A program made the position numbers and the translations under genes. DNA of 64,000 nucleotides, from NCBI RefSeq assembly GCF_014204895.1, contig NZ_JACHMF010000001.1, forward strand, positions 1 to 64,000, in the 5' to 3' direction. The DNA is from Paractinoplanes abujensis (lineage in GTDB: Bacteria > Actinomycetota > Actinomycetes > Mycobacteriales > Micromonosporaceae). Position 1 is the first letter of the stretch. Every line of letters starts with the position of its first letter. The notes under the pieces are model-generated. The model saw only the letters and a list, made by a program, of their open reading frames with translations, was not told the origin of the DNA and did not search any database. This document shows positions 1 through 64,000 of this stretch, in pieces.

Positions 1-10
1 TAACGTCACA

Positions 11-53
11 GCCGAGGGCCACCCCCAACGGGGTCGGCCCTCGGCTGCTTTTC
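11..53 (+). terminator. Rho-independent-like terminator of the gene upstream of the window
   Basis: A perfect 10-bp inverted repeat (11-20 with 36-45) has an inner ACCC/GGGT extension (21-24 with 31-34) and is followed by a short T-rich run at 46-53. It would end transcription entering from the left before the TPR gene at 133. Confidence 0.7.
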
Positions 54-132
54 TATGTCTGCCCCCGAGTACTTTTGAACGTTGAGGCAAGCCCGCCAAC
101 CCGAGGGCCGGCCGTACCGGAAGGATTGATCC

Positions 133-2820
133 GTGACTACTGGACCCCAGGACGACGGCGGCTCCGGCCCCCGCGACAACGAGCGGCAAGGCGGCCGCGG
201 TCGCGACGGTGACCGTGGCGGTTTCCGGGGTGACCGGGACCGCGGTGACCGGGGCGGCTTCCGCGGCGGTGACCGCGACCGTGGCGGCTCCTCGGGCGGT
301 GACCGTGGTGGTTTCCGCGGGGGCGACCGTGACCGTGGCGGCTACTCCGGTGGTGACCGTGGTGGTTTCCGCGGTGGCGACCGTGACCGCGGTGGCTATT
401 CCGGCGGTGGCGACCGGGGTGGTTTCCGGGGCGGCGACCGTGATCGCGGGGGCGACCGTGGTGGCTACCGCGGTGGCGACCGTCCTCAGGGCGGCGGCTT
501 CCGGGGCGGCAGCGACCGGCCCCAGGGCGGCGACCGGGGCGGGTTCCGCGGCGGCGACCGCGACCGCGACCGTGGTGGTTACCAGGGCGGATATCAGAGC
601 GGCGACCGCCGTGGCGTGACCGGCGGCGACCGTGACCGTGGCGGCTACTCCGGTGGGGGCGACCGTGGTGGGTTCCGCGGCGGTGACCGCGACCGAGGCG
701 GCTACCGTGGCGGCGACCGTCCGCAGGGTGGTGGCTTCCGCAGTGGTGGCGACCGTCCGCAGGGTGGTGGCTTCCGCAGTGGTGGCGACCGTCCGCAGGG
801 CGGCGGCTTCCGGGGCGGTGACCGCGACCGGGGTGGCTACTCCAGCGACCGTGACCGTGGTGGCTATTCCGGCGGTGGTGACCGGGGTGGTTTCCGGGGC
901 GGCGACCGTGACCGAGGCGGCTACTCGGGCGGTGGTGACCGGGGCGGTTTCCGTGGTGGGGACCGTGACCGTGGTGGGTTCCAGAGCCGTGGCGACCGCC
1001 CGCAGGGCGGCTTCCGTGGTGGCGACCGTGACCGTGGCGGTTATCAGGGCCGCGACGACCGGGGTGGCTTCCGGGGTGGCGACCGTGACCGCGGCGGCTT
1101 CCAGGACCGTGGCGACCGTCAGCAGGGCGGTTTCCGGGAGCGCGGCGGCTACCCGGACCGTGGTGGTTATCAGGACCGTGGTGGCTATCAGGACCGGGGC
1201 CAGAACCGGGACGACCGTGGCGGCTTCCGCGGCGACCGTCCGCAGGGCGGCTACCGGGGCGACCGGGACCGTGAGGCCGGCGGCGCGCGCGGCAGCTACC
1301 AGGGCGACCGGGGCGGCTTCCGTGGCGGTGACCGTGACCGCGGCGGCTACCAGGATCGTGGTGGCTACCAGGATCGCGGCGGCGACCGGGGCGGCTTCCG
1401 TGGCGGTGACCGTCCCCAGGGCGGCGACCGTCCGGGTAACCGGGGTGGCAGCGGCTTCCGCGACCGTCCGCAGGGCGACCGTCCGTTCCGTGACCGTCCG
1501 CAGGGTGACCGTCCGCAGGGCGACCGGGGCGGCTTCCGCGGCGACCGCGACCGCGGCGGCTACCAGGATCGCGGCCCCCGTCAGGGCGGCTTCCGTGACC
1601 GTGACGACCGAGGTCCCGCCGAGGGCGGCTTCCGCAACCGGGACGACCGGGGCCCACGCGACGGCGGCTTCCGTGACCGCGACGACCGCCCGCGCGTACG
1701 GGACGACCGGGACGACCGGCACCCCGCCCGCGACGACCGGGACGCCGACGCGCAGACCTTCCACGCACCCGAGATCCCCGAGGAGATCGAGGCGGCCGAC
1801 CTCGACAAGGAGGTGCGTTCCGAGCTGCTGACGCTGGCCCGGGACGTCGCCGACAAGGTCGCCCGGCACCTCGTGGCGGCCGGTCAGGTGATCGACGAGG
1901 ATTCCGAGCTCGCGTTGCAGCACGCCATCGCGGCCCGGCGGCTCGCGTCGCGCATCGCCGTCGTACGGGAAGCCGTGGGTCTGGCGGCGTACGCCGCGGG
2001 GGACTGGACGACCGCGATCGCCGAGCTGCGCACCTACCACCGGATGACCGGGCGGCAGACGCACCTGGCCGAGCTGGCCGACTGCGAGCGCGCGCTGGGC
2101 CGTCCGGAGCGGGCCATCGACCTGTTCCGCGGGGCCGACGTCGACAAGATGGACAAGAGCGGCGCGATCGAGCTGTTGATCGTGGCGGCCGGCGCCCGCG
2201 GTGACCTCGGCCAGCACGACGCGGCCGTGGCGATGCTGCAGGTCCGTGAGCTGACGGCCGACGAGGACGCCGAGTGGGCGGCACGGCTGCGGTACGCGTA
2301 CGCGGATGCCTTGCTCGCCGCGGGCCGGCGCGACGAGGCGCGGGAGTGGTTCACCCGGGCCGCCGCGGCCGACGAGGACGGTCTCACCGACGCGGCCGAG
2401 CGCCTGCTCGAGCTGGACGGCGTGACCATCGCCGACGAGGACGAGGAGCCCTCCGGCGGCGATGCGCGCACCGGCACGACCTCGGACGAGGAGGAGCGCG
2501 AGTTCGACGGCGACGACGAGCCGCGGGCGGCCTACGAGGACGAGGACGAGGACGACGAGCCGGTAGCCGCGGCGGACACCGACGCCGACACCGACCCGGT
2601 GGCGGTCGAGGACGTGGCGGAGGAACTCGAGGCCGACGCCGAGGAACTCGAGGACGAGCGGGCCGCGCGGGCCGAGGCGGACGAGCCGGCCCGGGCCGAC
2701 ACGGCCGAGCTGTCCCAGTCGGGCCCGGAGGAGAAGGCCACGCCGGACGCGGACGAGAAGGCCGCGGGCGACGAGTTCGTCAGCGAGCCCAAGGACGACC
2801 GGAAGAACACCGAGGCGTGA
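133..2820 (+). CDS. TPR protein with a long N-terminal RGG/GDRD repeat domain
   Basis: 895 aa from a GTG start with a GGAAGGA ribosome site at about 119-125. Residues ~20-540 are almost only G, R, D, with F/Y in repeats such as [17 protein letters not shown], interleaved with GDRPQGG units. Residues ~545-775 form an alpha-helical TPR-like region (from [20 protein letters not shown] onward), and ~775-895 is a strongly acidic tail. Position before the HAD phosphatase and tlyA matches the TPR gene Rv1691 of M. tuberculosis, which as I recall is only about 250 aa, so the RGG part is an addition. RGG domains commonly bind RNA or drive phase separation; that role here is inference. The gene overlaps the next start by 4 nt, so the pair is probably co-translated. 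Confidence 0.9.
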
Positions 2821-3824
2821 GCGCCGGCGATCTGGCGGGCGGCTACGACCTGGTCGTCTTCGACCTCGACGGGGTCGTCTACCTGATCGACAAGCCGATC
2901 GGGGGCGCGCCCGAGGCGATCGAGCAGCTGCACGGCCGCGGCACCGCGGTGGCGTACGCGACCAACAATGCGTCGCGGCGTTCCGCGGACGTCGCGGGCC
3001 TGCTCACCGGCATGGGTGTGCCGGCCCGGCCGGCCGAGGTGCTCACCTCGGCCGGCGCCACTGCCACCGTGCTCGCCGAGCGGCTGCCGGCCGGCGCGCC
3101 GGTGCTGGTGGTGGGCGCGGACGCGCTGCGGGCCGAGCTCACCGAGGCCGGCCTCACGCTGGTCGAGTCGGCCGGCGACAACCCGGCGGCGGTCGTGCAG
3201 GGCTACGGCCCCGAGGTGGGCTGGCGCATCCTGGCCGAGGCATCGCTGGCCGTACGGGACGGTGCCTTGTGGGTGGCCACCAACACCGACCGCACGCTGC
3301 CCAGCCCGCGTGGTCCGCTGCCCGGCAACGGTTCGCTGGTCGCCGTGCTGCGCACCGCCCTCGACCGGGAGCCCGACCTGGTGGTCGGCAAGCCGGAGCC
3401 GGCCCTGTTCACCACGGCGGCCGCGCTGTCGGGGGCGGAGCGGCCGCTGGTGGTCGGCGACCGGCTCGACACCGACATCCAGGGCGCGGTCACCGCGGGT
3501 CTGGACAGCCTGCTGGTGCTGACTGGCGTCAGCACCCCGGCCGACCTGCTGGCGGCCGAGCCGGCCCGGCGGCCCACGTTCGTGGCGGCCGACTTGTCGG
3601 GGCTGTTCGGCCCGGCCGCTACCGCCGCCGTGCCGCTGACCGGGGGCGAGGGCGGGGGCTGGCGGGTGTCGCGCGACGGTGACGCGGCCACCCTGGACGG
3701 TTCGGGCGACCCGGTGGTGGCGCTGCGTCTGCTGTGCGCGGTCACCTGGGACGGTGTCCCGCCGAGCGGTGTCACGGGGGCGTCGGACGCGGCCCGTGAA
3801 GTGCTCGCGGGCTGGGGACTGTAA
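2817..3824 (+). CDS. HAD-IIA family phosphatase (NagD / glycerol-3-phosphate phosphatase-like)
   Basis: 335 aa from GTG at 2817, which overlaps the preceding stop (GTGA). Motif I is FDLDGVVYL near residues 14-22, motif II lies around [10 protein letters not shown], and the C-terminal motif is [13 protein letters not shown]. The cap region fits class IIA HAD hydrolases. A C-terminal extension of about 80 residues is present, as in the mycobacterial glycerol-3-phosphate phosphatase encoded at the syntenic place (Rv1692). Likely substrate is a small phosphoester such as glycerol-3-phosphate or 2-phosphoglycolate; specificity cannot be read from the sequence. Cytosolic enzyme. Confidence 0.88.
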
Positions 3825-4008
3825 GCGACCGTACGAGTCCGTGCACGCCCTGGCCGTCGCGGAGCGGGCGGCCGAGATCCGCACCGGGCTGAGCCTGCCC
3901 GAGGCGGCAAGCTGCGGGCCGAGCTGCCCTGAACGCGACGTCCGAAAGACGCCAGCACCGGCCCCGGCGGGCGGGCGAGCATGAAGCCTCACCGACGAGA
4001 GGCGCACG

Positions 4009-4665
4009 ATGCACGTCGTACCCGGTCTGAAAGTTCTCTACTTCGGCACGCCCGTGGTGCTGCTCAGCACCGTCAACGAGGACGGGACGGCCAACCTGGC
4101 GCCGATGTCGTCCGCGTGGTGGCTCGGGCAGACCGCGATCCTCGGCATGGGCGACCGCAGCCGCACGGCGGCCAACCTGCTGCGCGAGCGCGAGGTGGTG
4201 CTCAACCTGCCGTCGTCGGCGCTGGCGGGGGCGGTCGACCGGATCGCCATGACCACCGGGCGGCCGGACGTGCCGGCGGGCAAGGCGGCGCAGGGCTACC
4301 GTTTCGTGGCCGACAAGTTCGTGCTGGGCGGGCTCACCGAGCAGGCGTCCGACCTGGTCGCGCCGCCGCGGGTGGCCGAGTGCCCGATCCAGCTCGAGGG
4401 CCGGGTCGCGGGCACGCACCGGCTGGCCGCGGGCGGCGCCACCACGTACGAGATCGAGATCTTGCGGACGCACGTGGAGGAGGACCTGCTCGTGCCGGGC
4501 ACAGCCCACATCGACCCGCTGCGCTGGGATCCGCTCGTGATGAAGTTCTGCGAGTTCTTCGGCGGCGGGATCAACCTGCACCCGTCGCGGCTCGCGGAGG
4601 GTTGGCAGATGCCTGCCCTCAGAGCAGCTTGCGCAGTTTCAACAGGTCGAACGGGTTCGCCTTGA
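4009..4665 (+). CDS. Flavin reductase-like (FMN-binding split barrel) protein
   Basis: 218 aa, ATG start with a GAGAGG site nine bases upstream. The N-terminal half (VLLSTVNEDGTANLAPMSS, then a ..GDRSRTAANLLRE.. segment) has the pattern of the flavin reductase-like domain, which binds FMN in a split beta-barrel. Genes of this group are often annotated as DIM6/NTAB family oxidoreductases; the substrate is unknown. The last ~15 codons overlap the end of the convergent SCP2 gene by 47 bp, an unusual convergent overlap in which the tail (CAVSTGRTGSP) looks unconserved. The 184 bp upstream contain no convincing gene. Confidence 0.8.
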   Translation: MHVVPGLKVLYFGTPVVLLSTVNEDGTANLAPMSSAWWLGQTAILGMGDRSRTAANLLREREVVLNLPSSALAGAVDRIAMTTGRPDVPAGKAAQGYRFVADKFVLGGLTEQASDLVAPPRVAECPIQLEGRVAGTHRLAAGGATTYEIEILRTHVEEDLLVPGTAHIDPLRWDPLVMKFCEFFGGGINLHPSRLAEGWQMPALRAACAVSTGRTGSP

Positions 4666-4954
4666 TCTTCACCTGACCCGCGGTCACCGCGCGGGTGACG
4701 TCGAGCCGGCCCGCGACCAGGGCGATCAGGTCGTCACTGTTCGCGATCAGGGCGATCTTGGCTTTGGGGTCGTCGCCGTCGGCGATGCCGGTCAGCAGAC
4801 CGTCGGCCAGCCGGCCGTGGAAGGCCGTCTCGAGGTCAGGCACGCGGCACGCCAGCGTGCGGTCGAAGTCGAGCTTGCCGCGCGTCTCGGCATTCCTCTC
4901 GAGGCGTGCGGCAAGGTCGTGCAGCGCCTGCCGGCACTCGTCCACGGTGGCCAT
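4619..4954 (-). CDS. SCP2 sterol-carrier-domain protein
   Basis: 111 aa. The ATG at 4954 is chosen over an in-frame GTG at 4993 because AAGGAGT lies directly upstream and the protein then begins MATVDECRQALHDL. The body (..FDRTLACRVPDLETAFHGRLADGLL.., ..AKIALIANSDDLIALVAGRLDVTRAVTAGQVKI..) has the SCP2-like alpha/beta pattern that forms a hydrophobic ligand pocket. Actinobacterial members are small single-domain proteins with no proven ligand. It is convergent with the flavin reductase-like gene and overlaps its end by 47 bp. Confidence 0.8.
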   Translation of the reverse strand: MATVDECRQALHDLAARLERNAETRGKLDFDRTLACRVPDLETAFHGRLADGLLTGIADGDDPKAKIALIANSDDLIALVAGRLDVTRAVTAGQVKIKANPFDLLKLRKLL

Positions 4955-5061
4955 CGGACTCCTTCTTCGCGACATGCGGTCGGCGTACCGCACCGTACCT
5001 CACGAACTCCTGTCAACCGCCCGGTAGCGTGGCACCCGACGAGCCGCGAGAGGAGCGGAAC

Positions 5062-5979
5062 ATGCCGGACGCATGGCGGGCGTATCTGGAGATGGCGCTC
5101 GGACTGACCGAAGCACCGCGTAAGCGCGCCCAGAAAGTGGCGGGCGAACTGGTGAACCGGGGCGGGGCCACGGCCGCGCAGCTGCAGGGACTGGTCGACG
5201 ATCTGCTGTCGGCCGGCATGGCCAACCGCGAGGCGCTCACGAACATCGTGCGCTACGAGGTGGACAAGGCGCTCGGTGTGGTCGGCCTGGCCACGGCCGA
5301 GGAGGTCACCGAGCTGACCACCCGCGTACGGGATCTGGAACGGCAGCTGCGGGAGGCCGAGTCGCGCGCGCAGGGCGGCCCGGCGACCGGGACGCTCAGC
5401 GAGGGTGTCGGCGGCACGCGGATCGACGAGCCGGCTCCGCTGCCGCGCAAGGCGGTGAAGAAGGTGGCCAAGAAGGCCGCGCCCAACAAGATGCCGTCGG
5501 CGGGCACCACCCCGGCCACGCCGCCGGCCAACACGGCGCCCGCCTCGGAGCCCTCGCCGGCGAAGAAGGCTGCGGCTGTCACGCCCTCACCGGCGAAGAA
5601 GGCCGCGGCCGTCACGCCCTCACCGGCGAAGAAGGCCGCGGCCGTCACGCCGCCGCCTGCGAAGACGACCGGGGCTGTCACGCCTGCGCCGGCGAAGAAG
5701 GCTGTGGCGAAGAAGGCCGTGGCCAAGAAGGCGCCGGCCAAGGCCGTGCCGCCGCCCGACGAGGTGATCCCGGCCGACGTGAAGGCCACCGCGAAGCCGG
5801 CCCCGGCCACGCAGCGGGCCGAGGCGCTGGGCGCCCGCCCGGCCCGGAAGAAGGCGGCGGCGAAGAAGGCCGTGGCCAAGACGACGCCGCCCGCGCCGGC
5901 GGGCACCGCCGACGCACCCACGGCCGGTGTGCGCGAGGCCGCGGCGGCCACCGAACTGCCGCCGACCGGGGAGGCCTGA
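5062..5979 (+). CDS. Phasin/PhaF-like protein with Lys/Ala-rich histone H1-like tail
   Basis: 305 aa from ATG 5062, with AGAGGAG at 5048-5054. Residues 1-115 are helical (MPDAWRAYLEMALGLTEAPR.., then a coiled-coil segment LTTRVRDLERQLREAESR). The rest is Ala/Pro/Lys-rich, with KKAVAKKAVAKKAPAK and KKAAAKKAVAK blocks and four tandem copies of an 11-residue unit PSPAKKAAAVT encoded by a 33-bp DNA repeat (5551-5682). The layout matches actinobacterial proteins annotated as polyhydroxyalkanoate granule-associated or histone-like. A nucleoid-binding role of the tail is plausible but inferred. It lies just upstream of the tlyA operon. Confidence 0.75.
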   Translation: MPDAWRAYLEMALGLTEAPRKRAQKVAGELVNRGGATAAQLQGLVDDLLSAGMANREALTNIVRYEVDKALGVVGLATAEEVTELTTRVRDLERQLREAESRAQGGPATGTLSEGVGGTRIDEPAPLPRKAVKKVAKKAAPNKMPSAGTTPATPPANTAPASEPSPAKKAAAVTPSPAKKAAAVTPSPAKKAAAVTPPPAKTTGAVTPAPAKKAVAKKAVAKKAPAKAVPPPDEVIPADVKATAKPAPATQRAEALGARPARKKAAAKKAVAKTTPPAPAGTADAPTAGVREAAAATELPPTGEA

Positions 5980-5983
5980 GCCG

Positions 5984-6286
5984 ATGACCTTCCCCAAACC
6001 CGGACCGCAGCCGGGTGGTTTCCGTCCGGGGCCGCCGCCGGTGCCGCGCCCGCCGACGCATCCGCCGGCGCACCCGCAGGGCGCACCCGGCGCGGGCCCG
6101 GTCAGCCTGCCCCCAGCGGTCGACGAGGCCACCGGCCGGTTCGTCGAACAGACCGGCCATCCGGCGGTCGACGAGGTGTTGCGCTCACTCGCGAACGCCG
6201 CCCGTCTGGCCCCGGCCGAGCAGATCGCCGAGTACGAGGCGGCGCACCAGGTTCTCCAGGAGACCCTGGCCGGCATCGACCGGTGA
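5984..6286 (+). CDS. Small conserved hypothetical protein upstream of tlyA
   Basis: 100 aa, ATG 5984 four bases after the preceding stop. The first ~35 residues are Pro/Gly-rich and probably disordered. The C-terminal half (PAVDEATGRFVEQTGHPAVDE.., ending QVLQETLAGIDR) is predicted helical. It occupies the position of Rv1693, a small protein of unknown function between the phosphatase gene and tlyA in M. tuberculosis; I infer that the helical C-terminal half is the homologous part. It is probably in one operon with tlyA, whose ATG follows after 7 nt. Confidence 0.7.
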   Translation: MTFPKPGPQPGGFRPGPPPVPRPPTHPPAHPQGAPGAGPVSLPPAVDEATGRFVEQTGHPAVDEVLRSLANAARLAPAEQIAEYEAAHQVLQETLAGIDR

Positions 6287-6293
6287 GGCGCTG

Positions 6294-7154
6294 ATGGCCC
6301 GTCGTGCCCGTCTCGACGCCGAGCTGGTGCGCCGCAAGCTGGCCCGCTCCCGCGAGCAGGCCGCCACGCTGGTCGAGGCCGGTCGTGTGCAGGTGCGCGG
6401 CACGGTGGCCCGCAAGGTGGCCGCGATGATCGACCCGGCCGACCCGGTCGTGGTCACCGGCGAGGACCCGGCAACCGAGTACGTCTCGCGCGGCGGCCAC
6501 AAGCTGGCCGGCGCGCTGGCCGCGTTCGGGCCGCGGGGCCTGGCCGTGACCGGTCGCCGCTGCCTCGACGCCGGCGCCTCCACCGGGGGCTTCACCGACG
6601 TGCTGCTGCGCGCCGGGGCCCGGCAGGTGGTCGCGGTCGACGTCGGCTACGGGCAGCTGGCCTGGCCGATCCGCACGAACGAGCGGGTCGTCGTGTTCGA
6701 GCGCACCAACGTCCGGGCGATCACGCCGGAGTCGATCGGCGGCCTCGTCGACCTGACTGTGGCGGATCTCTCGTTCATCTCGTTGCGGCTCGTGCTGCCC
6801 GCGCTCGCGGCCTGCACCGATGCCACCGGTGACCTCGCGCTGATGGTCAAGCCGCAGTTCGAGGTGGGCAAGGAGCGGGTGGGCGCGGGCGGGGTCGTAC
6901 GGGATTGGCAGTTGCGGGCCGAAGCCGTGCTCGACGTCGCCGCCGCAGCCTCCGAGCTGGGACTGGGCGTGGCCGGGGTGGCCGCCAGCCCACTACCCGG
7001 ACCGAGCGGCAACGTCGAGTTCTTCGTCTGGTTCCGCCGGGACGCGCCCGCCGCTGATCGTGCGGAGATCGAAGAAGTTGTCGCCGCCGGGCCCGCGGTC
7101 AAGGTAGCTTCGGCCGGGCCGGAGCAGACGGCAGCCCCCTTGGAGGACACATGA
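6294..7154 (+). CDS. tlyA: TlyA family rRNA 2'-O-methyltransferase / hemolysin
   Basis: 286 aa. Residues 1-60 form an S4 RNA-binding domain (RLDAELVRRKLARSREQA..). After the linker ..EYVSRGGHKLAGAL.. comes a FtsJ/RrmJ-like SAM methyltransferase with motif I DAGASTGGFTDVLL near residue 92 and a ..VDLTVADLSFISL.. segment. In mycobacteria TlyA methylates 16S C1409 and 23S C1920, which makes ribosomes sensitive to capreomycin; the same reaction is expected here. The stop overlaps the nadK start (ATGA), as in M. tuberculosis, so the two are translationally coupled. Confidence 0.95.
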   Translation: MARRARLDAELVRRKLARSREQAATLVEAGRVQVRGTVARKVAAMIDPADPVVVTGEDPATEYVSRGGHKLAGALAAFGPRGLAVTGRRCLDAGASTGGFTDVLLRAGARQVVAVDVGYGQLAWPIRTNERVVVFERTNVRAITPESIGGLVDLTVADLSFISLRLVLPALAACTDATGDLALMVKPQFEVGKERVGAGGVVRDWQLRAEAVLDVAAAASELGLGVAGVAASPLPGPSGNVEFFVWFRRDAPAADRAEIEEVVAAGPAVKVASAGPEQTAAPLEDT

Positions 7155-8044
7155 CGCGCTCGGCCCTGCTGGTCACGCACACCGGCCGGCGGCAGAGCAC
7201 CCAGCACGCCCGCTCGGTGGCGCAGGACCTGCTGGCGGCCGGGTTCGAGGTGCGGGTCATCGCCGAGGAGGTGGCCGATCTCGATCTGCCGCCCGAGGTG
7301 ACCACGGTGGAGGGCCCGTCGCCGGCGGCGGCCGAGGGTGTCGAGATCGTGCTGGCGATGGGCGGTGACGGCACGTTCCTGCGCGCCGCCGAGCTGGCCC
7401 GCCCGGTCAAGGCGCCGCTGCTGGGCATCAACCTGGGCAAGGTCGGCTTCCTGGCCGAGGCCGAGATCGACCACCTCGCCGAGGCCGTCAAGGACGTGGT
7501 CGACGGGGCGTACAAGGTGGACGAGCGGCTGACGCTCGACGTGCGGGCCGAGTACGGCGGCCGGGTGATCGCCGAGTCGTGGGCGCTCAACGAGGTCAGC
7601 GTCGAGAAGGGCCAGCGCACCCAGATGCTCGAGCTGCTGGTCGACGTGGACGGGCGCCCGCTCGCCCGCTACGGCTGCGACGGTGTCGTGTGCGCGACCC
7701 CGACCGGTTCCACGGCGTACGCGTTCTCGGGTGGCGGCCCGGTGGTGTGGCCCGAGGTCGAGGCTCTGCTGCTGGTGCCGATCAGCGCGCACGCGCTGTT
7801 CAGCAAGCCGCTGGTGACCGCGCCGACGTCGACGTTCGCGCTGACCGTCGACCCCTACACCTCTTTCGCGGTGCTCTGCTGTGACGGACGCCGCACCTGG
7901 GATCTGCCGCCGGGCGCGAAGGTCACCGTCGAGCGCGGCCAGCTCCCGGTGCGGCTGGTTCGCCTGCAACCGCGGCCATTCACCGACGTGCTCGTGGCCA
8001 AGTTCGCCCTCCCGGTCGAAGGATGGCGCGGCAGCAAGCGTTAG
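7151..8044 (+). CDS. nadK: NAD kinase
   Basis: 297 aa, ATG overlapping the tlyA stop by 4 nt. The diagnostic GGDGT motif is at residues 71-75, followed by LGINLGKVGFLAE, the NE of ALNEVSVEK, and TPTGSTAYAFSGGGP, the full NAD kinase signature. It phosphorylates NAD to NADP using ATP or polyphosphate in the cytosol. The gene order tlyA-nadK-recN is conserved across actinobacteria. Confidence 0.97.
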   Translation: MTRSALLVTHTGRRQSTQHARSVAQDLLAAGFEVRVIAEEVADLDLPPEVTTVEGPSPAAAEGVEIVLAMGGDGTFLRAAELARPVKAPLLGINLGKVGFLAEAEIDHLAEAVKDVVDGAYKVDERLTLDVRAEYGGRVIAESWALNEVSVEKGQRTQMLELLVDVDGRPLARYGCDGVVCATPTGSTAYAFSGGGPVVWPEVEALLLVPISAHALFSKPLVTAPTSTFALTVDPYTSFAVLCCDGRRTWDLPPGAKVTVERGQLPVRLVRLQPRPFTDVLVAKFALPVEGWRGSKR

Positions 8045-8082
8045 CCGGTGGAACCCGCGGTGGGCAAATGTCGGGGGGCACC

Positions 8083-8088
8083 GATACT
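8083..8088 (+). promoter_or_regulatory. Possible -10 element giving a leaderless recN transcript
   Basis: GATACT lies 9 nt before the recN GTG at 8098 and no purine-rich ribosome site is visible before that GTG. This spacing fits a transcript that starts at or next to the start codon, which is common in actinobacteria. No clear -35 or LexA box was seen. Confidence 0.3.
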
Positions 8089-8097
8089 GTCTGCCCT

Positions 8098-9828
8098 GTG
8101 CTGGAGGAACTGCGCATCACCGGGCTCGGCGTCATCGACGACACGACGCTGCGGCTGACGGCGGGCATGAACGTCATCACCGGTGAGACCGGTGCCGGAA
8201 AGACCATGGTGGTGACCGGTCTGGGCCTGCTGTTCGGCGGCCGGGCCGACGCCGGGCGGGTGCGCGCCGACCCGGGCCGCGCGGTGGTCGAGGGCCGGCT
8301 GCGGCTCGGCGGCAAGCTGGCCGGCGAGGTGGCGACGCGTGTCTCCGAGGCCGGCGGCGAGGTCGACGACGACGGCACGGTGCTGCTGAGCCGCACGGTC
8401 ACGATCGAGGGCCGCTCCCGGGCGCACGTGGGCGGCCGCAGCATGCCGGTCGCGATGCTGACCGACCTCGGCGAGCGGGTGCTGGCGGTGCACGGCCAGT
8501 CCGACCAGCTGCGCCTGCTGCGCCCGTCCGAGCAGCGGGCCGCGCTCGACCGGTTCGCCGGTCCCGAGCACGAAAAGCTGCTGGAGACCTATCGCGAGGC
8601 GTTCACGCGCTGGCGGGCCGTGGCCGACGACCTGGCCGACCGTCGCCGCAACGCGCGGGCCCGCTCGCAGGAGGCCGATCTGCTCAAACTCGGCCTCGAC
8701 GAGATCAGCCGGGTCGACCCCCAGCCGGGGGAGGACGACGACCTGCGGGCCGAGGTGCAGCGTCTCGAGCACGCCGAGGGGCTGCGGGTCGCCGCCGCGC
8801 TGGCCGCCCAGGCGCTGGCGGGCGGGGTCGAGGTCACCGAGGAGACGCCCGACGCCACCCAGCTGCTGGGCACGGCCCGGCGCACCCTGGAGGCCCAGGC
8901 CCAGGTCGACCCGGCGCTGGGCGAGCTGGCAGCCCGCATCGAGGAGGCGGCCACCCTGGTCGGCGACGTCTCGTCCGAGCTGTCGGCCTATCTGGGCAGC
9001 CTCGACGCCGACCCGGCCCGCCTGGAGCAGATCTACGAGCGCCGCGCCGAGCTGCGCGCGCTCACCCGGAAGTACGCCGACGACGTCGAGGGCGTCATCG
9101 CCTGGGCCGAGGAGGCGCGCACCAAGCTGGCCGCGCTCGACTCCTCCGACGAGCTGCTGGACGAGCTCGACAAGGAACGGCAGCGGCTCGAGGCTCAGGT
9201 GACCGAGATGGCGGGCCGGCTCACCGCGGCGCGCAGCGAGGCCGCGGTCCGGTTCAGCGAGGCCGTCAGCGTCGAGCTGGCCGGTCTGGCCATGCCGCAC
9301 GCCCGCGTCGAGGTGGCCGTGGTGCCGCGCGCGGCCGGCAAGGACGAGCCGGCGATGGGCCCCGACGGCGCCGACGAGGTCGAGCTGCGGCTCGTGGCCC
9401 ACCCCGGCGCGCCGTCGCTGCCGCTGCAGAAGGGCGCGTCCGGCGGTGAGCTGTCCCGGGTGATGCTGGCCATCGAGGTGGTCTTCGCCGGCGCCGGTGG
9501 CCCCGAGACGCTGGTCTTCGACGAGGTCGACTCGGGTGTCGGCGGCACGGCGGCGGTCGAGATCGGCAAGCGGCTGGCCCGGCTCGCCCGCACCCATCAG
9601 GTGCTGGTGGTGACCCACTTGCCGCAGGTGGCCGCGTTCGCCGACCGGCACCTGGTGGTGGCCAAGGACACCGGCGGCGCGATCACCACCAGCGGGGTGC
9701 GCGTCGTGGAGGAGACCGAGCGGGCGCGGGAGCTGTCGCGCATGCTCGCCGGATTGCCCGATTCCGATCTGGGCATCGCGCACGCCGAGGAGTTGCTGGC
9801 CGTCGCGGGGCGCGAGAAAAGGGCCTGA
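8098..9828 (+). CDS. recN: DNA repair protein RecN
   Basis: 576 aa. Walker A GETGAGKT is at residues ~29-36, the central ~300 residues form an alpha-helical coiled coil, and the C-terminal ABC signature GGELSRVMLA and Walker B LVFDEVDSGVGG (near 472) complete the SMC-like ATPase head. RecN acts early in double-strand break repair. GTG 8098 is chosen because homologues begin with a LEELRI(T/R)GLGVI-type sequence; an in-frame ATG at 8068 would add ten residues. It follows nadK as in M. tuberculosis. Confidence 0.95.
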   Translation: MLEELRITGLGVIDDTTLRLTAGMNVITGETGAGKTMVVTGLGLLFGGRADAGRVRADPGRAVVEGRLRLGGKLAGEVATRVSEAGGEVDDDGTVLLSRTVTIEGRSRAHVGGRSMPVAMLTDLGERVLAVHGQSDQLRLLRPSEQRAALDRFAGPEHEKLLETYREAFTRWRAVADDLADRRRNARARSQEADLLKLGLDEISRVDPQPGEDDDLRAEVQRLEHAEGLRVAAALAAQALAGGVEVTEETPDATQLLGTARRTLEAQAQVDPALGELAARIEEAATLVGDVSSELSAYLGSLDADPARLEQIYERRAELRALTRKYADDVEGVIAWAEEARTKLAALDSSDELLDELDKERQRLEAQVTEMAGRLTAARSEAAVRFSEAVSVELAGLAMPHARVEVAVVPRAAGKDEPAMGPDGADEVELRLVAHPGAPSLPLQKGASGGELSRVMLAIEVVFAGAGGPETLVFDEVDSGVGGTAAVEIGKRLARLARTHQVLVVTHLPQVAAFADRHLVVAKDTGGAITTSGVRVVEETERARELSRMLAGLPDSDLGIAHAEELLAVAGREKRA

Positions 9829-9949
9829 ACAGGGAGTTCGGTCATGGCACCATGACTGACAGGGACGAGCGGGGCAAATGCCCCTTTAGTGGGTGAGATC
9901 GCGCATGTCGCGTGCCAGGCGCGTGATTCGGCATGTCAGGATGGCCGTG

Positions 9950-11128
9950 ATGCGACTTCCCACCTTGCGCCGCACGCGGAGCACCGATCCCGATGCCCTC
10001 GCCGGCACCGCGCGCCTCGACCGCCGGACCAAGCGTCTGACCGGCCGGCTGCGCCCCGGCGAGATCGCCGTGATCGACCACGTCGACATCGACCGGGTGG
10101 CCGCCGACGCGCTGGTCGCCGTGGGCGTGGCCGCGGTGCTCAACGCGAAGCCGTCGATCTCGGGCCGCTATCCCAACCTCGGCCCCGAGGTGCTGATCAA
10201 GAACGGCATCGTGCTGATCGACGACCTCGGCGAGGAGGTCTTCGCGCGGCTCAGCGAGGGTGACCAGGTGGTCCTCGAGGGAGACACCGTGCTGCTCGAC
10301 GGCGAACCCGTGGCCACCGGCGTCCGGCAGGACTCCGAGACCGTGGCCCGGTCGATGGCCGACGCCCGCGAGGGCCTGTCGGTGCAGCTCGAGGCGTTCG
10401 CCGCGAACACCATGGACTACCTCAAGCAGGAGCGGGAGCTGCTGCTCGACGGGGTCGGCGTGCCCGACGTGCGCACCCAGATCGCCGGCCGGCACGTGCT
10501 GATCGTGGTGCGCGGCTACGACTACAAGGACGACCTCGACGTCCTGCGGCCCTACATCCACGAATACAAGCCGGTGCTGATCGGTGTGGACGGCGGTGCC
10601 GACGCGCTGGTCGAGTCGGGCTACACCCCCGACATGATCATCGGCGACATGGACTCGGTCACCGATGACGTGCTGCGCTGCGGGGCCGAGGTCGTCGTGC
10701 ACGCCTATCCGGACGGCCGCGCCCCCGGGCTCGAGCGGGTGCACAAGCTCGACGTGGCCGCGCTGACCTTCCCGGCCGCGGCCACCAGCGAAGACCTGGC
10801 GATGCTGCTGGCCGACGACAAGGGCGCCACCCTGATCGTGGCCGTGGGCACGCACGCCAACCTGGTCGAGTTCCTCGACAAGGGCCGCGGCGGCATGGCG
10901 TCGACGTTCCTGACCCGGCTCAAAGTGGGCGGCAAACTGGTCGACGCCAAGGGGGTGAGCCGGCTCTACAAGCAGAACATCTCCGGTTCGGCCCTGCTGC
11001 TGCTGGTGCTCTCGGCGACGGCCGCGATGGCGTCCGCGGTGGCCGTGTCGACGGTCGGCAAGGCATACCTGACCGTGGTTTCCGAGTGGTGGGACAATCT
11101 GGTCTTCCAGCTCGGCCATCTTTTCTGA
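9950..11128 (+). CDS. steA: SteA-like septation / cell-envelope factor with TPP-kinase-like fold
   Basis: 392 aa from ATG 9950 with AGGA eight bases upstream (an ATG at 9941 is in frame too). The central part (IGVDGGADALVESGYTPDMI, then GDMDSVTDDVL) resembles the thiamine pyrophosphokinase catalytic domain. A C-terminal transmembrane segment lies at ~345-367 (GSALLLLVLSATAAMASAVA). Synteny and domain plan match Rv1697/SteA of Corynebacterium, which works with SteB in cell division and peptidoglycan hydrolase control. Membrane-anchored by its C terminus; the steB start follows after 16 nt. Confidence 0.88.
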   Translation: MRLPTLRRTRSTDPDALAGTARLDRRTKRLTGRLRPGEIAVIDHVDIDRVAADALVAVGVAAVLNAKPSISGRYPNLGPEVLIKNGIVLIDDLGEEVFARLSEGDQVVLEGDTVLLDGEPVATGVRQDSETVARSMADAREGLSVQLEAFAANTMDYLKQERELLLDGVGVPDVRTQIAGRHVLIVVRGYDYKDDLDVLRPYIHEYKPVLIGVDGGADALVESGYTPDMIIGDMDSVTDDVLRCGAEVVVHAYPDGRAPGLERVHKLDVAALTFPAAATSEDLAMLLADDKGATLIVAVGTHANLVEFLDKGRGGMASTFLTRLKVGGKLVDAKGVSRLYKQNISGSALLLLVLSATAAMASAVAVSTVGKAYLTVVSEWWDNLVFQLGHLF

Positions 11129-11144
11129 CTACGGGGCTTTCGTC

Positions 11145-12098
11145 GTGATCAACTTCCGGTACCACGTGGTGTCGCTCACCGCGGTCTTCCTGGCCCTGGC
11201 CATCGGCCTGGTCGTGGGCACCGCCGCGCTCAACGGTCCGGTGGCCGACAACCTCAAGAGCCAGATCACCGCGCTCAACAAGGACCTGTCGAACAAGCGC
11301 GACGAGATCAACCAGTATCGCGAGGAGATCAACCGCAGCCAGGAGTTCGCCACCCAGATCGCCCCGTTCGTGCTCGACGGCAAGCTGACCGGGCGCAAGC
11401 TGGCCGTGCTGGCGCTGCCCGGCACGGATCAATACGCCGACAAGGTGATCCAGATGCTGTCGATCACCGGTGTCACGGTCACGGCCAAGGTCACCGTGCA
11501 GGACAAGTTCTTCGACCCGGCGGTCGAGCTCGAACTGCTCGACCTGGCCAGCGAGTCGTCGCAGCCGACGATCAGCACGACCGATCTGCCGGTCAACAGC
11601 AACGGCGTCGAGACGGCCAGCGCGCAGCTCGCCCTGGCGCTGCTGCAACGGCCCTCGGCCCCCGGCGCGGCCCCGGCCACCCAGCCCTCGGCGGCGGACG
11701 TGACGGCGGTGCTCACGGCCTACAGCAAGGCGAGCTACATCGCGGTGGAGGACAACGCCGTCGGCGGGGCCGAGGCCACCCTGATCATCACGGGCGCGCC
11801 GGCCGTCGACAAGGACGCCGCCAAGAAGGCGCAGTCGCTGGTCAACATGGCGGAGCAGTTCAGCGACGAGCGGCGGCTGGTGGTGGCCGGCGTCGGCGTG
11901 GGCGAGGGCAACCTCATCTCGGCCGTGCGCGGCGACCCGACGCTGAACAAGAAGATCTCCACCGTGGACAACGCCAGCACCACCGACGGCCAGGTCGCCT
12001 CGGCCATGGCGACCGTCGAGCGGGTGGTCGACGACAAGACCGGCCACTACGGCCTGGCCGCGGGGGCCTCGGCGCTGGTGCCCAAGGCCGCCTCGTAG
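11145..12098 (+). CDS. steB: SteB / MctB-like (copper transporter family) membrane-anchored protein
   Basis: 317 aa, GTG start. Residues ~9-30 form one transmembrane helix (VVSLTAVFLALAIGLVVGTAAL), followed by a coiled coil (LKSQITALNKDLSNKRDEINQ..) and an extracytoplasmic alpha/beta domain. The family is annotated as copper transporter MctB (Rv1698) in mycobacteria and as SteB, partner of SteA, in corynebacteria. A single TM helix argues against it being a classical channel. It is coupled to steA by close spacing. Confidence 0.87.
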   Translation: MINFRYHVVSLTAVFLALAIGLVVGTAALNGPVADNLKSQITALNKDLSNKRDEINQYREEINRSQEFATQIAPFVLDGKLTGRKLAVLALPGTDQYADKVIQMLSITGVTVTAKVTVQDKFFDPAVELELLDLASESSQPTISTTDLPVNSNGVETASAQLALALLQRPSAPGAAPATQPSAADVTAVLTAYSKASYIAVEDNAVGGAEATLIITGAPAVDKDAAKKAQSLVNMAEQFSDERRLVVAGVGVGEGNLISAVRGDPTLNKKISTVDNASTTDGQVASAMATVERVVDDKTGHYGLAAGASALVPKAAS

Positions 12099-12109
12099 CG
12101 GTCGTTCTC

Positions 12110-12115
12110 TAGACT
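12110..12115 (+). promoter_or_regulatory. Possible -10 element for a leaderless transcript of the MraY-like gene
   Basis: TAGACT ends 8 nt before ATG 12124 and the short gap after steB has no ribosome-binding sequence. The arrangement fits a leaderless transcript; no convincing -35 was found. Confidence 0.35.
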
Positions 12116-12123
12116 TCTCGCCC

Positions 12124-12954
12124 ATGGCAACCCTCCGCTCGCTGGCCGCCGGCGCGGCTGTGGCCCGGGCCGCGCTGGGCTGGATCCGTCGCGACCAGCA
12201 CGCCGCCGCGCTCGAGCGCACCAACTTCCACGGCCGCACGGTCACCCTGGCCGGTGGCCCGGCACTGGCCCTGGGCGCGTCCACGGCCGCCGCGCTCGGT
12301 GCGGGCAGCGGGCGGCTGGCCGCCGCCGCGGTCACCGCCGGGGCGGTGGCGGGCGCGGTCGGGCTCTACGACGACATCGCCGGCAACCGGCCCGAGCAGA
12401 AAGCGGCCAAGGGCTTCGCCGGGCATCTGGGAGCGCTGCGCGAGGGCCGCGTCACCAGCGGTCTTGTCAAGATCGCCGGGGTGGGTGCGGCCGGCCTGGT
12501 CGCCGGCGCCCTGATCGGCAGCAACCGGCCGGGCCGGGCCGGGCGGGCCGCCGACGTGCTGGTCGGCGCGGGCGTCATCGCCGGCCTGGCCAACGTGGTC
12601 AACCTGCTCGACCTGCGCCCCGGGCGGGCCCTCAAGGCGGGCGCGATCGTCGGCGCGCCGCTGGCCCTGGGCCGGCGCGGCGGGGTCGCGGCGGGCACGC
12701 TGGGCGCCGCGGCGGCCCTGCTCCCCGACGACCTGGGCGAAGAGATCATGCTGGGCGACTCGGGGGCCAACGCGCTCGGCGCGCTGCTCGGCGTGGCGCT
12801 GGTGGCCCGCAGCGGCCCGGCCGGGCGGCTGGCCGCGCTGACCGTGCTGGGCGCGCTCACCGCGGCCAGCGAGAAGGTCAGCTTCACCAAGGTCATCCAG
12901 GACACGCCGTGGCTGCGCCGCGTCGACGAGCTGGGCCGCCGAGGCCCGGCGTGA
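12124..12954 (+). CDS. WecA/MraY-like polyprenyl-phosphate transferase-related membrane protein
   Basis: 276 aa with about eight hydrophobic segments. The motifs AGAVGLYDDIAGN, NVVNLLDLRPGRALKAGA and LGDSGANALGALLG correspond to the cytoplasmic loops of the MraY/WecA (glycosyltransferase 4-like, polyprenyl-phosphate N-acetylhexosamine-1-phosphate transferase) superfamily. The usual NxxNxxDGxDG loop is altered to NLLDLRPGR, so the sugar substrate or activity may differ. It lies between steB and a MurJ-like gene, which suggests a role in lipid-linked envelope precursor metabolism (inference). Confidence 0.75.
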   Translation: MATLRSLAAGAAVARAALGWIRRDQHAAALERTNFHGRTVTLAGGPALALGASTAAALGAGSGRLAAAAVTAGAVAGAVGLYDDIAGNRPEQKAAKGFAGHLGALREGRVTSGLVKIAGVGAAGLVAGALIGSNRPGRAGRAADVLVGAGVIAGLANVVNLLDLRPGRALKAGAIVGAPLALGRRGGVAAGTLGAAAALLPDDLGEEIMLGDSGANALGALLGVALVARSGPAGRLAALTVLGALTAASEKVSFTKVIQDTPWLRRVDELGRRGPA

Positions 12955-13000
12955 GCACCGCGGTCACCGAATCGGCCGGGCCCGTCACCCGGAGCACAGC

Positions 13001-14575
13001 TTGACCAAGGCCCCCGCGGCCAAGATCGCCGGGGCCGCGGCGCTGATCACCGTCCTGACGGTGGTGGCGCGCATCGCCGGGTTCGGGCGCACCTTCGTCT
13101 TCCTGCACACGGTCGGCGACAACGGCCTGGGCGACATCTACAACGCCGCCAACACCATTCCCAACATCGTCTTCGAGCTGGTCGCCGGGGGCGCTCTGGC
13201 CAGCCTCGTGGTGCCGCTGCTGGCTGGAGCGGTGGCGGCCGGCGACCGGGAGCGGGTCAGCGCTGTCTCCTCGGCCCTGCTCACCTGGGTGCTGGTGCTG
13301 CTGGTGCCGATGGCCGCGCTGGTCGCGCTGCTGGCCGGCCCGATTGCCGGTCTGCTGCCCCGGGTGCCGGTCGAGCAGCAGGAGACCGCGGCGAGCATGC
13401 TGCGCGTCTTCGCCCCCCAGCTTCCCCTGTACGGCGTGGGCATCGTGCTCACCGGTGTGCTGCAGGCCCACCACCGCTTCGCTTGGCCGGTCATCGCCCC
13501 CCTGTTGTCCAGCGTGACCGTGATGGGCGCGTACCTGTCCTACGCCGCGGCCGACGGGGCCGGGACCGGGGTCGCGGGCCTGACCCGCACCGGCGAGCTG
13601 TTCCTGTCGGTCGGCACCACCTGCGGGGTCGTGGTTCTCGCCCTCTGCCTGGTCGTCCCGCTGCGCAGACTGCGCCTGCGGCTGCGCCCGGCCCTGCGGT
13701 TCCCCGGCGACGAGGGGCGCCGCGCCGTGCGGCTGGGCTGGGCCGGCGCGGTCACCGTCGGCTCCCAGCAGCTGATGACGGTCACCGCTATCGCGCTGGC
13801 GGCCGGGGCCGACGGCGATCTGACCCGCTACAACGCGGCCCAGACGGTCTTCTTGCTCCCATGGGCGGTGCTGGCTGTCCCGCTGGCCACCGCGGTGTAC
13901 CCGACGTTGTCGGCCGCGGCCTCCGCAGGTGACGAGCAGGTCTACGGGCAGGCTCTGTCGGCTTCCGCCCGGTCGGTGATGCTGCTGTCGGGTCTCGGGG
14001 CGGCCGCGCTGATCGCCGTGGCCGGTCCGGCCGCCTACCTGATCGATGCGTTCCCCGCCTCGTCCGGCATCGCCGGATTCGCACCGGGTCTGCTGGGGTA
14101 CGCGCTTTTCGCCCTGCTGTCCCGCGCGCTCTACGCCCGCGGGGCGACGGCCGCGGCTGCCTTCTCAACGGCGGTCGGCTGGATCGTCGCCGCCGGTTCC
14201 GCGTTGATGCTGGCCGGGTGGGGTCAGGAGCGCCTGGTGTTCGGGCTCGGCCTGGCCAACAGCATCGGCATGTCGGTCATCGGACTCTTGCTGGTGCTCG
14301 CCGTGCGCCGGCACGCCGGACCGGCGGCGCTGGCCGGTCTGGGCCGGATCACGCTGGTCACGGTGGTCGCGGCGGGTCTGGCCGCGCTGGCCGGGTGGGG
14401 TGTGGTGGCCGGGCTGGGCCCCCTGTTCGGCCCGACCCCCCAGGTTCTCGGCAGCATCGTGCAAGGCATATTGGGTGGGCTCGCCGTGCTGGTGGTCTTC
14501 GTGGGTGTCGTCTACCCACTGGCCCGGCACGACCTGGCGCCGCTGGCCCGCCGGCTGCGGCGCCGCCCGGCCTAG
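13001..14575 (+). CDS. MurJ/MviN-like lipid flippase
   Basis: 524 aa polytopic protein with about 14 transmembrane helices. The TTG start is supported by GGAG at 12991-12994. The N-terminal signature (VARIAGFGRTFVFLHTVGDN, then YNAANTIPNIVFELVAGGAL) is that of the MurJ/MviN branch of the MOP exporter superfamily. Actinobacteria carry MurJ near the chromosome terminus/origin-proximal parA cluster; this second type of locus suggests a paralogue for another lipid-linked precursor, but I cannot exclude that it flips lipid II. It is followed 11 nt later by a glycosyltransferase gene. Confidence 0.85.
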   Translation: MTKAPAAKIAGAAALITVLTVVARIAGFGRTFVFLHTVGDNGLGDIYNAANTIPNIVFELVAGGALASLVVPLLAGAVAAGDRERVSAVSSALLTWVLVLLVPMAALVALLAGPIAGLLPRVPVEQQETAASMLRVFAPQLPLYGVGIVLTGVLQAHHRFAWPVIAPLLSSVTVMGAYLSYAAADGAGTGVAGLTRTGELFLSVGTTCGVVVLALCLVVPLRRLRLRLRPALRFPGDEGRRAVRLGWAGAVTVGSQQLMTVTAIALAAGADGDLTRYNAAQTVFLLPWAVLAVPLATAVYPTLSAAASAGDEQVYGQALSASARSVMLLSGLGAAALIAVAGPAAYLIDAFPASSGIAGFAPGLLGYALFALLSRALYARGATAAAAFSTAVGWIVAAGSALMLAGWGQERLVFGLGLANSIGMSVIGLLLVLAVRRHAGPAALAGLGRITLVTVVAAGLAALAGWGVVAGLGPLFGPTPQVLGSIVQGILGGLAVLVVFVGVVYPLARHDLAPLARRLRRRPA

Positions 14576-14586
14576 AAGGAGATTTC

Positions 14587-15686
14587 GTGGGCGACGACTG
14601 GCGTGGTTCGGTGGCTCTGGTGCTGGCCTCCAGCACCGGTGGGGTCGGCCAGCACGTCGCGTCCCTGGCCCGGGGGCTGGTCGCGGCGGGCTGCGACGTC
14701 ATGGTGTGCGGCCCGGCGGCCACCGGCGAGCTGTTCGGCTTCACCGCGGCCGGCGCCACCTTCGTCGCCGTCGAGATTCCCGCCACGCCCGGCGCGCAGG
14801 ACGCCGGGGCCGTCCGGCAGCTGCGCGGCGCCCTGGGCGCCCGCCGCCCCGACGTGGTGCACGCCCACGGCTTCCGGGCCGGTTTCGTGGCCCAGCTCGC
14901 CCGCTCCGGGGCGCCGCTGGTGGTCACCTGGCACAACGCCGTGCTGTCCCGCAACGGCCTGCGCGGGCAGCTCGCCGGGCTGGTCGAGCGGGTCGTGGCC
15001 CGCAGCGCCACCCTCACCCTGGGCGCCTCGCAGGACCTCGTGGACCGGGCCACCGAGCTGGGCGCCCGCCACGCCCGGCTCGGGGCGGTCGCCGCGCCCA
15101 CCCTGCCGGTGCCCAAGCGCACCCGGACGGCCGTACGGGCCGAGTTCCGCCTGCCGCCGCGCACCCCGCTGATCCTCTCCGTCGGCCGGCTGCACCCGCA
15201 GAAGCGCTACGACCTGCTCGTCGAGGCGTCCGCCCGGTGGCGTGACCTCGACCCGGCGCCGGTGGTCGTGGTGGCCGGCTCCGGCCCCAGCTACATGTCC
15301 CTGGCCCAGCTGGCCTCGCAGAAACGCGCGCCGTTCCACCTGCTGGGCCACCGCACCGACGTGTCCGACCTGCTGCTCGGGGCCGACCTGGCCGTGATCA
15401 CCAGCGACTGGGAGGCCCGGCAGCTGTTCGCCCAGGAGGCCCTGGAGTCGGGCACGCCGCTGATCAGCACGGCCGTGGGCGGGCTGCCCGGCCTGGTCGG
15501 CGACGCGGCCATGCTGATCCCGCCCGGCGACGTGGACGCGCTCGACAATGCCGTACGGGCGATGCTCACCGACCCCGGCCTGCGCGCCGACTACGCCGCC
15601 CGCGGGCCCGAACAGGCCGCGACCTGGCCCGGTGAGGCCGACACGGTGGCCGACGTGCTGGCGGCGTACGGGGAAGTGACAAGCTC

Positions 15687-15690
<4 letters not shown>
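14587..15690 (+). CDS. Glycosyltransferase family 4 (GT-B fold)
   Basis: 367 aa from GTG 14587 behind AAGGAGAT. The N-terminal domain has the glycine-rich STGGVGQHVASLARGL motif and VVHAHGFRAGF. The C-terminal domain has ILSVGRLHPQKRYDLLVEA and the EX7E motif in SDWEARQLFAQEALESGTP, typical of retaining GT4 enzymes using nucleotide sugars. It sits between the MurJ-like flippase and a large membrane protein, so it probably acts on an envelope polymer or lipid-linked sugar. Acceptor and donor unknown. Confidence 0.88.
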
Positions 15691-20259
<4,569 letters not shown>

Positions 20260-20263
20260 TCCG

Positions 20264-20301
20264 GGTAAACGCGGGCCGGCCGCCACCGGCCCGCGTTTAC
20301 C
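20264..20301 (+). terminator. Perfect 16-bp hairpin after the pyrG-NUDIX operon
   Basis: 20264-20279 and 20286-20301 are perfect inverted copies (GGTAAACGCGGGCCGG and its complement) with a 6-nt loop, 4 bases after the NUDIX stop. No T-run follows, which is common for high-GC terminators. Confidence 0.7.
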
Positions 20302-20305
20302 GCCA

Positions 20306-20338
20306 TTTATCGGCGCACCCCCCAGTGGCGCCGATAAA
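20306..20338 (+). terminator. Second tandem hairpin (11-bp stem)
   Basis: TTTATCGGCGC at 20306-20316 pairs with 20328-20338 across an 11-nt loop. It directly follows the first hairpin, so the pair probably forms a back-up terminator or protects the mRNA 3' end. Confidence 0.6.
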
Positions 20339-20339
20339 G

Positions 20340-21103
20340 CCATTTCCGCCAGTGGTGTTTCCCTTTTCGGCGGGCCTGTTTCCGTTGCCGGGCAACGCTT
20401 CCGGGCCGGACCACTGTGGACTTGCGGGAATCATGGTCCCGCGCGTTCCTGATTCCGGCAATTGCGCTTTTCGGTGATGCCCGGGTCGTTGTGCGGGCCG
20501 CCGAATTTAGCCGTTCGGGGGAGGCCGGGGTGCGCGTTTCGCGCCTTCGGTCGCGCGTTTCCCGGGTGGTGGCCGCTCGGTCCGTCCCGCCCCGCCGCTC
20601 TTCGCTGCCGCGCCTGCCGCCGCTCCACTGCCGTGCTCCGCTGCCGCGCCTGCCGCCGCTCCACTGCCGTGCTCCGCTGCTGCGCCCGCCGCCGCCCCAC
20701 TGCCGTGCTCCGCTGCTGCGCCCGCCGCCGCCCCGCCGCCGCTCTACGGTGCCGCCCCGCCGCCCGTCCTGTCGCTGTCGCTGTCGCTCTACGCTGCCGC
20801 GCCGCCGCCGGTCCTTGCCGCCGCCTCCCGCCTCCGGCCTCCCGCCTCCGGCCTCCCGCCTCCGGCCTCCGGTACTTGCTGCCGGTCCGCCGCCGTCGCT
20901 GTATCCGTTGCCCCCGGCGCGCCGGACTCGTTCGGATCGGCTCATTTTCAAGATTTTCTAGCAGGCCTCTGACCTGCGTTTTTGCCGCTGCGGCGGCGTC
21001 GTTTCCGGGGCTTCGGCGAAAGACCGGTTGAACCGGGCGGCGGTCGCGACCCGTACTGGCCCGCAGCACCGGTGACATCGACGTCCAACGACGAGGAGTG
21101 GTC
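20340..21103. repeat. Gene-free 0.76-kb stretch with 36-bp and 14-bp tandem repeats
   Basis: No convincing gene is seen. From 20605 there are four head-to-tail units of 36 bp (20605-20640, 20641-20676, 20677-20712, 20713-20748); the first two are identical and the fourth diverges. From 20824 a 14-bp unit CCTCCCGCCTCCGG repeats three times plus a half copy to ~20872. The + strand is pyrimidine-rich. Open frames here are Arg/Pro/Cys-rich and change frame across the repeats, so I regard the block as non-coding. An AT-richer segment at 20940-20960 precedes the secreted-protein gene at 21104. Confidence 0.75.
20961..20983 (+). terminator. Weak hairpin with T-run
   Basis: GCAGG at 20961-20965 pairs with CCTGC at 20973-20977 and is followed by GTTTTT (20978-20983). 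The stem is only 5 bp, so this is a weak candidate. Confidence 0.3.
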
Positions 21104-22012
21104 ATGAGGTCCCGCAAGTACCGACGTCCCAGCGAGGGAAACCGGCGAAAGACGATCGGCGCGATCGCAGTGGCCGGCGTGGTCGTCGCCTTGGGCGTGA
21201 CCGGGGTCCAGCTCGCCAACGCGAGCACCGAGACCAAAGCAGTGGACCTGGTGACGGTGGACGGACAGCAGTTCGACGTCGCCAACTGCGCCGACGTCCA
21301 GGTCAACGCAGGCGCCGTGGTCTGCGACGGCGAAGAGCTGGCCCCCGTCGAGCAGCAGGCCCCCGGCGACGCGGCGGCCGCCTCGGCGGTGGCGCTGGAA
21401 GCGGCGTGCGACACGTTCGCGGCCGACCTGGCGGCGGCCGAGGGCGGCGCAGGCGAAGAGGCCGGCGCGGGCGAGGAAGCGGCGGCCGGTTCACCGGCGG
21501 CCAAGGCCAAGAACAAGGCGCTGGCCAAGAAGTGGGTCAAGACCCTGCGCAAGGCCGCCGCAGCCGAGAAAGCCGGCAAGGCGGGCGCCGCCGGTGCCGG
21601 CGCGGCGGGCAAGGGCAAGGGCAAGGAGGCCGGGCAGGGCGAAGAGGCTGGTGCGGGCGAGGAAGCCGGCGCCGGTGAGGAAGCGGGCGCGGGTGACAAC
21701 GCCGGTGCCGGCGAAGAAGCCGGCCAGGGTGAGGACACCGGCGCCGCCGACGCTGCGGCGGCGGCCAAGGCCGTCGCGTCCGCCCAGCAGAGCCTGCTCC
21801 AGGCCTGCCTGACGCTGGCCGACGCCAAGGCAGTGGTGGCCGGCGCCGGCGGCGACGCCGGTCAGGGCGAGCAAGCCGGTCAGGGCGAGGAAGCCGGCCA
21901 GGGCGAGGAAGCGGGCGCCGGCGATGAAGCCGGCCAGGGCGGCGAGGACGCCGGCGCGGGCGAGGGCGACAATGCCGGTGCCGGCGAGAATGCCCCGGCC
22001 TCCAAGAAGTAA
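21104..22012 (+). CDS. Secreted or membrane-anchored Ala/Gly/Glu-rich repeat protein
   Basis: 302 aa from ATG 21104 with GAGGAG five bases upstream. A basic N terminus (MRSRKYRRPSEGNRRK) precedes one hydrophobic helix (IGAIAVAGVVVALGVTGVQLANA), probably a signal peptide or anchor. The middle contains a Lys/Ala-rich segment (AKNKALAKKWVKTLRKAAA). Two blocks of low-complexity repeats, GEEAGAGEEAGAG and QGEEAGQGEEAG, follow. Four cysteines (NCADVQ, VVCDGE, AACDTF, QACLTL) could form two disulfides outside the cell. I do not recognise a family; the repeats are acidic and disordered, suggesting a surface or matrix protein. A strong terminator follows. Confidence 0.75.
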   Translation: MRSRKYRRPSEGNRRKTIGAIAVAGVVVALGVTGVQLANASTETKAVDLVTVDGQQFDVANCADVQVNAGAVVCDGEELAPVEQQAPGDAAAASAVALEAACDTFAADLAAAEGGAGEEAGAGEEAAAGSPAAKAKNKALAKKWVKTLRKAAAAEKAGKAGAAGAGAAGKGKGKEAGQGEEAGAGEEAGAGEEAGAGDNAGAGEEAGQGEDTGAADAAAAAKAVASAQQSLLQACLTLADAKAVVAGAGGDAGQGEQAGQGEEAGQGEEAGAGDEAGQGGEDAGAGEGDNAGAGENAPASKK

Positions 22013-22025
22013 CCCATCACGAACG

Positions 22026-22067
22026 GCGGCGGTGTGGGGACGATCCCGGCCCACACCGCCGCTTTTT
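22026..22067 (+). terminator. Strong intrinsic terminator after the secreted repeat protein
   Basis: A perfect 13-bp stem (22026-22038 with 22050-22062) with an 11-nt loop is followed by TTTTT at 22063-22067, 14 bases after the stop. Confidence 0.88.
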
Positions 22068-23043
22068 GTATGCCGTCTCGCAGCCACGACCAGCGCCGCC
22101 CACGCCGTCTTCCGTCCTGCTAGGCCGTTCCTCTTGAAGCCCCTCTCCTCCAGCTCCTCTCCACACCTCCATCCCACGCTGTCTCTCCATGCCGTCTTTC
22201 GCGTTACTTCCCCCGCACCGCCCTTTCTCCGCAGCCCTCCATCCCGTCTCGACGCCGCCTCCTGAGCTACCTCCCTCGCGTCGCTTCCGAGCTGCGTCTG
22301 CGATGCCTGCCCTCGTGTTGCCGGCGTGCGTCGCTTCAGCGCTGCCTCCCTCGCGTCGCTTCCGCGCGACACCTCTCCGCGTCGCTTTCCCGCGCTGCCT
22401 GCGCGTCGACTCCCCACGCTGCCTGCGCGCGACGACTCCGTGCTGCTTTTCTGCGTCGCTTTCGGCGCTGCCATGGGCGCCGTCTCTATGCGTCGCCTTC
22501 GTATCGTCTTTCGCGCGTCGCTTCCGCGCGATACCCCTCCGCGTCGCTTTCCGCGCTGCCTGCGCGTCGACTCCGCACGCTGCCTGCGCGCGACGGCTCC
22601 GTGCTGCTTTTCTGCGTGACTTTCCGGCGCTGCCATCGTGTCGTCTTCGCGGTGCTTTTGCGCGTCGCCCTCGAGCTGTCTCTCTGCGTTGCTTTCTCCG
22701 CGCCGCTTGTTCCGCGATGCGTGCCCGGTATGCCTGCCCGCGCTGCTTTGCCGCGCCGCTTGTTCGGGGGCGCTTGTCTTGCGCTGTCCCGGTTCTGCCT
22801 TCGTGTCGCCGCTTTGGCTGGCTTCTCTGCGGCGTTCCTCGTCTCGTCGGTTTTGGGCTGCTTGCACCGCTCGGTCCGGGTGGGGCGGGATCCTGAGATG
22901 GCCGTCTCAAGGCTCTGAGCTGGAGGAACGGCTCTCGCGGGCGGGCGTGGGGAATTCGCACCGGTGGTGCTACAACCCCGCGTGCATCCGGAGCCGTACC
23001 TGGGCTCAGGAAGCACGTTCCGTTAGGTAAGGGGATGGTGGGA
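22068..23043. repeat. Gene-free ~1-kb pyrimidine-rich block with ~122-bp direct repeat
   Basis: The + strand is strikingly C/T-rich at 22120-22290 and then made of many variants of GCGTCGCTTTCCGCGC. A ~122-bp segment at 22352-22473 recurs at 22514-22635, with a handful of differences including compensating single-base indels. Frames on both strands stay open only because of composition (minus-strand frames read Arg/Gly/Ala/Glu), and the indels shift frame between copies, so I call it non-coding. It ends just before the cutinase gene. Confidence 0.75.
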
Positions 23044-23844
23044 ATGACTAAGCGACGCGTGGGGGCGACGGGGCGCCGGGGGCGGCGGCTTGTGTTGGTC
23101 GGGGTCAGTGCCGTGGTGGTGATCGCGGGGGCGATGGTGGCGCCGCAGGCTTTTGCGGGGACTGCGGGGAGCAGCGCAGCAGCCAGCGGTAACGGCTCGT
23201 TCTTGCAGCGGCTGCGGGAGCGGTTCGCGCAGAACGGCGGGCAGAACGGCGGGCAGACCGGCGGGCAGGCCGGGGGTGGAAACGCGGCCGGGTGTTCGGA
23301 TGTCGAGCTGGTGTTCGCGCGGGGCACCGGGGAGCCGCAGGGGCTGGGCATCGTGGGCCGGCCGCTCGCGCAGGCCCTGGCGGCCGAGCTGCCGGGCCGT
23401 ACGGTGGGCTCTTTCGCCGTGGTTTATGCGGCCGCGTCCAATCAGCGCAGTGCTGGGCCCGGTGCGACCAACATGACCGAGCACATCGAGCAGGTCGCGC
23501 AGAACTGCCCGGAGACGCAGTTCGTGATCGGCGGCTACTCGCAGGGCGCGTCGGTGACCGACATCGCCATCGGTATTCGGGGCGCAGGCACTGCGGGCAA
23601 GGCCATCCCGGCCAACCTGCGGGGTCAGGTGGCGGCCGTGGTCGTCTACGGCAACCCGCTGGGGCTGCGCCGGCAGACGATCGCCCAGGCCGCTCCGGAG
23701 TTCGCGGACAGGACGGTCGAGTTCTGCAACAACGGTGACCCGGTGTGCGGCGGCGGCAACAACTTCGCGGCGCACCTGGCCTACAACCGCAACGGCACGG
23801 TGGGGCGGGGCGCCGAGTTCGCGGCCGGGAGGATCGGCGGCTGA
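23044..23844 (+). CDS. Secreted cutinase family serine esterase
   Basis: 266 aa. Start ATG 23044 has AAGGGG nine bases upstream; ATG 23035 is in frame but abuts that site. The N terminus is Arg-rich with a hydrophobic core ending ..VAPQAFA, a typical signal peptide. A Gly/Gln linker (NGGQNGGQTGGQAGG) leads to the cutinase domain. The nucleophile is in GGYSQGAS, Asp in NNGDPVCGGG and His in FAAHLAYNRNG, giving a complete Ser-Asp-His triad, and cysteines flank the domain as in the family. It probably hydrolyses cutin, polyesters or lipids outside the cell. Confidence 0.92.
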   Translation: MTKRRVGATGRRGRRLVLVGVSAVVVIAGAMVAPQAFAGTAGSSAAASGNGSFLQRLRERFAQNGGQNGGQTGGQAGGGNAAGCSDVELVFARGTGEPQGLGIVGRPLAQALAAELPGRTVGSFAVVYAAASNQRSAGPGATNMTEHIEQVAQNCPETQFVIGGYSQGASVTDIAIGIRGAGTAGKAIPANLRGQVAAVVVYGNPLGLRRQTIAQAAPEFADRTVEFCNNGDPVCGGGNNFAAHLAYNRNGTVGRGAEFAAGRIGG

Positions 23845-24038
23845 CGATCGTACGGGTGGGTCCGCGCCGCCACGCGGGCCTCGAACGTCCGCCGTCCGCC
23901 GGCCTCTCGCGGGTGGCGATGGAACACATGCTTCACGTTGGCGGCGTCGGCTCCCTCACGGCGCTCGCTTAGTGCTCATCGAGTGAGCGGTGACGCGCGT
24001 CCGGTGCTCGTGATGGAGCGATGATGCTCGTTTGTGAA

Positions 24039-24068
24039 CGCGGGTGACAGCGCGTGCTGTCACCCGCG
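24039..24068. terminator. Bidirectional hairpin between convergent genes
   Basis: A perfect 13-bp inverted repeat, CGCGGGTGACAGC (24039-24051) and its complement (24056-24068) with a 4-nt loop, lies 7 bases from the aminopeptidase stop and downstream of the cutinase gene, so it can serve both. The rest of 23845-24038 contains nothing I recognise. Confidence 0.75.
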
Positions 24069-24075
24069 TACGGGG

Positions 24076-25629
<1,554 letters not shown>

Positions 25630-25670
25630 TCAGCGGAGCCGACCCATGCAATCATCCCAATCAATACATA

Positions 25671-26345
25671 TCAAGGGCGATGCCGGAAGGGGCCGCTCAA
25701 TGCCGCCCACTGCAGCAGCATGATCGTCTTTGCGTCGGCGATGCGGCCGTCGGCGATCGCGGCCAGGGCGTCGTCGAAGTCGAGCTCGACGGCCTCGATG
25801 TCCTCGCCCTCGTCGGCCACCCCGCCACCAGGTCCCGTACGGTCGGCGGCCGTATAGGGCGCGGCGTAGAAGTGCAGGCGCTCGGTGACCGAACCCGGGC
25901 TCATCCACACGCCGAACACGTGCTCCAGCTCGCCGACCGTGACACCCAGCTCCTCCGCCGTCTCGCGCCGGATCGCACTGGCCGGGTCGTCGTCGTCGAG
26001 CAGGCCCGCGGCAGCCTCGACGAGCATGCCGTCGGGGTGGCCGTTGACGTAGGCGGGGTAGCGGAACTGCCTGGTGAGCAGCACCGTGCGCCGGGCCACG
26101 TCGTACAGCAGGATCGTCGCGCCGTCGCCGCGGTCGTACGTCTCGCGCTGCTCCGTCGTCCAGCTGCCGTCGCGGTGGCGGTAGTCGTACGTCGTGCGGC
26201 GCAGGACGTGCCACGCCGTCGCCAGCAGCTCGACGTCGCGGATCACCACGCCGGGGTTGCCGGTGAGGTCGCGGCCCACCTGGTCGAGGCCGGTGCGGCC
26301 GCGGTGGTCGGGCAGGTCGAGGCCAGGGATGCCGAGGTCAGTCAT
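25671..26345 (-). CDS. NUDIX hydrolase, NudK / sugar-nucleotide diphosphatase-like
   Basis: 224 aa from ATG 26345 (MTDLGIPGLDLP); an upstream in-frame start at 26375 has no supporting signal. The NUDIX region runs AAAGLLDDDDPASAIRRETAEELGVTVG and is preceded by the ..TRQFRYPAYVNGH.. strand. The order of elements fits GDP-mannose/ADP-sugar pyrophosphatases of the NudK type. It lies divergently 59 bp from a DeoR regulator, which may control it. Confidence 0.82.
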   Translation of the reverse strand: MTDLGIPGLDLPDHRGRTGLDQVGRDLTGNPGVVIRDVELLATAWHVLRRTTYDYRHRDGSWTTEQRETYDRGDGATILLYDVARRTVLLTRQFRYPAYVNGHPDGMLVEAAAGLLDDDDPASAIRRETAEELGVTVGELEHVFGVWMSPGSVTERLHFYAAPYTAADRTGPGGGVADEGEDIEAVELDFDDALAAIADGRIADAKTIMLLQWAALSGPFRHRP

Positions 26346-26390
26346 GGCCGGTACGCTAGCCCAGGAAACACGCAACAGTCGACAACAATG

Positions 26391-26396
26391 AGGAGA
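26391..26396 (+). promoter_or_regulatory. Ribosome-binding site of the DeoR gene within a short divergent promoter region
   Basis: AGGAGA lies 8 bases before ATG 26405. Within the 59-bp divergent gap the octamer GAAACACG occurs twice (about 26365-26372 and 26395-26402), a possible operator for the DeoR protein. Confidence 0.4.
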
Positions 26397-26404
26397 AACA
26401 CGTA

Positions 26405-27142
26405 ATGCTGCCGGCCGAGCGCCGCGACTTCCTGCTGGAGCGGCTGCACGCCGAAGGCAAGCTCGTGGTCACCGACATCGCCTTCGAGCTCGGCATCGCC
26501 GAGGACAACATCCGCCGCGACCTGCGCGACCTCGCCGCCGCCGGGCTGCTGCAACGGGTCTACGGGGGAGCGCTGCCCCCGGCGCCGGCCGCTGCCGACT
26601 ACGCGACACGCACCACGGTCTCGCCGGACAGCAAACGCCGGGTGGCCGCTGCGGCCGCCGCCCTGATCCGGCCCGGCCAGACGGTGCTGCTCGACGGTGG
26701 CACGACCGCCCTGGCCGTGGTCAACGCCCTGCCCGCCGACCTGGAGGCCACGATCGTCACGCACAGTGTCACGGTCGCCGCCGCGCTGGTCCCGCATCCG
26801 ACCGTCGACGTGCTCGTGCTCGGCGGCCGGCTGTTCAAGCACTCGGCGGTCGCCTCCGGCGCGATCACGGCCGAGGCCGCCCGAACCGTCCACGCCGACC
26901 TGTTCCTGCTCGGCGTCACCGGCGTACATCCGAAAGCGGGTCTGACCACGGGCGACCCCGACGAGGCGGCGATGAAACGCACGCTGGCCGGCCGGGCCGC
27001 CGAGACCTATGTGATGGCCAGTGCGGAGAAGATCAACGCCGCTTCCCCGTACGTGGTGCTGCCGCTGAACGAGGTGAGCGGCGTGATCACGGACTTCCCG
27101 GACACGGGGGACCTCGGCGTTCCGATCGTCGCGGCGCCGTAG
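26405..27142 (+). CDS. DeoR/GlpR family transcriptional regulator
   Basis: 245 aa. The N-terminal winged helix (MLPAERRDFLLERLHAEGKL.., ..NIRRDLRDLAAAGLLQRVYGGA) matches the DeoR HTH. The C-terminal sensor domain is the ISOCOT/DeoRC type (DGGTTALAVVNALP, VLVLGGRLFKHS, ADLFLLGVTGVHPKAGLTTGDPDEAAMKR), which binds phosphorylated sugars. It probably represses itself and perhaps the divergent NUDIX gene; no sugar transport or kinase gene is adjacent. Confidence 0.9.
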   Translation: MLPAERRDFLLERLHAEGKLVVTDIAFELGIAEDNIRRDLRDLAAAGLLQRVYGGALPPAPAAADYATRTTVSPDSKRRVAAAAAALIRPGQTVLLDGGTTALAVVNALPADLEATIVTHSVTVAAALVPHPTVDVLVLGGRLFKHSAVASGAITAEAARTVHADLFLLGVTGVHPKAGLTTGDPDEAAMKRTLAGRAAETYVMASAEKINAASPYVVLPLNEVSGVITDFPDTGDLGVPIVAAP

Positions 27143-27346
27143 GGGTCGCCGGGTCGGCGTCGTTGCTTGTGGTGTCACGAGGTCGTCTTGCGTGCCGGCT
27201 CAGCGTCCCGCGCTCGGGTGTGCCGCCCCCAGAACAGGGCGCCTCCAGAACGGGCCGCCTCAGAACAGGGCCCGCCCTACCGGGGGCCCCCACCCTCGAC
27301 CATTTTATCGGGGTGGGGCGATCTTGGGAGGGTCGCAAGCCGGCGG

Positions 27347-27374
27347 TTGTGGACAACCCGGAATTGTGGACAAC
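27347..27374. promoter_or_regulatory. Pair of consensus DnaA boxes
   Basis: TTGTGGACAAC occurs at 27347-27357 and again at 27364-27374. The reverse strand of each reads TTGTCCACA, the consensus DnaA box of high-GC actinobacteria. They lie in the 254-bp gap between the DeoR gene and the L7/L12-like gene; the rest of that gap has three imperfect CAGAACAGGGC-type copies at 27230, 27246 and 27261 and no gene. Confidence 0.6.
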
Positions 27375-27396
27375 TCACATGATCTTCGGGCGGGGA

Positions 27397-27708
27397 CTAA
27401 CTTAGGCCGCGTTCCCGGGCCATGCGCTCCACGGCGTCCTTGGCCTCCGCCAGTCCCGTGCCCGTTCGCTCGCGGTAGACCTTGATCGCCTGGATTTTCT
27501 GGCCCTGCATCAGGTGGGCCAGCACCTCCGAGTCCTGGGTCGCCGCGGGCTCCTCGATGCCGAGGTGAGTCATGATCGTGTCCAGTTTTCGTTCGATCGC
27601 GGCCAGTCGTGCCGATTCCCGGGTGTTGCGCCGGGTGCGGTCGGAGGCCACGACCAGGCTGAAACCGACCACGGCGATGATGATCGCGACGACGTAGGCG
27701 AAGTCCAT
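27397..27708 (-). CDS. Membrane-anchored protein with ribosomal L7/L12 C-terminal-like domain
   Basis: 103 aa, ATG start. An N-terminal TM helix (YVVAIIIAVVGFSLVVAS) precedes a basic/helical segment (RTRRNTRESARLAAIERKLD). The C-terminal segment ..GQKIQAIKVYRERTGTGLAEAKDAVERMARERG resembles the L7/L12 C-terminal fold, in which IKxVRxxTGLGLKEAKxxVE is the core. Small proteins of this plan are common in actinobacteria; function unknown. Two DnaA boxes lie just beyond its stop. Confidence 0.78.
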   Translation of the reverse strand: MDFAYVVAIIIAVVGFSLVVASDRTRRNTRESARLAAIERKLDTIMTHLGIEEPAATQDSEVLAHLMQGQKIQAIKVYRERTGTGLAEAKDAVERMARERGLS

Positions 27709-27872
27709 ACGGCCATCGAATCAGCTGCCGGCCACCGAGCGCCTGCCGGCGGACGCGGCCGGAGCGGCAGCGGCGTCGGCAGCGGCTCGGCGCGGCCGCT
27801 GCCGGAGTGGTCACGGGATGGGCGCGAGTGCCAGGGCGTCGGCTGTGATCAGGTGCGGCCGCTGCTGGAGCG

Positions 27873-28319
27873 TCAGGGGGCGTCGGGCGGTGTCTTCAGC
27901 GCGGTTACGCAGGAGCGCAGCAGCCGGCGCATCTGGTCCTGTTCGGCGGGCGTCATCCCGGTCAGCATGGCGTCCTCGACGGCCCGTACGGCGCCGCTCG
28001 CGGTGGCCAGCTGGCGGCGGCCCTTCGGGGTCAGCGTGGTCGGCAGCACCCGGCCGGACGGCGCGCGTTCGGGCCGGGCGACCAGGCCGTCGCGTTCCAG
28101 GGCCTGCAGCAGCACGTTCATCGACTGCCTGGTGACGAACGTGCCGCGGGCCAGTTCGGAGTTGGACAGGCCGGGCCGTTGGGAGAGCAGTTCCAGGCAC
28201 GAGTAGTGCGTGATCGTCATGCCGAGCGGCCGCAGCACGGCCTCCATCGCGCTGTGCAGGCTGCTCGACGCCATTTTCAGCAGGTATCCCACCGAGGTGT
28301 CCAGCTCGACTTGACTCAT
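27873..28319 (-). CDS. MarR family transcriptional regulator
   Basis: 148 aa, ATG 28319. A winged helix-turn-helix region (..LSNSELARGTFVTRQSMNVLLQALERDGLVARPE..) with the wing (RVLPTTLTPKGRRQLA) is typical of MarR. It is divergent from a VOC enzyme gene, and two copies of ATGTCAG-N4-CTGACAT lie between them, the first overlapping its own start codon, so autorepression and joint control are likely. The 164 bp downstream contain no gene. Confidence 0.9.
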   Translation of the reverse strand: MSQVELDTSVGYLLKMASSSLHSAMEAVLRPLGMTITHYSCLELLSQRPGLSNSELARGTFVTRQSMNVLLQALERDGLVARPERAPSGRVLPTTLTPKGRRQLATASGAVRAVEDAMLTGMTPAEQDQMRRLLRSCVTALKTPPDAP

Positions 28320-28363
28320 GTCAGCATCCTGACATACCGTGGTGCATGTCAGTCAACTGACAT
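28318..28363. promoter_or_regulatory. Two palindromic MarR operators between the MarR and VOC genes
   Basis: ATGTCAG-N4-CTGACAT occurs at 28318-28335 and again at 28346-28363, with centres 28 bp apart. The first overlaps the MarR start codon. Both arms are identical in the two copies, strong evidence for a duplicated operator. Confidence 0.8.
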
Positions 28364-28383
28364 TCAACAAACTAGGAGTGATC

Positions 28384-28737
28384 ATGGCAGTCACCGGTCC
28401 CGACTTCGTCTCTCTGCAGGTCAGCGACATCGAGCGGTCCGCCGCCTTCTACGAGAAATACCTGGGCCTGCGCCGCCGCCCCGGCCCGCCGCACGCCGTC
28501 GTCTTCGACACCGCGCCGATCGCCTTCGCCGTGCGGTCGCTCGTCGCCGGCCCGATCGCCGAGCCGGGCCGCGGCGTGGCCCTGTGGCTGCACGCCCATG
28601 ACACTCAGGAGATCCACGACGAGCTGGCCGGGGCGGGCGTGACGATCGTTTCCGCGCCTGTCGACGGCCCCTTCGGCCGCACGTTCACGTTCGCCGATCC
28701 GGACGGTTACGAGGTGACCCTGCATGACCGCGCCTGA
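28384..28737 (+). CDS. VOC (glyoxalase/bleomycin resistance) family protein
   Basis: 117 aa from ATG 28384, with TAGGAG upstream. The beta-alpha-beta-beta-beta pattern starts PDFVSLQVSDIERSAAFYEKYLGL and ends FGRTFTFADPDGYEVTLHD, where the terminal D/E-rich motif usually binds metal. It could be a resistance, dioxygenase or glyoxalase-type enzyme. Regulation by the divergent MarR protein through the paired operators is likely. Confidence 0.88.
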   Translation: MAVTGPDFVSLQVSDIERSAAFYEKYLGLRRRPGPPHAVVFDTAPIAFAVRSLVAGPIAEPGRGVALWLHAHDTQEIHDELAGAGVTIVSAPVDGPFGRTFTFADPDGYEVTLHDRA

Positions 28738-29137
28738 ACGGTGCTGGGTCAGCACGGTCAGCCTCGATCATGTCGAGGTGGCCGCCGCGGGCGGGTTCAC
28801 GCAGGCCGATCATGGTGCGAATACCCGGCTGCGGCGGCTGCGGCCCGGCGATCACATCGTCTTCTATTCACCGCGAACGACGATGATCGGCGGCGATCCC
28901 GTGCGGCGATTCACCGCTCTCGCCGTCGTCACCGGGGCCGAGCCCTACCAGGCGCCGAGCGAGCACTGGCGCCTGGCCTGCACCTTCGAGCCGGTGACGC
29001 CGATCGAGGTCAAACCCCTGGCCGGCGCATTGTCGTTCATCTCCGACCCGGCGCATTGGGGGCTGCCGTTCCGCCGCGGGCTGTTCACGATCCCGGCTGA
29101 CGATTTCGCCGTGATCGCCGAGCGCATGAGAGCGTGA
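28724..29137 (+). CDS. EVE domain protein (UPF0310-like)
   Basis: 137 aa, ATG 28724 overlapping the VOC gene by 14 nt. CWVSTVSLDHVEVAAAGGFTQADHG at the start and RRLRPGDHIVFYSPRTTM.. match the EVE/PUA-like fold that binds modified bases or RNA. EVE proteins frequently associate with defence genes, but here the partner is a VOC enzyme under MarR control. Its last codons are part of a 23-bp unit that is tandemly repeated into the downstream DNA. Confidence 0.85.
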   Translation: MTAPERCWVSTVSLDHVEVAAAGGFTQADHGANTRLRRLRPGDHIVFYSPRTTMIGGDPVRRFTALAVVTGAEPYQAPSEHWRLACTFEPVTPIEVKPLAGALSFISDPAHWGLPFRRGLFTIPADDFAVIAERMRA

Positions 29138-29248
29138 TCGCCGAGCGCATGAGAGCGTGATCGCCGAGCGCATGAGGACGTGATCGCCGAGCGCATGAGG
29201 ACGTGATCGCCGAGCGAACGAGAACGTGATCGCCGAGCGGATGAGAAG
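29111..29248 (+). repeat. Six tandem copies of a 23-bp unit at the 3' end of the EVE gene
   Basis: The units start at 29111, 29134, 29157, 29180, 29203 and 29226, each beginning GTGATCGCCGAGCG. The first two are identical and later ones diverge by a few bases. The first unit is the coding sequence for VIAERMRA at the end of the EVE protein, so the array arose by duplication of the gene's 3' end. There are no spacers, so it is not CRISPR. Confidence 0.92.
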
Positions 29249-29395
29249 CGGCGGCTGAGCGCAGGAGAAATGGTTCTGACGCGTGAAGCGGACATACCAG
29301 ACATCGAACCGGGTACTCTTCGTCGGGGGCGGGCCCGGCGAAGAAGGGTCGGCCTGGGACGTCACTCAGCGTTGAGAAAGGACGGTGTCGGCTCG

Positions 29396-30511
<1,116 letters not shown>

Positions 30512-30513
30512 CG

Positions 30514-31419
30514 GTGCAGCGCGTCGTACAGGCCTATCTCGACCATCTGACAGTCGAGCGTGGGCTGTCGCGCAACACCCTCGCGTCGTACCGGCGCGAC
30601 CTGGAACGGTATGCGCAGGCGCTCGCCGCGGACGGGGTCGACGATCTCGCCGCGGTGGGCACCGCCCGGGTCACCGCGCATCTGGCCGCTTTGCGCGCCG
30701 ACGGGCTGGCCGCCGCGTCCGCCGCCCGCGCCATGAGCGCCGTTCGGGGTCTGCACAAGTTCGCCGCGCGCGAGGGGCTGGTCGGCACCGACGTGGCCGC
30801 CGAGGTGCGCCCGCCCTCGCCGGCCAAACGCCTGCCCAAGGCCCTCGACGTCGACCAGGTGAACCGTCTGCTGGCGGTGCCCGACGACACCCCGCTCGGG
30901 CTGCGCGACAAGGCCCTTCTGGAGTTCCTGTACGGCACCGGGGCGCGCATCTCCGAGGCCGTCGGCGCGGCGATCGACGACCTCGACCTCGACGGCGAGC
31001 CGGCCGCGATCCTGCACGGCAAGGGCGGCCGCACCCGGTTGGTGCCGGTGGGCGGGTTCGCCCGGGCCGCGCTGGAGGCTTACCTCGTACGGGGAAGGCC
31101 CGGTCTGGCCGCGAACGGGACGGGGACTCCGGCCGTCTTCCTCAACGCGCGCGGTGGCCGGTTGTCGCGGCAGAGCGCGTGGACCATTCTGCGCCGCGCC
31201 GCCGAGGCCGCCGGGTTGCCGGTCGAGGGCGCGCACGCCGTGAGCCCGCACACGTTGCGCCACTCGTACGCGACCCATCTGCTCGACGGCGGCGCCGACG
31301 TGCGGGTCGTCCAGGAACTGCTCGGGCACGCCTCGGTGACCACCACGCAGGTCTACACGCTGGTCACCGTGGACCGGCTGCGCGAGGTGTACGCGACCGC
31401 ACACCCGCGCGCTCGTTAG
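30514..31419 (+). CDS. xerD: Tyrosine recombinase XerD
   Basis: 301 aa, GTG start. The N-terminal SAM-like core-binding domain ([24 protein letters not shown]) is followed by the catalytic domain with Arg in [10 protein letters not shown], Lys in [36 protein letters not shown] (nucleophile Tyr). With XerC it resolves chromosome dimers at dif. The gene lies upstream of parA/scpAB as in M. tuberculosis (Rv1701). Confidence 0.94.
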
Positions 31420-31533
31420 AGAGTGCGCACCCATAGATAGCGACACGCCGACAGCTCGCGGGGGAACGACGGCGGTCGTGGCGTAGAGTCGGGCATCGGC
31501 TCCGGCTGTCTGAGTCGGAAGGGGGCGAGGGTC

Positions 31534-32466
31534 ATGGCGGGCAACGGCGATCGGGCGGAGGCCTGGACCTCTGCGCTCCGGGAGCAGCAGGGATCCATGG
31601 ACCTGGGGGCTGATCTGGGCCCGGCCGACCCGACGGCGTACACGATGCGCCGTCCCATTCCCGAACCGATGCCGACCGACCGGCACGGCCCGGCCCGCAT
31701 CATCGCCCTGGCCAACCAGAAGGGCGGCGTGGGCAAGACCACCACGACGATCAACTTGGGCGCCGCGCTCGCCGAGTACGGGCGCAAGGTGCTCCTGGTC
31801 GACTTCGACCCGCAGGGTGCCTGCTCGGTCGGCCTGGGGGTCAACCCGCACAACCTCGACCTGAGCATCTACAACCTGCTCATGCAGGACGACGTCACCG
31901 CCGAGGACGTCATCATCAAGACCGATGTGGCCGGCCTGCACCTGCTGCCCGCCAACATCGACCTCTCGGCGGCTGAGATCCAGCTGGTCAACGAGGTCGC
32001 CCGCGAGATGGCGCTGGCCCGGGTGCTGCGCTCGGTCCGTAAGGAATACGACTTCATCCTGATCGACTGCCAGCCCTCGCTGGGTCTGCTGGCGATCAAT
32101 GCGCTGACGATCGCGCACGGCGTGCTCATCCCCCTGGAGTGCGAGTTCTTCTCGCTGCGCGGTGTCGCCCTGCTGCTCGACACGATCGACAAGGTGCGTG
32201 AGCGGCTCAACTTCGACCTGGAGCTCGAAGGCATCCTCGCCACCATGTACGACTCCCGCACGACCCACTGCCGCCAGGTGCTGCAGCGCGTGGTCGAGGC
32301 GTTCGGCGACAAGGTCTACCAGACCGTCATCACCAAGACCGTCAAGTTCCCCGAGTCCACCGTGGCCGGCGCGCCGATCCTGACGCTCGACCCGGCCTCG
32401 TCCGGCGCGCGCAACTACCGGCAGCTCGCCCGCGAGGTCATCGCCGCCAAGGCCGAGCGCGGCTGA
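31534..32466 (+). CDS. ParA family ATPase (Soj-like) of the scpAB cluster
   Basis: 310 aa. The deviant Walker A KGGVGKTT is at residues 63-70, Walker A' in VLLVDFDPQGACSVGLG and Walker B in DFILIDCQPSLGLLAINAL. A 50-residue N-terminal extension precedes it. No parB or parS is adjacent, so this is the orphan ParA of the scpA-scpB neighbourhood (compare Rv1708) rather than the origin-region ParA. It probably positions a cargo on the nucleoid. Confidence 0.92.
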   Translation: MAGNGDRAEAWTSALREQQGSMDLGADLGPADPTAYTMRRPIPEPMPTDRHGPARIIALANQKGGVGKTTTTINLGAALAEYGRKVLLVDFDPQGACSVGLGVNPHNLDLSIYNLLMQDDVTAEDVIIKTDVAGLHLLPANIDLSAAEIQLVNEVAREMALARVLRSVRKEYDFILIDCQPSLGLLAINALTIAHGVLIPLECEFFSLRGVALLLDTIDKVRERLNFDLELEGILATMYDSRTTHCRQVLQRVVEAFGDKVYQTVITKTVKFPESTVAGAPILTLDPASSGARNYRQLAREVIAAKAERG

Positions 32467-32469
32467 CCC

Positions 32470-33138
32470 TTGCTCTACGCTCTCGGTGAGCCGGTCGCGT
32501 TCGTCGCGCTGGTCGTCTCCTTCCTGCTCGCGATCCTGCTGCGCGCCGTGGCCATCCGGCTGACCGCCCGCAGCCTCGGCCTGGCCGAACGCCGCGACTC
32601 GATCGCCCCGCGCCTGCGTGAGGACGTCGACCCGTTCGGCGGCGTCGCGGCCGCGATCGGCGGCATGGGCTGGGGCAAGATGCTCTCGGTGGACGAAGTG
32701 CCCCGCTATCGGGGCCGCGGCAAGGCCATCGCCGTCTTCGCGGCCGGCCCGGTCGTCTGCATCATCGTCTCCCAGCTGCTCATGCTCGCGTACGCCCTGG
32801 CCTACCCCGACAATGTGCTGTCGATCATCGGACCGGCCGACGTGCTGCTGGGGATCGGACTGCCCATCCCGCATCAGGTGCTGCTGTCCCTGGCCGTCGG
32901 GTTGCTCTGCTTCGGCATCCTCGCGTTGATCCCGATCCCGCCGCTCGACGGCTTCGGTATTCTCTACAACGCCGTCAGCCGTCCCGGCCAGGGCCTTCAA
33001 TGGATGCGGCTGTGGTTCGAGGAGAAGAACATCGGCATCCTGGTGCTGCTGATCCTGTGCATCTTCCCCTTCGGAACGCCGTTCCTTCTGCAGATCTTGA
33101 ACCTGCTCGGATTGGTCTTCGTCCGCGTCTGGGGGTGA
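32470..33138 (+). CDS. Degenerate site-2-protease-like (M50) membrane protein
   Basis: 222 aa, TTG start 3 nt after parA. It has the S2P layout: helix 1, then ..RLTARSLGLAERRDS.., ..DPFGGVAAAIGGMGWGKMLSVDEVPRYRGRGKAIAVFAAGP.., and a late ..ILALIPIPPLDGFGILYN.. helix whose DG is the usual third zinc ligand region. However the HExxH in helix 1 is absent (LLRAVAIRLTARSLG stands there). It is thus probably a non-catalytic S2P homologue. Its place between parA and scpA is of interest. Confidence 0.72.
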   Translation: MLYALGEPVAFVALVVSFLLAILLRAVAIRLTARSLGLAERRDSIAPRLREDVDPFGGVAAAIGGMGWGKMLSVDEVPRYRGRGKAIAVFAAGPVVCIIVSQLLMLAYALAYPDNVLSIIGPADVLLGIGLPIPHQVLLSLAVGLLCFGILALIPIPPLDGFGILYNAVSRPGQGLQWMRLWFEEKNIGILVLLILCIFPFGTPFLLQILNLLGLVFVRVWG

Positions 33139-33248
33139 CCCCTATAACCCCGGAATCGTGCCCTAAGGAAGAAGCACTGAGGCGCAATGTGGCGGCGGAG
33201 GCGCACTCTGAACGCATCAGTTCTTTTCCCTCACCGGAGATGATCGAG

Positions 33249-33509
33249 ATGCGTAGTCAATTGCTTGCCGCCCGCGCCGCCGCCCTGTTCGCCAGCGACC
33301 TGCCGGCCGGTTCCCGGCCCAGCCCTGCTCTTGTCGAAGCCACTATCGCCGAGTCCGTCCGCACGTGCGGCGGCACCCGCGGGTGCGTGGCCGCCCTGGC
33401 CGCCGCGTACGGCGACTACCCGGAGACCGCCGTGGCCCGCATGCGCTGGGCGCGCAGTGTGGTCCAGGGTGTTTACGAATCCTCGCCCCACATGGCATTG
33501 GCCGCTTGA
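33249..33509 (+). CDS. Small conserved hypothetical protein
   Basis: 86 aa, ATG 33249 ten bases after GGAG (another ATG at 33240 is too close to it). The sequence MRSQLLAARAAALFASDLPAG..TCGGTRGCVAALAAAYGDYPETAVARMRWARSVVQGVY is helical, with two cysteines in CGGTRGC. I do not recognise the family; the length and codon use look genuine. Confidence 0.6.
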   Translation: MRSQLLAARAAALFASDLPAGSRPSPALVEATIAESVRTCGGTRGCVAALAAAYGDYPETAVARMRWARSVVQGVYESSPHMALAA

Positions 33510-33620
33510 TCGCCGGACCGGATCGCGGCATGGCGGATCCGTACGATCCTCAGGCAGCCCGTTCGTGCGTGACCTCCACTACGTGATCCGCCACCGGCCC
33601 GCTGCCCGTGCGACCCGACG

Positions 33621-34151
33621 TCACGCCTGCATCCCGGCGGTCGCCTTGGTGATCGCGTGCACGGCGACGGGCTGCTCGGGGCCCGGCACCACGGTGTCGA
33701 ACTCATGACGGAGGCCCAGCTTCTCCATGACCCGGCGCGACCGCTCGTTCTCGACGTGCCGGATGCTGACGATGCGATCCAGCCCGGCCTCGTCGAAGCC
33801 GAACCGCAGCGCCTCGCGGGCGGCTTCGGTGGCGTAGCCGTGACCCCAGTAGGGGCGGTCCAGGCGCCAGCCGATCTCCACGGCCGGCAGGATCTCGGGC
33901 AGGAAATCGGGGATCGCCAGGCCGGCCCAGCCGATGAGCGTGCCGTCCTTCTCCACCGCGAACAGGCCGAACCTGTTCTGCTGCCAGGAACGCATCATCC
34001 GCTGCAGGCCCTCGGCGGTCTGCTCACGGTCGCGCACCGCGCCGTCGAGGATGAAGCGCATGACCTCGGGGTCGGCGTTCATTGCGGCCAGGGCGTCGAG
34101 GTCGTCGTCACGCCAGTCGCGCAGAAGCAGGCGTTCCGTACGGCGGATCAT
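33621..34151 (-). CDS. GNAT family N-acetyltransferase (RimJ/RimL-like)
   Basis: 176 aa, ATG overlapping the MarR gene stop (ATGA). It begins MIRRTERLLLRDWRDDDLDA and has the acetyl-CoA segment EIGWRLDRPYWGHGYATEAAREAL and IRHVENERSRRVMEKLGL, typical of RimJ/RimL-type acetyltransferases acting on protein N termini or small molecules. It is co-transcribed with and presumably regulated by the upstream MarR protein. Confidence 0.9.
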   Translation of the reverse strand: MIRRTERLLLRDWRDDDLDALAAMNADPEVMRFILDGAVRDREQTAEGLQRMMRSWQQNRFGLFAVEKDGTLIGWAGLAIPDFLPEILPAVEIGWRLDRPYWGHGYATEAAREALRFGFDEAGLDRIVSIRHVENERSRRVMEKLGLRHEFDTVVPGPEQPVAVHAITKATAGMQA

Positions 34152-34603
34152 CGCGGATCCTCCAAGTAGGCGTTGATCGTCGACCGCAGCCGGTCGACAG
34201 TGGCCTCGATCAGGGCGAGCTCGGCGGGCGAATGGTCGTGGAGCGCGGCGTCGAGCCGGTGGGCGAGCGGTTCGTAGTAGTCGTCGGCGTCCGCGCGAAT
34301 GTCCGGCGTGGAGTGCAGGGTGACGATGCGCCGATCACTGTTCTCCCTGGTCCGGACGATGTGGCCGGCGTCCTCCAACCGGTTCAGCAGGATCGAGGTC
34401 GCGCCCGTCGTGAGGCCGATCCGTTCGGCCAGCCGGGCCGGGGTGAGCGGGCGGCCGTGCTCCTCCGCCGTAATGATCTCGACGATCGCGGCCGCGTCGG
34501 TGGGGTGCATCTGCCGGCTGCGGGCGTACCGGCGGCCCAGCTCGCTCTGGATGGCGGCCAGTTCCCGCAGACCGTCGAGGACCCGTTGCCGCTGCTGGTT
34601 CAA
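34148..34603 (-). CDS. MarR family transcriptional regulator (second)
   Basis: 151 aa, TTG start at 34603 with GGAGGGG upstream. The winged helix reads ..LTPARLAERIGLTTGATSILLNRLEDAGHIVRTRENSDRRIVTLHST.., a clear MarR DNA-binding domain. Overlapping palindromes GCAAAG-TAT-CTTTGC and CTTTG-CGC-CAAAG lie just upstream. It forms a two-gene operon with the acetyltransferase. Confidence 0.9.
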   Translation of the reverse strand: MNQQRQRVLDGLRELAAIQSELGRRYARSRQMHPTDAAAIVEIITAEEHGRPLTPARLAERIGLTTGATSILLNRLEDAGHIVRTRENSDRRIVTLHSTPDIRADADDYYEPLAHRLDAALHDHSPAELALIEATVDRLRSTINAYLEDPR

Positions 34604-34641
34604 TGTCCCGCCCCTCCGGTCCCTTGCAATTTAGCAGACGT

Positions 34642-34663
34642 GCAAAGTATCTTTGCGCCAAAG
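34642..34663. promoter_or_regulatory. Overlapping palindromes, likely operator of the MarR-GNAT operon
   Basis: GCAAAG-TAT-CTTTGC (34642-34656) overlaps CTTTG-CGC-CAAAG (34651-34663). They lie 39-60 bp upstream of the MarR start, where an autoregulatory operator would be expected. Confidence 0.5.
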
Positions 34664-34753
34664 TTACTTGGACAATAAGGGGTCGAGCGGTATGGGTGAG
34701 GTGACCTCCCGGGGCGGCAGCGGTCCCGGCCTCGTGCTGATCCAGGGCGCGGC

Positions 34754-35161
34754 GTGAGCCCTTCGCCTGACCGGTGCGGCGCCGCCGCCTACGTCCGCGC
34801 CTACCTGCGTGCGCCGTTCCGGGCCGACGAAGCGCGTCGGCGGCGGGCGCGGCAGATCGTCCGTGCCGGTGGCCGTGTCGTGACGGGCGGGATGACCTGC
34901 GGGGCGCAGTGGGAGTTGCGTGACTGGCTCACCGATGAGCTGGTCGGGCGGGGGAGCGACGGCCCCGGCGGGTTGCGGGTGGCCCTGCTCGGGCTGTGCC
35001 ACGCCGACAGCCTGTACGCCGAGTCCGACATCACGACGTCGGATGTTCCGCTCTCGCTGCGCCGGGCGCTCGAGGAGTGGGTGTGTGAGCCGGACACGCC
35101 CGACGAGGACATCGCCGAGTTCGTGGGGTGGGCAGTCGACCTCGTACGGGAATGCCGTTGA
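34754..35161 (+). CDS. Hypothetical protein
   Basis: 135 aa, GTG start. Basic N terminus (..AYVRAYLRAPFRADEARRRRARQIVRAGGRVVTG..) and acidic C terminus (ALEEWVCEPDTPDEDIAEFVGWAVDLVRECR). No family recognised. A 21-codon frame starting with ATG 34692 overlaps its start by 4 nt and could be a leader, but I have no support for it. Confidence 0.6.
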   Translation: MSPSPDRCGAAAYVRAYLRAPFRADEARRRRARQIVRAGGRVVTGGMTCGAQWELRDWLTDELVGRGSDGPGGLRVALLGLCHADSLYAESDITTSDVPLSLRRALEEWVCEPDTPDEDIAEFVGWAVDLVRECR

Positions 35162-35236
35162 TCTCTATGTACCCATTTAGGGTGAGTCACTTGACGGGGA
35201 ATCAGGCGTTGATCTTCAGAGCGATGGGAGTGACCT

Positions 35237-36499
35237 GTGAGGCGGGAGCAGGTTGTCGGAGCCGTGGTCTACGGTCAGTTCGTGCCTGAAGAGTCGACCC
35301 AGCCGTCCGCGCCCGCACCGGAGCCGCCACCCCTCGCGGGTGACACCGGTGCGCCCGAAGACGCCGGTGGCATGACGGTCGACGGTGGCGGCGTGCCGGT
35401 CGACTCGGAGGGCAATCCGGTCGATGAGAGCAAATTCCTCGTACGGCTGGACAACTTCACGGGTCCGTTCGATCTGCTGCTGCAGCTGATCGGCAAGCAC
35501 AAGCTCGACGTCACCGAGGTCGCGCTGCATCAGGTCACCGACGACTTCATCGCCTACATCAGGGCCATGGGCGACGACTGGGATCTCGGCGAGGCAAGCG
35601 AGTTCCTGCTGGTGGCGGCCACCCTGCTCGACCTCAAGGCGGCCCGGCTGCTGCCCGCGGCCGAAGTCGAGGACGAGGAAGACCTGGCCCTGCTCGAGGC
35701 GCGCGACCTGCTCTTCGCGCGGCTGCTGCAATACAAGGCCTTCAAGGAGGCCGCGGCCCACATCATGGAGCTCGAAGGCGTCGGCGCGCGCCGGTGGCCG
35801 CGCATGGTGTCGATGGAGCCCCGATACGCCGAGGCGCTGCCCGACCTGGTGCTCGGGGTCGGGCCGGAGCGGCTGTTCAAGCTGGCGTTGAAGCAGTTCG
35901 CGCCGAAGCCCGGGCCGCCGCAGGTGTCGATCGCGCACATCCACCAGGTGCGGGTCAGCGTGCGTGAACATGCGGCGTTGCTGCGGGACCGGTTGCGGCG
36001 TGCCGGGCAGGCCACGTTCGGGCTGCTGGTCGCCGACTGTGACAACACGCTCGAAGTGGTGGCCCGGTTCCTGGCGTTGCTGGAGCTGTATCGCGAGGGC
36101 CTGATCGACTTCGAGCAGCCGGTGTCGCTGGACGAGCTGACGGTTCGGTGGATCGGCGGGGACGCGGCGGACGCCGAGCTGGACATCGACGACTACGAGG
36201 GCAGCAAACCGGAGATCGACACGGCGGCGGCCGAACCGGGCGAGGAGATGCCCGACACCGAGGCGCTCGTCGTCGATCTTCCGGATTTCGCGGACGACGA
36301 CGAGGACGACAGCGACTCGGATCTCGACGCGTTCGACGTCGGGCCGATCGAGATCCCGGCCGCCCTCGACGTGGCTGACGCTGCGGTTGCCGGGGGCGGA
36401 CGTCCGGAGGCGGACAGTCGAGAAGCTGAGCCGGAGGGCCGGCGCGACGGACGCGATGATCTTGGCGGGGAAGACGACGACGCGGAGGAACGATCGTGA
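35237..36499 (+). CDS. scpA: Segregation and condensation protein A
   Basis: 420 aa. The ScpA domain spans ~68-300 (FLVRLDNFTGPFDLLLQLIGKHKLDVTEVALHQVTDDF.., ..LARLLQYKAFKEAAAHI.., ..LALLELYREGLIDFEQP..). An ~65-residue Pro/Gly/acidic N-terminal extension and a ~110-residue acidic C-terminal tail (..FADDDEDDSDSDLDAFD..) flank it. ScpA is the kleisin of the SMC-ScpAB condensin. GTG 35237 has GGAGTGA upstream; GTG 35282 is an alternative. scpB overlaps its stop by 4 nt. Confidence 0.92.
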   Translation: MRREQVVGAVVYGQFVPEESTQPSAPAPEPPPLAGDTGAPEDAGGMTVDGGGVPVDSEGNPVDESKFLVRLDNFTGPFDLLLQLIGKHKLDVTEVALHQVTDDFIAYIRAMGDDWDLGEASEFLLVAATLLDLKAARLLPAAEVEDEEDLALLEARDLLFARLLQYKAFKEAAAHIMELEGVGARRWPRMVSMEPRYAEALPDLVLGVGPERLFKLALKQFAPKPGPPQVSIAHIHQVRVSVREHAALLRDRLRRAGQATFGLLVADCDNTLEVVARFLALLELYREGLIDFEQPVSLDELTVRWIGGDAADAELDIDDYEGSKPEIDTAAAEPGEEMPDTEALVVDLPDFADDDEDDSDSDLDAFDVGPIEIPAALDVADAAVAGGGRPEADSREAEPEGRRDGRDDLGGEDDDAEERS

Positions 36500-38040
36500 G
36501 CAACGACGAGCGGCCGGACTCACTTGCGGCGCAGGCGGCGGCCTGGGTGCCGCCGTGGGAACGGGCCCCGCGGCCTCCGGACCGGGAATACCAGCAACAA
36601 GCCGAGGCTGACGCGCGGGCCCGGGCGGGGGAGCTCGACGACGAGTCGGGGCTCTCCGACGACGACTTCGACCCCGCGTTCGAGCGGGCCGACGCGTCCC
36701 CCGAGTGGGCGGAGGCGTCCGCCGAGGCGGCTGACGCGCACGGGCCGGCCGGCGGGGGCGGCACGGTTGAGGCGGTCAAGGCGCAGGCCTCCGAAGCCGG
36801 CGAGGGTCCGGCTGTGGAGGAACCGGCGCTCAGTGAGCCGGGAGACGAGGCTACGGGGGTCGACGCGGCAGTTGACGCCGGCGAGCAGGAGTCCGTCGAG
36901 GTGGCGCCGGGCCCGGAGCTGCCGTTGCCCGGGGCCGTCGAGGACGCGGTCGAGGCCGCGGACGCCGACGAGCCGGGAACTCCGGTGGACGCGCCGTTGC
37001 CGCCCGACGGGGATGACGCGGGCGACGTCTTCGACGCGGCTGCCGATGACGATGTGACCGACGACGGCGAGATGGACCTGCCGTTCTCGGAAGAGGTGCC
37101 GCCGTCGGGCAGCGACTACGACGACGATGACGACCTGAGCGATGAGGCTACGGCAGCGGCGGTGGCTGCGGCCGGCGACGACGAGGCCGAGAGCGACGAG
37201 GGCGGCGTCGACGAACCGGCGACCGGAGTACGGGAATCAGCGGTCGATGCGGGCGGGACGGCGGCCGGCGGCGGGCACTCCGTCGCGGGTGACGGCGGCG
37301 AGGCCGGCGAATCCGTCGCCGATGAGGGCAAAGCCTCGGGTCGGAAGGCCGGCGGCAGGGGCAGAGGGTCCAAAGCCCCGGGCGGAGACGCCGGCAAGGT
37401 GCCGGGACAGAAACGCCGGGCCGGTGAGCTCGGCGGGATCGGCGATGAGGCGTCACCCCGTACGGGGGAAGAATTTGACCTGCCGGGGTTGACCGAGGAC
37501 GCGGAGCTGGCGGGCGCGTTGGAGGCGATCATGCTGGTCGTCGACGAGCCGGTGGCCGAGTTGCAGCTGGCGCAGATCCTGGAGCAGCCGACCGAGCGGA
37601 TCGCGGCGATGCTCGACAACTTGTCGGCGCGGTACACGGCGGCGGGCCACGGTTTCGACCTGCGGCGGGTGGCGGGCGGCTGGCGGCTCTACACGCGGCC
37701 GGAATACGCGGCCTACGTGGAACGGTTCGTTCTCGACGGGCAGTCCGTGCGGCTGACCCAGGCGGCGCTGGAGACACTGGCCGTGGTCGCCTACAAGCAG
37801 CCCGTGACCCGTTCGCGCATCAGCGCCATCCGCGGTGTGAACTGCGACGGGGTCATGCGTACGCTTGCTACTCGTGGCCTGATCGAGGAATGCGGCACCG
37901 AGGGCGAAACCGGGGCACACCTGTATCGCACGACGGGCCTGTTCCTCGAGAAGCTCGGCCTCAACTCGGTCGACCAGCTGCCGCCGCTCGCCCCGTTCCT
38001 GCCCGACGACGTGGAAGAAGTGCTCGATGCCACAGGCTGA
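36496..38040 (+). CDS. scpB: Segregation and condensation protein B with long acidic N-terminal extension
   Basis: 514 aa, GTG overlapping scpA. The ScpB domain is only the C-terminal ~175 residues, from ELAGALEAIMLVVDEPVAELQLAQIL (~337) through LDGQSVRLTQAALETLAVVAYKQPVTRSRISAIRGVNCDGVM to LGLNSVDQLPPLAPFLPDDV, with the two winged-helix pattern. Typical ScpB is about 180-250 aa. The ~335-residue N-terminal part is acidic low-complexity (..DDDDLSDEATAAAVAAAGDDEAE..). The start is fixed by the GTGA overlap. Another start nearer the domain is possible, but the frame stays open and the codon use stays coding-like. Confidence 0.88.
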   Translation: MSNDERPDSLAAQAAAWVPPWERAPRPPDREYQQQAEADARARAGELDDESGLSDDDFDPAFERADASPEWAEASAEAADAHGPAGGGGTVEAVKAQASEAGEGPAVEEPALSEPGDEATGVDAAVDAGEQESVEVAPGPELPLPGAVEDAVEAADADEPGTPVDAPLPPDGDDAGDVFDAAADDDVTDDGEMDLPFSEEVPPSGSDYDDDDDLSDEATAAAVAAAGDDEAESDEGGVDEPATGVRESAVDAGGTAAGGGHSVAGDGGEAGESVADEGKASGRKAGGRGRGSKAPGGDAGKVPGQKRRAGELGGIGDEASPRTGEEFDLPGLTEDAELAGALEAIMLVVDEPVAELQLAQILEQPTERIAAMLDNLSARYTAAGHGFDLRRVAGGWRLYTRPEYAAYVERFVLDGQSVRLTQAALETLAVVAYKQPVTRSRISAIRGVNCDGVMRTLATRGLIEECGTEGETGAHLYRTTGLFLEKLGLNSVDQLPPLAPFLPDDVEEVLDATG

Positions 38041-38764
38041 CACCGCCGAACGCCTCCAGAAAGTCCTGGCGGCGGCCGGTGTTGGATCCCGGCGCGCCTG
38101 CGAAGACCTGATCTTCCGGCGGCGCGTCACGGTCAACGGCAAGGTCGCCAAGCTCGGCGACAAGGTCGACCCCACCACTGCCGAGATCCTCGTCGACGGG
38201 CAGCGGGTGATCGCCAACACGAAGCTCGTCTACCTCGCGCTGAACAAGCCGCGCGGCGTCGTGTCCTCGCTCGACGACGAGAAGGGCCGCACCGAACTGG
38301 CGGATTTCGTCGGCCAGTTCGACGTGCGGCTGCACCACGTGGGCCGGCTCGACGCCGACTCAGAGGGTCTCCTGCTGATCACCAATGACGGCGAGCTGAC
38401 CAACAAGCTCACGCACCCGCGTTACGAGATCCAGAAGACGTACGTGGCCGAGGTCGTCAACGGCCCGCTGCCCCGCAACGTCGGCCGCCAGCTGCTGTCC
38501 GGCGTCGAGCTGGAGGACGGCCCGGCCAAGGCCGACTCGTTCAAGCTGCTGGGTGCGCTCGGCAAGACCGCGCAGGTCGAGATCGTGCTGCACGAGGGCC
38601 GCAAGCACATCGTGCGCCGCATGATGGAAGAGGTCGGCCACCCGGTGACCCGCCTGATCCGCACCGCCGTCGGGCCCGTGCGCCTCGGCGATCTGCGTCC
38701 GGGCGGCTTCCGGCACCTGTCCCCGGCCGAGATCGCGGCGCTGTTCAAGGCGGCCGGCGACTGA
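38027..38764 (+). CDS. rluB: 23S rRNA pseudouridine synthase, RluB/RsuA family
   Basis: 245 aa. It has an N-terminal S4 domain (RLQKVLAAAGVGSRRACEDLIF..) and a catalytic domain with the signature VGRLDADSEGLLLITNDGEL containing the catalytic Asp, then ..GRKHIVRRMMEEVGHPVTRLIRT. RluB modifies U2605 of 23S rRNA in E. coli. The ATG overlaps the scpB end by 14 nt, consistent with one operon scpA-scpB-rluB. Confidence 0.94.
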   Translation: MPQADTAERLQKVLAAAGVGSRRACEDLIFRRRVTVNGKVAKLGDKVDPTTAEILVDGQRVIANTKLVYLALNKPRGVVSSLDDEKGRTELADFVGQFDVRLHHVGRLDADSEGLLLITNDGELTNKLTHPRYEIQKTYVAEVVNGPLPRNVGRQLLSGVELEDGPAKADSFKLLGALGKTAQVEIVLHEGRKHIVRRMMEEVGHPVTRLIRTAVGPVRLGDLRPGGFRHLSPAEIAALFKAAGD

Positions 38765-38788
38765 CGTTTGCCCCGGTGTACGCCGGGC

Positions 38789-38824
38789 ATGCGATCCGTC
38801 CCCATAGGAGAGGACGGATCGCAT
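38789..38824 (+). promoter_or_regulatory. Hairpin holding the ribosome site in its loop and the start codon in its stem
   Basis: ATGCGATCCGTCC (38789-38801) is perfectly complementary to 38812-38824. The 10-nt loop (38802-38811) carries AGGAG, and the downstream arm ends in the first two bases of the ATG at 38823. As RNA it would present the ribosome site while partly closing the start codon, a possible translational switch of the DUF4383 gene; it could also be a readthrough terminator of rluB. Confidence 0.6.
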
Positions 38825-39284
38825 GGTGACCCATTCCGCAGCCGGTAACTCTGCCGCTGTACGCAGTCCCGTTCGCACCGCCGCGCTCGTGGTCAGCGTG
38901 GTATTCGTGCTGGTCGGACTGGCTGGTTTCATCCCCGGCGTGACGACGAACTACAGCGACATGACCTTTGCCGGGCACCACTCCGACGCGCACCTGCTCG
39001 GCGTGTTCCAGGTGTCGGTGCTGCACAACATCGTGCACCTGCTGTTCGGCGTGGCGGGCCTGGCCCTGGCCCGCACAGCCTCGGGCGCGCGCAACTTCCT
39101 GATCGGCGGCGGCGCGATCTACCTGGTGCTCTGGCTCTACGGCCTGGTCGTCGGGCAGGACTCGAGCGCCAACTTCGTGCCGGTGAACAACGCCGACGAC
39201 TGGCTGCACCTCGGCCTGGGCCTGGGCATGATCGCACTCGGGCTGCTGCTGTCCCGCAACGTCCGCGCGGTTGATCGCCGGTAG
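38823..39284 (+). CDS. DUF4383 family membrane protein
   Basis: 153 aa with four TM helices: ..TAALVVSVVFVLVGLAGFIPG.., ..LLGVFQVSVLHNIVHLLFGVAGLAL.., ..FLIGGGAIYLVLWLYGLV.., and ..LHLGLGLGMIALGLLL... The VLHNIVHLLFGVAGL signature and the ..NNADDWLHLGLG.. motif match DUF4383, a small membrane family of unknown function. It ends at a strong hairpin. Confidence 0.88.
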   Translation: MVTHSAAGNSAAVRSPVRTAALVVSVVFVLVGLAGFIPGVTTNYSDMTFAGHHSDAHLLGVFQVSVLHNIVHLLFGVAGLALARTASGARNFLIGGGAIYLVLWLYGLVVGQDSSANFVPVNNADDWLHLGLGLGMIALGLLLSRNVRAVDRR

Positions 39285-39290
39285 GAAGTG

Positions 39291-39321
39291 GTCAGGCCCG
39301 GGGATTCGCCCCGGGCCTGAC
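39291..39321. terminator. Bidirectional hairpin between convergent genes
   Basis: GTCAGGCCCGGGG (39291-39303) pairs perfectly with 39309-39321 across a 5-nt loop, 6 bases after the DUF4383 gene stop and 6 bases from the stop of the convergent small gene. Confidence 0.8.
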
Positions 39322-39327
39322 GCCGGC

Positions 39328-39531
39328 TCAGTCCGGCCGGTAGTTCGGCGAGTCACCCGCCACGTCGCGCGTGTTGTAGCCGGCCCGGTCAACCTCCGAG
39401 GGCTGTGGGCTCTCGTCCCGGTTGCCGCGCTTGTCCTCCGGGGCCAAGTCGCCCTGGTCGTCCACGGGGATCTCCACGGAGTGGCCGGGCGGGCGCAGGG
39501 AAGCCTCGTAATCAGTGGGTTCGTCAGTCAT
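39328..39531 (-). CDS. Small acidic hypothetical protein
   Basis: 67 aa from ATG 39531 (MTDEPTDYEASLRPPGHSV..); longer in-frame readings run through the divergent gene. It is hydrophilic and acidic, ends ..AGYNTRDVAGDSPNYRPD and appears disordered. No family recognised. Position before a hairpin and a Met start without a good ribosome site leave moderate confidence. Confidence 0.55.
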   Translation of the reverse strand: MTDEPTDYEASLRPPGHSVEIPVDDQGDLAPEDKRGNRDESPQPSEVDRAGYNTRDVAGDSPNYRPD

Positions 39532-39602
39532 GCCGAAGCGGGTTCCCGCAGGTCCGCCAGACAAACAGGCATGCTCGGCCGCTCGCCGGGAATGCGTCGG
39601 GC

Positions 39603-39884
39603 ATGAATGCCGTCGCCGCATCGAGTGAATGGATCGCGCCGGACGGCGTGCGCCAGCCGGGTGGGGAAGTGCACGCCTGGCAGCAGGGCCAGAATCAGAC
39701 AGTGTGCGGGCTGCCGTTGAGCCGTACACGGTTGCGCCGGTTCCCGCACGTTCCGTTCGACTTCCGCGCGACCGATGTCGTGACGCCGGAGGATCAGGTG
39801 CGTCACATCTGCCCGCGCTGTGTAGCGGCGACGTCGCGGCGCGGCGACCGGAAAGGCTGGACCCGGGTGTCGCCTAGACCGTGA
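39603..39884 (+). CDS. Hypothetical protein with possible zinc site
   Basis: 93 aa from ATG 39603. The sequence has TVCGLPLSRTRLRRFPHVPFDF and later VRHICPRCVAAT, so Cys/His residues are arranged as in a small zinc-binding module. Similar short proteins occur in Actinomycetes without function. The last 11 bp overlap the convergent dehydrogenase gene. Confidence 0.6.
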   Translation: MNAVAASSEWIAPDGVRQPGGEVHAWQQGQNQTVCGLPLSRTRLRRFPHVPFDFRATDVVTPEDQVRHICPRCVAATSRRGDRKGWTRVSPRP

Positions 39885-40812
39885 TCACCAGTTTGCCGAC
39901 GGTGTGGTGGTGGGCGAAGTCGGTCAGCGCCTGCACAGCCTGCTCGAACGGGTAGACCCGGGCGATCGTCGGCGTCAGCGCGGCCACCTCGGCCATGCCC
40001 CCGAACCGGCCGTCCAGGTCGAGGACCAGCTCGAAACGGATGTCGTCACGGTCGATCATCTCGGGGCGCGGCGGCGGGAACGTGATCGTGAACAGCCGTC
40101 CCTGCGGGCGCAGGGCGGAGGCGGCTCGTTGCAGGCGGTCAGTGGGCAGAACCAGGTTGAGCACAAGGTCCACGCCGGTCGGGTAAGGGTCGTCGTAGCC
40201 GATGACTGTCCCGGCGCCCACCTTGTGCAACAGGGCCTCGTCGCCGGGGCGGCCGGTGGCGATCACTCTCGTGTGCCGGAGCTGCGGCAGCAGGGTGGTG
40301 CCGACGCCGCCGGTGGCCCCGATGACCAGAACCGACTCGCCGGCGACAGGTTGCGCCGTGGCCATCAGCGCGCGGGTGGTCAGGCCGACCGTGGGCAGAG
40401 CGGCGGCGTCGGTCGGGCTCAGTGTGGGCGGGCGGTGCGCGATGAACGGCGTGTCCGCCTCGAACACGGCATACTCGGCCAGCGCACCCGTAGTCATCGA
40501 GGGGTGGGCGCCGGCCATGGCCTTCAGCGCGCGGGGCACCGCATGACCGAAGATCAAGTTCCCTTCCCCGTACGTGGTGACGCCGGCGCCGATTTTCGTC
40601 ACCGTGCCCGCGAAGTCGTTTCCCGGTACGTGCGGGAACGTGAGCGGGGCCTGCTCCTTGTAGGCGCCGCTGGGGATCACGATGTCGCCCGGATTGATCG
40701 AGACGGCGGCTATGCGCACCTGGATCTGGCCGGGACCGGGCTCGGGCACCGGTAGGGCGGCGAGCTCGAAGCTTTCCGGGGGTCCGTACTGGGTGGCTAC
40801 TACTGCCCTCAT
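39874..40812 (-). CDS. Zinc-type alcohol dehydrogenase / quinone oxidoreductase-like (MDR) protein
   Basis: 312 aa from ATG 40812 with GAGGAG upstream. Medium-chain dehydrogenase fold: MRAVVATQYGPPESFEL.., ..VSINPGDIVIPSG.., ..FPHVPGNDFAGTVTKIGAGV.. and the NADP-binding VLVIGATGGVGTTLLPQL. Catalytic zinc cysteines are missing, as in NADPH:quinone reductases. It is divergent from a TetR gene, with paired operators between them, so it is probably induced by a small molecule sensed by that regulator. Confidence 0.9.
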   Translation of the reverse strand: MRAVVATQYGPPESFELAALPVPEPGPGQIQVRIAAVSINPGDIVIPSGAYKEQAPLTFPHVPGNDFAGTVTKIGAGVTTYGEGNLIFGHAVPRALKAMAGAHPSMTTGALAEYAVFEADTPFIAHRPPTLSPTDAAALPTVGLTTRALMATAQPVAGESVLVIGATGGVGTTLLPQLRHTRVIATGRPGDEALLHKVGAGTVIGYDDPYPTGVDLVLNLVLPTDRLQRAASALRPQGRLFTITFPPPRPEMIDRDDIRFELVLDLDGRFGGMAEVAALTPTIARVYPFEQAVQALTDFAHHHTVGKLVITV

Positions 40813-40929
40813 CTGAACCGTTCTCCTCGGTTGGGCGGTGCTTAGGTCGCGGGCGGATGGACGTGACGCCCCGCATCGACGCGACGCGACGCTCATAGCG
40901 ACGCCGACGTCGATGACCTCGTGTAAGCG

Positions 40930-40969
40930 GACCGCGTGGTCACGTTAGAGCTAAACGGACCGGGCGGTC
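40930..40969. promoter_or_regulatory. Two copies of a TetR-type palindrome
   Basis: GACC-GCGT-GGTC at 40930-40941 and GACC-GGGC-GGTC at 40958-40969 are 28 bp apart, with shared flanks CGGACCG and GGTCA. Between them TTAG-AG-CTAA is also palindromic. They lie in the divergent region between the dehydrogenase and TetR genes. Confidence 0.75.
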
Positions 40970-40988
40970 AACTTGTTAGGGTGGGCTG

Positions 40989-41591
40989 GTGATCGACGAA
41001 CGGCCGCTGCGGGCGGATGCGGCCCGTAACCGGGCGTCGCTGCTCGCCGCGGCCACCGCCGAGTTCGCCGAGCGGGGACTGGACGCGTCGGTGGCCGACA
41101 TCGCGCGGCGAGCCGGCATCGGCAAGGGGACCGTGTTCCGGCACTTCCCGACCAAAGACGATCTGCTGGCGGCCGTGGTGCTCGACCGCATCGACGGGCT
41201 GGCGGCGCTGGCTCAGCAGCTGAGCGACGCGCCGGACGCGGGGGCGGCGCTGCTGGAGTTCATGGACGCGGCGGCGGGGCGGCAGCGGCAGCTCGACCTG
41301 TCGTTCCTGCGCGAGGCCGGCGGCGTGAACGCGCGCCTGGACGGGGCCCGGGCGGCGATGTTCGCGGCGATCATCGAGCTGGTCGAGCGGGCCAAAACGG
41401 CCGGGGCGGTGCGGGCGGACATCTCGGGGATGGACGTGATCCTGCTGATGTGCGCGCCGAATCACGTGGTCAGCTTCGTGCCCGACGCGCCGCCGGAGCT
41501 GTGGCGGCGCTATCTGGGGATCATCTTCGACGGGCTGCGTCCGGAGGGGGCACGGCCGTTGCCGCATCCGGCGCCCGGGGCGGCGAGCTAG
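40989..41591 (+). CDS. TetR family transcriptional regulator
   Basis: 200 aa, GTG start. HTH: RNRASLLAAATAEFAERGLDASVADIARRAGIGKGTVFRHFPTKDDLLAAV, a complete TetR domain. The C-terminal ligand domain includes ..LLMCAPNHVVSFVPDAPPELWRRYLGIIFDGL. It probably represses the divergent dehydrogenase and itself through the paired palindromes. The 138 bp downstream contain nothing I recognise. Confidence 0.92.
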   Translation: MIDERPLRADAARNRASLLAAATAEFAERGLDASVADIARRAGIGKGTVFRHFPTKDDLLAAVVLDRIDGLAALAQQLSDAPDAGAALLEFMDAAAGRQRQLDLSFLREAGGVNARLDGARAAMFAAIIELVERAKTAGAVRADISGMDVILLMCAPNHVVSFVPDAPPELWRRYLGIIFDGLRPEGARPLPHPAPGAAS

Positions 41592-41729
41592 CTGCGTGCA
41601 CTGGATAGCGCGACCACCGGGAACATCCCGCAGCCGCGCTACGGCCTTGCGTTTCGCTCAGCTCGCGGTGAGCCTCGCGTTCGCGCCAGTGCTCTTGTCC
41701 AGCCCGAGATGCCGTACGGGAAAAAGGTC

Positions 41730-42389
41730 TTAATCGAGCGCCGCGAGCGCCTTGATCACTGGGGCGTAAAGGCGGGTTTTGATCGTTTCGAGCGTGGGGC
41801 CGGCCTTGGCGATGTGCGCGGCGGCGATCTCGATGGCGGTGGGAAGCACGGCGTCCTCGCTGACCGCCTGGTCGACGATGTGGCGGCCCGCGGCCTCGGT
41901 GCCGCCGAAACGACGGGCCAGAACCATGGCCTCATGGGCGGTTTGCGGGTTGAGGCGCGATTGGATGAGGGCGGACATTCCTGGCGTGAACGGGATGTTG
42001 ATGTCGGCCTCGGGCAGGCACCAGAAGCCGCGGTCGGCGCGCATGATGCGTACGTCGTGGGCGAGCGAGAGCATGGCGCCGGCGGCGAATGTGTGGCCCT
42101 GCAGCGCCGCGACGGTGACGAAAGGCAAGGTCAGCACGCGGGTGAGCAGGGCCTGCACGCGTACGCCGTAAGCGGTGTACTGCTCGGGATGGGCCATCAG
42201 CCACTCGAGGTCAAGGCCGTTCGACCAGATCTTGCCGGTGGCTTTCGTGACGAGAGCGCGGGGTTCGTCGTTTTTCTCGACCTCGTCAAGAAGGGACTCG
42301 ACCTCGGTCAGCCAGTCGGGGTGGAAGCGGTTCTCGCCGTCGCCGAGGTCGAGGACGTAGACCGCTTCGTGGCGTTCGAGCGCAGGCAT
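41730..42389 (-). CDS. Enoyl-CoA hydratase/isomerase family protein
   Basis: 219 aa from ATG 42389 behind AGAGGAG. Crotonase fold: MPALERHEAVYVLDLGDGENRFHPDWL.., oxyanion loops ..SNGLDLEWL.. and ..AALQGHTFAAGAMLSLAHDVRIMRADRGFWCLPEADINI.., the last containing the catalytic Glu position. It resembles short 3,2-trans-enoyl-CoA isomerase-type proteins of actinobacteria. It is transcribed away from cmk. Confidence 0.9.
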   Translation of the reverse strand: MPALERHEAVYVLDLGDGENRFHPDWLTEVESLLDEVEKNDEPRALVTKATGKIWSNGLDLEWLMAHPEQYTAYGVRVQALLTRVLTLPFVTVAALQGHTFAAGAMLSLAHDVRIMRADRGFWCLPEADINIPFTPGMSALIQSRLNPQTAHEAMVLARRFGGTEAAGRHIVDQAVSEDAVLPTAIEIAAAHIAKAGPTLETIKTRLYAPVIKALAALD

Positions 42390-42496
42390 GGCAGCTCCTC
42401 TGAGGTTACTGCCCGGTAACATACCCTAGTTCGTCGCTCATCGGTGCGCCGGGCACAATGGGAGGGTTGGTCGGGCGGGCAAACCTTGGAGGAACG

Positions 42497-43177
42497 GTGG
42501 CGGAAGAAGCACGGCCGGAAAAGTGCGTGGTCGCGGTCGACGGCCCCTCCGGTTCCGGCAAGTCCACCGTGTCCCGGCGGCTGGCCAAGCGGGTCGACGG
42601 CGTCTACCTCGACACCGGCGCCATGTACAGGGCCGTGACCTGGGCTGTTCTGCAGGCCGGGGTCGACCTGAGCGACCCCGACGCCATCGCGAAGATCGCG
42701 CTCGAGACCGAGCTGTCGATCGGCACCGACCCGGCGGCGCCGCACTTCGCGGCCAACGGCACCAACGTCGACGAGCCCATCCGCGGCGTCGAGGTCACCC
42801 AGGCCGTCTCGGCCGTCGCCGCCGTGCCCGCCGTCCGTAAGCACCTCGTCGCGCTGCAGCAGGCGATCATCGCCGGCCACCCGCGCATCATCGTCGAGGG
42901 TCGCGACATCGCCTCCGTCGTCGCGCCCGACGCCGACCTCAAGGTCTATCTGACCGCCTCCTCGGCCGCCCGGGCCGCGCGCCGCAGCGCCGAGGACAGC
43001 GCCGACGTGAAGGCGACCGAAGCCGACCTGGCCCGCCGCGACAAGCTCGACTCGACCCGCAAGACCGACCCGCTCAAGCTGGCCGACGACGCGATCGAGG
43101 TCGACACGACAGGCATCGGCATCGACGAGGTCGTCGCGTACGTCTTGAACCTTCTAAACAGCAAGGTGAAATCGTGA
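42497..43177 (+). CDS. cmk: Cytidylate kinase
   Basis: 226 aa from GTG 42497 with TTGGAGGAA upstream. P-loop [10 protein letters not shown] at residues ~14-23, [13 protein letters not shown] and [19 protein letters not shown] are the CMP kinase signatures. It converts CMP and dCMP to the diphosphates. der overlaps its stop by 4 nt, the usual cmk-der arrangement (Rv1712-Rv1713). Confidence 0.95.
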
Positions 43178-44559
43178 GTGAAGTCCCTTTGGGCGTTCTG
43201 TCCGAGGACTCCGACACCGGCCCGGCCCCCGTCGTGGCCGTGGTCGGCCGCCCCAACGTGGGCAAATCCACCCTGGTCAACCGCATCATCGGCCGCCGCC
43301 AAGCTGTGGTCGAGGACGTCCCCGGCGTCACCCGTGACCGCGTGCCGTACGACGCGCAGTGGAACGGCCGCCGCTTCACCGTGGTCGACACCGGCGGCTG
43401 GGAGCCGGACGCGCGCGACCGGGCCGCGGCCATCGCTGCCCAGGCCGAGATCGCCGTGCAGACCGCCGACGTGGTCGTGTTCGTGGTCGACGTGTCCGTC
43501 GGCGCCACGGATGTCGACGAGGCCGCCGTCAAGATGCTGCGCCGCTCGCACAAACCGGTCATCCTGGTCGCGAACAAGGCGGACAACAACTCGCTCGAGC
43601 TCGAAGCCGTATCGCTGTGGTCGCTCGGGCTGGGCGAGCCGCACCCCATCTCGGCCCTGCACGGGCGTGGCTCGGGCGACCTGCTCGACGACATTCTGAA
43701 CGCCTTGCCCACGCCGCCCCCGATCGTGGAGGGCGGCCCCCGCGGCCCCCGTCGCGTGGCTCTGGTCGGGCGGCCCAACGTCGGCAAGTCGTCGCTGCTC
43801 AACCGCGTGTCCAAGGAGGAGCGGGCGGTCGTCGACTCGGTCGCCGGCACCACTGTCGACCCGGTCGACAGCCTCGTCGAGATGGACGGCGAGACCTGGC
43901 AGTTCGTCGACACCGCCGGGCTGCGCAAAAGGGTGAACCAGGCCTCGGGCACGGAGTACTACGCGTCGCTGCGCACAGCCGGGGCGGTGGAAGCGGCCGA
44001 GGTCGCGGTCGTGCTGCTCGACTCGGCCGAGACCATCTCGGAGCAGGACCAGCGGGTGCTGACCCAGGTGGTCGAGGCAGGCAAGGCCCTGGTGATCGCC
44101 TTCAACAAGTGGGACCTGGTCGACGCCGACCGCCGGATCTACCTGGACAAGGAGATCGAACGCGAACTCAAGCGGATCCCCTGGGCCATCCGGGTCAACA
44201 TCTCGGCCAAGACCGGCCGGGCCGTCGACAAGCTCGCGCCCGCTCTGCGCCGCGCCCTGGCGTCCTGGGAGCAGCGGGTGCCGACCGGTGCGCTCAACCA
44301 GTGGCTCACCGCCCTGACCCAGGCCACCCCCCACCCCGTACGAGGTGGCCGCGCCCCCCGCATCCTGTTCGCCACCCAGGCCGGCGTGGCCCCGCCGCGT
44401 TTCGTGCTCTTCACGACGGGCCCACTGGATGCCGGCTACCAACGCTTCGTCGAACGTAAGCTCCGCGAGGAGTTCGGGTTCGAGGGTTCGCCCATCGAGG
44501 TGTCGGTGAAGCCGCGCAAGAAGACGGGCCCGGGGGGTCGGGGCAAGGCCCACGGGTAG
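43174..44559 (+). CDS. der: Ribosome-associated GTPase Der (EngA)
   Basis: 461 aa, GTG overlapping cmk. Two tandem GTPase domains: G1 GRPNVGKST (~25-33) with DTGGWEPD, and G1 GRPNVGKSS (~199-207) with DTAGLRKR; the G4 motifs are NKAD and NKWD. The C-terminal KH-like domain ends ..[18 protein letters not shown]. Essential 50S subunit assembly factor. Confidence 0.96.
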
Positions 44560-44609
44560 GACTTGCTAAGCTTTCGGAGTTGCCGCGCGGTGTTCGTGCC
44601 GGGCGGCGG

Positions 44610-44686
<77 letters not shown>

Positions 44687-44696
44687 GCTTTTTGAG

Positions 44697-44735
44697 GCCG
44701 TTGGCAAGGACGAAAGTCCTGGTCAGCGGCTTTTT
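44697..44735 (+). terminator. Terminator of tRNA-Pro
   Basis: GCCGTTGGC (44697-44705) pairs, with wobbles, with 44722-44730, and the inner AGGAC-GAAA-GTCCT (44707-44720) forms a perfect stem with a GNRA tetraloop. TTTTT follows at 44731-44735. Confidence 0.85.
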
Positions 44736-44766
44736 CATGGCTGCACATCGCTCGACCAAGATCGCT

Positions 44767-44967
44767 CTAGTGGATCTTGTGGTCACGGGCGTGGTCACAG
44801 ACGTGCTTCGGCGTGGTCACATGGGAAGCCATTAATCGGACATAGCGAGTCTCCGTCGGGTTCCTTATGACCTTTATCTTACTTTTGCACTCACCGCACT
44901 TGATGGCTTTCGCAGGCGCGGGAGGTGCCGCCGCCTGCCGATGAGTGCCGGATAATTCATCCGTCAT
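44767..44967 (-). CDS. Small zinc-ribbon-like protein
   Basis: 66 aa, ATG 44967. After a Pro/Ala-rich start, KCGECKSKIKVIRNPTETRY and later HVCDHARDHKIH supply a CxxC and Cys/His residues for one zinc ribbon. It is the first gene after tRNA-Pro and is codirectional with the CoiA-like gene. No clear ribosome site and short length leave doubt. Confidence 0.5.
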   Translation of the reverse strand: MTDELSGTHRQAAAPPAPAKAIKCGECKSKIKVIRNPTETRYVRLMASHVTTPKHVCDHARDHKIH

Positions 44968-45038
44968 ATAGGGCGCGAGTCGACGCTAACGGAGCCGACG
45001 AGCACCGATTGGGCAAGTCCTGTTTGGAGTGGCCGCTC

Positions 45039-46258
45039 TTAGGGTGAGTCACCGGTGGTAAGCACGACGATGCGCTGTTCAGAGTGGCAACCGGCCGCGA
45101 CGGCCCGCCGCTCCCGTTCGCTGGCTACGTACACCGTGACACTGAGAAGTCGGTGCGCGACGTCGCCAGTGATACGGGAGGCGATAGGGCAAATTACGGC
45201 TACTACGCGGTGGTTGGCGATGACTGAGACACCCATCGCGTACTCGAAGTCGGCGGGGAGATGCCATGGCCGCATGCCCGCCTCGGCGGCCACGCGTTGG
45301 ATCACCAGCGGAGTAAGTCGATCTTGGCGGCTCATCAGGGCGGCGATGCGCTGCGCGTGCCGCTCGGCCTCTTGCGCGCGGCGCCGTTGCGCCACCTGCC
45401 TGGCCTGCTCAAGCGCCGATCGCTCACCGACTACCTCAGCGTCCGTGGCGCGCTGCGCGTCACGGACGGCCTCGGCCCATTGCAAGTAGGCCGGGCTGGT
45501 CCACCACCATCGGGCCGCCGATCCTATTCGAGGGCTTTGCCTGATGGTTGCGCCAGCCGGAAGGCGTACCCAGACAGCCGCCGCCTGGCAGACGAGCCCG
45601 ACGAATGCGTCCAGCCCGAATGTCACGGTCTCCCACCGCTCATGGCCGGGGCACGGCGGCGGGACCAGAAGGTCCAAGTAGCGGGAACACGAACGCGGAT
45701 TACACCGTTCGACCTGCAGCCGCGCCAGCGGTCCATCTACATGGATGCTGGTCTGCTCGACCTTGACCGTAACCGCCGGTGCAGCCGACGTTGTCGGCCG
45801 GTCGAACACCCACACAACTTCCACGCCATCAACGGCGTAGCGTTCCGTTCGTGAAAGCGTGTCATCGTCGTGCTGCTTAGCCAGCTGTGCCTCCCAGGCC
45901 ACCCGCCGTGCGCCGTCAGGTGAGGTCGCCAGCACATCAGCACGCCACCGGCCCTGCGGTCCGGTGGCCTCCAGTGCAGCGGTCCACCCGGCCTGGCGGA
46001 CGGCGGCGGCGATCGCGGACTTCAGCAGCCTGTGATTCGCGGTTTCCCCAGTGAGTGGACAGTCAGGGTGCGCGGCGTCGTGGGCGAAAACCGCAACCCG
46101 AGCTTCGACACCTTGGCATGCATCGACTCGCCGCAAACGTCGCAGCGCAGCGCCACCCGAGGACGTACCCGGTGGATGCTTTCCCATGCCACCCCGACGC
46201 CCAGGTCGGCGTGAGTCGCATCGACGCGGCCGCCCAAACCGCGGGCCACCAAAGGCAT
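45039..46258 (-). pseudogene. CoiA-like competence/nuclease protein gene with a frameshift
   Basis: The N-terminal part (MPLVARGLGGRVDATHADL.., ..RPRVALRCDVCGESMHAKVSKLGLRF) is read in one frame from ATG 46258. The rest (FAHDAAHPDCPLTGETANHRLLKSAI.., ..GRWRADVLATSPDGARRVAWEAQLAKQ.., ..RTERYAVDGVEVVWVFDRP..) continues in another frame to 45039. The switch lies at the 4-T run (46087-46090 on the other strand); one more T would restore a 406-residue CoiA-like protein. The Asp in WRADV, Glu/Gln in WEAQL and the N-terminal Cys/His set are those of the CoiA restriction-like nuclease fold. It is either a recent mutation, a sequencing error or recoding. An intact copy would bind/cut DNA; role in competence is not implied here. 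Confidence 0.75.
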
Positions 46259-46457
46259 GCATCGATAGTGACCTGTGCGACAGGCCATTCGCTATGGCTT
46301 TGCGGAGGGCGTGAGTTCCCGACTGCAAGAACGTCGGCTACTGGCCGCCCACGTCTCTTTGAGCGAAGGCGTGTCGGCGGTCGGCGCTTGCCTGGGACGA
46401 GGCCTTGCCGCGGTACCGGACGGCCGTCGCGTCAGGCCGATAATGGAGTTGGCCAGA

Positions 46458-46493
46458 CCGCCGCCGGGCGATCATGGTGATGCTCGGCGGCGG
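46458..46493 (-). terminator. Hairpin downstream of the helicase-HEPN operon
   Basis: CCGCCGCCG (46458-46466) pairs with CGGCGGCGG (46485-46493) and is extended inward by a few pairs. There is no T-run. It lies 46 bp beyond the HEPN gene stop. The remaining 46259-46457 contain no recognisable gene. Confidence 0.4.
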
Positions 46494-46538
46494 CTTACGA
46501 TCGCGTGCAGGACTCGTTGTGTTGGCGTTGCCGAACGA

Positions 46539-47426
46539 TCAAGTGCGCGGGCGAGGCCTGTTCGATGGTGGCGTCGGCACGGGCCGCCCGCCCGGCCGGG
46601 GCGTTGGGCGGGGCAGCGCCTGGAGGTCGTTGATGGCGGCGACGACGACGTTCCAGGCGATCCGGACGGTGTCGTCCTCGAGCGTGTATTGCTGGGTCCA
46701 TTGCTTCTTTGGGTGGATCAGGTTGCGGTGGTTGCGCAGTACTTTCAGGTAGTCGATGAGGTCTTGGCCGATCCATTTCTGCCGTTCGGCGAGTTTGATC
46801 AATTCTTCGAGGTAGTCGCTGGGCTGCGGTCCGCCGGTGTGCCGGGCGAGAGCGACGTCGTAGAGGACGCCTTCGAGAGTGCTGCCGAGCATGATGACCG
46901 CGGCGAGACAGGCGCCGGACTGCCAGCAGGCGTGAGCTTCTTCCAGCCGGTGGCGCAGCTGCTGGCCGAATCGACGGTCGCTGACAATGGTGGTGAGGTC
47001 GGCAGTGAGCTGGACCGGTGTGCGCATGGCAGCCCGGTTCATCGTCGGGGCCTGGGTGATCAGTTCCGGGCGGCTGCCGGTGTAGATGATCTGGTAACCG
47101 TCGAGGGCGAGCAGCGTGTTCAGTTCCTCAACGACGGCGACGCGGGCGTCGTCGTTGTCGAGGTACTCGCGGGGGTCGGCTAGGCGCAGCAGCAGCCGGC
47201 GCAGGGCGTCGGGTTCATTGCGGCGCTGGCGCAGCAGGTCGGCGACCCAGGCGCGGCGGCCGCCGTCGACCTCGCCAACGCGGCGCCATCCGGCGGCTTC
47301 GAACAGGGTGGTGATCTGCCAGCCGGTGCGGTAGACGGGGCTGTCGTCGCCTCCGCAAATGATCCCGGCGAGCCGGTCGAGGATATTGTCGTCGAGTTTG
47401 ATGGTGACGGTGTCAGCGGTGGTCAC
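46539..47426 (-). CDS. HEPN-type putative abortive-infection protein
   Basis: 295 aa from GTG 47426, which overlaps the stop of the helicase gene (GTGA); AAGGA lies 8 bases upstream. The N-terminal ~110 residues (..NILDRLAGIICGGDDSP.., ..WVADLLRQRRNEPDALRRLLLRLADPREY..) resemble N-terminal domains of Abi/AbiJ-like proteins. The C-terminal half (..GACLAAVIMLGSTLEGVLYDV.., ..YLEELIKLAERQKWIGQDLIDYLKVLRNHRNLIHP) carries the RX4-6H HEPN signature around residues 229-236. HEPN domains are usually metal-independent RNases used as toxins or effectors. Coupling to a helicase-nuclease suggests a two-gene defence unit (inference). Confidence 0.72.
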   Translation of the reverse strand: MTTADTVTIKLDDNILDRLAGIICGGDDSPVYRTGWQITTLFEAAGWRRVGEVDGGRRAWVADLLRQRRNEPDALRRLLLRLADPREYLDNDDARVAVVEELNTLLALDGYQIIYTGSRPELITQAPTMNRAAMRTPVQLTADLTTIVSDRRFGQQLRHRLEEAHACWQSGACLAAVIMLGSTLEGVLYDVALARHTGGPQPSDYLEELIKLAERQKWIGQDLIDYLKVLRNHRNLIHPKKQWTQQYTLEDDTVRIAWNVVVAAINDLQALPRPTPRPGGRPVPTPPSNRPRPRT

Positions 47427-50400
47427 AGCTCAGTTCCTTGATCGTCATCGTCGGCCGGCAGGACGACGGGCTTCCAGGAAGCGTCGCCAGGATCGGCTTC
47501 CGCTGGGGAGTGAGGACGGATGCCGTGTTCGTCGAGGCGCCGCCACAGTGTGGCGAGTTCACGGTCGGGGTCGAACTCGAATTCGCTTTCGCGGATCCGG
47601 ACGACGTTCCAGCCCATGCGGCGCAGTTCCCGGTCACGGCGAGCGTCGGCCGCGGTGTCAGCGGGGGAGGTGTGCCATTGGTGGCCGTCGCATTCGACGG
47701 CGAGGCGGCTGCCGTCACCGACCACGACAAGGTCCAGGAATCGGGTTCCGACGGGGAACTGCGGCACGACAAAGAAGCCTCGTTCGCGGATCTTGCGGAA
47801 GACGCGTTGCTCGAACAGTGACTCGAACGGGTCGGTCGGTTTGGCGTCGCTGACCGCATCCAGGTCGGGGGAACTGCCGTACACCGGTGGGGTTCGGAGC
47901 ATGTAGTCGATCAGTGAGCCTCGTAGATCGCCGGGTTTGAAGGTGCCCGGCGCCACCGAGGTGAACAGCCACATCTGGTCGCGGGCCCGGCTGGCGGCGA
48001 CGTTGCAGAACTGCTTGAACAGGGTGGTGTTGCGGGTGACCCGCGTTTCGGTGCTGACGAGGCTGAGGAACACGACGTCGCGTTCGTCGCCCTGAAAGTT
48101 TGGCGGCGACCCGACCCGGATCTGTCGTTCGACGCGGACCTGCGCGGGTATAGCTTCGTTGATCTCGTGTTCCAAGAGTTTGATCTGTCCGGTGCCCTGC
48201 ATGACGACGATCCCGAAGGTCTTCCCGTCGTAGGCAGGATCGGCCAGGCACTCCAGCAGGTGAGCGACCAGGCGCTTGGCTTCGATCGGGTTGCGGATCG
48301 CGGCGTCGCGCCGTTCGGTGAACCCGTCGGTGACGTGTTCGACCCGCAACGGCTTCAGGGCGCCGGCGCGGCGTTCGCGTAGCGGCACCAGGCCGCTGCT
48401 GCCGGCGCCGTCGTCGTAGAACTGCTGCGACGACCAGTTGATGATCTCCGGTACGCAGCGGAAGTGTTCCCGCAGCCGGACCACGGCGTCTTTGCCGGAG
48501 CGGCTGGTCAGCAGCCCGTACAGGTTGGTTTTGGGGGTGAAGTTGAGCCGGATCTCGGCATCCAGTTGGCTGAGGTATTCGCGCATGCTGTCGAAGATCT
48601 GGTCGAGGCTGCGGCCCATGCGGACGGTGCCGGGTGTGCATTGCTGGTCGTCGCCGACGACGATGACCCGCGGTGCCATCCACAGCAGGAAAAGGTGTTC
48701 CACGCCTACCTGACTGGCTTCGTCGACGATGATGACGTCGAACGCGTCCGGTTGGGCAGCGATGTTGTCCAGCAGGTTCGGCAAGGGAACGACCCATACG
48801 GGCACGGCGCCTTTGGCCTTCTCCATGGCGGCCCTACCGGCTCGCTGGAAGTCGCGGGCCTTGCTGCCTCCGCCAGCGCCGGCGTTGGTGTGGTGTTCGC
48901 GGTAGCTGCGCAGTGCGCGGGCGTGGGTGTCGGTCATCCGGTCCAGGCACGCGTGAAGGGCTTGCGCGCCGGCAAGCTGGGCGGTGACGCGGTCGATGGT
49001 GTCGTCGATCTGGTCGTATTCGGCGACCAGTTGGCGTTCCTGGTCGGTGTTGCGCAGCTCGGTCAGGAACTGGCGGGCTTTCGCCCACGCCCACGCCGCG
49101 GGCAGGTCGGCGAGCAGGTCCGGCCACTGCGGCTCGTGCCAGCTCCGGGCGAGCATGTCAGCCAGGCCGGGATGCCCTGCTCGCAGCACCCCGAACAGGT
49201 TGCGGCAGCGGACAGCGTCCGCCTTCTCGCTGCGAGCGTTTGCGAGGGCGTCCAACCCGTCGCGGTAGGCGTCGACGTTGCGGGCTCCGATCGCCTCCAG
49301 CAGGGCGGTCAGTTCCGGGCAGGCCTCCTCGGCGGTGGCCCACTGCCGGACGCGTGCGTACAGCTCGTTGACCTGGTGCCGGGCCTGGCGCAGGGCGACG
49401 TGGTAGCGGGCCGCAGGCACGGCCCGGATCACCTGCAGCAGGTTGGCCAGCGTCGACAGATCCCATCGCAGCCCGTGCCGAGCGAGCAAGGCGGCGATCG
49501 CCTGCTGGGAGCTACGAACAGCGAGTACGTCCCCGAGGAGTTCGTCTGCGTCGTGCAGTTCCGACAGCCGCCGGGTGAGGGACCCGTTCGGTATCTCGAC
49601 CTGCACGTCAGCCCACTTGCCGACCAGTTGGGCGACGTCCGCCTCGGCCTGCAGATACTCCAGGGCGGTGTCTAGATCGTCGACGGTGGTCGGGACCTGG
49701 CCGTTGACGGTGACCAGATCAAGTAGCGTCTGAGCTCGTTTCTGCGAAGCTGACGGCCACATCTTGCGCAGCTTGCCGCCGCCGTCGAAATAGGCGCGCA
49801 AAGCTGCTCCGTCGGCAAGCAGACCCCGCACCGTGCCGGCGCCGAGCTCGGACAGAGGCCGGCGTAATTCGACTACCGCGCCGACGCCGCGGGCCTGCAA
49901 CGCCTGCTGCAACCGGCCGGCGGTGCCGCGAACCTCGACCAGGTGACCCCACAATCCGGTGTGCCGGCCGGCCAGATGATCCGCAACAGCCGGGCCAAGC
50001 CATCGCCGGTTGCCCGGTGGCTGCGCCTGCTTGTCGAACCGTAGCCGACCCAGAGCGTCGTGAACGGTGCCGGCCAACGCCTCGATTTCGGTCAATGCCT
50101 GCGCGCCGATGCCCGCGAGACGCTGGGTAGCAGGGTCGCTAGCGGTGTCCGCGGTCGCCTGCGCCTGCTGCTCGGCGCGTACGCCCTCCAGCAGCGCGGC
50201 CGGAGACGGCAGTTCCGCCGTGGCCGGGATGCGCTGTTGCAGCCGCTGCCGACGGGCGGAAGTGTCACCGGCCAGCAGCCTCAACAACTCGAGCGCCTCG
50301 GCCGTCGGCAACGGCGGCTCGTCAGGGTCCTCGACGCGTACCGGCGGCATCCACCCGTACCGAGGCCGTCCTTGAGCGATCTGGCGGACCAACTGCCCAG

Positions 50401-51970
50401 GGGAGCCGACATAGAAACTGGTCGAGAAACCCGGCACTAACGGGCCGAAGTCGGTGTACTCCACCTGCCGCAGCGCCTGAATCTGCGAGTTGAGCTCAGC
50501 GCGCCTTCCCCGCAGCGCCAGCCGCTGAGCGGTCAACGCTGTAATTCGCTCCGGCAGCTGGGCGGAACCAGGATCCGAAATCGCCGCCGACAACGCGTCC
50601 AACCCCTGACGCAGCTCAGTCGCGGTGTCCTTGCTGCCACCGGCCAGCAGTACACACAACCGGCGCAGCTCCGGCGGAATCTTCTTCCGCAGCACCTTCA
50701 GCGCCTGATCTTTCTGACTGGTCACCAGCACCCGCTGCCCGCGGGCCATCAGCGCGGACACCAGGTTCGCGATGGTGTGCGTCTTGCCGGTCCCCGGCGG
50801 CCCCTGCACCACCACACCTGTCTCGGTGCGCAGCAGATCCATGACGCGCCGCTGCTCGTCATTGGTCGGCAACGGGAACAGCGGATCATCACCCAGAACG
50901 TCACCGGCGACCGCCCCCTGCCGGTCCAGCCACGCCCGGCGCTGCTCCGGTTCGGTCTCGGTCACCAACTGCGCCAGCGCTACCGGCACGTCGGCGCCGG
51001 GCTGCCGCAACGCGACCGCAATCTTCTTGTACGTCTCGGCGAGCAACGCCCGGCTCCGGGGCCGCACCAGCAGCGCCGGCGACGCCGTGAGCACCGGCCT
51101 GACCGGCAACGGACCGCCCAGCCCCGCCTCCGGGCCGTCGGTGCCCACGACCGTGTCCAGCGTGACACCTAGCCAGCCCGTCAACCGGTCCACCAGCTGC
51201 GCATCAAACACGGCCAAGTCCGGATCAACGACCTGCTCACGCTGGGCGCGTCCTCGATCTGGATAGAAGCCGTCCTGATCACCGAGTACCTGGCGGTCCT
51301 CCAAGCGCCTACGGCCAGACACGACCGCAACAGTGATCTCCGCTGTGGCCCGATTCAGACGCGGCACCACGGTCTCGACGAGCAGATGCCGGCGCAGAGC
51401 GTCACCCTCAGGGCTCTGCCAGCGCAGCAGCCCCGTTCCCAGCACCATCTCGAACTCGTCGTCCTGCTGCTCGAGCAGCTTCGCGGAATGCTCGAGCATC
51501 TCGTACAAACTCCGGTGCTGCTGCGCCAAACGCTGCTGCTGCGCCCACTGCGTCCACGTCGCCAGCCAACGGGCGAACGCGGACGTCACCGTCGGCGGCG
51601 GCTTGGTGCGTTCCCACGACGGAAGGCTCAGCGGCCCAATCTCGGCCAAGCGTGGTGCTGGGCCCTCGTGCGTACGAACTCCTTCGGGCTCAACCCAGTC
51701 GGCCAGGACCGGCGGTGCAGGCGGCTCCGGCGCCAGCTGCCGGGGTTTGACCCGCAGGATCACACCGTCGGCGGCACTGGTCGTCAGCCGAATGCCAGCC
51801 GGCAGCCGGTCCAGCCAGATGATCGGATCCGGAGACTTGGCGCCCCCGGCCAGAATGTCGCGAATCGGATCTCGCTCCGATGCGGCGGTGACGTCGGCAA
51901 GGAACTCCATCAGCGAAGTACTCCTGCGCAACGCCTCTTGGTCTACTCCCACTGCTGCACCCACCTCCAT
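47423..51970 (-). CDS. SF1 (UPF1/COG1112-like) helicase with C-terminal Vsr/DUF559-type nuclease domain
   Basis: About 1515 aa. Walker A GPPGTGKTHTIANLVSAL is near residue 388, and a ~700-residue insertion rich in helices separates it from Walker B VIIVDEASQVGVEHLFL (~1080). The later helicase motifs include VVGDDQQ, ..LREHFRCVPEIINWSSQQFY.., ..GSPPNFQGDERDVVFLSLV.., ..NVAASRARDQMWLF... The C-terminal ~150 residues hold a PD-(D/E)XK-like nuclease with FLDLVVVGDGSRLAVECDGHQWH and ..RDRELRRMGWNVVRIRE. Start uncertain: ATG 51970 has no ribosome site, ATG 51910 has AGGAG ten bases upstream. It probably tracks on foreign nucleic acid and cuts it (inference from such helicase-nuclease proteins in defence islands). 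Confidence 0.82.
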   Translation of the reverse strand: MEVGAAVGVDQEALRRSTSLMEFLADVTAASERDPIRDILAGGAKSPDPIIWLDRLPAGIRLTTSAADGVILRVKPRQLAPEPPAPPVLADWVEPEGVRTHEGPAPRLAEIGPLSLPSWERTKPPPTVTSAFARWLATWTQWAQQQRLAQQHRSLYEMLEHSAKLLEQQDDEFEMVLGTGLLRWQSPEGDALRRHLLVETVVPRLNRATAEITVAVVSGRRRLEDRQVLGDQDGFYPDRGRAQREQVVDPDLAVFDAQLVDRLTGWLGVTLDTVVGTDGPEAGLGGPLPVRPVLTASPALLVRPRSRALLAETYKKIAVALRQPGADVPVALAQLVTETEPEQRRAWLDRQGAVAGDVLGDDPLFPLPTNDEQRRVMDLLRTETGVVVQGPPGTGKTHTIANLVSALMARGQRVLVTSQKDQALKVLRKKIPPELRRLCVLLAGGSKDTATELRQGLDALSAAISDPGSAQLPERITALTAQRLALRGRRAELNSQIQALRQVEYTDFGPLVPGFSTSFYVGSPGQLVRQIAQGRPRYGWMPPVRVEDPDEPPLPTAEALELLRLLAGDTSARRQRLQQRIPATAELPSPAALLEGVRAEQQAQATADTASDPATQRLAGIGAQALTEIEALAGTVHDALGRLRFDKQAQPPGNRRWLGPAVADHLAGRHTGLWGHLVEVRGTAGRLQQALQARGVGAVVELRRPLSELGAGTVRGLLADGAALRAYFDGGGKLRKMWPSASQKRAQTLLDLVTVNGQVPTTVDDLDTALEYLQAEADVAQLVGKWADVQVEIPNGSLTRRLSELHDADELLGDVLAVRSSQQAIAALLARHGLRWDLSTLANLLQVIRAVPAARYHVALRQARHQVNELYARVRQWATAEEACPELTALLEAIGARNVDAYRDGLDALANARSEKADAVRCRNLFGVLRAGHPGLADMLARSWHEPQWPDLLADLPAAWAWAKARQFLTELRNTDQERQLVAEYDQIDDTIDRVTAQLAGAQALHACLDRMTDTHARALRSYREHHTNAGAGGGSKARDFQRAGRAAMEKAKGAVPVWVVPLPNLLDNIAAQPDAFDVIIVDEASQVGVEHLFLLWMAPRVIVVGDDQQCTPGTVRMGRSLDQIFDSMREYLSQLDAEIRLNFTPKTNLYGLLTSRSGKDAVVRLREHFRCVPEIINWSSQQFYDDGAGSSGLVPLRERRAGALKPLRVEHVTDGFTERRDAAIRNPIEAKRLVAHLLECLADPAYDGKTFGIVVMQGTGQIKLLEHEINEAIPAQVRVERQIRVGSPPNFQGDERDVVFLSLVSTETRVTRNTTLFKQFCNVAASRARDQMWLFTSVAPGTFKPGDLRGSLIDYMLRTPPVYGSSPDLDAVSDAKPTDPFESLFEQRVFRKIRERGFFVVPQFPVGTRFLDLVVVGDGSRLAVECDGHQWHTSPADTAADARRDRELRRMGWNVVRIRESEFEFDPDRELATLWRRLDEHGIRPHSPAEADPGDASWKPVVLPADDDDQGTEL

Positions 51971-52399
51971 GTCGTCCGGAAGGCAGCAGACCAGAATGCC
52001 GATCCGCCATGGACAGTTGCAAGAAGTGTTCGCATCATGCGGGATGAGTGAATATTGAGAAGGTCTCATGTCGTCTGGCGATCGGGTGCCGGACCATGGG
52101 ATCAAGCCAGCTGGCGGCACTGACATGGAACGTCAGGACCTTGAAGCGTCACAGCGGGTCGGGCGCCTGGGAATTCGTCGCCGACCTGGCGGCGCTGCAC
52201 ACTGACGCAATGCTGATCAAGCGCGACCAGTGCGGCGGAGCGTTGCCCCTTGATGCCCGTGCCAACCCGACGACTGGCGGGCTCGGCCTACAGACCGTCG
52301 ACGAACGACCGCAAATGCCGACCCCCCCACGAGGGGCAGGACATTCCGGCTGAAGCGCGGTGCAGCGTCATCGGCGGGCGCGAGACCGCAGAGCTGAAG
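51971..52399. other. Gap between helicase gene and integrase relic
   Basis: A 101-codon open frame (52048-52353, +) exists, but its composition and lack of a start signal do not support a gene. The region probably contains the promoter of the helicase-HEPN operon and further decayed island DNA. Confidence 0.4.
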
Positions 52400-52747
52400 A
52401 TGTCGAGATTACGCATTCCCCTCGGCAGCAGGGCCCCATCCGCTATGCCGAGCGGAGACCAGGTAAGTGGCAGGCATGGGCAACGTTCCGAGACACCGAC
52501 GATGTCGCCCGTGTCGTCCGGGCATACGAGAGCAGCCGGCAGCGGGCGAAAATCAGGCTGATCGCGAAGCTGGGGGGACCGCGCCCGGCATGAACTGACC
52601 GCCGCCACGCGGGTGAGCAGCCTGGCGGACTTGTGGCTCGAGGAGATTAGCCTCGAAGGGCGCATCGTCACGCAGACCGTCGACCGCTATAGATGCCTGC
52701 GCCAAACGGTACTGCCCGCGTTCGGTGCGCAAGTCCTATACGGTTGA
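52400..52747 (+). pseudogene. Truncated, frameshifted tyrosine integrase N terminus
   Basis: Starting at ATG 52400 (MSRLRIPLG..) one frameshift near 52425 leads to QQGPIRYAERRPGKWQAWATFRDTDDVARVVRAYESS.. and a second near 52590 to ELTAATRVSSLADLWLEEISLEGRIVTQTVDRYRCLRQTVLPAFG, followed by a stop at 52747. This is the N-terminal arm-binding and SAM-like part of actinomycete integrative-element integrases. The catalytic domain is absent. It marks a decayed mobile element near tRNA-Pro. Confidence 0.75.
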
Positions 52748-52752
52748 CCTGG

Positions 52753-53796
52753 TCACGCGACGTCAGATCCGTCCTTGCCGGCGCTCACACCATCGAGCAG
52801 GCCATCGATTTCGACGGCGGTCGCATCGACGACCGAGTCCGCCTCCACGTCGACCGTCGCCGCCGACTCGTTGATCCATTCTTCCCACGAGAGACCGTGC
52901 TTCTCGGCCAGGTAGCGGGCGCGGTAGAGGCGCGTCGCGTCGTCGATGGCCGAATGGAGCATGGTGAAGCTGAGGCCGGCCGCGACAATGCCGCCGGCGA
53001 TCGGCACCACCTGGGCGAGCCGCGCCTTGGTGAGCCTCACTCCGAGCAGCTTGAAGATCTGCAGGAGGACCTTGACGAGCGGCTCTTTGCCCAGCTTTTC
53101 CCAGGTCGTGCGGCGCATCATCTGCTGGGTGAGGCGCGACAGGCTCGCCAGGGCAGCCGTCTTGCTCGTCGACGACGACGCCATGCTGTAGTTCAGGACA
53201 CCCATGAGGAACAGCTCCTCCTCGGGCTCACGCGGGTCGTAGCCGTAATGGACGGCCACCTCGGCCACCGCACGGCCGAGCAGCGCCAACGAGGCCACCG
53301 TGTCGGACGCCACCGCCAGGACGGCGACACCCGCCGTCGTGCCACCGCTGACCGTCGTACTGACCGTCGCTCCGGTGACCGCGACGGAAGCGAGGCCGGA
53401 CTCCAGGACGCCGAGGAACGGGATCGTCAAGGTGGGCCGGCCCTTGTCGAGGTCTTTGAGATCCAGCGACGCGAACGGCGACTTCTCATCCAGGTCCGGA
53501 TGCTTGCGGCGGAGCTTCTCGACGCGCTGCTCCAACGACGCCGAACGCACGGCGGGCAGGAAGATGGCCTTGAAGCCGCCCTCCAGCCCTTTGAGGATCG
53601 TCTCGTCACCGATCTCCAGGGCCTTGCCGGCTCCGGGGATCTTCCTGACCTGCGCGCCGGCCAGCTTGGTGACCCGGGCGACCTGGTTGGCCACGCGTGA
53701 GCCCAGGCCGTTGCGGCGCCGGCGCTCATTGTCGAGCACGCTGGACCACGCCCGGCGTTCGTACTCGGACATGTTTTCCTGCATCTTTTCCTGCAT
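52753..53796 (-). CDS. EcsC family protein
   Basis: 347 aa from ATG 53796 behind AGGAA. It starts MQEKMQENMSEYERRAWSSVLDNERRR; hydrophobic segments ..LASVAVTGATVSTTVSGGTTAGVAVLAVASDTVASLALLGR.. and ..QVVPIAGGIVAAGLSFTMLHSAIDDATRLYRARYL.. are those of EcsC proteins (glycine-rich membrane-associated helices). Members accompany ABC transporters or stand alone; molecular function unknown. It is the nearest intact gene to the integrase relic. Confidence 0.8.
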   Translation of the reverse strand: MQEKMQENMSEYERRAWSSVLDNERRRRNGLGSRVANQVARVTKLAGAQVRKIPGAGKALEIGDETILKGLEGGFKAIFLPAVRSASLEQRVEKLRRKHPDLDEKSPFASLDLKDLDKGRPTLTIPFLGVLESGLASVAVTGATVSTTVSGGTTAGVAVLAVASDTVASLALLGRAVAEVAVHYGYDPREPEEELFLMGVLNYSMASSSTSKTAALASLSRLTQQMMRRTTWEKLGKEPLVKVLLQIFKLLGVRLTKARLAQVVPIAGGIVAAGLSFTMLHSAIDDATRLYRARYLAEKHGLSWEEWINESAATVDVEADSVVDATAVEIDGLLDGVSAGKDGSDVA

Positions 53797-53878
53797 CTGA
53801 GTTCCTATCGAGTCGTCGAAGATCGCCAAGCTAATCAGAGTCGCTGAACGGGCGGCTGAATGGCCTCGAACCGTCCGC

Positions 53879-54310
53879 TCAGGCACTTTCGCGCCCGAGC
53901 CGCTGCCGCGCGACCAGGAGGCAGGCATGCACGGTCTTCTGCGGTACGCGCATGGCACGCGCGAGTGCCTTCTCCGGCGCCTCGTAACCGCGCTCGACGA
54001 GGTCGGCGTGGATGCCGAGCAGACCGCGGTGGTAGTCGTCGCCGTCGTCGGGCAGCGCGGCGACGCGGTCTTCGACATAGCGGCGCACCATGGTCTCGTA
54101 GGCGCCGACCACCGGAGCGGCGTTGAATTCGTCGGTCATCTCGCCGAGGTGGCGAGCGGCGCGCCGCATCACGCCCGCGGTGATGCCGTGTGGGCTGTCA
54201 GCGGCCACTTCAACGGCGAGCCGCCGTGGGCCCGTCTGATCGGCCTGCCCCTCGTCACGCTCCCATTCGGCGACGATGTAGAGGTCGAGGTCTCGGCGTT
54301 CGAGTCTCAT
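53879..54310 (-). CDS. Hypothetical protein
   Basis: 143 aa, ATG 54310. It opens with a beta-rich part (MRLERRDLDLYIVAEWERDEGQADQTGPRRLAVEV) and ends in a helical part (..GIHADLVERGYEAPEKALARAMRVPQKTVHACLLVARQRLGRESA). The last segment has an HTH-like look, but I cannot assign a family. A GGGAAC site is 7 bases upstream. Confidence 0.6.
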   Translation of the reverse strand: MRLERRDLDLYIVAEWERDEGQADQTGPRRLAVEVAADSPHGITAGVMRRAARHLGEMTDEFNAAPVVGAYETMVRRYVEDRVAALPDDGDDYHRGLLGIHADLVERGYEAPEKALARAMRVPQKTVHACLLVARQRLGRESA

Positions 54311-54375
54311 CACCAGTTCCCAGGTCTGTCGTGGTCCTCAGCCGACGAGGATGACGTCGGTCGCCTTCACGGCGC

Positions 54376-54810
54376 TTATGGTTTGCTGCTGCGAGTGCTT
54401 AGGTGAATCTCGTCCTGGTCGTACCTGCTACCGGCCAGCTCGAAAGTGCCGATGATCGGACCGGTCTCGTCGCCGGTGAGCTCGTACGTGACCTCCCACG
54501 TCTCGTCAAGAATGAGCGGGGTGCCGCCGTACCCCATCTCGACCTTGACCAACACGCTGCAACCGGCCGAGCCGAAGCATTGGTTCTTCACGACCTTGGG
54601 AGTGAGGTCTAGATCGGCGAGCGACAGCGTCGGGCTGACGGTGGGCGCAGTCGTCGTGGCAGCCGGCGTGATCGGATCGAACGACGGTGCGGCCGCCGGC
54701 GTGGTCGCCACTCCCTTGGACGCGAACGCCACTGCTCCGGTAATCGTCGCCGCGGACAGGAGCGTCGCCCCGAGCAGCCCGAAGAGCAGCGCCTTGAGAG
54801 GCCGGGTCAC
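54376..54810 (-). CDS. Putative secreted/anchored protein
   Basis: 144 aa, GTG 54810 overlapping the end of the DUF4352 gene (GTGA). One N-terminal hydrophobic helix (LKALLFGLLGATLLSAATITGAVAFAS) and a Thr/Pro/Ala linker lead to a beta-rich domain (..KVVKNQCFGSAGCSVLVKVEMGYGGTPLI.., ..GPIIGTFELAGSRYDQDEIHLST) with two cysteines likely disulfide-bonded. No family recognised. Overlap suggests it works with the upstream lipoprotein. Confidence 0.68.
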   Translation of the reverse strand: MTRPLKALLFGLLGATLLSAATITGAVAFASKGVATTPAAAPSFDPITPAATTTAPTVSPTLSLADLDLTPKVVKNQCFGSAGCSVLVKVEMGYGGTPLILDETWEVTYELTGDETGPIIGTFELAGSRYDQDEIHLSTRSSKP

Positions 54811-55419
54811 TTAAGGGCCACCTTGACGCCGCCAGAGAACAGCGAGTCGTGCAGCTCAAGGCTGGTCAGCTTGGTGTCCTTCGGGATGTCGAAGACGAGC
54901 TTGCCCTTCACCGTGTTGCCTGGGTTGATCTCCTCGAAGAAGACTTGCTGGTCCTCGTTGGCGTGGATCGCCGCCCCGGAGTCCACGGAGAACTCGGTGC
55001 CCTTGGCGTCGTATGCCTTCTGCACGGAGTCAGACATCGTCTGCGCCTCCTTGCCGATGTTCTTGATCTGAATGCTGACAAGGCAGAATTGGCCCTGCGC
55101 CTTCTCGTTGAGGTACTGGTTGCCGACCTTGGCGACGCCGCACTTCACGCCGGTCACCGTGAACTCGAACTTGCCGTCGCGGACCGGGTCGCAGGCCGGG
55201 CGCCCTCTTCTCCTGCTTGGTGGCTTCCGGCTTCTTTGTGGACTGCTTGGCCGGCGCGGCGGCCGCGGTCTCGGCGCCGGCGTCTTCGCTGGTGTCGTCT
55301 CCGGAGCTGACACCGCAGGCCAGAAGCATGAAGGCCGCGGCTCCGCCGGCGATCCAGGCCCAGGTGCGGCGCTGGGTCGGCTTGGCGGAGACGAGCTGTT
55401 GCAGCTGGGAAGAGGACAT
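54807..55419 (-). pseudogene. DUF4352 lipoprotein gene interrupted by a frameshift
   Basis: Read from ATG 55419 (GGGAG five bases upstream): MSSSQLQQLVSAKPTQRRTW.. with a hydrophobic segment ending in a lipobox-like LLAC, then ..GAETAAAAPAKQSTKKPEATKQEKRA. The DUF4352 domain (KFEFTVTGVKCGVAKVGNQYL.., ..LVSIQIKNIGKEAQTMSDSVQ.., ..LFSGGVKVALK) continues in another frame to 54807. One extra base in the GGG run at 55198-55200 explains the break. Extracytoplasmic DUF4352 proteins are common lipoproteins of unknown role. Confidence 0.75.
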
Positions 55420-55533
55420 GGGAGCTCCCGGTATTCGAGGGATGTGGCGTACACAGCAACTCATTGCGGCGACGATATCTATGGAAGCATAATCCGTTAA
55501 TGGAGTCAACAGATACTAGGCGAAGCGGCTGTG

Positions 55534-55539
55534 TACACT
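55534..55539 (+). promoter_or_regulatory. Possible -10 element for a leaderless transcript of the type I operon
   Basis: TACACT ends 7 nt before GTG 55546 and there is no ribosome site before that codon. This fits leaderless initiation at GTG 55546. No convincing -35 box was seen. Confidence 0.4.
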
Positions 55540-55545
55540 AGTGGC

Positions 55546-57447
55546 GTGGAACGACGAGCGAGAGTCACCGCAGCCGACATCGCGCGCTTCGCAGGGGTTG
55601 GCCGAGCGGCGGTCAGCAACTGGCGGAAGCGCTACGAGACCTTTCCGGCACCGGTCGGCGGCACGGTGGCGAGCCCTCAGTTCGACCTCGCGGAGGTCGA
55701 TCGCTGGCTCACCGACAACGGCAAGGCGCTCGCCATCCCGGACGAACACCGGTTCTGGCGCGACATGGTCGAAGCCCAGACGGATCCGGCTGAGGCGATA
55801 GCCCGAGCCGCCGAGCAGCTCAGCGGTACCCGGCCCTTGACCGACGCCTCACTGCGGGCCGAGCTCGATGCGCTGGTCGCCCGGCCGAAAGGAGGAGGGG
55901 CCAGGGAGACGCTGCACCAGTTGTGGGCGCAGTTCGCCGACACACCCGCCCGGCGAGCCGCCAGCACGCCCGACCACCTGGCTGCCCTGATGGTCCGCCT
56001 GGCCGGGATCAGCGCCGGCACCGTGCTCGACCCGGCCTGCGGAAACGGCCAGCTGCTGCGGACGGCGGCCGAGGCCGGGGCGGCCGAGGTCTTCGGCCAG
56101 GACATCGACGAGCCGACCGCACGGCTCGCCGCGGCCTGGCTCGCCGTCGACGAGGTGACCGGCGAAATCAGGATCGGCGACTCCCTACGCGCCGACGCCT
56201 TCCCGGGGCTCGCCGTCGACGCCGTGCTCGGCCACCTGCCGTTCGGCCAGACCAACTGGGGGCAGGAGGACCTCGGCTACGACCTCCGGTGGGAATTCGG
56301 CGTGCCGCCACGCACCGAGCCCGAACTGGCTTGGGTGCAGCATGCGCACGCGCATCTCAAACCGGGCGGTACGGCCGTGCTGCTCATGCCGCCGTCGGCC
56401 GCGGCGCGCCGGGCCGGCCGGCGGATCCGGGCCGAGCTGCTCCGCAAGGGCGCGTTGCGGGCCGTCATCGCCCTTCCTCCGGGCGCCACCACCGCGATCG
56501 CGGGCGCCCTGCACGTATGGATTCTCCAGCGCGCCGCCGGCGCTCCCGCCCCCACAGTGCTGCTCGCCGACGGCCGCGCCCTCGCCACGCCCGACCCGAT
56601 GGACCTGCCCGAGACCTTCGACGGGATCGCGGAAGCGGTGGAGACCTTCCTCGGTGGTGGCGACCTCACGCAGGCAACATTCGCCCACGAGATCCCGGTC
56701 ATCGACCTGCTGGACGCCGAGGTCGACCTCACCCCGGCCCGGCACGCCCCGGCAGGCCTGGAACACGCCCATCTCGTACGGGAACTGGAAGCCAACCAGC
56801 ACCTCCTCAAGGGCCTGGCGCAGGAGCTGGGCCGGCGTGTGCCGGCCGCTTTGAAAGCTACGGAAGAAGACTCGTTCCCACTGCCCACAATCGCCATCGC
56901 CGACCTGGCACGCAGCGGAGCCCTCGAGATCCTCGGCCCCATCCGCGGCGACGACGGCGAACCGGCCGACGCGCGCGTGCTCACCGCGCAAGACGTCACG
57001 GGGCAGAGAAGTGCGCAACGAAGCGACGAACGGCTGAGCCAGCGCATCCCGCTCAAGGCCGGCGACGTCGTCGTCCCGCTGGTGGCTCGCCATCTCGCCA
57101 CTACGGTTGTCGAAGCCGGGGATGCCGAGATCCTGCTCGGCCGCAACCTCTACCTCCTACGCTGCGACCCGCAGGTGCTGGACCCCTGGTTCCTCGCTGC
57201 CCACCTTCGCACCGCCGCGAACGAACGCCAGGCCAGCAGCCTCTCCGGCACCCTGCGCCTCGACATCAGGAAGGCTCAGGTGCCCCGAATCCCGATAGCA
57301 GAGCAGTCCCGCCACGGCGCAGCGTTCGAGCGCCTATACCAGTTGAACCGAATGGCCAGGCAGGTAACGGACCTTTCGGTCGAGATGACTCGGCTGACCG
57401 TCGAAGGTCTGGCGTTTGGCAAGCTGCGTCCCACCGAGAAGAACTGA
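55546..57447 (+). CDS. HTH-N-6 methylase-fold protein with degenerate catalytic motif
   Basis: 633 aa from GTG 55546 (GTG 55531 also in frame). N-terminal MerR/AlpA-like HTH (VTAADIARFAGVGRAAVSNWRKRYETFPAP..). The HsdM-like core has SAM motif I DPACGNGQLLRTA near residue 162, but the catalytic motif IV reads VLGHLPFGQ (~227-235) where active N6-adenine methylases have NPPF. The asparagine is replaced by histidine and one proline by leucine. The C-terminal ~200 residues resemble a target-recognition domain (..ILGPIRGDDGEPADARVLTAQDVTG.., ..LDIRKAQVPRIPIAEQ..). It precedes hsdM by 14 nt. A DNA-binding or specificity accessory rather than an active methylase is likely (inference). Confidence 0.85.
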   Translation: MERRARVTAADIARFAGVGRAAVSNWRKRYETFPAPVGGTVASPQFDLAEVDRWLTDNGKALAIPDEHRFWRDMVEAQTDPAEAIARAAEQLSGTRPLTDASLRAELDALVARPKGGGARETLHQLWAQFADTPARRAASTPDHLAALMVRLAGISAGTVLDPACGNGQLLRTAAEAGAAEVFGQDIDEPTARLAAAWLAVDEVTGEIRIGDSLRADAFPGLAVDAVLGHLPFGQTNWGQEDLGYDLRWEFGVPPRTEPELAWVQHAHAHLKPGGTAVLLMPPSAAARRAGRRIRAELLRKGALRAVIALPPGATTAIAGALHVWILQRAAGAPAPTVLLADGRALATPDPMDLPETFDGIAEAVETFLGGGDLTQATFAHEIPVIDLLDAEVDLTPARHAPAGLEHAHLVRELEANQHLLKGLAQELGRRVPAALKATEEDSFPLPTIAIADLARSGALEILGPIRGDDGEPADARVLTAQDVTGQRSAQRSDERLSQRIPLKAGDVVVPLVARHLATTVVEAGDAEILLGRNLYLLRCDPQVLDPWFLAAHLRTAANERQASSLSGTLRLDIRKAQVPRIPIAEQSRHGAAFERLYQLNRMARQVTDLSVEMTRLTVEGLAFGKLRPTEKN

Positions 57448-57461
57448 GGAAGGACCCACGG

Positions 57462-59423
57462 GTGAGTACCGATCACCAGAAACTGGCGAACTTCATCTGG
57501 TCGGTCGCCGACCTGCTGCGCGGCGACTACAAGCAGTCCGAGTACGGCCGGGTCATCCTGCCGCTGACCGTGCTGCGTCGCCTCGACTGGGTCCTCGAGC
57601 CGACCAAGGACGAGGTGCTCGCCCGCTACGAGTCGCTCTCCGCGGCCGGCGTCAAGAACGTGGATCCGGTGCTGCGTAAGGTGGCGGGTCTGGGCTTCTA
57701 CAACATCAGCCCGCTCAACTTCCGCTCCCTGACTGCCGACCAGGACAATGTGGCCACGAACCTGCGGTCCTACATCGGTGGCTTCTCACCCGGCGCGGTC
57801 GACGTGCTCGACAAGTACGGCTTCGACGCGCAGATCACCCGGCTCGACGAGGCCGGGCTGCTCTACCAGGTGGTCAGCAAGTTCGTCGAGATCGACCTGC
57901 GGCCTGAGGTTGTCAGCAACCACCAGATGGGCTACCTCTTCGAGGAACTCGTCCGGAAGTTCTCCGAGATCAGCAACGAGACCGCCGGTGAGCACTTCAC
58001 CCCGCGTGAGGTCATCAAGCTGATGGTCAACCTGCTGCTGGCGCCGGACGAGGAAGATCTGATCACGCCCGGCATCGTCCGGAAGATCTACGACCCCGCC
58101 TGCGGCACCGGCGGCATGCTGAGCGAGGCGCAGGACCACATCGAGGCGCACAACTCGCACGCGACGGTCGAGGTGTACGGCCAGGAGCTCAACGGCGAGA
58201 CGTACGCGATCTGCCGCTCGGACATGATGATGAAGGGCGGCGACCCAAACAAGATCGCGTTTGGCAACTCGTTCAGCCAGGACGGCCACGACGGCGAGAA
58301 GTTTGACTACATGCTCGCCAACCCGCCGTTCGGCGTGGAGTGGAAGAAGGTCGAGAAGTTCATCAAGGACGAGGCGGCACGTGGCCACGCGGGCCGTTTC
58401 GGCGCCGGCCTTCCCCGGATCAACGACGGGTCGCTGCTCTTCCTCCAACACATGATTTCGAAGATGAAGCGCCCCGAGGACGGCGGCAGCCGCCTGGCGA
58501 TCGTCTTCAACGGATCGCCACTGTTCACGGGTGCGGCCGGCTCGGGAGAGTCGGAGATCCGCCGCTGGATACTGGAGAACGATCTGCTTGAGGGCATCGT
58601 CGCCTTGCCGGATCAGCTCTTCTACAACACCGGTATCAGCACCTACTTCTGGATTCTCACGAACCGCAAGACCCCTTCTCGGCGCAAGAAGGTGGTGCTG
58701 CTCGACGGCCGCGACTACTGGGTCAAGATGCGCAAGAGCCTCGGCGACAAGCGCAAGATGCTTAACGACGACCACATCGTCGCTCTCACCCGCGCCTACG
58801 TCGATGCGCTCGCCATCGCCGACGATCCGCCGCACGAGCTGCACAGCAACGTGAAGGTCTTCCAGACCACCGACTTCGGCTACCAGCGCATTACCGTCGA
58901 GCGCCCGCTGCGCTTGCGCTTCGAGATCACCGACGAGACCGTCGACCTGCTCGCCGCCGCCAAGGCTGTCATCAAGTATGACGAGAGCGACTCCCTGCTG
59001 GTCTCGGCAAAGTCGATGATTGGGACGTCCGCGACAAGCCGCTCAGAGTTCGCGATTAAGCTGGCAGAACTGGGCAAACTGCCGGCCAATGTGGAGAAGG
59101 CCGTGTGGGATGCGTTCTCGGTCAACGACACGGAAGGCGAGGTGCAGACCGACCGCAAGGGCAAGCCGCTGCCGGACGCCGACCTGCGCGACAACGAGAA
59201 CGTCCCGCTGAACGAGGACATCCACGACTACCTGAAGCGCGAAGTCCTCCCGCACGTCCCGAATGCCTGGATCGACGAGCCAAAAACGAAGATCGGTTAC
59301 GAGATCCCCTTCACCCGCTACTTCTACGTCTACCAGCCGCCCCGCCCGCTCGCCGAAATCGACGCCGAAATCAAGTCACTCGAGGCGGAAATCCAGGCGC
59401 TGCTCGGCGAGGTGACGAAATGA
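57462..59423 (+). CDS. hsdM: Type I restriction-modification methyltransferase subunit HsdM
   Basis: 653 aa from GTG 57462 with GAGGAAGGA upstream. The N-terminal helical domain (HQKLANFIWSVADLLRGDYKQSEYG..VLRRLDWVLEP) is followed by the Rossmann domain with motif I DPACGTGGML (~211) and motif IV NPPFGVEW (N287), both intact. Adenine N6 methylation of the host DNA is expected. It overlaps hsdS by 4 nt (ATGA). Confidence 0.95.
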   Translation: MSTDHQKLANFIWSVADLLRGDYKQSEYGRVILPLTVLRRLDWVLEPTKDEVLARYESLSAAGVKNVDPVLRKVAGLGFYNISPLNFRSLTADQDNVATNLRSYIGGFSPGAVDVLDKYGFDAQITRLDEAGLLYQVVSKFVEIDLRPEVVSNHQMGYLFEELVRKFSEISNETAGEHFTPREVIKLMVNLLLAPDEEDLITPGIVRKIYDPACGTGGMLSEAQDHIEAHNSHATVEVYGQELNGETYAICRSDMMMKGGDPNKIAFGNSFSQDGHDGEKFDYMLANPPFGVEWKKVEKFIKDEAARGHAGRFGAGLPRINDGSLLFLQHMISKMKRPEDGGSRLAIVFNGSPLFTGAAGSGESEIRRWILENDLLEGIVALPDQLFYNTGISTYFWILTNRKTPSRRKKVVLLDGRDYWVKMRKSLGDKRKMLNDDHIVALTRAYVDALAIADDPPHELHSNVKVFQTTDFGYQRITVERPLRLRFEITDETVDLLAAAKAVIKYDESDSLLVSAKSMIGTSATSRSEFAIKLAELGKLPANVEKAVWDAFSVNDTEGEVQTDRKGKPLPDADLRDNENVPLNEDIHDYLKREVLPHVPNAWIDEPKTKIGYEIPFTRYFYVYQPPRPLAEIDAEIKSLEAEIQALLGEVTK

Positions 59424-60712
59424 ATCGGGTGGCGCCTTGGCTGACCAACTCGCGCTGGCCCACCGTCCCGATCCGATACCTTGCCAGGCTCGGAACGGGG
59501 CACACACCAAGCCGTCAACACCCAGAGTATTGGGAGGACTGCGATACGCCTTGGATGACGCTGGCCGATGTCTGGCAGCTTCGCGGTGGCACGGTCGACT
59601 ACGTGCACGAGACCAAGGACATGATCAGCAAACTTGGTCTGGTCAACTCGGCCGCAGTATTGCATCCTGCGGGGACAGTAATGCTATCTCGCACCGCCTC
59701 CGTGGGTTTCTCCGGCATCATGGCTCGGGATATGGCCACGAGTCAGGATTTCGCTACCTGGACCTGCGGGGAACGGCTTCACCCGAAATATCTCCTTTAC
59801 GTCCTGCGTGCGATGGCACCAGATCTTCGGCGAGTTGCGGCTGGCTCAACGCACAAGACGATCTACATGCCCGACATCGAGGAGCTGAGAATGCCAGCCC
59901 CGTCGATGGAGGAGCAGCGGCGCATCGCCGACTTCCTCGACGCTGCTACATCCTCAATCGATCGTTTGTCTTCTTTGACGGCACGGCAACTATCGGCTAT
60001 TGAGGAGCGCGGGATCGAGTTCGCTCGCGTCATGACCACTGGCACCGGCGAACCCGACTCGAGGCGGACTGGAGTTTCGTGGATGCCCCATATGCACAAA
60101 GATTGGCGTCTGCATCGAGTCGGGCGTGTTTTCCGAACAGGCAGTGGAACGACACCTACGTCAAGCAACGCCGACTACTTCGGCGACGGCTCTCCCTGGG
60201 TCAACACAGGTGACCTGCGCGACGGGCCAGTGGTTGACGTGAAGCGATCTGTGACTCAGCTTGCCTTACGCGACTTCTCCGCGCTCAAGACCTACGCACC
60301 GGGGTCCCTTGTCGTGGCGATGTATGGAGCGACCATCGGCCGCCTCGGCATTCTCGGCATGCGGGCGTGCGTCAATCAGGCGTGCTGCGTACTTGCGGAG
60401 TCGCCGGTAATCGACAGCAAATACGCCTTCTACTGGTTCCTGTCGCAGCGGCAGGAAATCATCGGCCTCGCCTCCGGCGGTGGACAACCGAATATCAGTC
60501 AAGACGTGATCCGAAGCCTTCGGATTCCAGCCCCTAGAATACGTGAGCAGCGCCACATCGTCGCTGCAATTGACACGGAACGCGAAAATCAGTCGAGTAT
60601 GTGTGCGGCTCTTACGAGAAGGTTGAGCCTCCTGGCCGAGCGGCGGCAGGCGTTGATTACGGCGACGGTTACCGGGCAGATCGATGTGACTGCGGCGCGG
60701 GGAGTGGGTTGA
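59420..60712 (+). CDS. hsdS: Type I restriction specificity subunit HsdS
   Basis: 430 aa, ATG overlapping the hsdM stop. It has two target-recognition domains of similar plan: the first ends in a conserved coil segment (MEEQRRIADFLDAATSSIDRL..) and the second in IREQRHIVAAIDTERENQSSM.., each preceded by a PNISQ/THKTIYMPDI-type TRD strand. Base composition is visibly less GC-rich than neighbours, as common for variable hsdS genes. It sets the DNA site used by HsdM and HsdR. Confidence 0.93.
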   Translation: MNRVAPWLTNSRWPTVPIRYLARLGTGHTPSRQHPEYWEDCDTPWMTLADVWQLRGGTVDYVHETKDMISKLGLVNSAAVLHPAGTVMLSRTASVGFSGIMARDMATSQDFATWTCGERLHPKYLLYVLRAMAPDLRRVAAGSTHKTIYMPDIEELRMPAPSMEEQRRIADFLDAATSSIDRLSSLTARQLSAIEERGIEFARVMTTGTGEPDSRRTGVSWMPHMHKDWRLHRVGRVFRTGSGTTPTSSNADYFGDGSPWVNTGDLRDGPVVDVKRSVTQLALRDFSALKTYAPGSLVVAMYGATIGRLGILGMRACVNQACCVLAESPVIDSKYAFYWFLSQRQEIIGLASGGGQPNISQDVIRSLRIPAPRIREQRHIVAAIDTERENQSSMCAALTRRLSLLAERRQALITATVTGQIDVTAARGVG

Positions 60713-60713
60713 T

Positions 60714-63700
60714 GTGAAGGTTTACGGGGAGGGTGCGTTCGAGGCGGCCATCGAGCAGTCGTTGCTCGGTAGCGGCTGGCCGCAAGGGATCCGGACCAAC
60801 TACGACCGGAGCCTGGGGCTCGATACGTCGGAGCTGTTCGCGTTTGTTGGGGCCACGCAGAACGAGGCCTGGCTGAAGCTCGTCGCCTATCACGGCAACG
60901 ACGTCGCCGAGACGCAGCGGCACTTCGCGGAGTACCTCGCCAAGCAGATAGACGAGCGTGGGCCGCTCGACGTGTTGCGGCGCGGCATCAAGGACAAGGG
61001 CATCCAGTTTCAGCTGGCGTACTTCAAGCCGGCGCACTCGATCACCGATGACGCGACAAAGCTGTACCGGGCCAATCGGCTCAGCGTGACCCGGCAGCTG
61101 CACTACTCGGCCCAAGACCCGAAGAAGAGCCTCGACCTCGTCCTCTTCGTGAACGGCATCCCCCTCGCCACGGCGGAGCTCAAGAACCCGCTGACGAACC
61201 AGACCGTCGAGGATGCCAAGGAGCAGTACCGCAAGGACCGGGACCCGAGGGAGCTCCTCTTCTCCCGGCGTATCCTTGTGCACTTCGCCGTTGACCCTGA
61301 CCTTGTCTTCGTGACCACGAAGCTGGCTGGGGACAGCACCCGCTTCCTGCCGTTCAACACCGGCTCCGAAGGGCCCGGAGTGTCAGGTGGTGCGGGCAAC
61401 CCGTCGGCCGACGACTACCGGACCGCTTACTTGTGGGAGCAGATCTGGCATCCGGACACCTGGATGGACCTGATGCGGCGGTTCCTGCACACGAACAAGG
61501 AGTCGCGGGCGCTGATCTTCCCGCGCTACCACCAGTGGCACGCCGTCACCACGCTCACCGACCACGCCGCCGCGCACGGGTCCGGCGACAATTACCTGGT
61601 CATGCACTCGGCCGGCTCCGGCAAGTCGAACACCATCGCCTGGTTGGCACACCGGTTGTCTAGCCTGCATACGACCCAGGCGATCCCCGACAAGAACATC
61701 AAGGCGAACGAGCCGGTCTTCGACAAGGTCATCATCATCACCGACCGGGTGGTGCTGGACCGGCAGCTGCAGGACACGGTTTTCCAGTTCGAGCATGTGC
61801 CCGGTGTGGTGCAGCGGATCGACAAGGACTCCAATCAGCTCGCCGCCGCGCTGACCGGTGAGGCCGCCAAGGTCGTCATCAGCACGATGCAGAAGTTCGG
61901 CTTCATCCTCGAGAAGGTTGACGGGCTCCGCGGTAAGCGATTCGCGGTGATCGTCGACGAAGCGCACTCGTCGCAGTCCGGCGACAACGCCGCCTCGCTG
62001 AAGAAGGTGCTGCTGCGCAAGGGTAGCGACGACATCGACGACGACGGCGACCTGCTCACCGCGTCGGCACTGGCGCGGGGACGGCACGAGACGTTGTCGT
62101 ACTTCGCGTTCACGGCGACGCCGAAGCCGAAGACCCTGGAGCTGTTCGGGACGCTGGGCACGGACGGGAACATGCACCCGTTTCACACGTACTCGATGCG
62201 GCAGGCGATCGAGGAGGGCTTCATCCTCGACGTGCTGCGGCAGTACGTGACCTACAAGTCGTACTGGAAGCTCGCCAACCAGAATCCGGAGGACCCGGAG
62301 GTCGACCCGAAGCAGGCGGCGTCGCAGCTGGCCCGGTTCGCGGTGCTGCACCCGACGATGATGGCGCAGAAGGCCGAGATCATCGTCGAGCACTTCCGCC
62401 GGCACACCGCGCCGCGGGTGGGTGGCCGGGCCAAGGCGATGGTGGTGACCGGGTCGCGGGAGGCGGCGGCCAAGCTTTACACGGCCATCAAGAAGTACAT
62501 CGCGACCAACGAGTACGCCGGATGCGATCCGCTGGTGGCCTTCTCCGGCGATCTGCAGCTCGACGGCATCGAGATGACCGAGGCCAAGCTGAACGGCTTC
62601 GGCGAGAGCGAGCTCCCGGAGAAGTTCGGCTACACGGCCGCGGACGACAAGCACGCCGGCACGCCGAAGGCCAAGCAGCCGGTCGAGTACAAGATCCTCG
62701 TGGTAGCCGAGAAGTACCAGACCGGCTTCGACCAGCCGCTGCTCACCACGATGTACGTCGACAAGTCGCTCAAGGGTGTGGCCGCGGTGCAGACGCTGTC
62801 CCGGCTCAACCGGACGCACCCGCTCAAGATGCAGGACGACGTGTTCGTGCTGGACTTCGTCAACGAGGCCACCGACATCACCGAGCAGTTCAAGCCGTAC
62901 TTCGAGACCGCCGCGACGATGCCGACGGATCCGAACCTGCTTTACACGGCCGAGAACTCCGTGATGTCGTACGCCTTGCTCGTGGAGTCGGAGATGCAGG
63001 CGTACGTCGAAGCCCTGCTGGCCGCCGAAGGCAAGGCGAAGACCGACGCCGCACTGCAGAAGGCGCATGCGGCGCTCTACCGCTTCACCGACCCGGCGCG
63101 GGACCGCTACGTCGCCCTGGCCGCCGACGACCCGGAGGCGGCCGATGCCTTCCGGGCCGCCCTGCGCGACTACACGCGGATGTACGCATTCCTCAGCCAG
63201 GTCGTGCCCTATCACGACGAACATCTTGAGCGGCTCTACCTGTACGGGCGGGCGCTGCTGAATCGGTTGCCGCGCCGGCAGGACGCCTCGGTAGACATCG
63301 GCGAGGTCCAGCTCACCCACCTACGGGTCAGCAAGACCGGAGAGCACGACGCGTCGCTGGAGGCCGAAGGGGAGCAGATGCTGCCGGGCTTCACCGGCGG
63401 TGGCGCCGGCCCGCAGAACGACCCGGACAAGGTCGCTCTCTCCGAGCTCATCGAGGAGCTCAACGACCGGTTCGGGCTCGGTCTCGGCGACGCCGACAAG
63501 ATATGGTACGAGCAGCAGATCGTCGCGATGGCCGAGGACCCCACGGTGGAGGCCGCGGCGCTCGTCAACGACGAGGGCAACTTCGGGGTTGTCTTCGACC
63601 GGCACATCGAGTCGGTCATCTTGAATCGGCATGACGACAACGGCAAACTGATGCAGCGCTATTTGGACGATGACCTGTTGCGTCAGCGTATGAACCAGTT

Positions 63701-63752
63701 GGGCCGCAGCCAGGCGTACAAGTTGATTCGTCGCAAGCACGGCCTCACCTGA
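60714..63752 (+). CDS. hsdR: Type I restriction endonuclease subunit HsdR
   Basis: 1012 aa, GTG start 2 bases after the hsdS stop. The N-terminal PD-(D/E)XK nuclease has DLVLFVNGIPLATAELKNP (Asp ~139, E155xK). The SF2 translocase has Walker A HSAGSGKSNTIAWL (~300), DEAHSSQSG (~415) and ..FTATPKPKTLELFG. C-terminal motifs ..VVAEKYQTGFDQPLL.. and ..LSRLNRTHP.. follow. Length is normal for HsdR. The operon 55546-63752 is thus complete. Confidence 0.95.
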   Translation: MKVYGEGAFEAAIEQSLLGSGWPQGIRTNYDRSLGLDTSELFAFVGATQNEAWLKLVAYHGNDVAETQRHFAEYLAKQIDERGPLDVLRRGIKDKGIQFQLAYFKPAHSITDDATKLYRANRLSVTRQLHYSAQDPKKSLDLVLFVNGIPLATAELKNPLTNQTVEDAKEQYRKDRDPRELLFSRRILVHFAVDPDLVFVTTKLAGDSTRFLPFNTGSEGPGVSGGAGNPSADDYRTAYLWEQIWHPDTWMDLMRRFLHTNKESRALIFPRYHQWHAVTTLTDHAAAHGSGDNYLVMHSAGSGKSNTIAWLAHRLSSLHTTQAIPDKNIKANEPVFDKVIIITDRVVLDRQLQDTVFQFEHVPGVVQRIDKDSNQLAAALTGEAAKVVISTMQKFGFILEKVDGLRGKRFAVIVDEAHSSQSGDNAASLKKVLLRKGSDDIDDDGDLLTASALARGRHETLSYFAFTATPKPKTLELFGTLGTDGNMHPFHTYSMRQAIEEGFILDVLRQYVTYKSYWKLANQNPEDPEVDPKQAASQLARFAVLHPTMMAQKAEIIVEHFRRHTAPRVGGRAKAMVVTGSREAAAKLYTAIKKYIATNEYAGCDPLVAFSGDLQLDGIEMTEAKLNGFGESELPEKFGYTAADDKHAGTPKAKQPVEYKILVVAEKYQTGFDQPLLTTMYVDKSLKGVAAVQTLSRLNRTHPLKMQDDVFVLDFVNEATDITEQFKPYFETAATMPTDPNLLYTAENSVMSYALLVESEMQAYVEALLAAEGKAKTDAALQKAHAALYRFTDPARDRYVALAADDPEAADAFRAALRDYTRMYAFLSQVVPYHDEHLERLYLYGRALLNRLPRRQDASVDIGEVQLTHLRVSKTGEHDASLEAEGEQMLPGFTGGGAGPQNDPDKVALSELIEELNDRFGLGLGDADKIWYEQQIVAMAEDPTVEAAALVNDEGNFGVVFDRHIESVILNRHDDNGKLMQRYLDDDLLRQRMNQLGRSQAYKLIRRKHGLT

Positions 63753-63762
63753 CGGGGGAAAA

Positions 63763-64000
63763 GTGCTGCAGGCGGGGACGCGGATAGCCGATCGGTACGA
63801 GCTCACACAGCCGATCGGCAGCGGCGGCATGGGGCAGGTCTGGGCCGGCTACGACGAGCGGCTCGACCGCCCGGTCGCGGTCAAGTTTCTCAAGCCTGGC
63901 CTTGTGAACGAGGCGGACCGTCACGCGGTCGCCGACCGCTTCCGGCGCGAGGCCCGCGTCACGGCGCGACTCGATCATCCCGGCGTGCCCACGGTGCATG
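63763..64000 (+). CDS. Ser/Thr protein kinase, N-terminal part (cut by window end)
   Basis: The frame opens at GTG 63763 behind GGGGGAA, 11 bases after hsdR, and runs past the window. It reads VLQAGTRIADRYELTQPIGSGGMGQVW with the glycine-rich loop, then DRPVAVKFLKPGLV carrying the ATP-binding Lys and ..FRREARVTARLDHPGVP (alpha-C Glu). This is a PknB-type kinase. Whether it belongs to the restriction operon cannot be decided from 79 codons. Confidence 0.88.
   Translation, partial: MLQAGTRIADRYELTQPIGSGGMGQVWAGYDERLDRPVAVKFLKPGLVNEADRHAVADRFRREARVTARLDHPGVPTVH

Follow-up and report, generated by a model that had tools for sequence, protein, structure and literature searches.

The window, a stretch of 64,000 nucleotides from Paractinoplanes abujensis, harbours a minus-strand gene pair encoding a 1515-residue UPF1/DNA2-like SF1 helicase-nuclease (47423..51970; defined from its ORF, Pfam and VIA) and, downstream, a 295-residue HEPN protein (46539..47426; ORF and homologues). 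The stop of the former gene and the start of the latter overlap by 4 nt (GTGA, 47423..47426, minus strand), and overlaps of 1 or 4 nt are likewise projected in 15 of 22 paired rows. The helicase frame stays open further 5', to an ATG at 52126, and the database version of the protein is 20 residues shorter. Two copies of the paired form are present in the P. abujensis genome.

All features of the two proteins described here are encoded on the minus strand. The N-terminal region of the helicase-nuclease (residues 1-360; 50891..51970) corresponds in alignment to the segment ahead of motif I in UPF1-like helicases, VIA alignments to UPF1, IGHMBP2 and Dna2 starting at model residues 6-15. The Walker A motif GPPGTGKT (residues 390-397; 50780..50803) is invariant in 64 aligned sequences. 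DSSP analysis of the AlphaFold2 model delineates a large helical insertion of ~613 residues (residues 443-1055; 48806..50644) that separates the Walker A region from motif II. Sequence alignment places the Walker B motif, or motif II, at DEAS (residues 1083-1086; 48713..48724), and the second RecA domain corresponds to AAA_12 (47960..48499; Pfam, 2.8e-15). The C-terminal part is a MTES_1575/Vsr-like PD-(D/E)XK nuclease (47534..47815; Pfam, 1.3e-25, and alignment), which scores 89.7 bits against a Pfam gathering score of 38.2 and has an intact motif made up of E1387, D1413, E1426, D1428, G1429 and H1433. A HEPN domain fused inside the helicase was ruled out, as the 1567-aa helicase protein gave no HEPN Pfam match.

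The HEPN protein combines a DUF4145-like HEPN domain with an AbiJ-NTD3-like N terminus, both identified through weak matches. Those of the window protein remain below the Pfam thresholds, with E 0.0046 and 17.4 bits for DUF4145 (gathering score 23.1) and E 0.012 and 15.5 bits for AbiJ_NTD3 (cut-off 32.5); at E up to 0.01, DUF4145 is matched by 60 of 79 HEPN relatives (best 2.9e-06) and AbiJ_NTD3 by 3 of the 79 family members. The model of the protein matches solved HEPN domains in VIA, which together with the AlphaFold2 model delimits the domain to residues 143-277 (46596..47000). The presumed catalytic RX6H motif, R231-N-H-R-N-L-I-H238 followed by P239 (46710..46736), was located in the alignments, and R231, R234, N235, H238 and P239 are invariant in those of 79 and 24 sequences; the motif is intact in 25 of 25 rows, representing 24 distinct loci. 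The protein displays the R-X4-6-H signature on a HEPN fold that defines the superfamily, and it is probably an RNA-cutting enzyme. Its N-terminal alpha/beta domain (residues 9-125; 47052..47402), recognized from DSSP of the AlphaFold2 model and the weak AbiJ_NTD3 match, comprises helices 57-67, 72-83 and 92-107 and strands 111-116 and 119-124 in this model, in a region that the fold search barely covered. We propose that it serves as an adaptor or sensor part. In PADLOC, the HEPN gene matched nothing below E 0.029. The first-pass annotation had described a helicase-nuclease next to a HEPN protein with an RX6H motif, and the domains and motifs of both proteins are confirmed.

A helicase-nuclease gene lies immediately upstream of a close HEPN relative, on the same strand, at 39 of the 39 distinct places examined, which rules out chance adjacency. 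The operonic pairing is near-obligate for the HEPN protein, and the two genes of the module proposed from the window alone are conserved together far beyond chance. This count leaves out partial HEPN matches by which no helicase was seen (G172, G248, G373, G432, G456, G494, G587 and G625, including the broken remnants G456 and G587) or none within 1.5 kb (G816), as well as G893, a distant full-length HEPN relative whose gene lies in a type I R-M operon that lacks the helicase of the pair. L100 and L104 gave no HEPN match. With few candidates scored per genome, a near-full-length HEPN protein was found in at least 18 of 250 family genomes, and the paired form is patchy.

The helicase is often found without the HEPN protein. 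We collected 21 helicase loci, all 21 devoid of a HEPN neighbour, from a biased pick chosen as lacking a known one. Several solo loci share one recurring chromosomal place, and these HEPN-less loci argue that the helicase family has another job too. Solo relatives resemble fixed chromosomal genes, with a GC3 of about 0.95, and five of them adjoin an apparent xylulokinase gene. The idea that the solo helicases have a constant partner was rejected, since the downstream genes read vary between loci.

Two highly divergent helicase backbones share a single HEPN family as partner, and one of them is the Hhe/ProA/PDC-S37 lineage. Pairing occurs on two widely separated branches of the helicase tree, which needs at least 2 changes, compared with a mean of 14.2 after shuffling. 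This tree omits three rows with broken frames (L005, L089 and L091), the fragment L074 and L096, which duplicates the locus of L003; L092 was retained despite a frame break in its nuclease region and is counted among the eroded rows described below. The partners diverge in parallel. Across 22 pairs, the distances between HEPN proteins correlate with those between their helicases (Mantel r 0.92, p 0.0001; 0.93 in clade A and 0.97 in clade B), as shared descent alone would also yield, and both trees carry long-branch warnings.

The nuclease motif is intact in the window subclade (5/5 rows), in L084/L085 (2/2) and in clade B (8/8). In one paired subclade (L087, L088, L090 and L092-L095), all seven rows lack the Gly and His residues of the motif and four of them the helix Glu; E1426 is still found in all seven, D1413 in six and D1428 in five, and DNase activity may survive there, judging from the residues retained. 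The HEPN motif is intact in these seven loci, indicating that the pair is maintained even with an apparently damaged DNase. Solo rows also lose nuclease residues (E1426 in 4/20, H1433 in 5/20), and paired lineages are hence not alone in this decay.

The erosion of nuclease residues, but not of the HEPN motif, in one paired subclade leads us to favour HEPN as the conserved effector. The initial proposal was that the helicase senses and cuts foreign nucleic acid and that HEPN acts as the effector or as a fail-safe toxin; its effector part is favoured, and the helicase-cuts/fail-safe view is disfavoured. The pair is likely a two-part anti-virus system, which resembles known ones and has no name of its own. 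Our main reading, to which we assign a probability of roughly 57%, is that of a two-protein immune module with the helicase as sensor and controller, the HEPN RNase as conserved effector and the DNase as an extra arm; complex formation, silencing, the trigger, the RNA target and phage protection are elements that we infer. The helicase-nuclease would load on invader-made nucleic acid that is single-stranded or structured, and its ATP cycle would do the sensing and switching. Coupled translation would yield the HEPN protein, which would attach to the helicase, probably with its N-terminal domain against the helical insertion, and be kept silent there. Once the helicase engages its target or is blocked, HEPN, set free or brought into line as a dimer, would cleave RNA and thereby arrest the cell or the phage. 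The Vsr-like nuclease might provide a first-line DNA cut, which some lineages may have lost.

It appears unlikely that the helicase-nuclease is instead the main weapon, a methylase-free, ATP-driven restriction enzyme, with HEPN as a fail-safe suicide RNase that acts if DNA cleavage fails. This arrangement recalls the fail-safe HEPN proposed in 2013 for giant HEPN-Vsr fusions (PMC3710099), and it agrees with the intact nuclease motif of the three groups named above and with the partial retention of key acids even in the eroded subclade. It is harder to reconcile with the seven paired rows in which an eroded nuclease motif accompanies a retained HEPN motif, and with HEPN hardly ever occurring without the helicase, while the helicase often occurs without HEPN.

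The element that carries the pair sits between repeats of the 3' end of a tRNA-Pro (ggg) gene (44610..44686, plus strand; ARAGORN), its inferred attachment site; this 3' end recurs at genome coordinates 69892, 76708 and 79091. It also holds type I R-M genes, EcsC and AIPR and is a defence-rich context. Other pairs adjoin GajA and HEC-01A, or TIGR02678/79/80 genes, and seven of ten neighbour proteins of other pairs, picked by eye, match PADLOC at E<=1e-5, a raw share without a background rate. HEPN relatives are also found on 4 Streptomyces plasmid records, and the pair was confirmed on the 2 examined, both linear. Such plasmids, the tRNA-linked element with its repeated att-like copies, the near-obligate pairing and the broken state of the helicase-less remnants G456 and G587, as expected if a lone HEPN protein is harmful, would suit a toxin-antitoxin-like or stress module, in which the helicase keeps a HEPN toxin in check and which is maintained by selection chiefly because it stabilizes mobile elements and not for phage defence. 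We nevertheless hold this to be quite improbable, as the role of antitoxin would fall to a 1500-residue ATPase bearing a nuclease, to which no antitoxin known to us bears resemblance, and as the element carries defence genes. Least probable of all is a UPF1-like quality control function in RNA surveillance or DNA repair, with HEPN trimming RNA and immunity not primary: the resemblance of solo relatives to fixed chromosomal genes suggests that the backbone may be housekeeping, but the paired form is patchy (at least 18/250 family genomes), and in P. abujensis it lies in a defence-rich element and is present in two copies.

If the two-protein immune module is real, it would represent an unnamed actinobacterial immune system missed by current defence-finding models. 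Its natural variants with a damaged-looking DNase arm, together with the two very different helicases driving one effector family, would allow a direct test of how the helicase switches the RNase on.

Among library models, the best matches of the window helicase are PDC-S37 and ProA. PDC-S37, a PADLOC candidate whose model gives no curated cut-off, matches partially, in two stretches (168.4 bits; best residues 898-1533). Membership was rejected for ProA (NCBIfam NF058533; 168.2 bits vs an equivalog cut-off of 1500) and for Hhe (NF042953; 103.6 bits vs 2000). Two clade-B relatives score 832-838 bits with ProA and 621-622 with Hhe, and two score 895-905 bits with PDC-S37. Our literature search found no paper on PDC-S37 or ProA. 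Hhe is said to stand for HEPN-helicase-Vsr endonuclease, a name attributed to Gao in 2020, and unites HEPN, helicase and Vsr nuclease within one polypeptide. It shares an SF1 helicase and a MTES_1575/Vsr-type nuclease with the window helicase; however, Hhe is a single protein of ~1800 residues named for DUF4011, whereas the window HEPN is encoded by a separate 295-aa gene. With these partial or far-below-cut-off matches, the PADLOC and NCBIfam searches matched the pair to no named system of the same architecture, in line with the first-pass annotation.

The further suggestion that this exact pairing may be undescribed stands in so far as no curated model is reached; its kind is known from HEPN-SF1-Vsr fusions (PMC3710099) and from cnuHE (PMC11090510). 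Giant HEPN-transglutaminase-SF1 helicase-Vsr-wHTH proteins (MTES_1575), described in 2013, have the enzymatic set of the window pair, namely HEPN, SF1 helicase and MTES_1575 nuclease (PMC3710099). Their parts are fused, with a HEPN of the SWT1/Abi2 family, whereas the pair consists of two genes, and their transglutaminase and wHTH (DUF3320) parts have no Pfam match in the window protein. The fusion of HEPN to an SF1 helicase and a MTES_1575 nuclease argues for contact between such parts. AbiJ and DUF4145 HEPN proteins share the HEPN fold and R-X4-6-H with the window HEPN protein, and some are described in R-M operons (PMC3710099), like the distant relative G893; unlike them, the window HEPN protein is tied to an SF1 helicase-nuclease.

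CoCoNuT cnuHE, described in 2024, is an operon whose UPF1-like helicase carries a helical insertion and is followed by a downstream HEPN effector, and the same helicase-HEPN coupling is proposed for it (PMC11090510). As in the window pair, the cnuHE of Type II/III CoCoNuTs has a UPF1-like SF1 helicase, interrupted after Walker A by a large helical insertion, and a downstream HEPN effector gene with an N-terminal domain; that domain is an elongated wHTH in CoCoNuTs, and we liken the window pair to CnuH/CnuE from their published description, which names AMO81399.1 and AVE71179.1. Type III-B has a Vsr-like nuclease fused to the helicase, as in the window protein; the pair differs from CoCoNuTs, as they are presented there, in combining a helicase-fused nuclease with a separate HEPN protein. 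Type II/III loci carry a CnuB/McrB GTPase and CnuC/McrC (PMC11090510), and PF10117 (McrBC) was unmatched in the genome of the window in a weak test that detected 1 of 14 control genomes. We tentatively envisage, as a possible though doubtful scheme, a McrBC-free, stand-alone relative of cnuHE in logic, in which a bacterial UPF1-like RNA/ssDNA surveillance motor would gate a plug-in HEPN RNase. Helicase-nuclease backbones of very different kinds would have acquired this HEPN module on two or more occasions (as would a type I R-M operon in the case of the distant relative), the fused DNase being dispensable with the RNase on board.

Using the HEPN protein of the window (46539-47426, minus strand) as a query, we searched the whole genomes of 394 members of the class and 250 of the family; with the paralogous HEPN protein, 348 genomes of the order and 67 of the genus were searched. 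Relatives were additionally sought in genome_contigs and among plasmids. Counting only close, near-full-length HEPN relatives, we collected 39 distinct places: 2 in the P. abujensis genome itself, 4 more from the class, 17 from the family, 12 from the order, 2 from genome_contigs and 2 in plasmid records (the two examined of 4 with HEPN matches). In 39/39 places, a helicase-nuclease gene is found directly upstream of the HEPN gene on the same strand, as it is in the window (47423-51970). The co-conservation of the pair expected by the first-pass annotation is thus borne out in other genomes. Reading frames are broken at four of these places (L005, L089, L091 and L092), and the two genes have a projected overlap of 1 or 4 nt in 15 of 22 paired rows. 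In a rough cross-check restricted to contigs of 6 kb or more, at least 31 of the 68 HEPN proteins listed had a contig of exactly the same length as one of the 120 listed helicases (1447 found).

No helicase was found beside HEPN in the stretches examined of nine further genomes, where the HEPN matches are only partial or weak; in two of these (G456 and G587) they look like decayed copies of the window HEPN family. A distant relative in genome G893 (L143:7774-8640, a 288-residue gene, 27-32% identity over 140-170 residues) sits in an apparent type I restriction operon with hsdM, hsdS, a reverse-transcriptase-like gene and hsdR, as identified from translations, at a locus devoid of a helicase of the window type. 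Pairing is therefore near-obligate within the close HEPN family but not absolute beyond it. Judged by eye, the N terminus of this relative resembles AbiJ-NTD3. In genome G494, a 333-residue protein (L102:5270-6271) matches only the N-terminal part of HEPN (residues 18-137, 33% identity), with no helicase match in the 12 kb of the locus and no NCBIfam match; it is perhaps the same adaptor joined to a different effector.

HEPN is thus nearly always found with the helicase, but the converse does not hold, as the helicase also occurs without HEPN. It was detected in 44 of 121 family genomes (E<=1e-20), and none of 21 solo loci had a HEPN match, a biased pick comprising 20 loci chosen for having no known HEPN neighbour and one further copy from the own genome. 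Five of them (L068, L069, L072, L074 and L075) adjoin an apparent xylulokinase gene, a recurring place, and the nuclease motif of L068, L069 and L072 lacks E and G; these solo helicases may form a housekeeping branch.

A tree of 42 helicases splits the 22 paired ones between two branches. Clade A, to which the window protein belongs, has 14 rows of about 1500 residues and sits within a set of solo helicases; clade B has 8 rows of 1277-1373 residues. The paired/solo label needs at least two changes on this tree, compared with a mean of 14.2 for shuffled labels, none of 500 shuffles being as low. The scores of two scanned clade B members (PDC-S37, 895-905 bits; ProA, 832-838; Hhe, 621-622) and their DUF4011 domain place this clade, by sequence, in the Hhe/ProA/PDC-S37 lineage. 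The HEPN partners of the two clades split cleanly, and HEPN and helicase distances correlate (r 0.92, n=22 pairs). Because both trees carry long-branch warnings, they do not choose between two captures and one old pairing. It is clear that a single HEPN family works with two very dissimilar helicases.

In the simplest account, the helicase would sense or process invading nucleic acid and gate the HEPN RNase; the docking and gating of HEPN, its target and any protection are all inferred. All 25 rows examined (24 distinct loci) carry the HEPN motif R-x-[HYF]-R-N-x-x-H-P. No residue of the nuclease motif is missing from the window subclade (5/5 rows), L084/L085 (2/2) or clade B (8/8). The motif is partly eroded in one paired subclade (L087, L088, L090 and L092-L095), where 7/7 rows lack G and H following ECD and 4/7 lack the helix E. 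This subclade includes the second, diverged pair of P. abujensis (L095, C1:1956741-1962021), whose nuclease motif is eroded in part (VECETPD) and whose HEPN motif is intact. The retention of the HEPN motif in all rows while the nuclease erodes suggests that HEPN is the component that cannot be lost. This reading is limited, since solo helicases also lose nuclease residues (E1426 absent in 4/20 rows, H1433 in 5/20), and erosion is no proof of lost activity. Moreover, the eroded subclade keeps E1426 in 7/7 rows, D1413 in 6/7 and D1428 in 5/7. These retained acids, together with the broken state of HEPN remnants without a helicase, slightly shift weight from a sensor helicase with a HEPN effector to a toxin-antitoxin-like module, which we nevertheless regard as improbable.

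ARAGORN predicts a tRNA-Pro gene at 44610-44686, 1.9 kb from the pair. Its 3' part (43-46 bases) is repeated in direct orientation at genome positions 69892-69916, 76708-76732 and 79091-79115, the second copy with one mismatch; none of these repeats is a tRNA gene according to ARAGORN. They point to a putative tandem of two or three elements integrated at tRNA-Pro, in which no integrase was identified. The first, of about 25 kb, would comprise a CoiA-like nuclease gene immediately downstream of the HEPN gene (45039-46328), the pair, EcsC, an N6 methylase, type I R-M genes (HsdM and HsdS assigned from reading translations), a kinase and, just beyond the window, an AIPR protein (genome 65664-67820, L117:5664-7820; match 4.5e-34). 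The second harbours a Prim-Pol/DUF3631 gene. Elsewhere, the L088 pair adjoins GajA and HEC-01A, and a pair on a Streptomyces plasmid adjoins TIGR02678/02679/02680 genes. The type I methylase model PDLC03037 matched at 55531-57447 of the window and near two clade B pairs (L079:11392-12999 and L083:476-2578). Among ten neighbour proteins of other pairs chosen by eye, PADLOC matched seven and not the other three.

Against PADLOC and NCBIfam, the window pair scored above cut-off for none of the named systems. As for the proposal that the exact pairing may be undescribed, no description of the two-gene pair was found in the openly accessible papers searched; this kind of system is, however, already known. 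The model of a helicase gating HEPN draws on an arrangement in which the gene of a HEPN effector follows that of a UPF1-like helicase carrying a helical insertion behind Walker A; the authors suggested that the N-terminal wHTH of the effector contacts the insertion (PMC11090510). Fusions of HEPN, SF1 helicase and MTES_1575 nuclease are known, and suicidal RNase action upon failed DNA cleavage was proposed for them (PMC3710099). HEPN parts are viewed as last-resort effectors in BREX-related systems (PMC12839542), and HEPN catalytic residues are reported to be required for defence by DS-11, which has no helicase (PMC13092281).
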